From Solobacterium sp. (GTDB lineage: Bacteria > Bacillota_I > Bacilli_A > Erysipelotrichales > Erysipelotrichaceae): a DNA stretch of 45,165 nt. Positions 1-45,165 of this stretch are shown here, in pieces (the stretch's first letter is position 1; each line of letters begins with the position of its first letter). A program made the position numbers and the translations under genes. The notes beneath the pieces were generated by a model, which searched no databases, was not told where the DNA came from, and saw only the letters and a list, made by a program, of their open reading frames with translations. The DNA is taken from the NCBI GenBank assembly GCA_017510405.1, contig JAFWNG010000035.1, positions 1 through 45,165 on the forward strand, written 5' to 3'.

Positions 1-41
1 TATATATATATCTTTTTCGGTTATTATTTTCGTCCCGGTCA

Positions 42-209
42 CTGTCCGGAATAAATACCGTCAGCGGGTCCGCTGCTCTTTGTGCGCACTGCCCGCGGTG
101 AAGCTGCTGTTTCGGGCTGAACCATACAAAAAAGGAGCTCCTCCGTACCATTCAAAACGGAGAAAACTCCCATGAAACTCATTGTGTCAGCTGTATTTAT
201 TCCGGACAG
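42..209. repeat. 17-bp perfect inverted repeat flanking the PHP gene end
   Basis: Bases 42-58 (CTGTCCGGAATAAATAC) are repeated exactly in inverse orientation at 193-209. The right copy contains the last codons and stop of the PHP gene on the minus strand. The left copy lies beyond that gene's terminator. The roughly 135 bases between them contain the terminator and no gene. The copy may come from a local inverted duplication of the gene end; the function is unknown. Confidence 0.75.
127..170 (-). terminator. Rho-independent terminator of the PHP gene
   Basis: Read on the minus strand, GGAG and CTCCGT pair with ACGGAG and CTCC across a ten-base loop. A run of T follows (AAAAAA at 127-133 on the plus strand). 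It lies 27 bases beyond the stop codon of the PHP protein. Confidence 0.75.
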
Positions 210-1060
210 ATCTGTTCCAGGAATCTCAGCATGCCTTCGGGATATTCGGCCGGATCATCCAGACCGGTATCGCCAAGGCTGATCATCTTGTTTTTGCCGT
301 GATAATCACTGCCGGCGGTCACATACAGATCATACTTCTCAGCCAATCCCAGCATCTCGTTGCGGATCCGCGGCGTAAAGCCGGAATAATACGCTTCGAT
401 GCCCTGCAGGCCGAACTTCATCAGACGCTGTATGCGTTTGTCCATCTCGTCGCCCAGGATCAGCTGGTCGCCGCTGCCGTATGCAGGATGCGCCAGCACC
501 GGAATTCCGCCGGAACCGAGGATGCCGATGATGACATCCGCCGGATGAATATCCTTGCCGCGGACATGGAGCTTATTGATGAACTGCGTGATCGCGGTCT
601 CTTTGGTATCCGTAAAGCCGAGACGCACCATCAGATTACCGATATGCGGCTTGCCCGGGTTATCCATGGAATACAGCGTCTCAAGATCCTTTTCCGGGAA
701 TTCAAAACCAAACTCATCCCGCAGGAAATTCAGACGGGCTTCCAGTTTCTCCATCCGGTAGCGGTGTCCCAGTTCTTCCAGCTCCCGGATGGATTCTCCC
801 TCGGGATCATACCGGTATCCGAGAATATGATACTGTCCGAACTGGTCCCTCGCGTTAAACTCCACACCGGTAATAAAACGGGGATCCCCGGGCTGAAGAA
901 CTGCCTGGATCCTCTTTCCGCCGCCGATCGCGTTATGATCGGTCACGGAGAAAAGACGGATGCCGGCATCCCTTACTTTTCCCAGGATCTCTTCCGGCGT
1001 GTCCGTCCCGTCGGAGACAGTCGTATGCATATGCAGATCTATTTTTTCAGGAATGTACAT
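197..1060 (-). CDS. PHP-domain phosphoesterase (YciV/RNase AM-like)
   Basis: This 287-residue cytoplasmic protein has the metal-binding motifs of the PHP superfamily in order: DLHMHTTVSDG near residue 8, SVTDHNAI near 38, GVEFNA near 65, VLAHPAYG near 190 and GSDYHG near 251. Family members of this length with this layout hydrolyse phosphoesters using two or three divalent metals; the best-known branch (YciV) acts on 3',5'-nucleoside bisphosphates and 5' RNA ends. The exact substrate is not visible here. The start is supported by AAGGGG eight bases upstream. It follows the STAS gene by 60 bases on the same strand, so the two are probably co-transcribed and end at the hairpin at 127-170. Confidence 0.88.
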   Translation of the reverse strand: MYIPEKIDLHMHTTVSDGTDTPEEILGKVRDAGIRLFSVTDHNAIGGGKRIQAVLQPGDPRFITGVEFNARDQFGQYHILGYRYDPEGESIRELEELGHRYRMEKLEARLNFLRDEFGFEFPEKDLETLYSMDNPGKPHIGNLMVRLGFTDTKETAITQFINKLHVRGKDIHPADVIIGILGSGGIPVLAHPAYGSGDQLILGDEMDKRIQRLMKFGLQGIEAYYSGFTPRIRNEMLGLAEKYDLYVTAGSDYHGKNKMISLGDTGLDDPAEYPEGMLRFLEQICPE

Positions 1061-1120
1061 GAAATTCCCCTTTCTGCTTCTGTTTGCGGCAGGATTCCGG
1101 GGGATCTGCCGTGTGCGCGT

Positions 1121-1426
1121 TTATTCGATCGTCAGGATATCGCAGAAACCTGTCACTTCAAAGATCTCCATGACCGTCTTGTTGACGTTGGTCACCTTCA
1201 TCGTTCCCTGACGGTTCATGATCTTCTGCGCCGACAGCAGCACGCGCAGTCCTGCGGAAGAAATATAATCGAGCTTTTCAAAATCCAGAACAAGCTCCTC
1301 TACATCACTGATGATCTCCGACAGTTCTTTCTCCAGATCCGGAGCGGTAACTGTATCCAGTCTTCCTTCCAGAACGACCGTTGTTTTCTTTCCTTCTTCT
1401 GTCTTATTGATCTTAAGCATTATCAT
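1121..1426 (-). CDS. STAS-domain anti-anti-sigma factor
   Basis: A 101-residue single-domain protein of the SpoIIAA/RsbV family. It carries the conserved loop SSAGLRVLL near residue 56, whose second serine is the usual phosphorylation site of anti-sigma factor antagonists. In the known systems the unphosphorylated form binds a serine kinase/anti-sigma factor and frees the sigma factor. No kinase or sigma factor gene is adjacent, so the partner must be elsewhere in the genome. The start has a good ribosome site (GGAGGTG, eight bases upstream). It is the first gene of a likely two-gene unit with the PHP protein. Confidence 0.9.
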   Translation of the reverse strand: MIMLKINKTEEGKKTTVVLEGRLDTVTAPDLEKELSEIISDVEELVLDFEKLDYISSAGLRVLLSAQKIMNRQGTMKVTNVNKTVMEIFEVTGFCDILTIE

Positions 1427-1485
1427 TCACCTCCGTGCATACTTTCCGTTCTACATACAGTATAACTATAGTTCTATTTTATATT

Positions 1486-1501
1486 TATTCTGCAAAGAAT
1501 A
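1486..1501. promoter_or_regulatory. Inverted repeat between STAS gene and the next gene
   Basis: TATTCT-GCAA-AGAATA is a perfect 6-bp inverted repeat in the AT-rich region upstream of the STAS gene; AACTATAGTT nearby at about 1464-1473 is also a palindrome. Either could be an operator for the STAS promoter. No clear -35/-10 pair can be fixed. Confidence 0.35.
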
Positions 1502-1588
1502 GTATTATTTTCATCCGCAGGAGAAATGTTCCTCCCTCCCTGCACCTTTCGGCACACATGATATGATATGTCGGAAAGGAGAACGCTT

Positions 1589-2266
1589 ATGCATTTCATA
1601 CGCTCGGCACAATACAACAGCACATACTGTCAGTTTGATTTTCAGCTTATTGCAGGCGGCCCGGACACCGGAACACTCAACATTATCTATACGCACTCCT
1701 TTGGAGAAGAGGAAAGCACTGCCCTCTTCTTCGGTCAGGATTCCTGCCGTACGGAACATACCCTCGGTGATGACTCGTATCCGGACGGGATGATCGAAAT
1801 GGATCCCCTGGATCTTCAGGTGCTGATGTCGGCATCTTCCTGTGAAGAAAGAATGCGCATGCTGAAGGACAGCTTCTGGATGAGCGGTTCTGCGGATGAG
1901 GAAGCGGCGGAGGAATACCTTTCCCGCTATGCCGGATATCTCCGCGAAACGATCACAGGCAGCTGGACGGACGCGTATATGCTGTATGCCTTCACGGATA
2001 TGCTGCTCGATCCGGAAGATATTCTCATGAATGTCTTCTGCCGGAAGACCTGGCAGGAAGTACGCGACGCAGCGGAAAACTCCCATTCTGAAGAACAGCT
2101 GTTTGCCCGGCTTCGCGCTCTGGACGGGCTGCGCATGTACGACGATGATTCCCTTCACGAGATCGCCGGCTTCTTCACCGAATGCAGTTATACGCCGGAC
2201 GAACGTGTGGAAGTACGCTTCACAGTGCAGGAAGACAGACTGAAAATGCGGATCCTGTGGCACTGA
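1589..2266 (+). CDS. Unrecognised 225-residue acidic protein
   Basis: I do not recognise this protein. It is strongly acidic, has no signal peptide and no membrane segment, and looks cytoplasmic. The first third is predicted beta-rich (SAQYNSTYCQFDFQLIAGG), the middle is helical and rich in Met, Glu and Asp, and the last 20 residues again alternate like beta strands. I chose the ATG at 1589 rather than an upstream one at 1568 because GGAAAGGAG lies eight bases before it. It stands alone between the divergent STAS gene and the convergent GNAT gene. Confidence 0.7.
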   Translation: MHFIRSAQYNSTYCQFDFQLIAGGPDTGTLNIIYTHSFGEEESTALFFGQDSCRTEHTLGDDSYPDGMIEMDPLDLQVLMSASSCEERMRMLKDSFWMSGSADEEAAEEYLSRYAGYLRETITGSWTDAYMLYAFTDMLLDPEDILMNVFCRKTWQEVRDAAENSHSEEQLFARLRALDGLRMYDDDSLHEIAGFFTECSYTPDERVEVRFTVQEDRLKMRILWH

Positions 2267-2329
2267 ACCGAAAGACTCATGCCTGCAGAATCCGCTTTTT
2301 TGCGTTTCCTATCTTTTTATTTATAATGA

Positions 2330-2932
2330 TCAGCCTTTGATACCGGTACGGAAACATGTCCGGAAGAAGATCGCCGGCAGAGTGGCGCGGTAGAATTCCG
2401 TATATACGTCACGCAGCTGTTCATCGGAACGCCGACTTTCCGATGACAGTTCCAGAATGCGGTAATCCACGCCGAATACCTCAGCCGTGACACTGGTTTT
2501 CCGGTATCCGCTGCGCAGATAGAATTCCAGTCTTCGCTCCCGCTGTGCGCGTGTCATATCATCTTCGGCAGTGTCCGGATCCTCCACTTCGCAGACCACA
2601 CGGTCCGCTTCCGCAAGGCACTCCGCCAGCTGGCGCAGGAACAGTGAGCCGAGTCCTTCGTCTCTGTGATGTTCCTCCACTGCCAGGTAGTCCAGCAGAT
2701 AATCCCTGCCCAGGCGGACGAAAAAAGCATATCCGAGTATCTCATCTTCGGAAAACAGGCCGTAACAGTCATAGATGCCGTTTTTCCATGCCCGCCGCAT
2801 TGACGCAAGCGGTTTTATTTCATCGCGCGCGAAGTCTTTCTGCAGACGCTCGCTGTACAGGCGTTCGACCTGATCAAAAGATGTCAGTTGTTTTGTCACG
2901 CACGATCTCTGTGTATTCCCATGTTCTGTCAT
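2330..2932 (-). CDS. GNAT-family N-acetyltransferase
   Basis: A protein of about 200 residues of the GCN5-related acetyltransferase fold. The acetyl-CoA-binding motif is seen as EEHHRDEGLGSLFL, matching the R/Q-x-x-G-x-G/A pattern, preceded by the typical strand DYLAVEEH. The target amine is not predictable. An upstream ATG at 2992 would extend the protein through the terminator hairpin of the neighbouring gene, so I prefer the start at 2932 (MTEHG). Only AGGGG directly before it resembles a ribosome site; a GACAAT box 7 bases upstream leaves a leaderless message possible. Confidence 0.8.
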   Translation of the reverse strand: MTEHGNTQRSCVTKQLTSFDQVERLYSERLQKDFARDEIKPLASMRRAWKNGIYDCYGLFSEDEILGYAFFVRLGRDYLLDYLAVEEHHRDEGLGSLFLRQLAECLAEADRVVCEVEDPDTAEDDMTRAQRERRLEFYLRSGYRKTSVTAEVFGVDYRILELSSESRRSDEQLRDVYTEFYRATLPAIFFRTCFRTGIKG

Positions 2933-2975
2933 ATCCCCTATTGTCCCATAAAGCGGATCAAATTGACACAGGCAT

Positions 2976-3014
2976 GAAAAAAATCCCTGCATCGATTTTT
3001 ACCGGTGCAGGGAT
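2976..3014 (-). terminator. Terminator of the NTF2-like gene
   Basis: On the minus strand ATCCCTGCA pairs with TGCAGGGAT across a 14-base loop, followed by a T-run. It lies just beyond the stop of the gene at 3029-3601 and overlaps the unlikely upstream extension of the GNAT gene. Confidence 0.8.
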
Positions 3015-3028
3015 CGTTCAGGTATTGC

Positions 3029-3601
3029 TCAGATCTTTCTTTCTTTGTGCATCAGGGAAGCAAGATCGATGCCGGCAGAAGCAAGCTTTCTCATGACAGC
3101 CGCCATGTAGACGTTGGCGTCTGTGTATGGTCCGTGCTCGCCGATCGCCGCATCCAGGAAGTCATTGTAATTGGCATTTACATGTGTTTCCCAGTGTGTG
3201 ATCTCACCGTATACGTTTGTACGGATGAAGCTGTAGGCAAAGAAATCCATGAACTTGCCGTCTCTCTTCCGGTAACCGCCGAAATGCGTCTTCCACGCAA
3301 CGCCTTCAATCGACGGGAACGATTCAAAGTCGATCGGTCCCCAGTTATCAAATTCCACCGAATACGACAGAGCTTCCATCGTAGCGGAGTCTTCCACAGA
3401 GATCGGATTTGTCTGCAGATCGATCATACTGTTTCCGAAATACGGAGACCAGTATTCTGCGTGTGGCGCAAATACCCATACTTCGTAAACAGCACCGTCC
3501 TTGACCGCTTTCTTGTCATACGCATGGTAGTAGGAGTCCGCAATCGCTGCGTTATTGGCGATACGCTCTTCATTTGTCAGAATTTTCTTTTCCATTTTCA
3601 T
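3029..3601 (-). CDS. SnoaL/NTF2-like small protein
   Basis: A 190-residue soluble protein with the composition of the SnoaL-like/NTF2-fold group: an N-terminal helix, then alternating strands rich in Trp, Tyr and Phe (YEVWVFAPHAEYWSPYFG, FGGYRKRDGKFMDFFAY, HWETHVNANYND). Such folds form small cone-shaped pockets used by isomerases, dehydratases and ligand-binding proteins. No reaction can be assigned. It is divergent from a TetR regulator with a shared 129-base upstream region, so it is probably the regulator's target. The minus-strand promoter reads TTGTTA, 16 bases, TATAAA. Confidence 0.6.
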   Translation of the reverse strand: MKMEKKILTNEERIANNAAIADSYYHAYDKKAVKDGAVYEVWVFAPHAEYWSPYFGNSMIDLQTNPISVEDSATMEALSYSVEFDNWGPIDFESFPSIEGVAWKTHFGGYRKRDGKFMDFFAYSFIRTNVYGEITHWETHVNANYNDFLDAAIGEHGPYTDANVYMAAVMRKLASAGIDLASLMHKERKI

Positions 3602-3631
3602 CCCTTTCCTTTATCATTTTCCTAAGCAGAT

Positions 3632-3659
3632 TTTATATTTGACATTTATCGGATAACAA
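3632..3659 (-). promoter_or_regulatory. Promoter of the NTF2-like gene
   Basis: On the minus strand TTGTTA (3659-3654), a 16-base spacer and TATAAA (3637-3632) lie about 30 bases before the ATG. Confidence 0.5.
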
Positions 3660-3730
3660 TGGACAGAATTCATGGATATGCAGGTTAACCGACACATTAC
3701 CGCAAACTGTCAATCACCGGAGGGAATACT

Positions 3731-4294
3731 ATGAAAGCCGATATGCGCACCGCACTTACAAAACGACTGTTCCGGGAAGGATTACTGTCTCTCATAGAGA
3801 AAAAGCCGTTCTCCCGGATCAGTGTCACCGATCTCTGCAGAGCCTCCGGCGTGAACCGGGCGACCTTTTACAACCATTATGAATCTGTTCCCATGGTCCT
3901 CCGGGAGATCGTCTGGGAATATGCGGAAAAGATCGAACAGATCTACCGTGCAGAGATCCAAGCCGGTCATACGGCCGAGAAAGCCTGCGAGAGCTGCCTG
4001 ACGTATCTGCATGAAAACAGAAGCGAGATATGCATACTGTTTTCAAAGAATACGGAAAGCTATATCAGCGGTTTCGGGATGGAAGTCGTGAACGACTTTA
4101 TCCGCCGCAACCGCCATGAGCTGAAAAAAAAGATCCGGGGCAGTGACGATGAGATCTATCTTTGTCTCATGACGACTGCCGGCGCCGCCTACAGCCTGAT
4201 CGTGACCTGGCTTGTCAGTGATATGAAGCAGACTCCGAAAGAGATCACTGCCCTGCTCCGCCGGCTTTTCAGCATCACTTCTCTGTACGCCTGA
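3731..4294 (+). CDS. TetR/AcrR-family transcriptional regulator
   Basis: A 187-residue regulator. Residues 8-55 form the TetR helix-turn-helix domain, with FSRISVTDLCRASGVNRATF the recognition region followed by the typical YNHYES. The C-terminal part (HENRSEICILF, then a helix near residue 140) resembles the DhaS-like/TetR_C_7 group. The start follows GGAGGG by six bases. It is transcribed away from the NTF2-like gene and very likely regulates it and itself; the ligand is unknown. Confidence 0.88.
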   Translation: MKADMRTALTKRLFREGLLSLIEKKPFSRISVTDLCRASGVNRATFYNHYESVPMVLREIVWEYAEKIEQIYRAEIQAGHTAEKACESCLTYLHENRSEICILFSKNTESYISGFGMEVVNDFIRRNRHELKKKIRGSDDEIYLCLMTTAGAAYSLIVTWLVSDMKQTPKEITALLRRLFSITSLYA

Positions 4295-4332
4295 TCCGAT
4301 ACAGACAAGACGCAGTACCGACTCTTCTGATC

Positions 4333-4366
4333 ACAGTGCCGGAACATCCTGCCCGGCACTGTTTTC
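4333..4366 (+). terminator. Terminator of the TetR gene
   Basis: ACAGTGCCGG pairs perfectly with CCGGCACTGT across ten bases and is followed by TTTCC. It lies 38 bases beyond the TetR stop. Confidence 0.75.
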
Positions 4367-4393
4367 CGTTGTGCGGTCCCTGCCGTCAGAGCA

Positions 4394-4433
4394 GAAAAAA
4401 ACCTGTGCCGCAACCACAGTTACAGTACAGGTT
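4394..4433 (-). terminator. Terminator of the GMP synthase gene
   Basis: On the minus strand AACCTGT and ACAGGTT close a 20-base loop that contains a smaller stem, and a run of six T follows. Confidence 0.7.
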
Positions 4434-4448
4434 TTCAATGTCAGAAGC

Positions 4449-5432
4449 TTATTCCCACTCGATCGTGCCGGTCGGCTTCGGTGTCAGATCGTATAATACA
4501 CGGTTGATGCCATCGACCTCGTGTGTGATCCGGTATGTGATCTTCTTCAGCAGATCATACGGGATCTCTTCGATCGCAGCTTCCATGGCATCCGTCGTAT
4601 TGACGGCACGGATCACGGCAAAGTATTCAAAGGAACGATTGCCGTTCTTGATGCCGGTGCTCTTGAAGTCCGGTACGATCGTGAAGTACTGCCATACCTT
4701 GCCCTGCAGGCCGGCATTGGCAAATTCTTCGCGGAGGATCGCATCGCTTTCACGCAGTGCTTCCAGACGGTCGCGTGTGATCGCACCCGGGCAGCGTACA
4801 GCAAGTCCCGGCCCCGGGAATGGCTGACGCTCTACCATGTTTTCCGGAAGACCGAGTGCCTTTCCGACAACGCGTACTTCGTCCTTGAAGAGAAGTTTGA
4901 CCGGTTCGACCAGTTCCATTTCCATCTCTTCCGGCAGACCGCCTACGTTGTGATGAGCCTTGATGCCCTTCTCGCTTTCGAGAATGTCCGGATAGATCGT
5001 TCCCTGCGCGAGGAAATGAATACCTGTGAGTTTTGCGGCTTCTTCATCAAATACCTTGATGAACTCTTCACCGATAATATGACGCTTCTGTTCCGGGTCA
5101 TTGACGCCGGCAACTTTTTCCAGGAAGCGCTCTGAGGCATCCACATAGATGAGGTTAGCGTTCATCTGGTTGCGGAATACTTCGATGACCTGTTCCGGTT
5201 CCCCTTTGCGCAGGAAACCATGGTTAACATGAACACAGACGAGATTCTGGCCGATTGCCCTGATCAGAAGTGCTGCGACAACGGACGAGTCGACACCGCC
5301 GGATAATGCCAGAAGGACTTTGCCGTCCTTGACCTGTTCACGGATCGCTGCGACCTGTTCTTCGATAAATGCGTCTGCGAGTTCTTTAGTGGTAATGCGG
5401 ATCATGTCTTCGGGACGTTTGTTGCTGTCCAT
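4449..5432 (-). CDS. guaA: GMP synthase, ATP-pyrophosphatase half only
   Basis: This 327-residue protein matches the C-terminal two thirds of GuaA, which converts XMP to GMP with ATP and ammonia. The PP-loop is [10 protein letters not shown] at residues 42-50; the dimerisation domain follows, with [25 protein letters not shown] and the family ending [15 protein letters not shown]. The N-terminal class I glutaminase domain (about 190 residues in usual bacterial GuaA) is absent: the ORF starts at an ATG with a perfect AAGGAGGA site, and no glutaminase ORF lies upstream, where RsmF is divergent. It may use free ammonia or a separate amidotransferase subunit, as archaeal GuaAb does with GuaAa. 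Confidence 0.93.
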
Positions 5433-5493
5433 ACGATTCCTCCTTTTTATGTTGATTGATTATAGCATTGTTTTTGCCGGTGCGCATTATTTC

Positions 5494-5522
5494 TTGGCAC
5501 ATCTGTTTTATATGAGTATGAT
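5494..5522 (+). promoter_or_regulatory. Promoter of rsmF, likely leaderless
   Basis: TTGGCA (5494-5499), a 17-base spacer and TATGAT (5517-5522) end six bases before the ATG of rsmF. Transcription would start at or next to the ATG. No Shine-Dalgarno sequence is present. Confidence 0.6.
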
Positions 5523-5528
5523 GAAGCC

Positions 5529-6866
5529 ATGAAACTGCCTGAAACATACGTACAGCATATGCAGGAACTGCTGCAGGAGGAACTCGATGACTACCTGCGC
5601 GCCATGGATGAAAAGCCGGCAAACGCCCTGCGCGTCAACACGCTGAAGATCTCCCCGGAAGAATTCCGGAAGATCGCTCCGTTTGAACTGACGCCGGTCC
5701 CCTGGTGCCGCAGCGGATTCATTTACGGAGAGAACGACCGTCCCGGAACCCATCCGTATTATTATGCCGGTCTGTATTACATGCAGGAGACAAGCGCCAT
5801 GGTGCCGGCGGAGATCCTGCCGGTGGAAGACGGTGATCTTGTGCTCGACGCATGCTGTGCGCCGGGCGGAAAAAGCACTGCCCTGGCGTGCAAGCTGCGC
5901 GGGACCGGCGTCCTTCTCAGCAACGATATTTCCGCCTCCCGGCAGAATGCGACGCTGAAGAACATGGAGCGCTTCGGCATAACGAATGCGTACATTACGG
6001 CGGCGGATCTGAACGGTCTTGCGGACCGCTTTCCCGAGACATTCGACAAGATCCTGCTGGATGCCCCCTGTTCCGGGGAAGGCATGTTCCGCCGTGATCC
6101 GTCTCTGATCAGAGCATGGGAGGAAAAAGGCAGCGCGTACTATGCGCCGCTTCAGAAAGAACTCATACTGGCAGCTGCGAAGATGCTGAAAAAAGGCGGA
6201 ATGATGGTCTATTCCACCTGTACGTTCGCAAAAGAAGAAGATGAGGAAGTCGTACAGCATCTGTGCGAAACAATGCCGGATCTGCATGTGATCCCCGTAC
6301 CGAACCGGTATGAAGGATTCATGCCGGGCATCGTGAACGGCTGTGAAGACTGCGTGCGCCTGTATCCGCACAAACTGCGCGGCGAGGGACATTTCGCTGC
6401 CCTGCTGCAGAAAGACGACAGCTCTGGCGACACTGCTGTGAAAGCGAAAAGTGACCGGATGCCGAAAGAAGCGGAAGAGTTCATGAAGCTGCTTTCCGGA
6501 CGGCTGAAGAACGGAACGCTTTCCTGCCGGAACGATCAGCTATATATACTTCCTGAGGGAATGACAGATATGCACGGGATCCGCGTGATCCGCAGCGGTC
6601 TGCATCTCGGCACGGTGAAAAACGGCCGTTTTGAACCGTCGCAGGCACTGGCCTTCGCGTGTACGCCAGAAGACTTTGCCAATTGTATCCGTCTTGACGC
6701 GGACGATCCCGCGGTCATGAAATACCTGCGCGGGGAAACGATCTTCTCGGAAGAAGGAAACAGCGGCTGGGTGCTTGTGTGCGTCGGAAGATGGCCGCTC
6801 GGCTTCGGCAGAAAACAGGAAAAAACCATCAAGAACAAAATACAGAAAGGGTATCGGATGCTGTGA
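5529..6866 (+). CDS. rsmF: RsmF-type 16S rRNA m5C methyltransferase
   Basis: A 445-residue NOL1/NOP2/Sun-family RNA cytosine-C5 methyltransferase. SAM motif I is DACCAPGGKS (107-116), motif IV is DAPCSGEG (178-185) and motif VI is YSTCTF with the catalytic Cys near 231. The C-terminal portion (about 300-445) contains the RsmF-specific RNA-binding region with PUA-like strands (GIRVIRSGLHLGTVKNGRFEP). It probably modifies 16S rRNA in the cytoplasm. The stop codon lies inside the loop of the terminator at 6850-6881. It has no ribosome site before the ATG. Confidence 0.92.
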   Translation: MKLPETYVQHMQELLQEELDDYLRAMDEKPANALRVNTLKISPEEFRKIAPFELTPVPWCRSGFIYGENDRPGTHPYYYAGLYYMQETSAMVPAEILPVEDGDLVLDACCAPGGKSTALACKLRGTGVLLSNDISASRQNATLKNMERFGITNAYITAADLNGLADRFPETFDKILLDAPCSGEGMFRRDPSLIRAWEEKGSAYYAPLQKELILAAAKMLKKGGMMVYSTCTFAKEEDEEVVQHLCETMPDLHVIPVPNRYEGFMPGIVNGCEDCVRLYPHKLRGEGHFAALLQKDDSSGDTAVKAKSDRMPKEAEEFMKLLSGRLKNGTLSCRNDQLYILPEGMTDMHGIRVIRSGLHLGTVKNGRFEPSQALAFACTPEDFANCIRLDADDPAVMKYLRGETIFSEEGNSGWVLVCVGRWPLGFGRKQEKTIKNKIQKGYRML

Positions 6867-6881
6867 TCCGATACCTCTTTT
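6850..6881. terminator. Terminator between rsmF and the ABC-F gene
   Basis: GGTATCGGAT pairs with ATCCGATACC across six bases, followed by TCTTTT on the plus strand. The rsmF stop codon lies in the loop. On the minus strand the tail is poor in T, so termination of the ABC-F gene here is less certain. Confidence 0.75.
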
Positions 6882-8412
6882 ACTGTCTGTGGAGACCTTC
6901 CGCATCCATGGAATACACCGTGTCTGCGGCTTCAGCGATATATTTGCGGTCATGCGATACGGCGATGACAGCACCGCGGAAACTGCGCAGGACGGAACGG
7001 ATGACCGGAGAAGACAGCGGCGAAAAGTTGCGGGTCGGTTCATCCAGAATGAGCACATTGCTTTCATCCAGGATCATCTTCAGAAGCAGTACTTTCGCTT
7101 TCTGTCCGCCCGACAGGTCGCTGCAGGCGTGCGTCATTTCATCGGTCGTATAGCGCATGGAGCCAAGATAACTGCGCGCTCTTGTGACGTCTTCCCGGCT
7201 GCCGGACGGCGCAAGGAATTCGATCGGCGTGCGGGACAGGTCCAGCAGGTCTTCATAGTTCTGCGGCATATATGCCATGCGGATATCCTCGCGCATCTGC
7301 AGGATATCCCGGATCTTTTTCAGCAGCGTCGTCTTGCCGGTCCCGTTTCGGCCGAAGATGCATACATGCGCGCCGCCGAATACACTGAGATCGATCGGTC
7401 CGCTCAGGCGGGTGCCGTCCGGCGCGCACAGTTCCTGCAGATGCAGGTCCAGGATCATTTTCCCGGACGGGATCTCACAGCCGGCCGGAAAGTCAAAGAA
7501 GATCGCTTCTTCCTTCACCGGCATCTCCGTCATGTTTTCGCGCTGCTTTTCAAAGCGTTTCTCCATGGATTTGACCGCGTGCATTTTCTTTTTCAGCAGA
7601 CGGCCGCCGGCAGGATCCTGGCGGCTGATCGTCGCCTGTTCGTGTTCCACCCGGTCGTGGATGCGGCGGAAGCGTTCCATGCGGGCTGCGTCTTCTTTCC
7701 GCTCACTGACAGCCATCTGCCGCTGGTGTTCCTCATCGGCGAGACGGCGGTCGATATATTCACGGTACGGAAGCGAAACGGCGGTAATGCGGCTGCTCTG
7801 TTTGCGCCGGAGCAGTTCCATGTGAATGATCCGGGTCGCCGTGCGTTCAATGAATGTTTCATCGTGGGAAACATACATGACGCCTTTGTCCGTCTCATTC
7901 AGCCACCGTTCCATCCATTCCAGCGTTTCGATATCGAGATCGTTGGTCGGTTCATCCAGCAGAAGGATCGTTGCGGCAGAGGCAAGAATACGGGCCATGC
8001 GGATCTTCACCTTTTCACCGCCCGACAGCGTATTCATTTTCTGATCCGACCAGAACCGTTCCGAGGGAATGCCGGTCTGCCGTGAGATCTCCGTGATCTC
8101 ATGCGCCGTCAGTTCAAAGAAGCGCTCTTCTTCCGAAAGAAATTCAAAAATCGTCTTGTCCCGGTCTTTTTCTTCCAGCTCCTGGGAAAGATATCCCAGA
8201 ACTTCCCCGGGCATCGTGCGTGTCCCCTCTGCGTCGGCATACCCGCTGATCAGCGAAGGATCATAGATCCACTTCAGCAAAGTGCTTTTTCCGTTGCCTT
8301 CTTCGCCGATGACGACCGTCCGGTCACCCCGGTTCAGAGTATACGAAAAATCATCGATCAGGACCCGGAGGTCCTTTTGATATGTAATTGTCAGATTCCG
8401 GATCTGAAGCAT
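6880..8412 (-). CDS. ABC-F family ATPase
   Basis: A soluble 510-residue protein with two ABC ATPase domains and no membrane segment, the layout of ABC-F translation factors and ribosome-protection proteins. Domain 1 has Walker A GEEGNGKST (36-44), signature LSGGEKVKIRMAR and Walker B LLLDEPTNDLD. A charged linker (about 200-290) corresponds to the P-site tRNA interaction motif. Domain 2 has GRNGTGKTT, LSGGQKAKV and LILDEPTRNFSPLS, where the usual N-H-L-D after the Walker B is replaced. Whether it protects against an antibiotic or is a housekeeping factor cannot be told. Its ATG directly follows the stop of the methyltransferase gene, so translation is coupled. Confidence 0.9.
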   Translation of the reverse strand: MLQIRNLTITYQKDLRVLIDDFSYTLNRGDRTVVIGEEGNGKSTLLKWIYDPSLISGYADAEGTRTMPGEVLGYLSQELEEKDRDKTIFEFLSEEERFFELTAHEITEISRQTGIPSERFWSDQKMNTLSGGEKVKIRMARILASAATILLLDEPTNDLDIETLEWMERWLNETDKGVMYVSHDETFIERTATRIIHMELLRRKQSSRITAVSLPYREYIDRRLADEEHQRQMAVSERKEDAARMERFRRIHDRVEHEQATISRQDPAGGRLLKKKMHAVKSMEKRFEKQRENMTEMPVKEEAIFFDFPAGCEIPSGKMILDLHLQELCAPDGTRLSGPIDLSVFGGAHVCIFGRNGTGKTTLLKKIRDILQMREDIRMAYMPQNYEDLLDLSRTPIEFLAPSGSREDVTRARSYLGSMRYTTDEMTHACSDLSGGQKAKVLLLKMILDESNVLILDEPTRNFSPLSSPVIRSVLRSFRGAVIAVSHDRKYIAEAADTVYSMDAEGLHRQ

Positions 8413-9015
8413 TTATTCTCCTAACGGCGCGATCCTGCGGACGATGACATTCAGCCACCGTTCGCTTCTCCTTTCTTTCCGCACATCATGGCTTACCCAG
8501 CAGTCCAGCAGAGTGCATCCGGACAGCGGCAGGATCAGAGAAGCAGCCCGGCTGATATCAAGATCGGTAAACCACCGGCCGTTCCGCATTCCTTCAAAAT
8601 CACCGAACTTGAATGACGCATAGAAGATCCCTTCCAGTTTCACCGCACGCGCCATGCGGGGAAGGATACTGCGCAGTTCGTCCATCGTGCAGTGCAGCAG
8701 CGACGCGCATGCCCAGATGCCTTCGTATTTGTTTTCCGCATCCAGTTCGTCAAAGCGCATCACCGATGCATGTACACCGGTCTTTTCGTTCGCAAGACGC
8801 ACCATTTCCTTCGATGCGTCCACAGCATCCACCGTGAAGCCTTTTGACGCGAAATACGCGGCGTCTCTGCCGCTTCCGCAGCCGAAGTCCAGCAGTCTTC
8901 CCTCTTTCGGAAGAAAGAACAGAAAACGGTCATAGGCATATTTCATGTCAGCGTTGACAGTGTCTTCGTAGTAGGCTTCTGCGTTTGCATCGTAATATTC
9001 TATCGTCTCATTCAT
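8413..9015 (-). CDS. Class I SAM-dependent methyltransferase
   Basis: A 200-residue cytoplasmic protein with the Rossmann-type SAM site: motif I RLLDFGCGSGRDAA near 40, the acidic loop VDAVDASKEM near 60, and post-motif GIWACASLLH near 100. This matches the Methyltransf_25/TehB-like group, which acts on small molecules; the substrate is unknown. AGGAGG precedes the ATG by six bases. It is directly followed by the ABC-F gene with no gap, and the ribosome site of that gene lies inside this one. Confidence 0.88.
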   Translation of the reverse strand: MNETIEYYDANAEAYYEDTVNADMKYAYDRFLFFLPKEGRLLDFGCGSGRDAAYFASKGFTVDAVDASKEMVRLANEKTGVHASVMRFDELDAENKYEGIWACASLLHCTMDELRSILPRMARAVKLEGIFYASFKFGDFEGMRNGRWFTDLDISRAASLILPLSGCTLLDCWVSHDVRKERRSERWLNVIVRRIAPLGE

Positions 9016-9024
9016 TTCTTCCTC

Positions 9025-9315
9025 CTATGACGGCATTTCGGAAACATCCCGTTTCAGGGATTCCGGTTCCTCCAGGATCCGCTTCAGTACGATCCTTTCC
9101 GCTTCATCCAGTTCTTCCGCGCTTTTGTATTCCATGCACATTTTCCACCAGAGCGTGTCGGTCATGTCACAGTCCGGACATGTGCGCGGTGAAACAACTT
9201 TGTACTTTCCCATGTGCGGCGGATAATCCCAGCCTTCCAGGAACGCTTTCTCGCTGTCTTTGTACCAGCCGATCCGCCCGCATTTTTCACATACATAGCG
9301 CCATACTTTTGCCAT
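9025..9315 (-). CDS. Small zinc-ribbon protein, function unknown
   Basis: A 96-residue protein with two Cys pairs, YVCEKCG near residue 8 and RTCPDCD near 49, spaced as in a treble-clef or zinc-ribbon finger. The C-terminal half is a charged helix. I do not recognise the family. I chose the ATG at 9315 (MAKVW): a TATGAT box ends six bases upstream, so the message may be leaderless; GATGGA is at best a weak ribosome site. The gene ends 9 bases before the methyltransferase start on the same strand, so the three genes 9315-6880 are probably one operon. Confidence 0.72.
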   Translation of the reverse strand: MAKVWRYVCEKCGRIGWYKDSEKAFLEGWDYPPHMGKYKVVSPRTCPDCDMTDTLWWKMCMEYKSAEELDEAERIVLKRILEEPESLKRDVSEMPS

Positions 9316-9334
9316 AGTTCCATCATATCCCATT

Positions 9335-9361
9335 CGAAAAGAAAACGGCAGGTGCCGTTTT
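9335..9361 (-). terminator. Terminator of the met transporter operon
   Basis: On the minus strand AAAACGGCA and TGCCGTTTT pair across two bases and run into TTCTTTTC. The stem touches the metI stop codon. Confidence 0.75.
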
Positions 9362-9996
9362 CAGGAAAGTCTCTTATACATCCAGTTGCCGAGCATCTGC
9401 ACCAGCTGTACGAAGATGATCAGGATGATCGAACAGATGATCAGATATTCGGTATTGTAGGACTGGTAGCCGTAGCGGATGGCAATATCGCCGAGTCCCC
9501 CGCCGCCGACGGTTCCCGCCATGGCGGAATAGCCGACCAGGCTGATCGTGAGCAGAATGACGCCGTTCAGCATGCGCGGAATGGATTCCTTGATATAGAC
9601 CCTGAACAGGATCTGCCAGTCACCGGCGCCGAATGAACGGGCTGCCTCAATGACGCCGGGATCCGTTTCCCGCAGGCTTGTTTCAAAGACACGCGCAATG
9701 TAGGGGATCGCAGATACCGTTAACGGCACGATGGCAGCGGTCGTTCCGATGGAGCGGCCGGCAACGAAGCGCGTAAACGGAATGATCAGAACAAGCAGGA
9801 TGATAAACGGGAACGAGCGGAATACATTCACGATGAAGCTCAGCGTCTCGTATACCGGCTTGTTCGGACGCAGGCCGTCCGGTGCCGTCAGGGTCAGGAT
9901 GATCGCTGGCAGGAAGCCCAGGATCACCGACAGAAGCGTGGACCAGAACACCATATACAGGGTCTGACCGGTCGCTTTCAGAATAATATCCATCAT
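9361..9996 (-). CDS. metI: Methionine ABC transporter permease
   Basis: A 211-residue integral membrane protein with about five transmembrane segments. The permease coupling region reads ARSFGAGDWQILFRVYIKESIPRML, fitting the EAA loop that contacts MetN. The family partner set MetN and MetQ lies immediately upstream, so it forms the channel for D/L-methionine. It overlaps the end of metN by four bases (ATGA-type overlap), and the operon ends at the hairpin at 9335-9361. Confidence 0.95.
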   Translation of the reverse strand: MMDIILKATGQTLYMVFWSTLLSVILGFLPAIILTLTAPDGLRPNKPVYETLSFIVNVFRSFPFIILLVLIIPFTRFVAGRSIGTTAAIVPLTVSAIPYIARVFETSLRETDPGVIEAARSFGAGDWQILFRVYIKESIPRMLNGVILLTISLVGYSAMAGTVGGGGLGDIAIRYGYQSYNTEYLIICSIILIIFVQLVQMLGNWMYKRLS

Positions 9997-10961
9997 GATT
10001 CAAGTACCTCCCACGCAACGTGCATGCGGTCCAGATATTCCAGGACTTCGTCTTTGTCATCCTCGCGGATATTGATCACCAGGCTGCCGTAGACATTCGA
10101 GCGGAAGTCTTCCAGCTTGCCCCAGCAGATGCTGAAGTCGATATTGAGCTGGCGCGCCATCATGGTAATGACCGGATCTTTGGAACGGTCGGTGAAGAAC
10201 AGCTGGATATTGACGCCTCTTCCCGGCAGCATACCGCTTTCTTCCTGCAGGAACGCCTTGACTTCCCTGATCGGCCGGATGAACAGTTCTTCCGGTCTTC
10301 CTTCCGCCAGTACAGTTCCGTCTTTCAGGAAGGATACCCGCTGGCAGATCTGTTTGACGACTTCCATCTGGTGGGTAACGACGATGATCGTGATGCCCAT
10401 CTCTTCGTTGATCTTCTGCAGCAGCGTCAGGATCTCCCGCGTGATCGCCGGATCCAGCGCGGACGTCGCTTCATCGCACAGCAGGATGCCGGGATCCAGG
10501 ACAAGCGACCGGGCAATGGCGACGCGCTGTTTCTGTCCGCCGGAAAGCTCGCTCGGACGGGAGTGGACCTTGTCTTCGAGACCGACCAGTTTCAGCAGCG
10601 ACAGGATCTTTTCTTTCGCTTCCGGCGTCTTTGTCTTCATGCCCCAGAATTTCATCGGCAGCGCGACGTTGTCATAGACGTCCAGACGGTTCAGCAGGTT
10701 GAAGTTCTGGAAGATCATTCCCATATTCTTCTGCATGAGATGCAGCTTTTTCGCGTCCTTCTGTGATACGGTCTCCCCTTCGACAGTGATCGTGCCGCCG
10801 TCGTAGGATTCCAGCCCGTTGATGCAGCGCAGCAGCGTGGATTTGCCGGCACCGCTCTGACCGATGATCCCGTAGATCTCATGATCCTGTATCGTCATGG
10901 AGATCCCCTTCAGCACTTCGAGGTCTCCGAAATTCTTTCGTACATTCTTCAGTTCTATCAT
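9993..10961 (-). CDS. metN: Methionine ABC transporter ATPase with NIL domain
   Basis: A 322-residue ATP-binding subunit. Walker A is GQSGAGKST (near 34), the signature LSGGQKQRVAIARS and Walker B ILLCDEATSALD. The last 75 residues form the NIL domain typical of MetN, where cytoplasmic methionine binds and shuts down transport. The start has GAGGA upstream. Between metQ and metN there is a strong hairpin (10981-11006), which probably sets a lower expression of metN and metI than of metQ. Confidence 0.96.
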   Translation of the reverse strand: MIELKNVRKNFGDLEVLKGISMTIQDHEIYGIIGQSGAGKSTLLRCINGLESYDGGTITVEGETVSQKDAKKLHLMQKNMGMIFQNFNLLNRLDVYDNVALPMKFWGMKTKTPEAKEKILSLLKLVGLEDKVHSRPSELSGGQKQRVAIARSLVLDPGILLCDEATSALDPAITREILTLLQKINEEMGITIIVVTHQMEVVKQICQRVSFLKDGTVLAEGRPEELFIRPIREVKAFLQEESGMLPGRGVNIQLFFTDRSKDPVITMMARQLNIDFSICWGKLEDFRSNVYGSLVINIREDDKDEVLEYLDRMHVAWEVLES

Positions 10962-10980
10962 GGCGTTTCCTCAGCGAATA

Positions 10981-11006
10981 AACAGCGGTGCGCCCGCACC
11001 GCTGTT
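10981..11006 (-). other. Intercistronic hairpin between metQ and metN
   Basis: AACAGCGGTGC pairs perfectly with GCACCGCTGTT across four bases. The minus-strand tail (TATTCG) is too poor in T for a full terminator. It is a likely mRNA-stabilising or partial termination element that raises metQ over metNI. Confidence 0.7.
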
Positions 11007-11030
11007 CTATCATACCATAATCCGGCTGGA

Positions 11031-11924
11031 TCAGTTGTTAATGGTTCCGATGTTTTCCGGTTCGATCGGAGCACCGTTCAGCAGGCCGATCGCATTCAGG
11101 AAGTCGATCGCACGGCCGTAGTTGTCGGTATCGTTCGGTACGCCGATGGACGCGCCGTCCGCCAGGTCTTTCAGATCTGTGATCTTTTTGGAATAGATTC
11201 CCATCGGTTCAATATGAACGCCTACGGAAGCGACCAGATGCAGTCCTCTTTCACTGTTCTGACCGTTCAGGTAACCGAGTGTCTGGAAGTAGTTGGCATC
11301 CAGTTCGCCTTCTTCCAGGGATGTGTTCGGCAGGACGTAGTCACTGAATTCCATGACTTTGAGTTCCCAGCCGTACTGAGCCAGCGTCGGCTTGATGATG
11401 TTGTTGAGGATCTCGGCATGCGGTACCAGAGTAGCGCCGACGGTGATGACCTTGTCATCGCCTGCCTGCGGGATCTCGCCGCCGCTTACCGGCTTGCCGT
11501 CCGCATCGATGAACGATGTGATGACTGCGCCCTTGTAGGTGTCTTCGATGTATTTCTTGACTTCCTCGGAAGTGATCGCAGCGACCAGAGCCTTCGTCTT
11601 GTCCGTGTCTTCATTGCCTTCTTTTACCGCAAGATAGTTTGTGCGGCGCACGCTTGTCTCAGCGTCGAACTCCTCGATCGCGATCGCCGGGTTTGTTTCG
11701 TTCAGCTTCGCTTCCAGCGCATAGTTGCCGTTGATCGCCGCAATGTCGAGATCCGGAAGATTGAGCGGCAGGTTGGCTGCTTCGACCGGTACGATCTCAT
11801 AACCGTGCGGGTTCACGCTGTTTTTCGGCGTGCTGTCTGTTTTTGCCGATTCTGAGGATGAAGAACATCCGGCCAGTGTCAGGATAAGTGCTGCAGATGC
11901 GAGTGTTTTCAGTGTCTTTTTCAT
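11031..11924 (-). CDS. metQ: Circularly permuted MetQ/NlpA methionine-binding lipoprotein
   Basis: A 297-residue lipoprotein with signal peptide and lipobox LAGC (Cys20). The order of the MetQ fold is inverted. Residues 38-138 (YEIVPVEAANLP, AAINGNYALEAKL, TSEEVKKYIEDTYKGAVI) match the usual C-terminal half. A linker of about 19 residues follows (139-157). Residues 158-297 (ITVGATLVPHAEIL, DYVLPN, GELDANYFQ, IEPMGIYSKK, VPNDTDNYGRA) match the usual mature N-terminal half. The protein stops at ENIGTINN, where normal MetQ would continue into NPxxxxIVExxAxxLP, exactly the first permuted segment. All ligand-pocket landmarks survive. The start has GGGAGGAAAG; an in-frame ATG at 12077 lies in the T-box and is rejected. 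It binds methionine for MetNI. Confidence 0.95.
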   Translation of the reverse strand: MKKTLKTLASAALILTLAGCSSSSESAKTDSTPKNSVNPHGYEIVPVEAANLPLNLPDLDIAAINGNYALEAKLNETNPAIAIEEFDAETSVRRTNYLAVKEGNEDTDKTKALVAAITSEEVKKYIEDTYKGAVITSFIDADGKPVSGGEIPQAGDDKVITVGATLVPHAEILNNIIKPTLAQYGWELKVMEFSDYVLPNTSLEEGELDANYFQTLGYLNGQNSERGLHLVASVGVHIEPMGIYSKKITDLKDLADGASIGVPNDTDNYGRAIDFLNAIGLLNGAPIEPENIGTINN

Positions 11925-11964
11925 GTGTCTTTCCTCCCTGTTCTGTTCGGGGGATGAGCCGGGC

Positions 11965-12231
11965 CATTCGAAAGAAAAAGCCGCATCCCATAAGGACGCA
12001 GCTGTGCGTGTTACCACCTTACTTCGAAATGCCTTCCGGTCATTTCCTCCTTTGGTACGCAGATCGTTTCCTGTCATACCATATGACGTTAACGGGTCAT
12101 ACCGTCACAGCCTACATATCGGCTGTGCAGCTCCGGGGCCATGTTCGCGGGTGTCTTCTGTATTCCCTTTCACCAAAAGCAGGAATTCTCTGTGACAGTC
12201 CTCACCGGCTACTCTTCCCTTCTTCGCCTGT
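11965..12231 (-). ncRNA. T-box leader, methionine specifier
   Basis: Read on the minus strand, the leader contains a long stem I with the AGTA-type kink (GAAGAGTAG), the distal AGAGAA...GGTGAAA loop elements and the specifier loop GCGAACATGGCCCCGGAGC. By comparison with known T-boxes the specifier is ATG at 12142-12140, that is Met. A CACAGCC/GGCTGTG stem (stem II) follows. The T-box itself is AAGTAAGGTGGTAACACG at about 12025-12008. The terminator is GCTGCGTCC/GGGATGCGGC followed by TTTTTC. Uncharged tRNA-Met would favour the antiterminator and switch on metQNI. This accounts for the 390 bases between metQ and the next gene. Confidence 0.92.
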
Positions 12232-12237
12232 GCCTCT

Positions 12238-12265
12238 ATGGTATCACTTCCCGGTCATAATGCAA
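12238..12265 (-). promoter_or_regulatory. Promoter of the metQNI T-box transcript
   Basis: On the minus strand TTGCAT (12265-12260), a 16-base spacer and TACCAT (12243-12238) place the transcript start near 12231, just before stem I. Confidence 0.5.
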
Positions 12266-12318
12266 CCTGAGCGGATATTTGTTTTTTCTTATGTTCCGTT
12301 ATAGATTTGTTCTATATA

Positions 12319-12960
12319 TTACTTGCGGAACTTAAGGAATGCGAATACCCCGGCCAGTGCGACAACAGCGACGCCTGCCACAACGAGCAGAATATTGAAG
12401 CCTTTGCCGGATGTGACGGTGATCTCTGCCGTATCCTTCGGCAGTTCCAGCAGATCAACAGTAACGGTGTTTCCGTTTACGGTGCCGACATTGGATTTCG
12501 CCTTGCCCGGCATATTGATTACCATCGTCATTTCCAGACCGCTCTGCTTCAGTGCGGAGATATCCATCGAATCATCGTCAACGCCGACCGTATTCGTGAT
12601 ATCGTCTTCCACCGAATTCATCGGGATCACAACTTTGACTTCATTGCCGTTTACTTCTGCCTTGACGCCTTCCGGCTTGATCCCTGTGATCTCAACACCG
12701 GCATAGTTATCCTCGCCGATCTTTTCATTCACAAGTGTCATTTTGCCGTCCGGATACTCTTCCTGCAGACTCTGCTGCATATCCGCGATCATATCGTCGA
12801 CATTCGCTCCCATGGATTCCACGAAGGATGTCGACACGAGCATGCGGTACGCACCGGAAATTTCGCCTTCTTTTGTTACATCAAATGTTACGCGCATTTT
12901 AAAGCATCCGGTCAGCACAAGCGCCATCGCGCAGACCAGCAGTTTCTTCATCGTTTTCAT
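12319..12960 (-). CDS. LppM-like membrane lipoprotein
   Basis: A 213-residue lipoprotein. The signal peptide ends in the lipobox LTGC (Cys19). The body (20-180) alternates strands starting KMRVTFDVTKEGEISGAYRM, typical of the LppM/DUF3153-type domain, and residues 186-208 form a C-terminal transmembrane helix followed by KFRK. The domain therefore sits outside the membrane, tethered at both ends. In mycobacteria LppM affects envelope lipids; here no function can be assigned. It has a good AGGAGAG ribosome site and appears monocistronic, upstream of the T-box region in transcript order. Confidence 0.75.
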   Translation of the reverse strand: MKTMKKLLVCAMALVLTGCFKMRVTFDVTKEGEISGAYRMLVSTSFVESMGANVDDMIADMQQSLQEEYPDGKMTLVNEKIGEDNYAGVEITGIKPEGVKAEVNGNEVKVVIPMNSVEDDITNTVGVDDDSMDISALKQSGLEMTMVINMPGKAKSNVGTVNGNTVTVDLLELPKDTAEITVTSGKGFNILLVVAGVAVVALAGVFAFLKFRK

Positions 12961-13055
12961 AGTCTTTCTCTCCTTTGTTTTATTTTACCGTTTTTCCCTG
13001 ATTTGTACACACAGTGACATTCTGTATGCGCGCTCTGCCGGCAGGATCCGGTCAC

Positions 13056-13088
13056 GTAAAAACGGCAAAGGGTCACTCTGCGTGACCC
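13056..13088 (-). terminator. Terminator of the DUF4214/beta-lactamase-fold gene
   Basis: On the minus strand GGGTCAC-GCAGA-GTGACCC is followed by TTTGCCGTTTTT. It lies nine bases past the stop codon. Confidence 0.8.
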
Positions 13089-13096
13089 CTTCTTAT

Positions 13097-15295
13097 TCAG
13101 TTATTCAGATGACTGTGCACCGCGTGCAGCGCCATGACGACCGGATCAAGATCATTGACCGATGCCGGCAGATCCGAGAGCAACGCAATGACATAGCGTC
13201 CGTTGGAAGCGTAGACGATGCCCGCATCCGTGGAACTGCGGTATCCGTAGCCGCTGATCCAGCCGGCTTTGGACCGGGTATTCACATTCCCCGGTATTAC
13301 CGCGCGGATCGATGAAACATTCGGATCCTCACACAGGGAGCCGACACTGTCTCCGGCCGCGCCGGAATTGAAATACTCATCGCATACCGCCCAGAGCTTT
13401 GCCATTTCCCGGGCGGAGAGATACGCGTACATATCCGCCGTCACCGCACTGCGTACATTCGCATCTTCTCCGAATTCCGCAAACGTCGCCCCGTGGAACG
13501 TTTTCCAGAGATTGGCGTAGCCGGTATTGCTGGAAGTGTGCAGCACGTCCTCTGCCGTAGACCGCACCTGCAGGAAGCCGGTGTAATTGTATTTTGCCAG
13601 CGAAACGATATACGGCGCCTTGATCGCCGAAGCCGAATAGAACGTCATATCCGGATGGTACGAGATCCCCTTCCCGGACGTAAGATCCAGCATGACAAAG
13701 CCGATCGAATAGCCGCGTCTTTCTACGGTATTCACCGCCGTCCGCAGCATATCCGCTTCCGCAGACGTCAGGACCCAGCCGTTGAAGCCGGCGATCGAAG
13801 AAGCGGACATCGCGCTGTCCAGCGAGGCGATCGGATTGGCGAGTTCTGCCTGGATGCCTGCTTTCCGGCATCGTTCCTTGAATTCCGGAGACTTCAGGAT
13901 GAGTTCCAGAAGACCGGTCCTTCCGTAGGACTGCAGTTTGTTCACATTACTGATCGTTTCCGCTTCCGAAGCGCTGCGGCCAAGGACGCCCCGGTAGAGC
14001 ACCTGCACATATTCTTCATTGCTGAGAACGCGCTGCTGGAATTCCTTCGATTCCGCGAAGATGCGGATCATCTGCTTTCCGCCGAGATTCCGGAGATAGA
14101 GCAGCCGTGCATGCGTTTCCAGCCCGGAAACGTCCGCGTCTCTTCCCAGAAGACCGCGGTATACCGTAGAAACAAATTTCGTCAGTTCATAGCTGCGGTC
14201 GCGGTATGCGGTCACCGGGACCGTGCCGGGCGTCAGGCCGTTCTTCGCGCACAGCCGGATGAATTCCTGGGAACCGGCAAAGCCGTTTTCAATACTGCGG
14301 CGGGTCATGCCGACGTCCAGACGCGCCAGCCATACTGCCATTCCCGCGTCATCCGGTTCACGGTCAAAGAATACCCGGTAGCACTGCGCCGCAAACACGG
14401 CGTCACTCGTTTCCTTCTGCAGATACTCCCTGCCGGAGAAAAAGCCGTCGACGGCAGCCGCTGCCGTGATCGTTTTTGTCAGAAGATTCCTGCACCAGTT
14501 CTCGATCCGGTAGTCTTCGCCTTCCCGGCATAGCAGTTCCCTGTACATTCCCGAAACGAAACGGGTGACCGCCTGCCTCTTATCCCGGTAATACGGGGAT
14601 GTCAGGGTGCCCCTGTCGATTCCGTAGGACTGACACAGTTCGCCGAATTCAACGCTGTTTGTAAAGCCGGCCAGCACAAACAGCCTGCTCATGCCGTCAC
14701 TCAGCACCTGTATCCAGGTATTCAGGCCTTCCTCGTCCGCTTCCCGGTCAAGGACGGCCAGATATGCAGTGTTTATGTATTCTTCATCGGTCAGATCTCT
14801 GTCCTGCATTTCCGGACTCATGAAAAAGCCGAATGCAACATCAGCGCCGGTCATTTCCCGCCGTTCCAGCCGGCCGGTCCAGTCCGCCGCGCCTGCCTCG
14901 TCTTTTTCCCGCGCCAGCACGATCCGGTACATGCGGTCGGTAAAGCCTGCCGGTCCGCTTAATGGCTCCGGCTCCGGTTCATCTGCAGGTTCTTCTTCCC
15001 CGGGATCTTCCGGATCTTCTTCTCCAGGGTCTTCCGGATCCTCTTCCCCGGGTTCTTCCTGCGGCTCTTCCGCGCCGTTTTCTTCATCCCCGGACTGTTC
15101 CTCCGGTGTTTCTTCGCCGGCGGGTGTTTCCTCAGGGATCTCTTCATCCGGTTCTTCTTCGTCAGGAATTTCTTCCGACTGGCCGGTTTCTGCCGTCTCC
15201 GGCGTTACGCCGCTTTCTTCATTTTCCGCATATACAGGTACATGACAGAAAAAAAGACACAGCGCCATCCATATGTACAGGACTCTCTTCATCAT
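13097..15295 (-). CDS. Secreted DUF4214-repeat protein with beta-lactamase-fold domain
   Basis: A 732-residue exported protein. Residues 1-23 are a signal peptide ending VYA. About 24-115 is an extremely Glu/Pro-rich stalk. About 118-480 holds six related units with the DUF4214 pattern (YR..L.R..D..G...W, then GF..S.EF), equal to roughly three domains. About 500-732 is a serine beta-lactamase-like domain: SAIK (nucleophile Ser near 556, Lys near 559), SSN near 588-590 and KAG in place of KTG near 676. No class A Glu-x-x-Leu-Asn motif is evident, so a cell-wall or other serine hydrolase role is more likely than drug resistance. No LPxTG or transmembrane anchor is seen at the end. It stands alone with its own terminator. 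Confidence 0.85.
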   Translation of the reverse strand: MMKRVLYIWMALCLFFCHVPVYAENEESGVTPETAETGQSEEIPDEEEPDEEIPEETPAGEETPEEQSGDEENGAEEPQEEPGEEDPEDPGEEDPEDPGEEEPADEPEPEPLSGPAGFTDRMYRIVLAREKDEAGAADWTGRLERREMTGADVAFGFFMSPEMQDRDLTDEEYINTAYLAVLDREADEEGLNTWIQVLSDGMSRLFVLAGFTNSVEFGELCQSYGIDRGTLTSPYYRDKRQAVTRFVSGMYRELLCREGEDYRIENWCRNLLTKTITAAAAVDGFFSGREYLQKETSDAVFAAQCYRVFFDREPDDAGMAVWLARLDVGMTRRSIENGFAGSQEFIRLCAKNGLTPGTVPVTAYRDRSYELTKFVSTVYRGLLGRDADVSGLETHARLLYLRNLGGKQMIRIFAESKEFQQRVLSNEEYVQVLYRGVLGRSASEAETISNVNKLQSYGRTGLLELILKSPEFKERCRKAGIQAELANPIASLDSAMSASSIAGFNGWVLTSAEADMLRTAVNTVERRGYSIGFVMLDLTSGKGISYHPDMTFYSASAIKAPYIVSLAKYNYTGFLQVRSTAEDVLHTSSNTGYANLWKTFHGATFAEFGEDANVRSAVTADMYAYLSAREMAKLWAVCDEYFNSGAAGDSVGSLCEDPNVSSIRAVIPGNVNTRSKAGWISGYGYRSSTDAGIVYASNGRYVIALLSDLPASVNDLDPVVMALHAVHSHLNN
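15003..15050 (-). repeat. 24-bp tandem repeat in the acidic stalk
   Basis: Two near-identical 24-base units (15003-15026 and 15027-15050) encode the repeated peptide EEDPEDPG inside the stalk of the secreted protein. Such repeats change length easily by slippage. Confidence 0.75.
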
Positions 15296-15349
15296 ATGGC
15301 CTCACACTTCTACAGTTAAATGCATATACTGCCCATCCATAATATCACA

Positions 15350-15372
15350 GAAAAAAAACTCCCGAAGGAGTT
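15350..15372 (-). terminator. Terminator of the alpha/beta hydrolase gene
   Basis: On the minus strand AACTCC-TTCG-GGAGTT is followed by eight T. The stem overlaps the stop codon of the hydrolase, so the gene ends inside the terminator. Confidence 0.85.
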
Positions 15373-16252
15373 AATTCCAGAACCGGTCAAGGATCGATCC
15401 GACCCATACCTCACAGGCACGGGCCAGTTCCTTCTGTTCTTCGGAGATCGCCGCGCTTTTACGGTAGGCAGGATTATTCTCGATCTCGGGATTGTTGTAT
15501 TCCACGAATCCCTGTACGGCATCGTCGTAATGACGGCGCTCATACTCCACATTCCCGGAACGCAGATGCTGTTCATAGATGGATTCCCGGTCTTTCATCA
15601 TGTCTTTTCCGGTCGTCACCATATAATACGGGCCGATATGATAGCCGCTGTCGCACATCCGGATCTGGGTATCGTCAATAAACGGATAGAACGCGATCTG
15701 TCCGCAGATCCGGAAGTCTTTCTGCGAAAGCATCGCAGCCGCGCCTGTCTGCAGATAAGCGCCGGCGGAAAAACCGACAAAGGCAAAACGATGTGCGTCC
15801 GCGTGGAACTGTTCAGCATGGACCGCGGTATACATCACAGTGTCAACGATCTCCTCCTGCGGATACGGGATCTGGTGAACATCGATCTTCGTGTAGTTGA
15901 TATTCATGATGACCGCTTCCCACTGGTCTTTCATCCGGTCGCAGAAGGAATCCAGCATGTCGGCGTCACCATCCATGAACGTTCCGCCGTGGCACACGAA
16001 AACGACCGGCATCTTCGCTTCCGGATGCGACGGTGTATACAGGTTGACGGCAACTCCGTCCTTCCCTTCCCGCGGAATGATCACCCGCCGGCCTCTGCGT
16101 TCGCTGTCCGTCTTGACAAACTTTGCCCGGGCATTGCGTGCCCGTTCTTCCAGTTTGCGGTCAAATGCGCCGGGATGCAGCTTGTTGTAGATCCATACGC
16201 CAAGAAACATTAACAAAAAAATACCGATAACATTGATGATAAAATTTCCCAT
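15371..16252 (-). CDS. Membrane-anchored alpha/beta hydrolase
   Basis: A 293-residue protein with an N-terminal membrane helix (residues 3-22, IINVIGIFLLMFLGVWIY) and a hormone-sensitive-lipase-like alpha/beta hydrolase domain. The oxyanion motif is FVCHGGTFMDGD near 85, the nucleophile elbow GFSAGAYLQTG near 155, and an acid Asp/His pair is expected near YPFIDD and later. Family members cleave esters of small or lipid substrates. The anchor would place the domain outside the cell if the N-terminus is in. It is divergent from the GH1 gene, with AGAGGA before the ATG. Confidence 0.85.
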   Translation of the reverse strand: MGNFIINVIGIFLLMFLGVWIYNKLHPGAFDRKLEERARNARAKFVKTDSERRGRRVIIPREGKDGVAVNLYTPSHPEAKMPVVFVCHGGTFMDGDADMLDSFCDRMKDQWEAVIMNINYTKIDVHQIPYPQEEIVDTVMYTAVHAEQFHADAHRFAFVGFSAGAYLQTGAAAMLSQKDFRICGQIAFYPFIDDTQIRMCDSGYHIGPYYMVTTGKDMMKDRESIYEQHLRSGNVEYERRHYDDAVQGFVEYNNPEIENNPAYRKSAAISEEQKELARACEVWVGSILDRFWN

Positions 16253-16281
16253 AGTGTTCCTCTGCTCATATTATGGCATAG

Positions 16282-17799
<1,518 letters not shown>

Positions 17800-17818
17800 G
17801 AAGTCTCTGAAAGCATAG

Positions 17819-17852
17819 AAAAAGTTCCGCATCATGTGGTGCGGAACTTTTT
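17819..17852. terminator. Bidirectional terminator between GH1 and the ABC importer
   Basis: AAAAAGTTCCGCA pairs perfectly with TGCGGAACTTTTT across eight bases, giving a T-tail on both strands for the two convergent units. Confidence 0.9.
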
Positions 17853-17859
17853 ATATCGA

Positions 17860-18936
17860 TCAGATTACGTGGATACTGCCGCTGTCGAACTTGACGAATG
17901 CCTTGTCGCCGACATTGAAGATCTTCTTTGTCTTCGGGTTGAAGTCTGTGATCTTTACCAGTGTATCGCCGACCATGACATGGTAGTTCTGATAGCTGCC
18001 CATGAATGTGCTCAGGATGACATCGCACGGCAGCTGACCTTCATCGGCCACAACAGCCGCCTCCGGACGCAGAACGAGCGTGCATTCATCGCCGACCCTG
18101 CGGTCTTTGAGTTCATGCAGTTCGATGCGGTTGCCGTAGACTTCCGCAGCCCCATCGCTTCCGCTGAGTTCTGTGATCTTACCCTTGAGGAAGTTTGCCT
18201 CGCCGATAAAGTCCGCAACGAACTCGCTGTTCGGATGATAGTAGATCTCCTGCGGTGTGCCCATCATTGCCACAACGCCCTTGTTCATGATGATGATCTT
18301 ATCGGAGATCGCCATCGCTTCAGACTGGTCGTGGGTGACGTATACAGCAGTGATGCCCGCTTCCTGCTGGATGCGGCGGATCTCGGTACGCATGGTGACA
18401 CGCAGCTTGGCATCCAGGTTGGACAGCGGTTCGTCGAACAGCAGGACGCCCGGTTCAATGACCAGGGCACGCGCCAGTGCAACACGCTGCTGCTGGCCGC
18501 CGGACAGCTGGTTTGTCATACGGCTTTCCATGCCTTCCAGACCGACCAGTTTCAGGATGTTGGTAACTTTCTCCTTGATGACTTCCTTGTCCATCTTGCG
18601 CAGTTTCAGACCGTAGGCAACATTGTCGAAAATGTTGTAGTGCGGCAGAAGCGCATAGCTCTGGAATACCATCGCGGTGTCACGCTTGTTCGGCGTCAGT
18701 TCGTTGATCGGTTCGCCGCCGAGGTAGATCTCGCCTTCATCCGGGCTTTCAAAGCCGGCGATCATACGCAGTGTCGTAGTCTTGCCGCAGCCGGACGGTC
18801 CGAGCAGTGTAACGAACGATCCCGGTTCGATCTCAAGTGTCGTATCGTGTACGGCATAGAATTCTTTTTTTGTCTTAGGATCCTGATAGATCTTGGATAT
18901 GTGTTCCAGACGAACACCCTTTTTTTCTTTTGCCAT
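17860..18936 (-). CDS. ABC importer ATPase (FbpC/AfuC/PotA-like)
   Basis: A 358-residue ATP-binding subunit. Walker A is GPSGCGKTT (near 44), the signature LSGGQQQRVALARA and Walker B LLFDEPLSNLDAK. The C-terminal 100 residues form a TOBE-type regulatory domain. It belongs to the family that powers ferric-iron, polyamine, phosphonate and sugar-phosphate importers. The start lies one base after the permease stop codon. It is the last gene of a three-gene operon that ends at the hairpin at 17819-17852. Confidence 0.93.
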   Translation of the reverse strand: MAKEKKGVRLEHISKIYQDPKTKKEFYAVHDTTLEIEPGSFVTLLGPSGCGKTTTLRMIAGFESPDEGEIYLGGEPINELTPNKRDTAMVFQSYALLPHYNIFDNVAYGLKLRKMDKEVIKEKVTNILKLVGLEGMESRMTNQLSGGQQQRVALARALVIEPGVLLFDEPLSNLDAKLRVTMRTEIRRIQQEAGITAVYVTHDQSEAMAISDKIIIMNKGVVAMMGTPQEIYYHPNSEFVADFIGEANFLKGKITELSGSDGAAEVYGNRIELHELKDRRVGDECTLVLRPEAAVVADEGQLPCDVILSTFMGSYQNYHVMVGDTLVKITDFNPKTKKIFNVGDKAFVKFDSGSIHVI

Positions 18937-18937
18937 C

Positions 18938-20647
18938 TCAGTTCTCCTCTATAGCACGGCTGGTGCCGAAATGTTTGATAAATATGTTCATGAGCGTTAC
19001 TGCCGTATATGTGATGATGATCAGGATCGTTGCGAACGCGCAGGCGATGCCGTACGATCCCTTTTCGGCAAACTCGTTGATCTGCACGGTGATCAGCAGG
19101 AACTTCGGCGTTACCAGCAGGATGATCGCGGAGATCGCAGTAATGCTTCGTACGAATGCCGTGACCAGACCGGACAGGAAGCTGTCCTTGATCAGCGGCA
19201 GAGTGACCGTCATGAATACCTTGAAGCTGTCTGCGCCCATGTCATAGGCGGATTCTTCAATGCTCTTATCGATCTGACGCAGAGCAGAGATACCGCTTCG
19301 CGTACCGGTCGGCAGAGAACGTACGATAAATACGATCACGAGCAGTGTGCCGGTACCGTACAGGGACTGCAGGAATCCGGTACGGAAGACACCGGCGGAG
19401 AAGCCGCGGATGTATCCGACACCGAGAACCGTTCCCGGCACAGCCATTGCCAGCATCGATACTGCTTCGATGAATCCCTTTGCCCGGAAGCTTCTCTTGA
19501 CGACCAGATACGAGATGATCATGGACAGAAGCGCCGTGATCGGGGACGAGATGAACGACAGTACGAACGAGTCTTTAAATGCCTTGAGTCCCTTGTACTT
19601 CGTGAATACCTGGCTGAACCACTTGAACGTCAGATGGAAGTCATATCCCCATGTCTTGAACAGTGCGCCGAGCGGAACGCAGATATACATCAGTACGACG
19701 AACGATGCAACGATCAGGCAGAACGCGGTCAGCGGACGGGTCACGGATTTATCTGTGATCAGCATTCTCTGACGGCTTGCCTTACCGCTCAGCGTCGCAG
19801 TACTCTTGGCTTCCAGATAATACTTCTGGACGATGAACATGAACAGTGTGATCATCAGCAGGACGACCGCCATTGCCGAAGCGCCCTGCTTGTCATAGGC
19901 ACCGGTGATCTGCAGATAGATGGATGTCGCCAGCGTATCATACGATCCGCCGATGATCATCGGGTTGGCGAAGTCGGCGATCGATTCAATGAACGTGACC
20001 AGGAACGCGTTGCCGAGACCCGGCAGGATCAGCGGCAGTGTAACCGTCATAAATACCTTGAACCGGGAAGCGCCCATGTCGCGCGCCGCCTCCTCCAGCG
20101 AAGGATCGATGTTGCGCAGAAGACCTTTCATCATCATGTAGCAGACCGGGAAGAACGTCAGTGTCTGTACAATGGCGATTCCCCAGAAACCGTACACGTT
20201 ATTATCATAGATGTGCAGAAGATAGCGGGTAATGATACCGGCTTTTCCGAACAGCATGATCATGGAAAGCGATAATACGAACGGGGGTGATACGACCGGC
20301 AGTAAGCTGATTACTTTGAACAGACCGGACAGCACCTTCGTTTTCAGCTTTACATATTCCTCTACATAGGCAAACAGCAGTCCGACCGCTGCCGACAGGA
20401 TACCGACCAGGAATCCGACCTTCAGCGTGTTGGTGATCGCCGTACGGAAACTCGGCATAGCCAGGATGCGTTTGAACACATCGAAGCTCATTCCTTTATC
20501 CGTTACGAAACTGTCAACGAGCAGGATTGCCAGAGGATAGAGGATAAACAGAGTCAGGAACACGATCAGAACCACGATCGTCGTTACCATGATAGGATCC
20601 GCAAAGAACTTCTTGCGATCAAGTTCTTTACTTTGGCTTCTTGCCAT
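18938..20647 (-). CDS. ABC importer permease with two fused domains (FbpB/AfuB-like)
   Basis: A 569-residue membrane protein with about 12 transmembrane segments in two homologous permease halves. Each has its own coupling loop: EEAARDMGASRFKVFMTVTLPLI in the first half and EESAYDMGADSFKVFMTVTLPLI in the second. This fused layout is typical of Fbp/Afu-type importers. AGAGGAGG precedes the ATG. It lies between the binding-protein gene and the ATPase gene; a hairpin at 20682-20709 separates it from the former. Confidence 0.94.
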   Translation of the reverse strand: MARSQSKELDRKKFFADPIMVTTIVVLIVFLTLFILYPLAILLVDSFVTDKGMSFDVFKRILAMPSFRTAITNTLKVGFLVGILSAAVGLLFAYVEEYVKLKTKVLSGLFKVISLLPVVSPPFVLSLSMIMLFGKAGIITRYLLHIYDNNVYGFWGIAIVQTLTFFPVCYMMMKGLLRNIDPSLEEAARDMGASRFKVFMTVTLPLILPGLGNAFLVTFIESIADFANPMIIGGSYDTLATSIYLQITGAYDKQGASAMAVVLLMITLFMFIVQKYYLEAKSTATLSGKASRQRMLITDKSVTRPLTAFCLIVASFVVLMYICVPLGALFKTWGYDFHLTFKWFSQVFTKYKGLKAFKDSFVLSFISSPITALLSMIISYLVVKRSFRAKGFIEAVSMLAMAVPGTVLGVGYIRGFSAGVFRTGFLQSLYGTGTLLVIVFIVRSLPTGTRSGISALRQIDKSIEESAYDMGADSFKVFMTVTLPLIKDSFLSGLVTAFVRSITAISAIILLVTPKFLLITVQINEFAEKGSYGIACAFATILIIITYTAVTLMNIFIKHFGTSRAIEEN

Positions 20648-20681
20648 ATTCAGCCTCCTCTCTTAGATCTCTTATAAGGAA

Positions 20682-20709
20682 ATGCGGGCAGATCCGAATC
20701 CGCCCGCAT
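20682..20709 (-). other. Intercistronic hairpin after the binding-protein gene
   Basis: ATGCGGGC pairs with GCCCGCAT across 12 bases that can partly extend the stem. The minus-strand tail (TTCCTTATAAG) is weak. It is likely a processing or partial termination element that favours the binding protein over the permease and ATPase. Confidence 0.65.
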
Positions 20710-20730
20710 CTGTATTAAACTGCGATTCCC

Positions 20731-21831
20731 TTACTCTGTCTTGAATCTGTCGTCGCCGCCGCCGAGTGCGTTCATGACGTCCGCAATATACTGTTCTGTA
20801 TTTGCTTTTGCGTCTTCGAAGTCATAGTCCATGACATTGTTCGGATCCAGTCCGAATTCTTCTGCTTCTTTCGGCTGCTTTGCATTGTCGATGACAAGGA
20901 ACTGGTAGGAGCCGTTCTTTGCGGCGAGTTCTACGCATTCCGGAGACAGTGCGTATTCGATCCACAGCTTCGCAGCATTCGGATGCTTAGCGCCCTTGAA
21001 GATCGCTGTTGCGCCGACTTCGAAGGATGTGCCGGTGGACGGAATAACGAGACCGATGTTGCCGTAGCCGTTGTCATTGATCTGGTAGATGCCGTCATGC
21101 AGGAATCCGATACCGATGACGCATTCGCCTGTACCGATGTTCTTGGACGGGCCGGAGCCGGACTTCGTGTAGACCTGAATGTTCTTATCGAGATCGACAA
21201 GATACTTGATGCCTTCGTCATGTCCGTACTTCTGGATCATTGTGTTGACAACCAGCTTGGCTGTACCGGCAGTATTATAGTTGGACAGCCAGATGAGTCC
21301 CTGGTACTTCGGATCGAGCAGATCTTTCCAGTCCTGCGGAGCTTCCAGACCTTTGCGCTCCAGTTCATCCTTGTTGACCATGAAGCCCAGGATTCCCTTG
21401 TAGATGCCATACCAGTAGCCGTCTTTGTCACGGTATGCATCACCGATCAGATGCGAAGCATTCTCTGCCGCATATGCCTCTAACAGGCCTTTGGATGCAG
21501 CGATGTTGTACGGGTCAGTCGTTCCGCCGAACCATACGTCTGCGGACGGATTGCCAGCTTCTTCTTCGATCTTGGACTGAACTTCACCGGTCGAGAGTCT
21601 CTGGTACGTCGTCTTGATTCCATAGAGTTCCTCAAAATGAGCGGTTGCGGCACTGAGGTAGTCTTCTTCACAGGAACCGTAAACGACCAGTTCACCCTCT
21701 GCCTTTGCAGCCTTGACGAGTTCAGAATCACCTTCATCGCCGGAAGCGCCACCGGCCGATCCTGAACCGCTGCACGCAACAAGACCCATGGTCATTGCGC
21801 CAGCAAGCAGCACTTTAAACAGTTTTTTCAC
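20731..21831 (-). CDS. ABC importer binding lipoprotein (FbpA/AfuA-like)
   Basis: A 366-residue lipoprotein with lipobox LVAC (Cys20) and a GTG start preceded by AGGAGGG. The fold order is the usual one of the class: GELVVYGSCEEDYLSAA, then NPSADVWFGGTTDPY, DPKYQGLIWLSNY, and AAKLWIEYALSPECVELAA. The twin-tyrosine iron site of FbpA is not evident in the region near GIGFLHDG, so ferric iron is not assured; sugar phosphate or organophosphonate is equally possible. It heads the operon with the permease and ATPase. Its normal order contrasts with MetQ and OppA in this window. Confidence 0.85.
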   Translation of the reverse strand: MKKLFKVLLAGAMTMGLVACSGSGSAGGASGDEGDSELVKAAKAEGELVVYGSCEEDYLSAATAHFEELYGIKTTYQRLSTGEVQSKIEEEAGNPSADVWFGGTTDPYNIAASKGLLEAYAAENASHLIGDAYRDKDGYWYGIYKGILGFMVNKDELERKGLEAPQDWKDLLDPKYQGLIWLSNYNTAGTAKLVVNTMIQKYGHDEGIKYLVDLDKNIQVYTKSGSGPSKNIGTGECVIGIGFLHDGIYQINDNGYGNIGLVIPSTGTSFEVGATAIFKGAKHPNAAKLWIEYALSPECVELAAKNGSYQFLVIDNAKQPKEAEEFGLDPNNVMDYDFEDAKANTEQYIADVMNALGGGDDRFKTE

Positions 21832-21903
21832 AATTTTTCCCTCCTATTCGTTATTTTGTGTAAAAACTAAAAATTTTATGTGTACAACTGATTACTAACT
21901 AAA

Positions 21904-21935
21904 ATTATAGCATTTGTCATTTATTTGTAAATAAA
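21904..21935 (-). promoter_or_regulatory. Promoter and palindromic operator of the Fbp/Afu-like operon
   Basis: On the minus strand TTTACA (21931-21926), a 16-base spacer and TATAAT (21909-21904). The -35 box lies inside the perfect palindrome TTTATTTGTAAATAAA (21920-21935), a good place for a repressor. Confidence 0.6.
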
Positions 21936-21953
21936 CTGCAGTCCGTCAGGCAT

Positions 21954-21982
21954 CGTACATTGAGCGGCTGAAGTGGTATAAT
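21954..21982 (+). promoter_or_regulatory. Promoter of the MFS gene, likely leaderless
   Basis: TGGTATAAT is an extended -10 box (TATAAT at 21977-21982). It ends six bases before the ATG at 21989, with no ribosome site. A weak -35 lies about 17 bases upstream. Confidence 0.55.
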
Positions 21983-21988
21983 TCTGCC

Positions 21989-23146
21989 ATGTCCGCAGTG
22001 AAGAAAAACATCGTTCTGTTCTATGCCGTCGCCCTGCTTCAGGGCATGGTCTTTTACGCGTCTGTCGCCACCCTTTACCGCCAGGCGGCCGGAATCACGA
22101 TCGCACAGATTACCCAGATCGAAAGCATCTCCTATTTACTGACAGTCATTTTTGAGGTGCCCTGGGGATTCCTGGCGGAAAAGATCGGCTATAAACGATC
22201 GATGGTATTGTGTTCTTTCCTGTATTTTGTTTCCAAGATCGTGTTCTGGAAGGCTTCCGGTTTCGGCGGATTTCTTTTCGAACGCGTACTGCTGAGTATC
22301 GTATTCTCCGGTCTTTCCGGCGTCGATACAACAATGATGTATCTGAGCGATCCGGAAAACAGCCAGAAAAACTTCGGCATTCAGCGCGCATTCGGCACCG
22401 CAGGCATGCTTGTTTCCGCGGCTGTGTACGCACTTCTGATCAAAGAGAATTACCGGCTCGCCGGTCTTCTGACGGTGTTCCCCTTCGGGCTCGCAGCCGT
22501 CCTGACGCTGTTTCTGCATGAAGTACAGGAATCCGACCGTACGCAGCGTCTGGATCTGACTATGGTGAAGAATGTCCTGTTATCGGTCCTGTCCGCCCGC
22601 CGGCTCGTATATCTGATCACAGCCGCAGGCCTGTTCAGTGAATCCATCCATATGCTTACTGTCTTCCTGAATCAGCCGAAATACATCGAAGTCGGCATGT
22701 CGCTGTCTGAGATCGGCATCCTGTTTATCCTGATCAATCTGCTGGGACTCTCGGCGGTATGGTCCGAGCGGCTTACCCGGAAGACCGGCGTACGCATGTC
22801 CGGCATCCTTCTGCTCACAGTCTCCGCGGTATCCGCATTTGTCATGGCTTATTCATCCGCGCGCATCCCGGTCGTTCTTTCCGTGATCGTAATGAGCATT
22901 GTGTTTGAACTGTTCATGCCGCTGGCCGGCACACTGGAACAGGAACTGGTGACGGTCAAAGAGCGGGCAGCCGCGCTGAGCGTGACTGCCGTATTATCGG
23001 AGATCCTGTGCGCCGGCGTGGATCTCGCCGTCGGAAAGATCACGGATCTGTCGCTTTCCGCAGCGATCGCCGCATGTGCCGTATGCTTTATCCTGTCGCT
23101 TCTTTTCTTCCTTATGAGTACATCCGGCCGGGATAAGCAAATCTGA
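21989..23146 (+). CDS. MFS-type transporter
   Basis: A 385-residue membrane protein with about 12 hydrophobic segments. The loop after the second helix (EVPWGFLAEKIGYKRSM) matches the MFS A-motif pattern D/E-x-x-G/A-x-x-x-D-x-x-G-x-R/K. The family is broad, and the substrate cannot be told; the two-half layout with a central charged loop (HEVQESDRTQRLDL) is normal. The stop codon is within the terminator at 23126-23166. It is transcribed divergently from the Fbp/Afu-like operon. Confidence 0.85.
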   Translation: MSAVKKNIVLFYAVALLQGMVFYASVATLYRQAAGITIAQITQIESISYLLTVIFEVPWGFLAEKIGYKRSMVLCSFLYFVSKIVFWKASGFGGFLFERVLLSIVFSGLSGVDTTMMYLSDPENSQKNFGIQRAFGTAGMLVSAAVYALLIKENYRLAGLLTVFPFGLAAVLTLFLHEVQESDRTQRLDLTMVKNVLLSVLSARRLVYLITAAGLFSESIHMLTVFLNQPKYIEVGMSLSEIGILFILINLLGLSAVWSERLTRKTGVRMSGILLLTVSAVSAFVMAYSSARIPVVLSVIVMSIVFELFMPLAGTLEQELVTVKERAAALSVTAVLSEILCAGVDLAVGKITDLSLSAAIAACAVCFILSLLFFLMSTSGRDKQI

Positions 23147-23166
23147 ACCCCCGGCCTTTTCTTTTT
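23126..23166 (+). terminator. Terminator of the MFS gene
   Basis: GGCCGGG pairs with CCCGGCC across a 17-base loop that contains the stop codon, followed by TTTTCTTTTT. Confidence 0.75.
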
Positions 23167-23195
23167 GAAAACACCGTGATAATATAATTAGGCAT

Positions 23196-23272
23196 GTGCC
23201 CGTGGCGCAATCGGATAGCGTATTTGATTCCGAATCAAAAGGTTGTGGGTTCGAGTCCCGTCGGGCACGCCA
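23196..23272 (+). tRNA. tRNA-Arg (anticodon CCG)
   Basis: The cloverleaf is complete: acceptor GTGCCCG/CGGGCAC, D-arm GCGC/GCGT, anticodon stem TTTGA/TCAAA with loop TTCCGAA, T-arm GTGGG-TTCGAGT-CCCGT, discriminator G and an encoded CCA. The anticodon is CCG (23230-23232), reading the CGG codon. A TATAAT box at 23183-23188 places the transcript start at the 5' end. Confidence 0.96.
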
Positions 23273-23275
23273 TAG

Positions 23276-23308
23276 AAAAGCACTATAAACAAGTGCTTTT
23301 TTTATTTT
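23276..23308 (+). terminator. Terminator of the tRNA-Arg gene
   Basis: AAAAGCACT pairs with AGTGCTTTT across seven bases, followed by a T-rich tail. A near copy of this hairpin ends the TetR gene at 26434-26458. Confidence 0.85.
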
Positions 23309-23369
23309 AATAATTCTGTGTCTTTTGTATTGGAATCCTGTTTTGGGGATTTTCTGGGGATACAACGCA

Positions 23370-23395
23370 AAAACAGACCTTCATTTGAAGATCTG
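23370..23395 (-). terminator. Terminator of the MBL-VOC-SDR operon
   Basis: On the minus strand CAGATCTTC-AAAT-GAAGGTCTG is followed by TTTTTGCG. Confidence 0.7.
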
Positions 23396-23402
23396 TCTGT
23401 TC

Positions 23403-24197
23403 TTATGATCCGTGTTTCCTGCCGGTATTCACGATACAAGTAAGATCACGTTTGATCTTCTCGGAGCCGAACCGGGAAACAAACCTGAAAGCCTTGTAGC
23501 GGAACTTCGGGATACAGATGACCTTGCCTTTCATCAGTGCATCGTAGCCTTCCTGTGCCACTTCTTCCGCGCTCATCGGCCGGAACCAGGTGAACATCCG
23601 GTTGTCTGCCTTCATCTGTGCTTCCTTTTCAAAATTTGTAGCAGTCGGTCCGGGACACAGGCAGGTAATGACAACGCCGGTGCCTTCCATCTCTTTCGCG
23701 GCTGCCTGCGACAGAGAGAAGATAAATGCCTTGGAAGCGTAATACATCGGCATATACGGGCCCGGTTCCCATGCGGCGATCGAAGAAACATTCAGGATCC
23801 GTCCGCCGCCCCGCCGCTCCATATCGCTTCCGTACAGATGCATCAGCCGCATTACGGAGATCATGTTCAGTCCCGCAAGATCCCGTTCTTTCTGCCACGG
23901 GATATCGATAAATCTTCCGTAATCTCCGACGCCGGCATTATTGATCAGAACGTCGATCTCGATTCCCTTTTCTCTGATCTCATCATAGAGTTCTTCTGCC
24001 GCGCCGTCTTTAGACAGGTCTTTCTGCACCGATGTGACCGTATTGTGATACCGGGCTTCATAGTCCTCTTTCATGCGGTTCATCTTTTCAAGATTGCGGC
24101 CTGCGATCACAAGATCGTATCCCTCTTTTGCGAAGATATCCGCAAATGCCCGGCCGATCCCGCTGGCCGCGCCTGTGATCAGTACTGTTCTGTTCAT
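23403..24197 (-). CDS. Short-chain dehydrogenase/reductase
   Basis: A 264-residue classical SDR. The cofactor motif is TGAASGIG (residues 7-14), followed by INNAGVGDYG and the catalytic Ser in NVSSIAAW and Tyr-x-x-x-Lys in YYASKAF. The C-terminal segment is close to the bacterial DltE/YqjQ-like branch. It uses NAD(P)H for a carbonyl or alcohol; the substrate is unknown. It is the last gene of a unit MBL-VOC-SDR, five bases after the VOC gene. Confidence 0.9.
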   Translation of the reverse strand: MNRTVLITGAASGIGRAFADIFAKEGYDLVIAGRNLEKMNRMKEDYEARYHNTVTSVQKDLSKDGAAEELYDEIREKGIEIDVLINNAGVGDYGRFIDIPWQKERDLAGLNMISVMRLMHLYGSDMERRGGGRILNVSSIAAWEPGPYMPMYYASKAFIFSLSQAAAKEMEGTGVVITCLCPGPTATNFEKEAQMKADNRMFTWFRPMSAEEVAQEGYDALMKGKVICIPKFRYKAFRFVSRFGSEKIKRDLTCIVNTGRKHGS

Positions 24198-24202
24198 TGT
24201 CT

Positions 24203-24742
24203 TTACCTCATTCGTTTTGCCACTTCGGCATTTCCTGTCAGTACGCCGGCGAACATATTGCGCCGGTTTCTCTGCAGAGGGAGCCTGCCGAAAAACACGG
24301 TGGAAGAAAACTCAATGATCCGTCCGGCTCCTTCTCCCGGTCTTGCCATATACGCATAATAAGTACGCTCGGTCTTCCCGGTCATATAACCGTTCTGCAC
24401 GACCTGAAACCCATACCCTTCGTATTCCTTCACTGCCGCCGCAAGATCATTCACAAAGAAGCTGACATGATGCAGTCCTTCCCTGCCTTCCTTCAGAAAT
24501 GCGGCATACAGGCCTTCGTCTGCTGTTGTTGTGATCAGTTCGATCTCCGTATTTCCGCAGTAGCCGACAATCAGATCAAATCCCGGATCAGCGATCCGTT
24601 TCCCCATATAATACATCTCATCATCCAGACGCTTACCGGCCCGATACCATGTCTTGATATGATAGATCTTCCCGTACTCCTCCATGGCTTTTTCCATGTC
24701 GCGCACGACAAAGCCGAGCTGATGTACATGTGAATAGTTCAT
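24203..24742 (-). CDS. VOC/glyoxalase-superfamily protein
   Basis: A 179-residue protein with two beta-alpha-beta-beta-beta modules of the vicinal oxygen chelate fold. Likely metal ligands are His in HVHQLGFVV (start), Glu in NTEIELI, His in LHHVSFFV and Glu in RIIEFSS. It resembles methylmalonyl-CoA epimerase and glyoxalase-4 groups in length and layout, but the substrate is not assignable. The C-terminal 30 residues (RRNMFAGVLTGNAEVAKRM) are an extra helix. It sits between the MBL and SDR genes. Confidence 0.82.
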   Translation of the reverse strand: MNYSHVHQLGFVVRDMEKAMEEYGKIYHIKTWYRAGKRLDDEMYYMGKRIADPGFDLIVGYCGNTEIELITTTADEGLYAAFLKEGREGLHHVSFFVNDLAAAVKEYEGYGFQVVQNGYMTGKTERTYYAYMARPGEGAGRIIEFSSTVFFGRLPLQRNRRNMFAGVLTGNAEVAKRMR

Positions 24743-24818
24743 TCTCTGCCTCCTTACGGATTAATACAGCCCCTGCTTTCACAGGAGCCGTAACTGCTGA
24801 TTCGTTAGTGCTGCGCGG

Positions 24819-25667
24819 TTACAGTTCGATCACATGCGGCTGAATATCCGGATCATGGTTTGCGAGGGATTCCACACAGTCCGGATCCAGACTCTGTTCG
24901 CGGATCCACGCAAGCGACTGTTTCTGAAGCTGTTTGTCTGCGGCGATTCCGGAAGTGATCAGTTCTTCCCAGCTCTTACGGGCATAGCCGCCGTCCGAGA
25001 AGAGAAGCACGAATTTGCCTTCTTCGTTCTTCACTTTTACGGCGAAGAGACCGTCTGCGTGACCGGGTATATTGATCAGCTCGATCGATCTGTCTCCAAG
25101 CAGATCATAGGATCTTCCGACCGGTCCCTGGGTATCATTCCATTCAAATTCCGTAAGAGGTGTTTCTTTCCACCAGCCTTTGTAATACCGGATCTTATTG
25201 GTGATCTTATTCGCAAATCGGACTTCATCTGCAGATACCAGAAACTTCTTCGCTCCCTTTACCTGCACAAGACCGTTGGCGTGATCGCAGTCAAGATGGG
25301 TCAGAAGCACTGCGTCAATATCGGAATCCCTGATTCCCATTTTCAGCAGCTGTTCATCGATGCATTCGCCGGCGCCGATCCGTCCCTGATTGACCTCATA
25401 CAGGATCAGGGAACCGAGTGACTTGATCTGTGCTTTCTTATCGAATTCACCGTTCGGGCTCATCTCCCGCGCCCAGCCGGTATCGACCAGGAACTTTCCT
25501 TTTGGATGTTCGATCAGGTAAGCGGATACCGGAAGCCATAACCGGTCTTCCTTCTTTCCGAATACACCGGATGCCTTGACTGCATTGCAGTCATCGCCGC
25601 CGAACGGAAGATCCGGAGCGACACAGACTTCTCCGGTATGAAATACATGGATCCTGATTTCTGACAT
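24819..25667 (-). CDS. MBL-fold hydrolase (lactonase-like)
   Basis: A 282-residue metallo-beta-lactamase-fold enzyme. The zinc motif reads LLTHLDCDHANGL, and further ligands are expected at the His of NIPGHADGLF and the Asp of LLFSDGG. The layout and the N-terminal FHTGEVCVAP resemble the AttM/AiiA lactonase branch, so a lactone or thioester is a plausible substrate. I prefer the start at 25667 (MSEIRI) over 25703, because AGGCAGG lies 11 bases upstream. It is the first gene of the MBL-VOC-SDR unit and is divergent from a TetR gene. Confidence 0.85.
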   Translation of the reverse strand: MSEIRIHVFHTGEVCVAPDLPFGGDDCNAVKASGVFGKKEDRLWLPVSAYLIEHPKGKFLVDTGWAREMSPNGEFDKKAQIKSLGSLILYEVNQGRIGAGECIDEQLLKMGIRDSDIDAVLLTHLDCDHANGLVQVKGAKKFLVSADEVRFANKITNKIRYYKGWWKETPLTEFEWNDTQGPVGRSYDLLGDRSIELINIPGHADGLFAVKVKNEEGKFVLLFSDGGYARKSWEELITSGIAADKQLQKQSLAWIREQSLDPDCVESLANHDPDIQPHVIEL

Positions 25668-25798
25668 AACTGTACGACCTGCCTTTCCTGTTCCGGCAGA
25701 CAACAGCTTCCATATTTTGCGTGACCAAGAAGTATTTCTGCCTCTGACCGTAATTTACTATTCTGGTCAATGCATGATACAGTACAGATAAGGACTAT

Positions 25799-25815
25799 GT
25801 GTCCTATTAGGACAC
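25799..25815. promoter_or_regulatory. Palindromic TetR-type operator candidate
   Basis: GTGTCC-TATTA-GGACAC is a perfect 6-bp inverted repeat with a five-base centre, in the region between the MBL operon and the TetR gene. The half-site TGTCCTATT occurs again at 25829-25837, and AAGGAC precedes it. Confidence 0.6.
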
Positions 25816-25850
25816 TTTGTCGTATATTGTCCTATTCTCAGGAGATCCAC

Positions 25851-26426
25851 ATGGCGGAAAACACAGAAAAACGAAAGCGTACAAGACAAAAACTCGCAGA
25901 TGCTCTGGTAGAGCTCTGCGGAGAGAAAAACTATTATGACATTACTGTATGGGATATCTGTCAGCGCGCCGGGGTATACCGGAGCACCTTCTACCGCTAT
26001 TACGATACGAAAGATGAAATGCTGCGGGAGATCGAGCATGAATATGTCCGCATGACGCAGAGCCTGACGAAAAGCCTGAATGATTTCCGGGCGGATGCGC
26101 CGCCGGAAAAAATGGAGCTGTTCCGGAAAGAACTGACGGCAGATATGGAATACCACCGGCAGAACGAAAAGCTGTGCCGCTTCCTTCTTTCGCCGGCCGG
26201 CGACCTGTATTTCTATCAGAAACTTGTGGAATCGCTCGGCAGCACAGCCCGCAATAACCTGCTGAAAAACGGAAAGCATCATTCCGGACAGAAGACCGAT
26301 TATATGGTCACCTATTTCGCAGCCGGTTTTGTCGCTGTGATCCAGGAGTGGCTGCTCCGAAATGACTGCACGCCGGAGGACATCGCTTCTTTTCTTCTGG
26401 ATATGCTCTGCCGTTTTTACAGGTAA
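25851..26426 (+). CDS. TetR/AcrR-family regulator of the MBL-VOC-SDR operon
   Basis: A 191-residue regulator. Residues 8-55 are the TetR DNA-binding domain (YYDITVWDICQRAGVYRSTF, then YRYYDTKDEML). The C-terminal domain resembles TetR_C_7/DhaS-like. The start at 25851 follows AGGAGATCCAC; an upstream in-frame ATG at 25770 would read through the operator and is rejected. It faces the MBL-VOC-SDR unit, and the palindrome at 25799-25815 lies between them. Confidence 0.9.
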   Translation: MAENTEKRKRTRQKLADALVELCGEKNYYDITVWDICQRAGVYRSTFYRYYDTKDEMLREIEHEYVRMTQSLTKSLNDFRADAPPEKMELFRKELTADMEYHRQNEKLCRFLLSPAGDLYFYQKLVESLGSTARNNLLKNGKHHSGQKTDYMVTYFAAGFVAVIQEWLLRNDCTPEDIASFLLDMLCRFYR

Positions 26427-26433
26427 TACGGAA

Positions 26434-26458
26434 AAAAGCACTCTGAACAAGTGCTTTT
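26434..26458. terminator. Bidirectional terminator between TetR and rnz
   Basis: AAAAGCACT pairs with AGTGCTTTT across seven bases, with A-rich and T-rich flanks for both convergent genes. It nearly copies the hairpin behind tRNA-Arg. Confidence 0.85.
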
Positions 26459-26461
26459 CTT

Positions 26462-27373
26462 CTACTCTTCGGTAAATGCGAGGTCGGTCTTCTGACCGTC
26501 CTTACTGATCACGGTATTGGGAAAGATCTTCTGCACTGCCTCTTTGTACTGGGCAGGATGCGGCATGGAAGGACTGTAGTGCGTCAGCCACAGTTCTTTT
26601 ACATTTGCTTCTTTTGCGATCTGCGCCGCTTCGTACATCATCATGTGGCGGTTCAGTTTCGCCTTCTCCAGTTTTTCCTCTTCCCCGTACATTCCTTCCG
26701 CAATGAGCAGATCTGCGTCTTTTGCGTGTTCCGCGATCACGGGGACCGGACGGGTATCGGTCACGTAGACCAGTTTCAGACCTTTCCGCGGGGCTCCGAG
26801 CACCATCTCCGGGGTATATGTCATATCCCCGTCTGTGATCGTCTCCCCTTTCTGGAGACGGTTCCAGAATCGTACCGGTATATCCTGCGCCCGGGCGCGT
26901 TCGGCTTCGAAGCGCGGACGTCTTGCAGCATTGATCTCATAGCCCCAGCACGGCACACTGTGACGGACGCGGAACGCCGTGATCTCAAGACCGCTCATCG
27001 TAAAGCAGAATTCATTTTCTTCGTATTCCAGCAGATTGAGTTCGAACGGGATATACAGGGCGATCTTCAGAACGCCGTCAATGAAGTTTTTCAGTCCTTT
27101 CGGACCGATGATCCAGACCGGTTCCGTACGGTCGGATTTTGCCATCGACAGCAGAAGTCCGGGGATGCCGGCGGTGTGGTCGGCGTGATAATGGGTCAGC
27201 AGAACGGCATCGATCTGTTTGCAGGAAAAGCCTTCTTTGTGCAGCGCGATCTGTGTTCCTTCCCCGCTGTCAATCAGGATCGAGCTTCCCTGATAGCGGA
27301 TCAGACAGGAGGTCAGCCACCGCTGCGGAAGCGGTACGGTTCCGCCTGTACCGAGCAGACATACATCGATCAT
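26462..27373 (-). CDS. rnz: Ribonuclease Z
   Basis: A 303-residue MBL-fold nuclease that trims tRNA 3' ends. The metal motif is LLTHYHADHTAGI (H61-x-H-x-D-H66), preceded by LLGTGGTVPLPQRW, and followed by RVRHSVPCWGYEI, LVYVTDTRPVP and the His motif NRHMMMYEAAQIAKEANVK with LTHYSP. The order and length fit the short bacterial RNase Z. An AAAGGAGG site precedes the ATG. Confidence 0.9.
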   Translation of the reverse strand: MIDVCLLGTGGTVPLPQRWLTSCLIRYQGSSILIDSGEGTQIALHKEGFSCKQIDAVLLTHYHADHTAGIPGLLLSMAKSDRTEPVWIIGPKGLKNFIDGVLKIALYIPFELNLLEYEENEFCFTMSGLEITAFRVRHSVPCWGYEINAARRPRFEAERARAQDIPVRFWNRLQKGETITDGDMTYTPEMVLGAPRKGLKLVYVTDTRPVPVIAEHAKDADLLIAEGMYGEEEKLEKAKLNRHMMMYEAAQIAKEANVKELWLTHYSPSMPHPAQYKEAVQKIFPNTVISKDGQKTDLAFTEE

Positions 27374-27430
27374 AGTGTTCCCTCCTTTGCCTTAAAAGTG
27401 TAACAATTCCGCCGGCAAAGTGCAATGAAG

Positions 27431-27456
27431 CAGAAAAGACAGCCGCCGCTGTCTTT
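27431..27456 (-). terminator. Terminator of adhE
   Basis: On the minus strand AAAGACAGC-GGCG-GCTGTCTTT runs into TTCTG. Confidence 0.7.
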
Positions 27457-27469
27457 CCTGTCACAGTAT

Positions 27470-30127
27470 TCAGTTCTGCTTATATTCGATGATCTCTCCG
27501 GACCATGCCTTTTCGAGAATATCCTTCATATCGCTGACCATCGGAACGCGCGGGTTGGCTGGCGAGCACTGGTCTTCATAGGCAAGATAGGCAAGTTTTT
27601 CCGTCGCTGCCATCCAGTCTTCTTCGTTCAGGTACGGCAGGCTGCTGAAATTCATCTTGATATCGCAGTCTTCGCCAAGCTGCCATACCGCCTTCGCGAA
27701 TGCGGCAACGCCCTGTTCCAGCGACTGCGGTTCCTGACCGATCGCCTTCAGCAGTTCGCAGTAGCGCAGATCCGCGTTGTAGTGCTTGTACTTCGGCCAT
27801 ACGCCCGGCTTCATCGGCTTGGTGCCGTTGTAGCGGATGGTATACGGCAGAAGGATCGCATTGGCGAGGCCGTGCGGCACATGGAACTCCGCGCCGACTT
27901 TGTGCGCCATGGAATGGTTCATGCCGAGGAACGCGTTGGCAAATGCCATGCCGGCGATCGCCGAAGCGTTGTGCATCTTTTCTCTTGCCTCAGCGTCCTT
28001 TTCACCGTTGTGAACGGCACGCGGCAGATATTCGAATACCATCTGCACTGCCTTGAGCGCAAGAGCGTCGGTGTAGTCGGAAGCCAGTACGGATACATAG
28101 GCTTCGACTGCGTGCGTCAGGACATCCATGCCGGTAAATGCCGTGATCATCTTCGGCAGAGTCATCGTGAGTGCCGGGTCAATGATCGCGACGGTCGGTG
28201 TCAGGGAGTAGTCCGTCAGCGGATATTTGATATGTGTTTCCCTATCCGTAATGACGGCGAACGGCGTTACTTCGGAGCCGGTGCCGCTGGTAGTCGGGAT
28301 GCATACCAGATTGGCTTTCTTGCCGAGTTCCGGATAGTGGAATGCACGCTTGCGGATATCCATGAACTTCTGTTTCAGGTCATTGAAGTTGACTTCCGGA
28401 TTTTCATAGTACAGCCACATGCACTTGGCAGCGTCCATCGAGCTTCCGCCGCCCAGGGCAATGATCGTATCCGGTTCGAACGAGCGCATCCGCTCCAGGC
28501 CTTTGCGCACGGTCTGGATGGACGGATCCGGTTCAACGTCGCAGAACAGTTCATACGTGATCTTGTTGCGGCGCAGAGCGAGCTGGTCGGTGATCTTTCC
28601 GACATAGCCGAGCTTGACCATGCTCTGGTCGGTGACGATGAACACCTTGTTCATCTCACGCATGTCCTGCAGATATTCGATCGAGTTCTTTTCGAAGTAG
28701 ATCTTGGACGGCACTTTGAACCACTGCATGTTGTTTCTCCTTTCACCGATCTTCTTGATATTGAGCAGGTTTACCGTGGAGATATTGTCGGAAACGCTGT
28801 TGTGTCCGTAGGAACCGCATCCCAGCGTCAGGGACGGAATGAAGCTGTTGTAGATGTTTCCGATTCCGCCGAATGTGGACGGGGAATTCCAGATGATGCG
28901 GCAGGCCTTGATGCGGCGGCCGAACTCTCTCACCAGATCTTCGTTGGCGGTATGGATGGCAGCGCTGTGGCCGGTGCCGTTGAACATGACCATGGCTTCC
29001 GACTTGGCAAGACCGTCTTCAATGCTGTCTGCTTTCAGCATAGCAAGCACCGGCGACAGTTTTTCACGTGTGAGCGGTTCATTTGGTCCGACCTCTTTGC
29101 ACTCCGCAATAATGATCGAAGTGTCCGGATCGACCTCAAAACCGGCCTGCTGCGCGATCCAGTATGCGCTCTTGCCGGCAACGGCGCCGTTGAGACGGGC
29201 CAGTTCACAGCCTTCGGAATACGCTTCTGTACCGAACATGAACTGTTCCAGCTTCTTCTTCTCTTCTCTGTTCACATAATGAACGTTGTAGTGTCTGAAC
29301 TGGTTTTTGACATCCTCGTAGATCTCTTTGTCCACGATGACTGCCTGCTCGGAAGCACATACCATACCGTGGTCGAATGCCTTGGACATGGCGACGTCAT
29401 TGACGGCTTCGCGGATATCTGCCGTTGTTTCGATATATGCCGGCACATTGCCCGCACCGACGCCCAGAGCCGGTTTCCCGCAGCTGTACGCCGCTCTTAC
29501 CATGGCATTTCCGCCGGTCGCCAGGATCGTGGAAACACCCGGGTGGTTCATGAGTTCACTGGTCGCTTCCATGCTCGGCTGCTCGATCCACTGGATGCAG
29601 TCCTTCGGCGCGCCGGCTTCGACGGCTGCGTCATAGACGATCTTTGCGGCTGCGGCAGAGCAGTTCTGCGCATTCGGATGGAATGCGAAAATGATCGGAT
29701 TGCGGGTCTTCAGGCAGATCAGGGATTTGAAGATCGCCGTGGACGTCGGGTTGGTGACCGGTGTGATGCCGGCAACGACGCCTACCGGTTCAGCGATGTA
29801 TTTCAAACCCTTGACCGGATCTTCCTCGATGATTCCGACGGTCTTCTGGTTGCGCATCTGATTGACGACATATTCGCACGCGAACAGATTCTTGGTAGCC
29901 TTGTCTTCAAAGACGCCTCTTCCCGTCTCTTCCACTGCCATCTTTGCCAGTTCACCATGGCGGTCAAGCGCCGCTACAGAGCACTTGGCAACGATATAAT
30001 CGATCGTCTCCTGGTCATAGGACGCAAACGCGTCCAGCGCTTTCAGTGCTTTTTCGACCTTGAGGGCGACTTCGGACTTCTGTACAGGTTCTTCTGTAAT
30101 GATTTCTTTTTTCTTTCTTTCAGCCAT
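27470..30127 (-). CDS. adhE: Bifunctional acetaldehyde-CoA/alcohol dehydrogenase
   Basis: An 885-residue fusion in the usual order. Residues 1-440 form the CoA-acylating aldehyde dehydrogenase with the nucleophile in HGMVCASEQ; about 455-885 form the iron-dependent alcohol dehydrogenase, with IALGGGSSMDAAK and metal ligands around DPALTMTLP, FTGMDVLTHAVEAY and AFLGMNHSMAHKVG. It turns acetyl-CoA to ethanol and regenerates NAD+, and usually forms spirosomes. GAAAGGAG precedes the ATG. It is monocistronic. A partial Rex-like half-site (TTGTGAA) overlaps its promoter but is not a full Rex box. Confidence 0.97.
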   Translation of the reverse strand: MAERKKKEIITEEPVQKSEVALKVEKALKALDAFASYDQETIDYIVAKCSVAALDRHGELAKMAVEETGRGVFEDKATKNLFACEYVVNQMRNQKTVGIIEEDPVKGLKYIAEPVGVVAGITPVTNPTSTAIFKSLICLKTRNPIIFAFHPNAQNCSAAAAKIVYDAAVEAGAPKDCIQWIEQPSMEATSELMNHPGVSTILATGGNAMVRAAYSCGKPALGVGAGNVPAYIETTADIREAVNDVAMSKAFDHGMVCASEQAVIVDKEIYEDVKNQFRHYNVHYVNREEKKKLEQFMFGTEAYSEGCELARLNGAVAGKSAYWIAQQAGFEVDPDTSIIIAECKEVGPNEPLTREKLSPVLAMLKADSIEDGLAKSEAMVMFNGTGHSAAIHTANEDLVREFGRRIKACRIIWNSPSTFGGIGNIYNSFIPSLTLGCGSYGHNSVSDNISTVNLLNIKKIGERRNNMQWFKVPSKIYFEKNSIEYLQDMREMNKVFIVTDQSMVKLGYVGKITDQLALRRNKITYELFCDVEPDPSIQTVRKGLERMRSFEPDTIIALGGGSSMDAAKCMWLYYENPEVNFNDLKQKFMDIRKRAFHYPELGKKANLVCIPTTSGTGSEVTPFAVITDRETHIKYPLTDYSLTPTVAIIDPALTMTLPKMITAFTGMDVLTHAVEAYVSVLASDYTDALALKAVQMVFEYLPRAVHNGEKDAEAREKMHNASAIAGMAFANAFLGMNHSMAHKVGAEFHVPHGLANAILLPYTIRYNGTKPMKPGVWPKYKHYNADLRYCELLKAIGQEPQSLEQGVAAFAKAVWQLGEDCDIKMNFSSLPYLNEEDWMAATEKLAYLAYEDQCSPANPRVPMVSDMKDILEKAWSGEIIEYKQN

Positions 30128-30157
30128 ATAAGACTCCTTTCATTACCTTGTGACCAT

Positions 30158-30186
30158 AAAATACCATATCCAAGTTTGTGAATCAA
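30158..30186 (-). promoter_or_regulatory. Promoter of adhE
   Basis: On the minus strand TTGATT (30186-30181), a 17-base spacer and TATTTT (30163-30158) lie 30 bases before the ATG. TTGTGAATCAA overlaps the -35 box. Confidence 0.5.
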
Positions 30187-30277
30187 TAATCATGCTATTT
30201 TTTTCACATATAATTCAACATTTGTCATGCTTTGTCCGCAATATTAATAACTCCCTTCTGTGAGGAATTTATACGCG

Positions 30278-30286
30278 TGATATAAT
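30278..30286 (+). promoter_or_regulatory. Extended -10 promoter of the TIM-barrel gene
   Basis: TGATATAAT (TATAAT at 30281-30286) is an extended -10 element 28 bases before the ATG; no good -35 is seen. Confidence 0.5.
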
Positions 30287-30313
30287 AGGTACGTTTTTTC
30301 AAGGAGCCAAACT

Positions 30314-30982
30314 ATGAAGAATACACCTGAACTTGTCGTAATGCTGACATATGATGACCGCACGGTCCTGAACGCAGCCGAAGTATTTGAACAGTGCCGC
30401 AATTCCAAAGCGAAATACTGGGGATTCAAGGAACAGCCGCTGCCTCTGGAGGATATGAAAAAACTGTTCGCGGTCATGAAGGAATGCGGGAAGACTACCC
30501 TTCTTGAGGTCGTTGCCTATACCGAGGAAGAATGTATGGAAGGCGCCCGCATGGCTTATGAATGCAGAACGGATTTTCTGGTGGGAACCATGTATTTTGA
30601 TTCCGTGAACGACTTCTGCCGGACGCGTAATATCAAATATATGCCTTTCGTCGGCACCGTTACGCAGCGTCCATCGATCCTCGACGGCACGATCGAAGGC
30701 ATGATCAGCGAAGCGAAGCAGTGTCTTGCCAAAGGCGTCTACGGCATCGATCTGCTGGGTTACCGGTATACCGGCGACGCAGCGGAGCTGATCCGCCGCT
30801 TTGTCAGAGAAGTGGATGCGCCGGTATGTGTTGCCGGCAGCGTCAACAGTTTCGAACGTCTCGATGAGCTGAAAGAGATCGGACCGTGGTCCTTCACGAT
30901 CGGATCGGCTTTCTTCGATTATAAGTTCGGCGATACCGTTGCCGGACAGATCGATACCGTCTGTGATTATATGAAGCAGTAA
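30314..30982 (+). CDS. TIM-barrel protein of unknown function
   Basis: A 222-residue soluble protein whose alternating strand/helix pattern fits a ribulose-phosphate-binding-type TIM barrel. The late segments GVYGIDLLGYRYTG, APVCVAGSVNSFERLDELKEIG and FTIGSAFF resemble the two phosphate-gripping loops of HisA/NanE/thiamine-phosphate synthase-type enzymes. No specific activity can be assigned. AAGGAG lies seven bases before the ATG. It stands between adhE (divergent) and the VanW gene (convergent). Confidence 0.72.
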   Translation: MKNTPELVVMLTYDDRTVLNAAEVFEQCRNSKAKYWGFKEQPLPLEDMKKLFAVMKECGKTTLLEVVAYTEEECMEGARMAYECRTDFLVGTMYFDSVNDFCRTRNIKYMPFVGTVTQRPSILDGTIEGMISEAKQCLAKGVYGIDLLGYRYTGDAAELIRRFVREVDAPVCVAGSVNSFERLDELKEIGPWSFTIGSAFFDYKFGDTVAGQIDTVCDYMKQ

Positions 30983-31015
30983 AAAAACTGGCTCAGTACA
31001 ATGAGTCAGTTTTTT
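30982..31015. terminator. Bidirectional terminator between the TIM-barrel and VanW genes
   Basis: AAAAACTGGCTCA pairs with TGAGTCAGTTTTT (one G-T) across six bases, with a T-tail in both directions. Confidence 0.85.
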
Positions 31016-31031
31016 ACTGTTTCTGTGAATG

Positions 31032-31862
31032 TCAGCGGATCTGATCCTGCGGAATCTGTGAGTAATCGAACAGGACTTCGGAATGGTTGTCCCAGATCAG
31101 TTTGCGTTCGACGATCTCTCCCGTTTTCTTATCCAGTGTTTCCCGGTAGATCTTGGAGATGCGGTAATACTTATCCCCTTCCTTGTGGAAGTGGTGGTCG
31201 TCTTCGGTGATGCGGTATGTATACGGAAGTTCCTTATCCGTGCGCATTTCGCCGTAGAACACTTCGCTCTCGCACCATAACAGGATCTGGAAGGTCTGGT
31301 CGGTATTGTTCTTGCAGCAGAAATCCAGCATGTTGTAGCACACGGATGTGCCGGCGCCGAGCGGTACGCGGTGTCCGTGGTCCGGTGCCAGGGCATCGGA
31401 ATGCTTGTGGAACTCCGTCACATCCATCGGTGTATCCAGAACGAGCAGATGGATCGTATTGCCAAGGTTGCATAATCCGCCGCCGAGTCCCGCGACCAGA
31501 TGATTGCCTTCGATGACGCGGCCGTCTTTGTATCCCTTGCGGCGCGTCGGCTTTCCGACGGTCTGCCACAGGGAGAACGTTTCGCCCGGTTTGATGAGGA
31601 TACCGCTGATCTTCGCGTTCGCCAGAGCGATGTTGTCCGCCTTGTTGTACTGCAGGACGGGGTCGATGCCCTTGCCCTTTTTGATCAGCTGCGAGCTGTT
31701 CGAGGATACCACATATGGAAGACGGTTATTGGAATGTTCGCGGGCGATCTTTTCCTTCGACGTGAGATTTTTGATATGCCGCTTGATGATCTCCTTTTTC
31801 ATTGAGATCTCATATGTCAGAGGACTGATCTCACAGAATAATTTACGCTTCTTTTCTGCCAT
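31032..31862 (-). CDS. VanW-family protein
   Basis: A 276-residue protein with the VanW signature in the middle: ILIKPGETFSLWQTVGKPTRRKGYKDGRVI followed by AGLGGGLCNLGNTIHLLVL. There is no signal peptide; it looks cytoplasmic or peripheral. VanW accompanies some vanB-type clusters but is also widespread without vancomycin genes, and its function is not known. I chose the ATG at 31862 because ACAGGAG precedes it by eight bases. The gene starts inside the end of the HAD gene (20-base overlap), so the two are translationally coupled. No other van gene is near except an ordinary D-Ala-D-Ala ligase 12 kb away. Confidence 0.88.
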   Translation of the reverse strand: MAEKKRKLFCEISPLTYEISMKKEIIKRHIKNLTSKEKIAREHSNNRLPYVVSSNSSQLIKKGKGIDPVLQYNKADNIALANAKISGILIKPGETFSLWQTVGKPTRRKGYKDGRVIEGNHLVAGLGGGLCNLGNTIHLLVLDTPMDVTEFHKHSDALAPDHGHRVPLGAGTSVCYNMLDFCCKNNTDQTFQILLWCESEVFYGEMRTDKELPYTYRITEDDHHFHKEGDKYYRISKIYRETLDKKTGEIVERKLIWDNHSEVLFDYSQIPQDQIR

Positions 31863-32406
31863 TGTTTTTCTCCTGTTTTTCGATCTGACCGAGGCGGTTG
31901 TACCGGCTGCCGTCAAGGCGGTACAGCCGGAGGATCACTTTTTCCAGCTGCCGGCGTTTGCCGATATGCTTCTCTGTATAATAGCCGATAAACTTCACGA
32001 GAATACTGCGTATGCCTGCCATGTTGGCACCGAGTATATCCGTGAATACCTGGTCGCCGATGCACAGCGTCTGCGCCTTGTCCGTGCCGAGCATTTCCAC
32101 TGCTTTCTCAAAAGCAGCGGGATCCGGTTTATCCGCATTGCAGATATACAGCACGTCCATGTTTTCAACAAATGACGTCACACGGGCAATGCTGTTGTTG
32201 GAAAGCATCAGGACCCTGAAGCCGATTGCGCGGATCTCAGCCATGAGGGCATCCGCTTCCGGCGTGGACGGTTCCCCGTGCGGAACGATCGTGTTATCGA
32301 TATCGAAGATCAGTCCGCGGTATCCCATCCGGTACAGTTTTCCATAGTCGATCGTCCATACGCTTTCCGCATATGCGTCCGGCCAGTATCGTGTCAGTAT
32401 ATTCAT
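31843..32406 (-). CDS. YqeG-family HAD phosphatase
   Basis: A 187-residue HAD superfamily IIIA phosphatase. Motif I is LIFDIDNTIVP near 29, motif II VLMLSNN near 63, and motif III/IV KPDPAAFEKA with GDQVFTDILGANMAG. YqeG proteins are conserved in Firmicutes, usually near ribosome-assembly genes; the substrate is not settled. I prefer the start at 32406 (MNILTRYWP): the upstream ATG at 32526 would read through the opp terminator. No ribosome site is seen; a TATCAT box ends nine bases before the ATG, so a very short leader is likely. Confidence 0.88.
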   Translation of the reverse strand: MNILTRYWPDAYAESVWTIDYGKLYRMGYRGLIFDIDNTIVPHGEPSTPEADALMAEIRAIGFRVLMLSNNSIARVTSFVENMDVLYICNADKPDPAAFEKAVEMLGTDKAQTLCIGDQVFTDILGANMAGIRSILVKFIGYYTEKHIGKRRQLEKVILRLYRLDGSRYNRLGQIEKQEKNNGRKEA

Positions 32407-32439
32407 AACGCTACTATGATACAGGATTGTACGTGCAAA

Positions 32440-32481
32440 AACAAAGGAAAAAGAGAAGCGTTTTTCCAAATAACACTTCTC
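32440..32481 (-). terminator. Terminator of the opp operon
   Basis: On the minus strand GAGAAGTG pairs with CGCTTCTC (one T-G) across 13 bases and runs into TTTTTCC. Confidence 0.8.
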
Positions 32482-32498
32482 TTTCCTGATAACCGTTA

Positions 32499-33449
32499 TC
32501 AGTATGTGTGAGAACCGCTGTTCCACTTGGCAAACTCTTCCTCAGTACCGAGAACAGAGTGCGTTTTTGTCAGCTGGTGCAGCGTTCCAAGGGAGTAGTC
32601 GACGCCTTCTTTTTCTTTGTCATATGTCAGCGGCACACGCACCTTTTCCACGATCGGATTCGGATGCGGTATCGCTGAGAGGAGCGAACGTGTATACGGA
32701 TGGATCGGATTTTCGAAGATCTCTTCCGTTGTTCCGGTCTCCACGATATAGCCCAGATGCATGACGCCGATGCGGTCGGAGATATACTTGACCATCGACA
32801 GGTCATGGGCAATGAACATATACGTGATGCCCAGTTCATCCTGCAGGTCACGCATCAGGTTGACGACCTGCGCCTGAATGGAAACGTCCAGAGCGGAGAT
32901 GGCTTCATCGGCGATGACCAGCTTCGGATTCATGACCAGAGCGCGGGCAATACCGATACGCTGTCTCTGTCCGCCGGAGAACTGCTGCGGATAACGCGTC
33001 GCATGTTCGCGGGACAGACCGACTTTATCGAGGATCGCATAGACCTTCTCATCGATCTCTTCTTTGGAACTGCACAGATGGTTGATCTCGAGTCCCTGAG
33101 CGATGATGTCGCGTACTTTCTTGCGCGGATTCAGACATGCCATCGGATCCTGGAAGATCATCTGCATGTTCTGGCGCAGGAATTTTTCGTCTTCCGCGGA
33201 CAGCCTGCCGCTGATATCGTGACCGTCAAAGATGATCTTTCCGGCCGTCGGGTCATAGAGACGGATGAGTGCTCTTCCGGTTGTGGATTTTCCGGAACCG
33301 GATTCTCCTACCAGACCGTATGTCTCGCCTTCCCAGATATCAAAGCTGATGCCGTCTACGGCTTTTGTCGTATACGTTCTTGAGATGCGGAAGTGCTGCT
33401 TCAGTCCTTCGACGTGAAGAAGAGGTTCTGTGTTATAGTTGATCGACAT
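32499..33449 (-). CDS. oppF: Oligopeptide ABC transporter ATPase OppF
   Basis: A 316-residue ATP-binding subunit. Walker A is GESGSGKST (near 41), the signature FSGGQRQRIGIARA and Walker B LVIADEAISALDVS. The C-terminal 60 residues form the oligo_HPY-type extension (NPIHPYTRSLLSAIP). It is paired with OppD three bases upstream and is the last gene of the opp operon, with the terminator 18 bases beyond the stop. Confidence 0.95.
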   Translation of the reverse strand: MSINYNTEPLLHVEGLKQHFRISRTYTTKAVDGISFDIWEGETYGLVGESGSGKSTTGRALIRLYDPTAGKIIFDGHDISGRLSAEDEKFLRQNMQMIFQDPMACLNPRKKVRDIIAQGLEINHLCSSKEEIDEKVYAILDKVGLSREHATRYPQQFSGGQRQRIGIARALVMNPKLVIADEAISALDVSIQAQVVNLMRDLQDELGITYMFIAHDLSMVKYISDRIGVMHLGYIVETGTTEEIFENPIHPYTRSLLSAIPHPNPIVEKVRVPLTYDKEKEGVDYSLGTLHQLTKTHSVLGTEEEFAKWNSGSHTY

Positions 33450-33452
33450 ACG

Positions 33453-34574
33453 TTACTCTCCTTCCTGCAGCGGTGTAATACCGGTCACGCGTTCGGATTC
33501 CGCTTTCATCTTGGCAAGACGCTCTTTCAGCTGTTCCGGCAGTTCCACTTTCGGTGCGCGCGGATCACAGAGCCAGGAAGCGACACGGTGCTGTCCGCCG
33601 ACGTTGAACATCGGAGGCTCAGCCTTGTAGTCGATGGCAAGTGCGAACGGATTGCGCGGTGCGAAGGCGTCACCGACGATCTCTTCGAGAAGGTTCGGCG
33701 GCGTGCCGGGGATCGCGAACAGACGCTTGCTGTCGGTATCGGTATCCGGCATGGATGCCAGCAGGCCCCATGTATACGGATGACGCGGATCATAGAATAC
33801 TTCGTTGATGTTGCCCTTTTCGATAATACGTCCGGCATACATGACGTCGACATAGTCAGCGACTTTGGCAACGACACCGAGGTCGTGCGTAATGTAGATT
33901 ACGGAAATGTTGTGTTCTTTCTGCAGACGCTTGATCACTTCCAGGATCCTTGCCTGGATGGTAACGTCCAGAGCCGTTGTCGGCTCGTCGCAGATCAGGA
34001 TATCCGGGTTGCATGCCAGAGCAATGGCAATGACCACACGCTGGCGCATACCGCCGGACAGCTGGTGCGGATACTGTTTGAAACGCTTCTCCGGATTCTC
34101 GATGCCGACCTCTTCCAGAAGATGGATGGCGCGGTTCTTCGCTTCTTCCTTCGAAATGTTTTCATGCAGCAGCATGCCTTCGGTGATCTGCTTGCCGATG
34201 GTCATCGTCGGGTCCAGAGAAGTCATCGGATCCTGGAATACCATGGCAATGTGCTTTCCGTTGAAACGGTAGCGGATCTCTTTCTGAGAGAGCTTGGTCA
34301 TATCGACCATTTCCTGCTCTCCGTTTTCATTTGTGAATGTATAGTCGATCTTTCCGCTTTCGATCGTACCGTTGCCGGCAAGAATACCCATGATCGTCTT
34401 GACCGTTACGGATTTACCGGAACCGGACTCACCGACGATTGCGATCGTCTCGCCTTTGAACAGGTCCATACGGACACCGCGGATCGCATTGACTTTGCCG
34501 TTTGCGGTCTGGAAGGAAATGTTCAGGTCACGTACGGATAATACTCTGTCTTTCTTATCTCTTTTAGCCGTCAT
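33453..34574 (-). CDS. oppD: Oligopeptide ABC transporter ATPase OppD
   Basis: A 373-residue ATP-binding subunit. Walker A is GESGSGKSV (near 48), the signature LSGGMRQRVVIAIA and Walker B ILICDEPTTALDVT, with the C-terminal motif DPRHPYTWGLLASMP and a further Cys-containing tail (ASWLCDPRAPKVELP). An insertion of about 20 residues (NENGEQEMVDMTKLSQKE) lies between the Walker A and Q-loop regions, as in many Firmicute OppD proteins. It is part of the oppABCDF operon. Confidence 0.95.
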   Translation of the reverse strand: MTAKRDKKDRVLSVRDLNISFQTANGKVNAIRGVRMDLFKGETIAIVGESGSGKSVTVKTIMGILAGNGTIESGKIDYTFTNENGEQEMVDMTKLSQKEIRYRFNGKHIAMVFQDPMTSLDPTMTIGKQITEGMLLHENISKEEAKNRAIHLLEEVGIENPEKRFKQYPHQLSGGMRQRVVIAIALACNPDILICDEPTTALDVTIQARILEVIKRLQKEHNISVIYITHDLGVVAKVADYVDVMYAGRIIEKGNINEVFYDPRHPYTWGLLASMPDTDTDSKRLFAIPGTPPNLLEEIVGDAFAPRNPFALAIDYKAEPPMFNVGGQHRVASWLCDPRAPKVELPEQLKERLAKMKAESERVTGITPLQEGE

Positions 34575-34583
34575 ACATTCCTC

Positions 34584-35615
34584 CTAGTGTTTCTGGTTCG
34601 GATCGAACGCATCGCGCAGACCGTCCGCAAACAGGTTGAAGCTCAGCATCAGCAGCGCCAGCACGATGATCGCGCTGAAGATCATATACGGATGTACTGT
34701 CAGGGACTTGTATCCGTCCGAGATCAGCGTACCCAGGGAAGCAGCCGGAGCCGGAATACCCAGACCCATGAAGGACAGGTAAGCTTCCGTGAAGATCGCA
34801 CTCGGTACGGAGAACATAGCCATTATGATCAGCTGACCGAAGATGTTCGGCAGAATATCCTTGAAGATAATTGCGAAACTCTTGGCACCGAGTGTACGGG
34901 ATGCCAGGATGAACTCTGCTTCCTTCAGCTTCAGTACTTCGGCACGGGAAATACGCGACATGCCGATCCATCCGGTGATCATGAGGGCAAAGATGATGGA
35001 TGACATGCCCGGAGGCAGAACCAGACCGAGCAGCGTGACCAGCACCAGTGTCGGGATACCGTTGAGGATCTCAACGAATCTCTGCATGACCATATCGACC
35101 TTTCCGCCGAAATAGCCGGAGATCAGACCGTAGGACATACCGATGATGATATCGATAATAACTGCCACGAAGGCAATGAACAGGGAGATTCTCGTACCTT
35201 CCCACACACGTGTGAAGAGGTCTCTTCCCAGAGTATCCGTACCGAACCAGTAATAGACATTGTCCAGTCCCTTTTCGGCATAGATGTTTCTGCCGTATTC
35301 ATAGCCGTTCATGATGCCGATCTTTTCCAGTCCCGGAATGCGCGGCGGAAGTCCCTGGTTTGCCAGGTCCTGCGTATAGTACGTACGGCCGGAGATCATC
35401 GGTCCGATGATCGCCATCAGGATGATCACGGAAATGATGATCAGGCCGATGACCGCACCTTTATTCTTTGAGAAGTTGTTCCATACATCCCGCAGGAAGG
35501 AAGTCTGTTTGTATACCTTGTCCTTCAGCCGGACGTTTTCCTGTACAAAGACAAAGTCTTCCGGATCGTAGTCGTTTTCGATGATCGGGACATGCTTTTC
35601 ATATGTATCGCTCAT
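34584..35615 (-). CDS. oppC: Oligopeptide ABC transporter permease OppC
   Basis: A 343-residue membrane protein with an N-terminal cytoplasmic stretch of about 50 residues, then six transmembrane segments; the coupling loop reads ASRTLGAKSFAIIFKDILPN. The start at 35615 (MSDTYEK) follows GAAGGAGG that is inside the end of oppB, giving a one-base gap between the genes; the ATG at 35639 is rejected. Confidence 0.94.
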   Translation of the reverse strand: MSDTYEKHVPIIENDYDPEDFVFVQENVRLKDKVYKQTSFLRDVWNNFSKNKGAVIGLIIISVIILMAIIGPMISGRTYYTQDLANQGLPPRIPGLEKIGIMNGYEYGRNIYAEKGLDNVYYWFGTDTLGRDLFTRVWEGTRISLFIAFVAVIIDIIIGMSYGLISGYFGGKVDMVMQRFVEILNGIPTLVLVTLLGLVLPPGMSSIIFALMITGWIGMSRISRAEVLKLKEAEFILASRTLGAKSFAIIFKDILPNIFGQLIIMAMFSVPSAIFTEAYLSFMGLGIPAPAASLGTLISDGYKSLTVHPYMIFSAIIVLALLMLSFNLFADGLRDAFDPNQKH

Positions 35616-35616
35616 A

Positions 35617-36552
35617 TTAACTGCCCTCCTTCGCAACACGAATACGCGGATCGATAATACCGTACATGATATCGATGATCAGCATCATGACAATGTACAT
35701 GGCGGAATAAACGAACGCGCACGCAATGGTAACGTTGTAGTCATTACTCTGAATGGCAGTGACCATCATCGTACCGATGCCGGGAACGCCGAATACCTTT
35801 TCCACGACCATCGAACCGGTCAGAAGATTGACCAGGATCGGACCCATGATGGTAATGATAGGGATCAGAGTATTCCGCAGCGCATGTTTCATGATCAGGT
35901 CTTTCTGACGCACGCCTTTTGCCTGTACCAGAAGAATGTAATCCGAACCCAGAACATCGATCATCTCTGCCCGGGTAAAGCGTGAAACATTCGCCATCGG
36001 GCTCATGGCAAGAGCGATCATCGGTCCGACAAAGCTCGCCATGACTTTTTTCGAGTTATACAGGATCGGGATCCACCCGAGTTTGAAACCGACAAAGTAC
36101 GCCAGCAGAAGCGCGAACACGTATGCCGGAACGGAAACGCCGAGAATTGAAACAACTGAGCACAGTGTATCGACCCAGGAGTTATGCTTCAGGGCAGCCG
36201 CGATACCGAGACCGAGACCGATCACTGTACCCAGCAGCATTCCCAGGGCACCGACGCGGATGGATACACCCAGCGGTCCCTTCAGCATATCCGCAACTGC
36301 CTTGTTCTTGTTCAGGACATAGGAGTTGCCGAGATCGCCTTTCAGCATGGCTGTGAGATATTTTAAAAACCGTACAAAGAACGGCTTGTCCAGACCGTAC
36401 TTCGTATATAAGAGAGCTTTCTGTGCCGCTGTCAGTTTTTCATCGTTAAACGGAGAACCCGGCATGAAATCCAGCATCAGAAACAGCACGAATATGATCG
36501 CAGACAGTGTCAGGATACTGATCAGCACTCTTTTCAGTATATATTTAGACAT
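35617..36552 (-). CDS. oppB: Oligopeptide ABC transporter permease OppB
   Basis: A 311-residue membrane protein with six transmembrane segments, the family N-terminus (MSKYILKRVLISILTL) and the coupling loop VQAKGVRQKDLIMKHALRNTLIP. It pairs with OppC to form the channel. A long hairpin at 36584-36617 separates it from oppA. Confidence 0.95.
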   Translation of the reverse strand: MSKYILKRVLISILTLSAIIFVLFLMLDFMPGSPFNDEKLTAAQKALLYTKYGLDKPFFVRFLKYLTAMLKGDLGNSYVLNKNKAVADMLKGPLGVSIRVGALGMLLGTVIGLGLGIAAALKHNSWVDTLCSVVSILGVSVPAYVFALLLAYFVGFKLGWIPILYNSKKVMASFVGPMIALAMSPMANVSRFTRAEMIDVLGSDYILLVQAKGVRQKDLIMKHALRNTLIPIITIMGPILVNLLTGSMVVEKVFGVPGIGTMMVTAIQSNDYNVTIACAFVYSAMYIVMMLIIDIMYGIIDPRIRVAKEGS

Positions 36553-36583
36553 AAACTGTTTCCTTTCTTCTATAACAATAGAA

Positions 36584-36617
36584 ACGTAATAGAGCGGTTG
36601 GCCCCGCTCTATTACGT
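36584..36617 (-). other. Intercistronic hairpin between oppA and oppB
   Basis: ACGTAATAGAGCGG pairs perfectly over 14 bp with CCGCTCTATTACGT across six bases. The minus-strand tail (TTCTATTG) is a poor terminator. It probably protects the oppA message and lowers expression of oppBCDF. Confidence 0.8.
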
Positions 36618-36648
36618 CAGTGGAAATTCTTAATGCTTAATCAGAAGA

Positions 36649-38322
36649 TTATTCCTTGATCATCTGGTTCAGGTTGAGTCTCCATGCATAACCCTGAAGT
36701 CTTGTGACGAAGCCCGGATCAGACTTGTACTGGTCAACGAGATCACCTGTCAGAGTAACGACATCGGTGTTGCCCTGCTGGTAGGACAGCGCTGCAGACT
36801 GTGCTTCAGAAACGAATGTGAAGACGATCTCATCTGCGTATTTAGCCTGGTTTGCTGCATCCCAGTAGTTCGGGTTCTTTGTGAATGTGTACTCGTGGTT
36901 CTCTTCCCAGTTGGAGAATACATACGGTCCAATATAGAGCAGATCATCGAGGCTCTGAGCATATGTGTCCTTGTGAGCGTTGAAGAATTCTTCGTTCAGC
37001 GGGAAGAAGGACGGGAATGCCATCAGACCAAGTGCGAATCCGCACGGGATATCGAGTGTGACAACGAATGTGTTGTCATCAACTGCCTTGACACCCAGTT
37101 CTTCCAGCGGCAGTTCGCCTTCCTGGCATGCCTTTGCGTTCTTGACATGGATCGTGTCGAGAATGAATGCATATTCGGACTGGAGTTCCGGATCATCCAG
37201 ACGTCTCCATGCGAAGACGAAGTCATTTGCTGTTAACGGAGTGCCGTTGGACCATTTAGCGTCTTTACGGAGGTGGAATGTGTATTCCAGACCGTCATCA
37301 CTGATTTCCCAGGACTCTGCGAGATCTTCGACCGGCTGTGCGTTTTCGTCGAGTTTTGCCAGACCGCCGATGCAGAGAGACTGCATGATGAAGGAACCGC
37401 CGTCTGTTGCTACATGGTGATCCATTGTGTTCAGGTCAGCGTTGATTGCAACGTTGAGTGTCTTGTCATCTTTGTTAACTGTAACTTCACGATAGGAGTC
37501 AACGCCTGCGTTGTGGAACTCGATACCGGAGACTGCCGGATTGATCAGCATAGCGCTGCCGTTCTGGAATACCGGGATCAGACCCATATCATCGATGATG
37601 ACTTTTTCAGCTGCGACCATGTCTGCCCATCTCTTTTCCGGATCAGCAGCGTCTTCGCCTGTCTCTGCCTTGTCGAGCAGTGCGTCGTATTCATCGTTGA
37701 AGTAGTAGTTGTTATATCCGGAAGAATGTGAATAGAACAGATCCAGATATGTCTGCGGGTCAGCGTAGTCAGGGCCCCAGCGTGTCAGACCGATTTCATA
37801 GGTCAGGGCATTCATAAGAGCAAGTCTTTCCTTCTTTGTCTTGGAAACGAGTGTAACGTTGATTCCGAGGTTGTCCTGCCACATCTGCTGGATCGCAGCA
37901 CATACTTTGCCCGGAGCTTCGGAGTCTGTTTCGTACAGAAGTTCAACAGAGAAGTTGTCAACGCCGAGTTCTTTCTTAGCTTCTTCGAGCAGTTCTTTTG
38001 CCTTGGCTACATCGTATTCGATCAGATTGCCGGCTGTTTCACGGTAATCTTTTCCATCCGGACCATATGCGAAGTCTTTCGGAATGAAGCCTTCAGCTGC
38101 GATCGAGCCGTCCTTCAGGACGAGTTCTGCGATCTGGTTTCTGTCAATGGACAGCGACAGAGCCTTACGGAAGTTCAGGTTCTTGTACTGAGCACTGACA
38201 TCGACTGTGGAAGCCGGTTCAGCTGCGCTGCTTGCCGGTGTGGAAGCTGCTGAAGTGCCGCCGCTGCATCCTGCGAGCATCGCAAGTGCAAGGGCTGCTG
38301 CAAGTGTTTTCCTGTAATTCAT
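36649..38322 (-). CDS. oppA: Circularly permuted OppA oligopeptide-binding lipoprotein
   Basis: A 557-residue lipoprotein with lipobox LAGC (Cys19) and a Ser/Ala-rich tether (20-44). The SBP_bac_5 fold is in permuted order. Residues 46-282 (LNFRKALSLSIDRNQIAELV, IQQMWQDNLGINVTLV, YADPQTYLDLF, AEKVIIDDMGLIPVFQN) match the usual C-terminal half. A short linker (NKDDK, about 283-287) leads to 288-557 (LNVAINADLNTMDHHVATD, LAESWEISDDGLEYTFHLR, NDFVFAWRRL, TGDLVDQYKSDPGFV), the usual mature N-terminal half. It stops at LNLNQMIKE, just where the family continues into the RKALSLAIDR segment that stands here at the front. The start has GGGAGGAAAG. It heads the operon oppABCDF and binds peptides outside the membrane. 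Confidence 0.96.
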   Translation of the reverse strand: MNYRKTLAAALALAMLAGCSGGTSAASTPASSAAEPASTVDVSAQYKNLNFRKALSLSIDRNQIAELVLKDGSIAAEGFIPKDFAYGPDGKDYRETAGNLIEYDVAKAKELLEEAKKELGVDNFSVELLYETDSEAPGKVCAAIQQMWQDNLGINVTLVSKTKKERLALMNALTYEIGLTRWGPDYADPQTYLDLFYSHSSGYNNYYFNDEYDALLDKAETGEDAADPEKRWADMVAAEKVIIDDMGLIPVFQNGSAMLINPAVSGIEFHNAGVDSYREVTVNKDDKTLNVAINADLNTMDHHVATDGGSFIMQSLCIGGLAKLDENAQPVEDLAESWEISDDGLEYTFHLRKDAKWSNGTPLTANDFVFAWRRLDDPELQSEYAFILDTIHVKNAKACQEGELPLEELGVKAVDDNTFVVTLDIPCGFALGLMAFPSFFPLNEEFFNAHKDTYAQSLDDLLYIGPYVFSNWEENHEYTFTKNPNYWDAANQAKYADEIVFTFVSEAQSAALSYQQGNTDVVTLTGDLVDQYKSDPGFVTRLQGYAWRLNLNQMIKE

Positions 38323-38352
38323 GTTCTTTCCTCCCTTTGGAAATACAAATAA

Positions 38353-38380
38353 AGTATATCAGTGATGAATAATCTTGCAA
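38353..38380 (-). promoter_or_regulatory. Promoter of the opp operon
   Basis: On the minus strand TTGCAA (38380-38375), a 16-base spacer and TATACT (38358-38353) lie about 30 bases before the oppA ATG. Confidence 0.6.
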
Positions 38381-38427
38381 GAAAAAATCCCTCCGTTTTC
38401 ACTGGTTTGTAAAAATATACAGAGCAT

Positions 38428-38449
38428 TTTATGAAAATATTTTCATAAA
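38428..38449. promoter_or_regulatory. 22-bp perfect palindrome upstream of oppA
   Basis: TTTATGAAAATATTTTCATAAA reads the same on both strands. It lies about 48 bases upstream of the oppA -35 box and just beyond the terminator of the aminotransferase gene. The position fits an activator or upstream repressor site. It only loosely resembles the CodY motif. Confidence 0.7.
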
Positions 38450-38457
38450 CAGATGTT

Positions 38458-38488
38458 AAAAAAAAAACAGCGGTTTTTACACCGCTGT
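38458..38488 (-). terminator. Terminator of the patatin-to-aminotransferase operon
   Basis: On the minus strand ACAGCGGT-GTAAAA-ACCGCTGT is followed by a run of T. It lies eight bases past the aminotransferase stop. Confidence 0.85.
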
Positions 38489-38495
38489 CTGTGGT

Positions 38496-39359
38496 TCAGC
38501 CGAGGGAATAACCGGTTTCCTGTCTGACCCGGTCAAAGTACTTCTGCCTTATTCTGCCAAAGGTATTTCCGTCCTTCATACCGGCAGGCATGCCGTCGAC
38601 CGTATCGGCGCGGGCGATGAGCTTGCTGGTGCTCAGGACGATGATCTCGTCCGCATCCATCAGCTCTGCCAGTGTAAAGGTACGTACGTCTGTCGGGATG
38701 CCCTCTTCCCTGCAGATGTCCATGACATGGGCACGGGAGATGGACGGAAGGATCAGCTCATTGAGCGGCGGCGCAGTCAGCACGCCGTCTTTCAGGATCA
38801 CCAGAGCGCTGTGCGCACATTCCGTGACATTGTCACCGCGGTGGAAGACCGCCTCCTGGCAGCCTGCCTCCTCCGCCTTCTGTGCCGCCATGACGTTCGG
38901 AATCAGATTCAGCGTTTTGATATTGCAGTGGAAGAAACGCGTATCCTCCACGGTGACCAGTTTCAGCGGATCGCGGAAATTCGGATCTTTGAACGGCTTG
39001 ACGGTCATGAGAAGTGTGGACGGCACTCCCTCTTTCGGGAAGATGTGATTGCGCGGACAGTTGCCGCGGGAAGACTGCAGATAGAGCTGGAAGCCTTCCC
39101 CTTCCTGCAGACCGGCGAGATCCATGCATCTGCGGATCTCTTCATGAAGCGTTTCCCGGTCACAGTACGGACGGATCCGCATCAGTTCCATGGAGCGGTA
39201 AAAACGGTCGATATGATCTTCCAGCGCGAACAGGATGCCGTTGTAGCCGAAGACGAAGTCGTAGACGCCGTCTCCGAAGAACATGGCGCGGTCCTGCATC
39301 GGGATCCGCATATCCTGCAGATCCCCTGCCTCGCCGTTGTAATAGCCGATAGCTCTCAT
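38496..39359 (-). CDS. dat: D-amino-acid aminotransferase (class IV)
   Basis: A 287-residue PLP-dependent class IV aminotransferase. The fold signatures are DRAMFFGDGVYDF near 23, the PLP lysine in CNIKTLNLIPNV (K148) and VTECAHSALVILKDG near 179. D-alanine aminotransferases of this type make D-glutamate and D-alanine for peptidoglycan; a branched-chain or aminodeoxychorismate-lyase role is less likely. It is the last gene of the five-gene operon that begins with the patatin gene. Confidence 0.88.
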   Translation of the reverse strand: MRAIGYYNGEAGDLQDMRIPMQDRAMFFGDGVYDFVFGYNGILFALEDHIDRFYRSMELMRIRPYCDRETLHEEIRRCMDLAGLQEGEGFQLYLQSSRGNCPRNHIFPKEGVPSTLLMTVKPFKDPNFRDPLKLVTVEDTRFFHCNIKTLNLIPNVMAAQKAEEAGCQEAVFHRGDNVTECAHSALVILKDGVLTAPPLNELILPSISRAHVMDICREEGIPTDVRTFTLAELMDADEIIVLSTSKLIARADTVDGMPAGMKDGNTFGRIRQKYFDRVRQETGYSLG

Positions 39360-39369
39360 TGGTATGACC

Positions 39370-41007
39370 TCAGATATCGCGGATGAGTTCCGAAAGCTTC
39401 GGCATCATCTGCTGTTTTCTTGAAATGATATTCGGATCGAATCCGGAATGACGGTCGAACTGTGTCTGGATCACGTCTTTCATGATGTAGGACAGCGGAC
39501 CGTAGTAGACGAACAGGGAGCCGTGGCCGAGCACATGCGTAAACAGCATGACGCTGAGGTCGAGCTTCTTTTCGTTCTGCTCTTTCTTGAGCGCTTCCTT
39601 GATCGCAGGCAGGATCGCCTGGACATCTTCCATATGGTTGTAGTTGGTCTGTCCGATGGCAAATGTATACTTGCCGATCTGATAGGTCTTGATGTCGCGG
39701 TTGAGGATCTCTTCCGGCGTGGAATCCTTCAGGGCAACGGATGCACCGAGCATTTCCGCCGCATAGGCATCGATATCGTCGATGCCGGCGCGCTTTGCCA
39801 GTTCATGCGCCGTATCGATATCCAGCTTTGTTGTCGTGGCGGAGCGGAAATTGAGCGTGTCAGACAGGATGGCGCTGAGCAGCAGTCCGCTCATATCCCG
39901 GTCCGGTTCCACGCCGTATTCTTTATACAGGCCGGCAAGGATCGTACAGGTGCAGCCGCACTTCATGTTGCGGTACAGGATCGGCTTGTCGGTCGTGATG
40001 TCACCGATATGGTGATGGTCAATGATCGCCGTGATCTCGCACTGGCTGACATTGTTGATGGTCTGGTTGACCGCGCTGTGATCCACGAGCGCAAACTTTC
40101 TGCGCTTGTAGTTTCTTGTGTGATAGCGGGAGATCGCGCCGACGATGCGGTCGTTCTCATCCAGCACCGGATAGGAACGGACACGGGAATTCATCATCTT
40201 GACCGCAACGTCATCGACATATTCCGTGTCATGGAAACGGATGACATCGCGGGACATGATCTGTTCCACCGAATAGCTCTCTGTGATCACGCGGGCAGTG
40301 TTCATCGTGTCGTTGTCCGTCGTGATGACTGCGCATTTTTTCTTCTTCGCATAGGAAAGAACGGACGGGCTGATGCCCTGGCCGCAGGTGATGACCAGGC
40401 ACTTCGCACCGAGGTCGATCAGCAGTTTCTGCTTTTCGTCGCCGCTGGACAGAATGACGATGCGGTCCTTCTGGTCATACATGCTCAGTTCTTTTCCTTC
40501 CAGCGTAATGATGGAGATCGCGCCGTTGCAGCCCCAGTTCCGCGGTTCATAGACGATCGAGCCGCCGATGGTCCGGGCGATATTTGCAAGACTTGCGGTG
40601 GAGATCAGGTGACGAAGCGACGTATCCGGATAGATGCGTACGCGTGAAAGGTCACTTGTGGAACAGATGCCGAGAAGTTTTCCGTCGTCGTCCTGTACGA
40701 ACAGGGAGCGGTTCTGCGTCTGCAGCATGACATGCCATGCGTGGTGAACGGTCTCATTCTTCCGGATGATCGTCGGCTTATCGAGTTCGATATCCTTTAA
40801 CATGGCGCGGGCGTCGGTCAGAAGAAGCGGGTTCTCCTGATTGAAGCGCTTGAGTATGAACTTTGTTTCTTCATTCAGCGGACCCTGCCGGCAGGCAATG
40901 GCTTCCTGCCCGGTCTTGCGGAGCAGATTGGCATAGGTGATCGCAGAACAGATGGAATCGCTGTCGGGATGCTTGTGTCCTGTTACATAGATAATGTCGT
41001 TGCTCAT
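39370..41007 (-). CDS. ppaC: Mn-dependent inorganic pyrophosphatase with CBS and DRTGG domains
   Basis: A 545-residue family II pyrophosphatase. The DHH part starts with VTGHKHPDSDSICSA; a regulatory insert follows (CBS near 70-125, DRTGG-type near 130-240, second CBS near 250-300), then KFALVDHSAVNQ, IIDHHHIGDI and the DHHA2 domain, with RKQQMMPKL at the end. It hydrolyses PPi; the CBS pair in such enzymes binds adenine nucleotides and DRTGG allows diadenosine polyphosphate control. It lies between map (16 bases) and dat (10 bases). Confidence 0.94.
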   Translation of the reverse strand: MSNDIIYVTGHKHPDSDSICSAITYANLLRKTGQEAIACRQGPLNEETKFILKRFNQENPLLLTDARAMLKDIELDKPTIIRKNETVHHAWHVMLQTQNRSLFVQDDDGKLLGICSTSDLSRVRIYPDTSLRHLISTASLANIARTIGGSIVYEPRNWGCNGAISIITLEGKELSMYDQKDRIVILSSGDEKQKLLIDLGAKCLVITCGQGISPSVLSYAKKKKCAVITTDNDTMNTARVITESYSVEQIMSRDVIRFHDTEYVDDVAVKMMNSRVRSYPVLDENDRIVGAISRYHTRNYKRRKFALVDHSAVNQTINNVSQCEITAIIDHHHIGDITTDKPILYRNMKCGCTCTILAGLYKEYGVEPDRDMSGLLLSAILSDTLNFRSATTTKLDIDTAHELAKRAGIDDIDAYAAEMLGASVALKDSTPEEILNRDIKTYQIGKYTFAIGQTNYNHMEDVQAILPAIKEALKKEQNEKKLDLSVMLFTHVLGHGSLFVYYGPLSYIMKDVIQTQFDRHSGFDPNIISRKQQMMPKLSELIRDI

Positions 41008-41023
41008 ATGTCCTCCTGATGTT

Positions 41024-41878
41024 TCAGTATGTCAGTATTTCGTTGCCGGTCTCCGTGATCAGGATCGTATGTTCCCACTGGGCGGAGTCACTGTTGTCCT
41101 TTGTATAGATCGTCCAGCCGTTGTAGTCGTCGATATAGACGCCCGGCTTGCCGATATTGATCATCGGTTCGATCGTAATGACCATGCCCGGCACCAGCAC
41201 CATGCCTTTTCCCCTGGTGCCGATGTGGGCAACAAAGGGATCCTCATGGAACTCCAGTCCGACGCCGTGTCCGCCGAGTTCGCGGACAACGCTGTAGCCG
41301 TGCGAATGGGCATACTTCGCAGTAGCGTAGCCGATATCCCCTACCGTGGCCCACGGCTGGGCAGCGGCGATGCCTGCTTCAAGGCATTTCTTTGTTTCTT
41401 CGACGAGCTTTCTGCGCGCTTCGGAAACACTGCCGATCATGAACATGCGGCTGGCGTCGGCGTAGTAGCCGTCCAGGATCGTCGTGCAGTCCACGTTGAT
41501 GATGTCACCGTCATGGAGCTTGCGCAGACGCGACGGGATACCGTGGCACACTTCGTTGTTGATGGAGGTGCATACGCTCTTCGGATAGCCTTCAAACTTA
41601 TACGGAGCGCAGATCGCGCCCTGGGCATGCGTGAATTCCCGCACGATGTCATCGATGTCCTGGGTGGACATTCCTGCCCGGATGTGCTTTGCGACTTCGT
41701 CCAGCACAGCGGTATTGACGGCGCCGGCGCGGCGGATGCCTTCGATCATTGTCGGTCTTTTGATATACGCAGGATCGATCAGCGGCTTGTGATGTTTCCG
41801 CATCTCCTCCATGCGTTCAAGAATATGCGCGGGGATCGGTTCTTTCTCATCGATCTCGCGCCAGAGTAATTCATCCAT
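41024..41878 (-). CDS. map: Methionine aminopeptidase type I
   Basis: A 284-residue metalloprotease that removes the initiator Met. Metal ligands are in INVDCT, YYADASR, ELGGHGVGLEFHE, TIEPMINIG and QWEHTILIT. It has about 35 extra residues at the N-terminus (ELLWREIDEKEPIPAHILERM) before the usual start of the catalytic domain. The gene starts two bases after dut. Confidence 0.95.
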   Translation of the reverse strand: MDELLWREIDEKEPIPAHILERMEEMRKHHKPLIDPAYIKRPTMIEGIRRAGAVNTAVLDEVAKHIRAGMSTQDIDDIVREFTHAQGAICAPYKFEGYPKSVCTSINNEVCHGIPSRLRKLHDGDIINVDCTTILDGYYADASRMFMIGSVSEARRKLVEETKKCLEAGIAAAQPWATVGDIGYATAKYAHSHGYSVVRELGGHGVGLEFHEDPFVAHIGTRGKGMVLVPGMVITIEPMINIGKPGVYIDDYNGWTIYTKDNSDSAQWEHTILITETGNEILTY

Positions 41879-41880
41879 AG

Positions 41881-42405
41881 TTAACCTGCTTTCTGTTGGT
41901 CCGTACTGCCCATACCGCCGGTGCGCTCCTGATCGGTCGCATCGTCCTCGGTAATGCCGAACGGAAGGAAGATGCCCTGTACCATACCCTGTCCTTTCCG
42001 TATCTCTACGGTCTTTCCTTCCCGGGTGTCATTTGTCATCTTCACAAAAATATGCCCTTCGTTTTCCGCATTGTAATAATCGCTGTCAATGATGCCTACC
42101 GTGTTGTTGAGCTGCAGACGGTAACGGAATCCGAGCGAACTGCGCGGAAAAAGCATCAGGACATATCCTGACTTCATTTTAGCACGAATCCCTGTCGGAA
42201 TACGTATTTCTTCCCCCGGCGCCAGGGTGACGTCAAACGGTGCATAGAAGTCATATCCCGCACTTCCGGCCGTTGCCCGGGCAGGAAGGACGATCGCGTC
42301 GTAGATGCTGTTTACGGTCTCTGCATCGGCTTCCGGCATGATTTTTGTCAGTGCGCCGGCAAACTGTTCCCGGCTTACTTTTTCAAATGCTGCGATCCGT
42401 TCCAT
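41881..42405 (-). CDS. dut: dUTP diphosphatase
   Basis: A 174-residue trimeric-type dUTPase. Motif 1 is AGYDFYA, motif 2 PRSSLGF, motif 3 NTVGIIDSDY, motif 4 GQGMVQGIF and motif 5 RTGGMGSTD. About 35 extra residues precede motif 1 (MERIAAFEKVSREQFAGAL). The start at 42405 (MERI) is eight bases after AAGGAGG; the closer ATG at 42411 overlaps that site. The preceding patatin gene ends two bases before it. Confidence 0.92.
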   Translation of the reverse strand: MERIAAFEKVSREQFAGALTKIMPEADAETVNSIYDAIVLPARATAGSAGYDFYAPFDVTLAPGEEIRIPTGIRAKMKSGYVLMLFPRSSLGFRYRLQLNNTVGIIDSDYYNAENEGHIFVKMTNDTREGKTVEIRKGQGMVQGIFLPFGITEDDATDQERTGGMGSTDQQKAG

Positions 42406-42407
42406 AT

Positions 42408-43682
42408 TCATTCCTCCTTCAGAAGATCGATCACGAACTCTGCGCATGCCTGCTCGAACGGATAGACCGTAAGGATCGTATTCTCCGAGAACAGCTGGTG
42501 CTCCGGCCACGCCTTCATGTGAATGAGACGGCGCAGGATGCCGGCTTTATCAAGCGTTTCCGTTACATGCGCGATTTCGGAAACGGACTGGGGAAGAACG
42601 GAAAAGTCTTCTTTCATCGCATCGCCGAAATTCTCCCGGACAAGACGGCGGAAATCACTGTAGCGGTAGATCGTTTCCGTGTCTGCGCCGCACAGCTCCA
42701 GAAGAGCGTCCGCCATGGCGTAGAAATACTCCTTTTCCCGCACGAGCCGGCGGTGCAGCCGCTGCGTCAGGATATCGGTGATATGTTCCTCGCTGCGGAT
42801 CGTGCCGCTGATGCGCCCCGCCAGTTTGATGCGTGTTTCCAGCATGGCCATCTCCCGGAACCACCGGCGGAAGAACACCGGCAGCGCCTGTTTTTCAAAT
42901 GTATACTTCTCCCCTTCGTAATAGCCGTATGCCTTGTATCCGTCGTTATAGCCGATCACATGGGCATGCCGGAGCTTTTCATGGTCGAAATCGAGGAAGC
43001 TGTACAGTTCCTCGTGGGGATAGATGTAGCGCACATACGGACGTCCGTAATACTGCGGATGCTGGGGAATATGGTTCAGGTCAATTGCCAGCACTTCCTC
43101 CGCGCCTTTGCGCAGTGCGTAATCGATCGGCAGATTGTCAAAATACCCGCCGTCCACATATTCCGTACCGTCGATGACCTTGACCGGAAATGCCGGATAG
43201 GCGCTGGCAGTCGCCACCAGCCAGTCCTCCCCGTGGTCTTTCATCATTTCTTTGGTCACATAGACCGGGTCATGGCTGATATGCTTCGCCGCAATACACC
43301 CGAAGTCGATCTCAGAAGCAAAAAACTTTTCCGGATCGAACGTTTCGTGAACCATGCTGTAGAACGGCGTGATGTCAACACCTTTATCCTTCAGATAAGA
43401 CATCAGGGAAGGAAAGATCGCATCCCGGTCTTTCAGAATACTTCCAAGGCTCATGTTCGTCGGAACATATCCCTTAATAAACCAGTCCGCCTCCATTTTT
43501 TCGTATAAACGGCGAAGCGCCGCATAATCTTTCTGTACAATGTATACTGCATTCAGTGCTCCGACCGAAGTGCCGGTCACCAGGTTCCAGTCGTCGTGGC
43601 CGGTTTCTCTCAGTGCCCGGACGACTCCCTCCTGATAGGCGCCCTTCGTGCCGCCTCCTGCCAGTACCAGTGCTTTTTTCAT
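42408..43682 (-). CDS. Patatin-like phospholipase
   Basis: A 424-residue protein with a patatin domain (1-185): the oxyanion loop AGGGTKGAYQEG (near 8), the nucleophile elbow GTSVGAL (near 38) and the catalytic DGG in VDGGYFD (near 155). The C-terminal 200 residues are an uncharacterised helical region. Such bacterial proteins cleave lipid acyl esters; no signal peptide is seen. The start at 43682 (MKKALVLAGGG) follows GGAGACAG. It is the first gene of the operon and is divergent from ddl. Confidence 0.9.
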   Translation of the reverse strand: MKKALVLAGGGTKGAYQEGVVRALRETGHDDWNLVTGTSVGALNAVYIVQKDYAALRRLYEKMEADWFIKGYVPTNMSLGSILKDRDAIFPSLMSYLKDKGVDITPFYSMVHETFDPEKFFASEIDFGCIAAKHISHDPVYVTKEMMKDHGEDWLVATASAYPAFPVKVIDGTEYVDGGYFDNLPIDYALRKGAEEVLAIDLNHIPQHPQYYGRPYVRYIYPHEELYSFLDFDHEKLRHAHVIGYNDGYKAYGYYEGEKYTFEKQALPVFFRRWFREMAMLETRIKLAGRISGTIRSEEHITDILTQRLHRRLVREKEYFYAMADALLELCGADTETIYRYSDFRRLVRENFGDAMKEDFSVLPQSVSEIAHVTETLDKAGILRRLIHMKAWPEHQLFSENTILTVYPFEQACAEFVIDLLKEE

Positions 43683-43731
43683 AATATCTGTCTCCTGTAC
43701 CACGTATTGTAGCACCCGGACGCGGACGCGT

Positions 43732-43760
43732 CTGTCAATTTCCGATAAATAGGATATAAT
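43732..43760 (+). promoter_or_regulatory. Promoter of ddl
   Basis: CTGTCA (43732-43737), a 17-base spacer and TATAAT (43755-43760) precede ddl, leaving a 29-base leader with CGGAGG. Confidence 0.65.
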
Positions 43761-43789
43761 ACAAAGATGGAAACACGGAGGTATATCCC

Positions 43790-44995
43790 ATGAAACTGAA
43801 TATTGCAGTATTTTTCGGCGGAGAGACCGTTGAACACGAAGTCAGCATCATTTCCGCCCACCAGGCGATCGAAGCCCTGGATAAAGAGAAATACAACGTC
43901 ATTCCGATCTATATTTCCAAAGACCGCAGAATGTATATATCCGATCTTCTTCTCGATATCAAAAACTATACCGATCTGAAGAAGCTCACAGACGAATGCA
44001 CACAGATCTCCATCGCCCGCATTGATGACCGCGCTGTCATCCAGCCGGTGAAGGCAAAGTTGTTCGGCGCAAAGGAACTTGGCACGATCGATATCGCGAT
44101 CCCGGTCATGCACGGCACCAACGGCGAAGACGGCACGATCCAGGGATTCCTGGAGATGCTGAAGATCCCGTATGCCGGATGCGATGTCTACGGCGCTGCC
44201 GTCGGTCAGGACAAAGTCATGCAGAAGAACATTCTGAGCGACAACGGCCTGCCGATCACCAACTGGTTCTGGTGCTACGGCACAGAGATCGACGACAACC
44301 GCGCCGAAGTACTGGCAAGAGTGCACCGCCTCATCTATCCGGTCATTCTGAAGCCGGCACGCACCGGTTCCAGCGTCGGCATCTCCATTGCCCACAATGA
44401 CGAGGAATACATCGAATGCTTCGAGAACGCCCGTCAGTACGATGAAAAAGTCATCACGGAAAAAGTGATCCGGCCGATGCGCGAGATCAACTGCTCGGTT
44501 CTCGGCGACAGCACGCATGCCGAAGCGAGCACGCTTGAGGAAGTCGGTTCCGAGACCGGCGAACTGCTCGACTTCAACGACAAATACATGGGCGGTGGAA
44601 AGAGTTCCAAAGTCAAGGGCGGTTCCAAGGGAATGGCCAGCACGAAGCGCATCGTCCCGGCTCCGCTGACCGAAGCGCAGACCGAACAGATCCGTACGCT
44701 GGCAAAGAAGGTCTTCCGCGTCCTCGGTTCGTCCGGCGTATGCCGCATCGACTTCATCATGGACGGTGAAACAAAGCGCGTCTATGTCAATGAGATCAAC
44801 ACGATCCCGGGTTCCCTGGCATTCTATCTCTGGGAAGCTTCCGGCGTATCGTTTACCGAGCTCATGGACCGTCTCGTTCAGCAGGCAAGAGACCGTGAAC
44901 GCAGACGTTCCCGCATGACCTTCTCCTATGACACCAACCTGCTCGCCACCTACTCCGAAGGCGGCACAAAAGGCGCCAAGGGAACAAAGCACTGA
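43790..44995 (+). CDS. ddl: D-alanine--D-alanine ligase
   Basis: A 401-residue ATP-grasp ligase that makes D-Ala-D-Ala for peptidoglycan. The N-terminal motif is FFGGETVEHEVSIISA, the ATP-grasp region VILKPARTGSSVGISIA, the omega-loop NDKYMGGGKSS, and the Mg site GVCRIDFIMD with VNEINTIPGSLAFYLWEASG. The loop Lys-Tyr fits ordinary D-Ala specificity. The tail TKGAKGTKH is basic and variable. It is divergent from the patatin operon and ends at the hairpin at 45002-45025. Confidence 0.92.
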   Translation: MKLNIAVFFGGETVEHEVSIISAHQAIEALDKEKYNVIPIYISKDRRMYISDLLLDIKNYTDLKKLTDECTQISIARIDDRAVIQPVKAKLFGAKELGTIDIAIPVMHGTNGEDGTIQGFLEMLKIPYAGCDVYGAAVGQDKVMQKNILSDNGLPITNWFWCYGTEIDDNRAEVLARVHRLIYPVILKPARTGSSVGISIAHNDEEYIECFENARQYDEKVITEKVIRPMREINCSVLGDSTHAEASTLEEVGSETGELLDFNDKYMGGGKSSKVKGGSKGMASTKRIVPAPLTEAQTEQIRTLAKKVFRVLGSSGVCRIDFIMDGETKRVYVNEINTIPGSLAFYLWEASGVSFTELMDRLVQQARDRERRRSRMTFSYDTNLLATYSEGGTKGAKGTKH

Positions 44996-45001
44996 TTCTG
45001 A

Positions 45002-45025
45002 AAAGGACGAAAGTCCTTTCCTTTT
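45002..45025 (+). terminator. Terminator of ddl
   Basis: AAAGGAC-GAAA-GTCCTTT is followed by CCTTTTC; a longer alternative stem uses CTGAAAAGGAC and CTTTTCAG. Confidence 0.75.
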
Positions 45026-45077
45026 CAGCCTGTTGACAAAGTAAGACAAACCAAATCAAAGGTGGTAAGATAGAAAA

Positions 45078-45139
45078 GGCAAGAAGAGCACGTATATATT
45101 CTCCTGTCGCCAACAGAGAATTTGTGCCTCTTGCCTTTT
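45078..45139 (+). ncRNA. Candidate small hairpin RNA
   Basis: A long stem-loop: GGCAAGA and GCAC pair with GTGC and TCTTGCC, then ATTCT and CTGT pair with ACAG and AGAAT around a CGCCA loop, and TTTTATTAT follows. TAAGAT at 45066-45071 and AAGACA at 45043-45048, 17 bases apart, would start transcription at the GG. It could be a free small RNA, or the terminator of an unseen leader. Confidence 0.5.
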
Positions 45140-45165
45140 ATTATCGGAAATAGAACATGCAGGCA

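Follow-up and report, generated by a model that had tools for sequence, protein, structure and literature searches.

The metQ gene at 11031..11924 (minus strand) of the window, by which we mean the whole stretch of 45,165 nucleotides analysed, encodes a 297-residue lipoprotein in which the last part of the MetQ chain stands first. By sequence homology the protein is a permuted member of the NlpA family and no canonical one. We put at about 0.9 the probability that it serves a MetNIQ importer as the only methionine-binding lipoprotein and is a natural circular permutant, methionine binding being the predicted part of this assignment. Together with its relatives (group A) and two more clades of permuted proteins (B and C), it is best read, from the phylogeny, as one outcome of circular permutation that has affected a single receptor family, encoded in metNIQ operons, on at least three independent occasions.

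The chain opens with a lipoprotein signal peptide (..LTLAGC; 11865..11924), recognized from the sequence, whose lipobox LAGC ends in the Cys at residue 20; this Cys is conserved in every aligned group A row that extends to it. The canonical C-terminal part is now first (residues 36-138; 11511..11819) and carries the equivalents of N202 and N229 of E. coli MetQ; it is followed by a 19-residue linker (residues 139-157; 11454..11510) and by the canonical N-terminal part, now last (residues 158-297; 11034..11453), with the equivalents of E. coli Y69, F86, H88 (Thr here), Y91 and R144. All of these elements lie on the minus strand. In the translation the C-part landmarks, NPHGYEIVPVEAANLP..INGNYALEA..RTNYLAVKEG..YIEDTYKGAVITSF, stand between the lipobox and the linker IDADGKPVSGGEIPQAGDD, and the N-part landmarks, KVITVGATLVPHAEIL..DYVLPN..LDANYFQTLGY..VHIEPMGIYSKK..GVPNDTDNYGRAI, come after it, the chain ending at ENIGTINN and a stop codon. 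PF03180 (Lipoprotein_9) matches with 220.7 bits (E=2e-65; Pfam gathering cut-off 27), its best stretch placing profile positions 1-122 on residues 160-282; in the genome profile search, positions 114-234 lie upstream of 1-122 within a single open frame. The protein is thus not colinear with the family profile and matches it as two stretches in swapped order. MetQ-family chains in the PDB are divided in the same way, as in 4k3f (4-126 on residues 159-282 and 117-240 on residues 12-138). These matches agree with the landmark order of the original prediction, which had placed swapped halves behind the lipobox and argued for permutation rather than duplication; each part indeed occurs once. With the parts of the parent exchanged and the old termini joined by a linker, the protein has the chain make-up of a natural circular permutant. 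A profile of normal-order MetQ finds two domains in it, at 188 and 140 bits; none of 500 shuffled copies scored above 4 bits. PF03180 is the only family matched in the Pfam search, which found no homology to MglB sugar-binding proteins. The NCBIfam MetQ/NlpA subfamily model TIGR00363 gives 121 bits, below its curated cut-off of 228.85; since two normal-order sisters also fall short (L026, 143.9; L024, 130.8), this model is tuned to other lineages.

Another 22 genomes, recovered by a public-genome search together with family-level and order-level searches, share this order and cut, so that group A comprises 23 genomes from three genera, the window genome included. In the window a T-box leader (11989..12233; RF00230 of Rfam, 111.3 bits, gathering threshold 93), metQ, metN and metI stand in line on the minus strand, which confirms the neighbourhood first proposed for the gene. 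metN (9993..10961) encodes an ATPase with a NIL domain (PF00005, ABC_tran, and PF09383) and metI (9361..9996) a permease (PF00528, BPD_transp_1); both lie directly downstream of metQ. AUG occupies the apparent specifier position of the T-box alignment, from which methionine specificity is predicted. Throughout group A metQ-metN-metI is retained wherever the contig is long enough, and 13 of the 16 relatives tested have a T-box above threshold. Profile search of the group A genomes finds a single NlpA-family gene per genome, in every case with the last part leading, and a second such gene was not found in the window genome. Standing alone in this way and lying in the metNI operon, the window metQ is probably the working receptor.

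The window genome is a draft of 46 contigs, and an assembly or binning error in a normal metQ could in principle give the same picture. This is hardly credible: the 22 other genomes come from several assembly projects and share the order, cut and linker at 63-88% identity (63-87% for the best segments of 21 loci, L003-L023, that the public-genome search found colinear with the window protein), their sources include several MAG projects and NK3D112, a record without a MAG label, and the reading frame of the window gene is intact. These independent assemblies rule out misassembly, and the order that the original prediction had taken to be real, and had proposed to look for in other genomes, is real. 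A permuted receptor for another ligand, such as a methionine derivative or a short peptide, is a more serious proposal, though still an unlikely one. In MetQ of N. meningitidis one lobe contacts methionine through R156, N213 and N238, the second through Y81, F98, H100 and Y103 (PMC6739813). The equivalents of these residues are invariant in all 44 permuted rows, with the one exception that group A has Thr in place of H100; this His to Thr exchange in the pocket would favour a different ligand, and it is also present in 17 of 42 normal-order rows, group A's sisters included. The invariant Asn, Arg, Tyr and Phe contacts, the AUG specifier of the T-box and the NIL domain of MetN all argue for methionine. 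Median dN/dS values of 0.16 (A), 0.10 (B) and 0.08 (C) indicate that the permuted genes are under purifying selection, and most likely they work as methionine receptors.

In groups B and C the chain is cut about 28 residues upstream of the group A cut, in the loop that connects the last strand of the N-part (..GIYGGKQTSLDAI) with the strand running into PNDTTNEAR (the PNDxxNxxR motif). Group B consists of nine genomes with a single NlpA gene in each and group C of 13 loci; in both, metQ stands with metN and metI, in the order metN-metI-metQ in group C. Group C copies can share a genome with normal-order genes, and one genome (G239) has two tandem normal-order metQ genes besides. Among the normal-order proteins found, the nearest sisters of C are fusions of MetI with MetQ. 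Their C-terminal tail and the loop where C is cut are already lengthened, which suggests that the cut landed in a loop that tolerated changes of length beforehand. In these fusions (PF00528 and PF03180, in normal order; L204:2210-3889 in G771 and L212:1468-3129 in G808) an additional hydrophobic segment, and no lipid, appears to tie the receptor to the permease. G771 was considered as a reversal within group C; this is unneeded, as holding C together gave the higher likelihood and the lengthened loop and tail are also found in the normal-order protein of G808 and a fragment from G795. Another unusual arrangement is a lipoprotein-like chain upstream of metN-metI (L135:3136-4692, G276), in which a normal-order MetQ domain comes after an SBP_bac_3 domain, so that a single chain holds two receptors. 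Outside the order the genome survey consisted of samples of 392, 395 and 98 genomes, and other permuted lineages may therefore exist.

For the phylogeny the permuted proteins (22 rows for A, 9 for B and 13 for C) were restored to canonical order and placed in one tree with proteins of normal order and with MetQ of E. coli. A and B each form one clade (99% SH-aLRT), and C is compatible with a single clade, the constrained tree having a likelihood above that of the free search. A and B sit among different normal-order MetQs, and C lies on a branch with E. coli MetQ. In the tree of MetN, B and C form one clade each and A does not; either this tree is weakly resolved, or permuted metQ may have moved between operons.

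Recurrence and route of origin each have a competing account. A single ancient permutation followed by reversals to normal order could be proposed for A, B and C because the cuts of B and C fall in one loop; it is very improbable, given that the group A cut differs, that the approximately unbiased tests, which covered the pairs A+B and B+C, reject both unions (p-AU 5.6e-7 and 2.8e-4, respectively), and that the closest proteins to each group are of normal order (72-74% identity for A, 54-59% for B, 58-63% for C). Independent permutations thus remain the best reading, and the linker of the window protein bears on how that of group A came about. Within the same bacterial family, sisters of normal order end in GAVITSF(I/V)DA(K/Q)GNPV and have a mature N-terminus ..DKVIKVGATLVPHAEIL; the start of the linker corresponds to their C-tail and its end to their N-terminal spacer, in keeping with the claim that it unites the original C- and N-termini. 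The normal gene nearest to both halves is the same (L025/L090, 73.6% for each), which argues that one ancestral metQ was rearranged and rules out a fusion of two unrelated halves or a chimera of two genes. We infer a route by tandem duplication, in which metQ would have been duplicated in tandem, the old C-end of one copy fused to the old N-end of the other, and the flanking halves lost to leave signal peptide, old C-part, linker and old N-part. Suitable starting material exists at the metQ locus, as tandem pairs of normal-order metQ are present in G239 (L137:3686-4684 and 5079-5996) and in L047 (4004-4774 and 5394-6167). The alternative, that metQ was split into two half-genes which rejoined in the opposite order with no tandem duplication, would give an identical end product, and a fused metQ-metQ intermediate was not found in the 212 loci; we consider it a minor possibility, as the same 212 loci contain no stand-alone half-gene apart from truncations at contig edges, tandem pairs do exist, and both old ends are retained in the linker.

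Many natural circular permutants are old and have diverged, which makes their origins hard to reconstruct. The permuted MetQ retains c. 74% identity to its sisters in each half and shares with them the T-box-metQ-metN-metI layout, and the family offers at least three events at two cuts. It resembles normal MetQ/NlpA proteins (PF03180; E. coli 4YAH; N. meningitidis 6CVA and 6DZX) in family, lipobox, contact residues and metN-metI partners, and differs in having the last part of the chain first and, by our reading, the anchor leading into the other lobe. Permuted binding proteins were known before. TpMglB-2 (Tp0684; type Ic or cluster Bc; PMC4990184) is likewise a natural permuted, lipid-anchored receptor of an ABC importer, and it has kept ligand binding; however, it belongs to the type I, sugar-binding fold class, and its permuted part is 13% identical to the parent, against about 74% per half here, so that its origin is blurred. 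OpuAC is reported to be circularly permuted relative to other binding proteins, ProX among them (PMC2395249), a comparable permutation between binding proteins of one kind (both for glycine betaine), but sequence identity below 24% marks it as ancient, and the ligand family is another one. DNA methyltransferases and swaposins (reviewed in PMC3320104) are permuted within one protein family, with duplication as the proposed route; they are not importer binding proteins, and their folds differ. Among open-licence papers we found no report of circular permutation in MetQ/NlpA. What is new here is a permutation origin that is recurrent, recent and well resolved. The MetQ permutants are a rare natural experiment on how rearranged proteins can remain functional, and a tractable system for asking how permutation arises, where binding proteins tolerate new ends and whether the choice of the lobe that bears the anchor matters. 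They also carry a warning for annotation, as a profile search with the NlpA family labels the permuted genes as ordinary and leaves the order unflagged.

The AlphaFold (AF2) model of the window protein is a confident one, with a pLDDT of 88.9 and a pTM of 0.81, obtained with an alignment to which separate halves of normal-order proteins had been added; these half-rows are silent across the junction, and the way in which the two halves pack against each other comes from the group A rows and from AlphaFold itself. An earlier model from a shallow alignment (pLDDT 71.6) and its fold search were too weak for use. Foldseek, which depends on chain order, matches MetQ-family chains over 69-157 columns, only part of the chain, as a permutant would give, and VIA-align superimposes the model on OpuAC in chain order over 195 residues (Z 11.1, rmsd 4.9). 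The permuted chain would still fold around methionine as a normal two-lobed receptor does, and would feed MetNI. The N-terminal Cys leads into the lobe of R144, N202 and N229 (E. coli numbering), so the lipid tether is expected on the opposite lobe from that in normal MetQ; this predicted shift follows from the lobes to which the contact residues belong. It is of interest because lipidation of N. meningitidis MetQ is reported to be necessary for maximal stimulation of MetNI (PMC8416018), and a similar anchoring idea has been proposed for the permuted MglB-2 (PMC4990184).

Some group A loci have additional elements near the operon. A large, unrelated gene for a putative acyltransferase-like membrane protein lies between the permuted metQ and metN in two genomes (L018:3835-5727 and L144:4449-6389), and in two relatives the T-box metQ-metN-metI operon has a SAM riboswitch close behind its downstream end (L124:1044-1131, minus strand; L021:6540-6627, plus strand). 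Elsewhere in the window, 13097-15295 on the minus strand encodes a 732-residue secreted protein that carries an acidic E/P/D/G repeat and DUF4214 repeats and, at its C-terminus, a Beta-lactamase2 domain.
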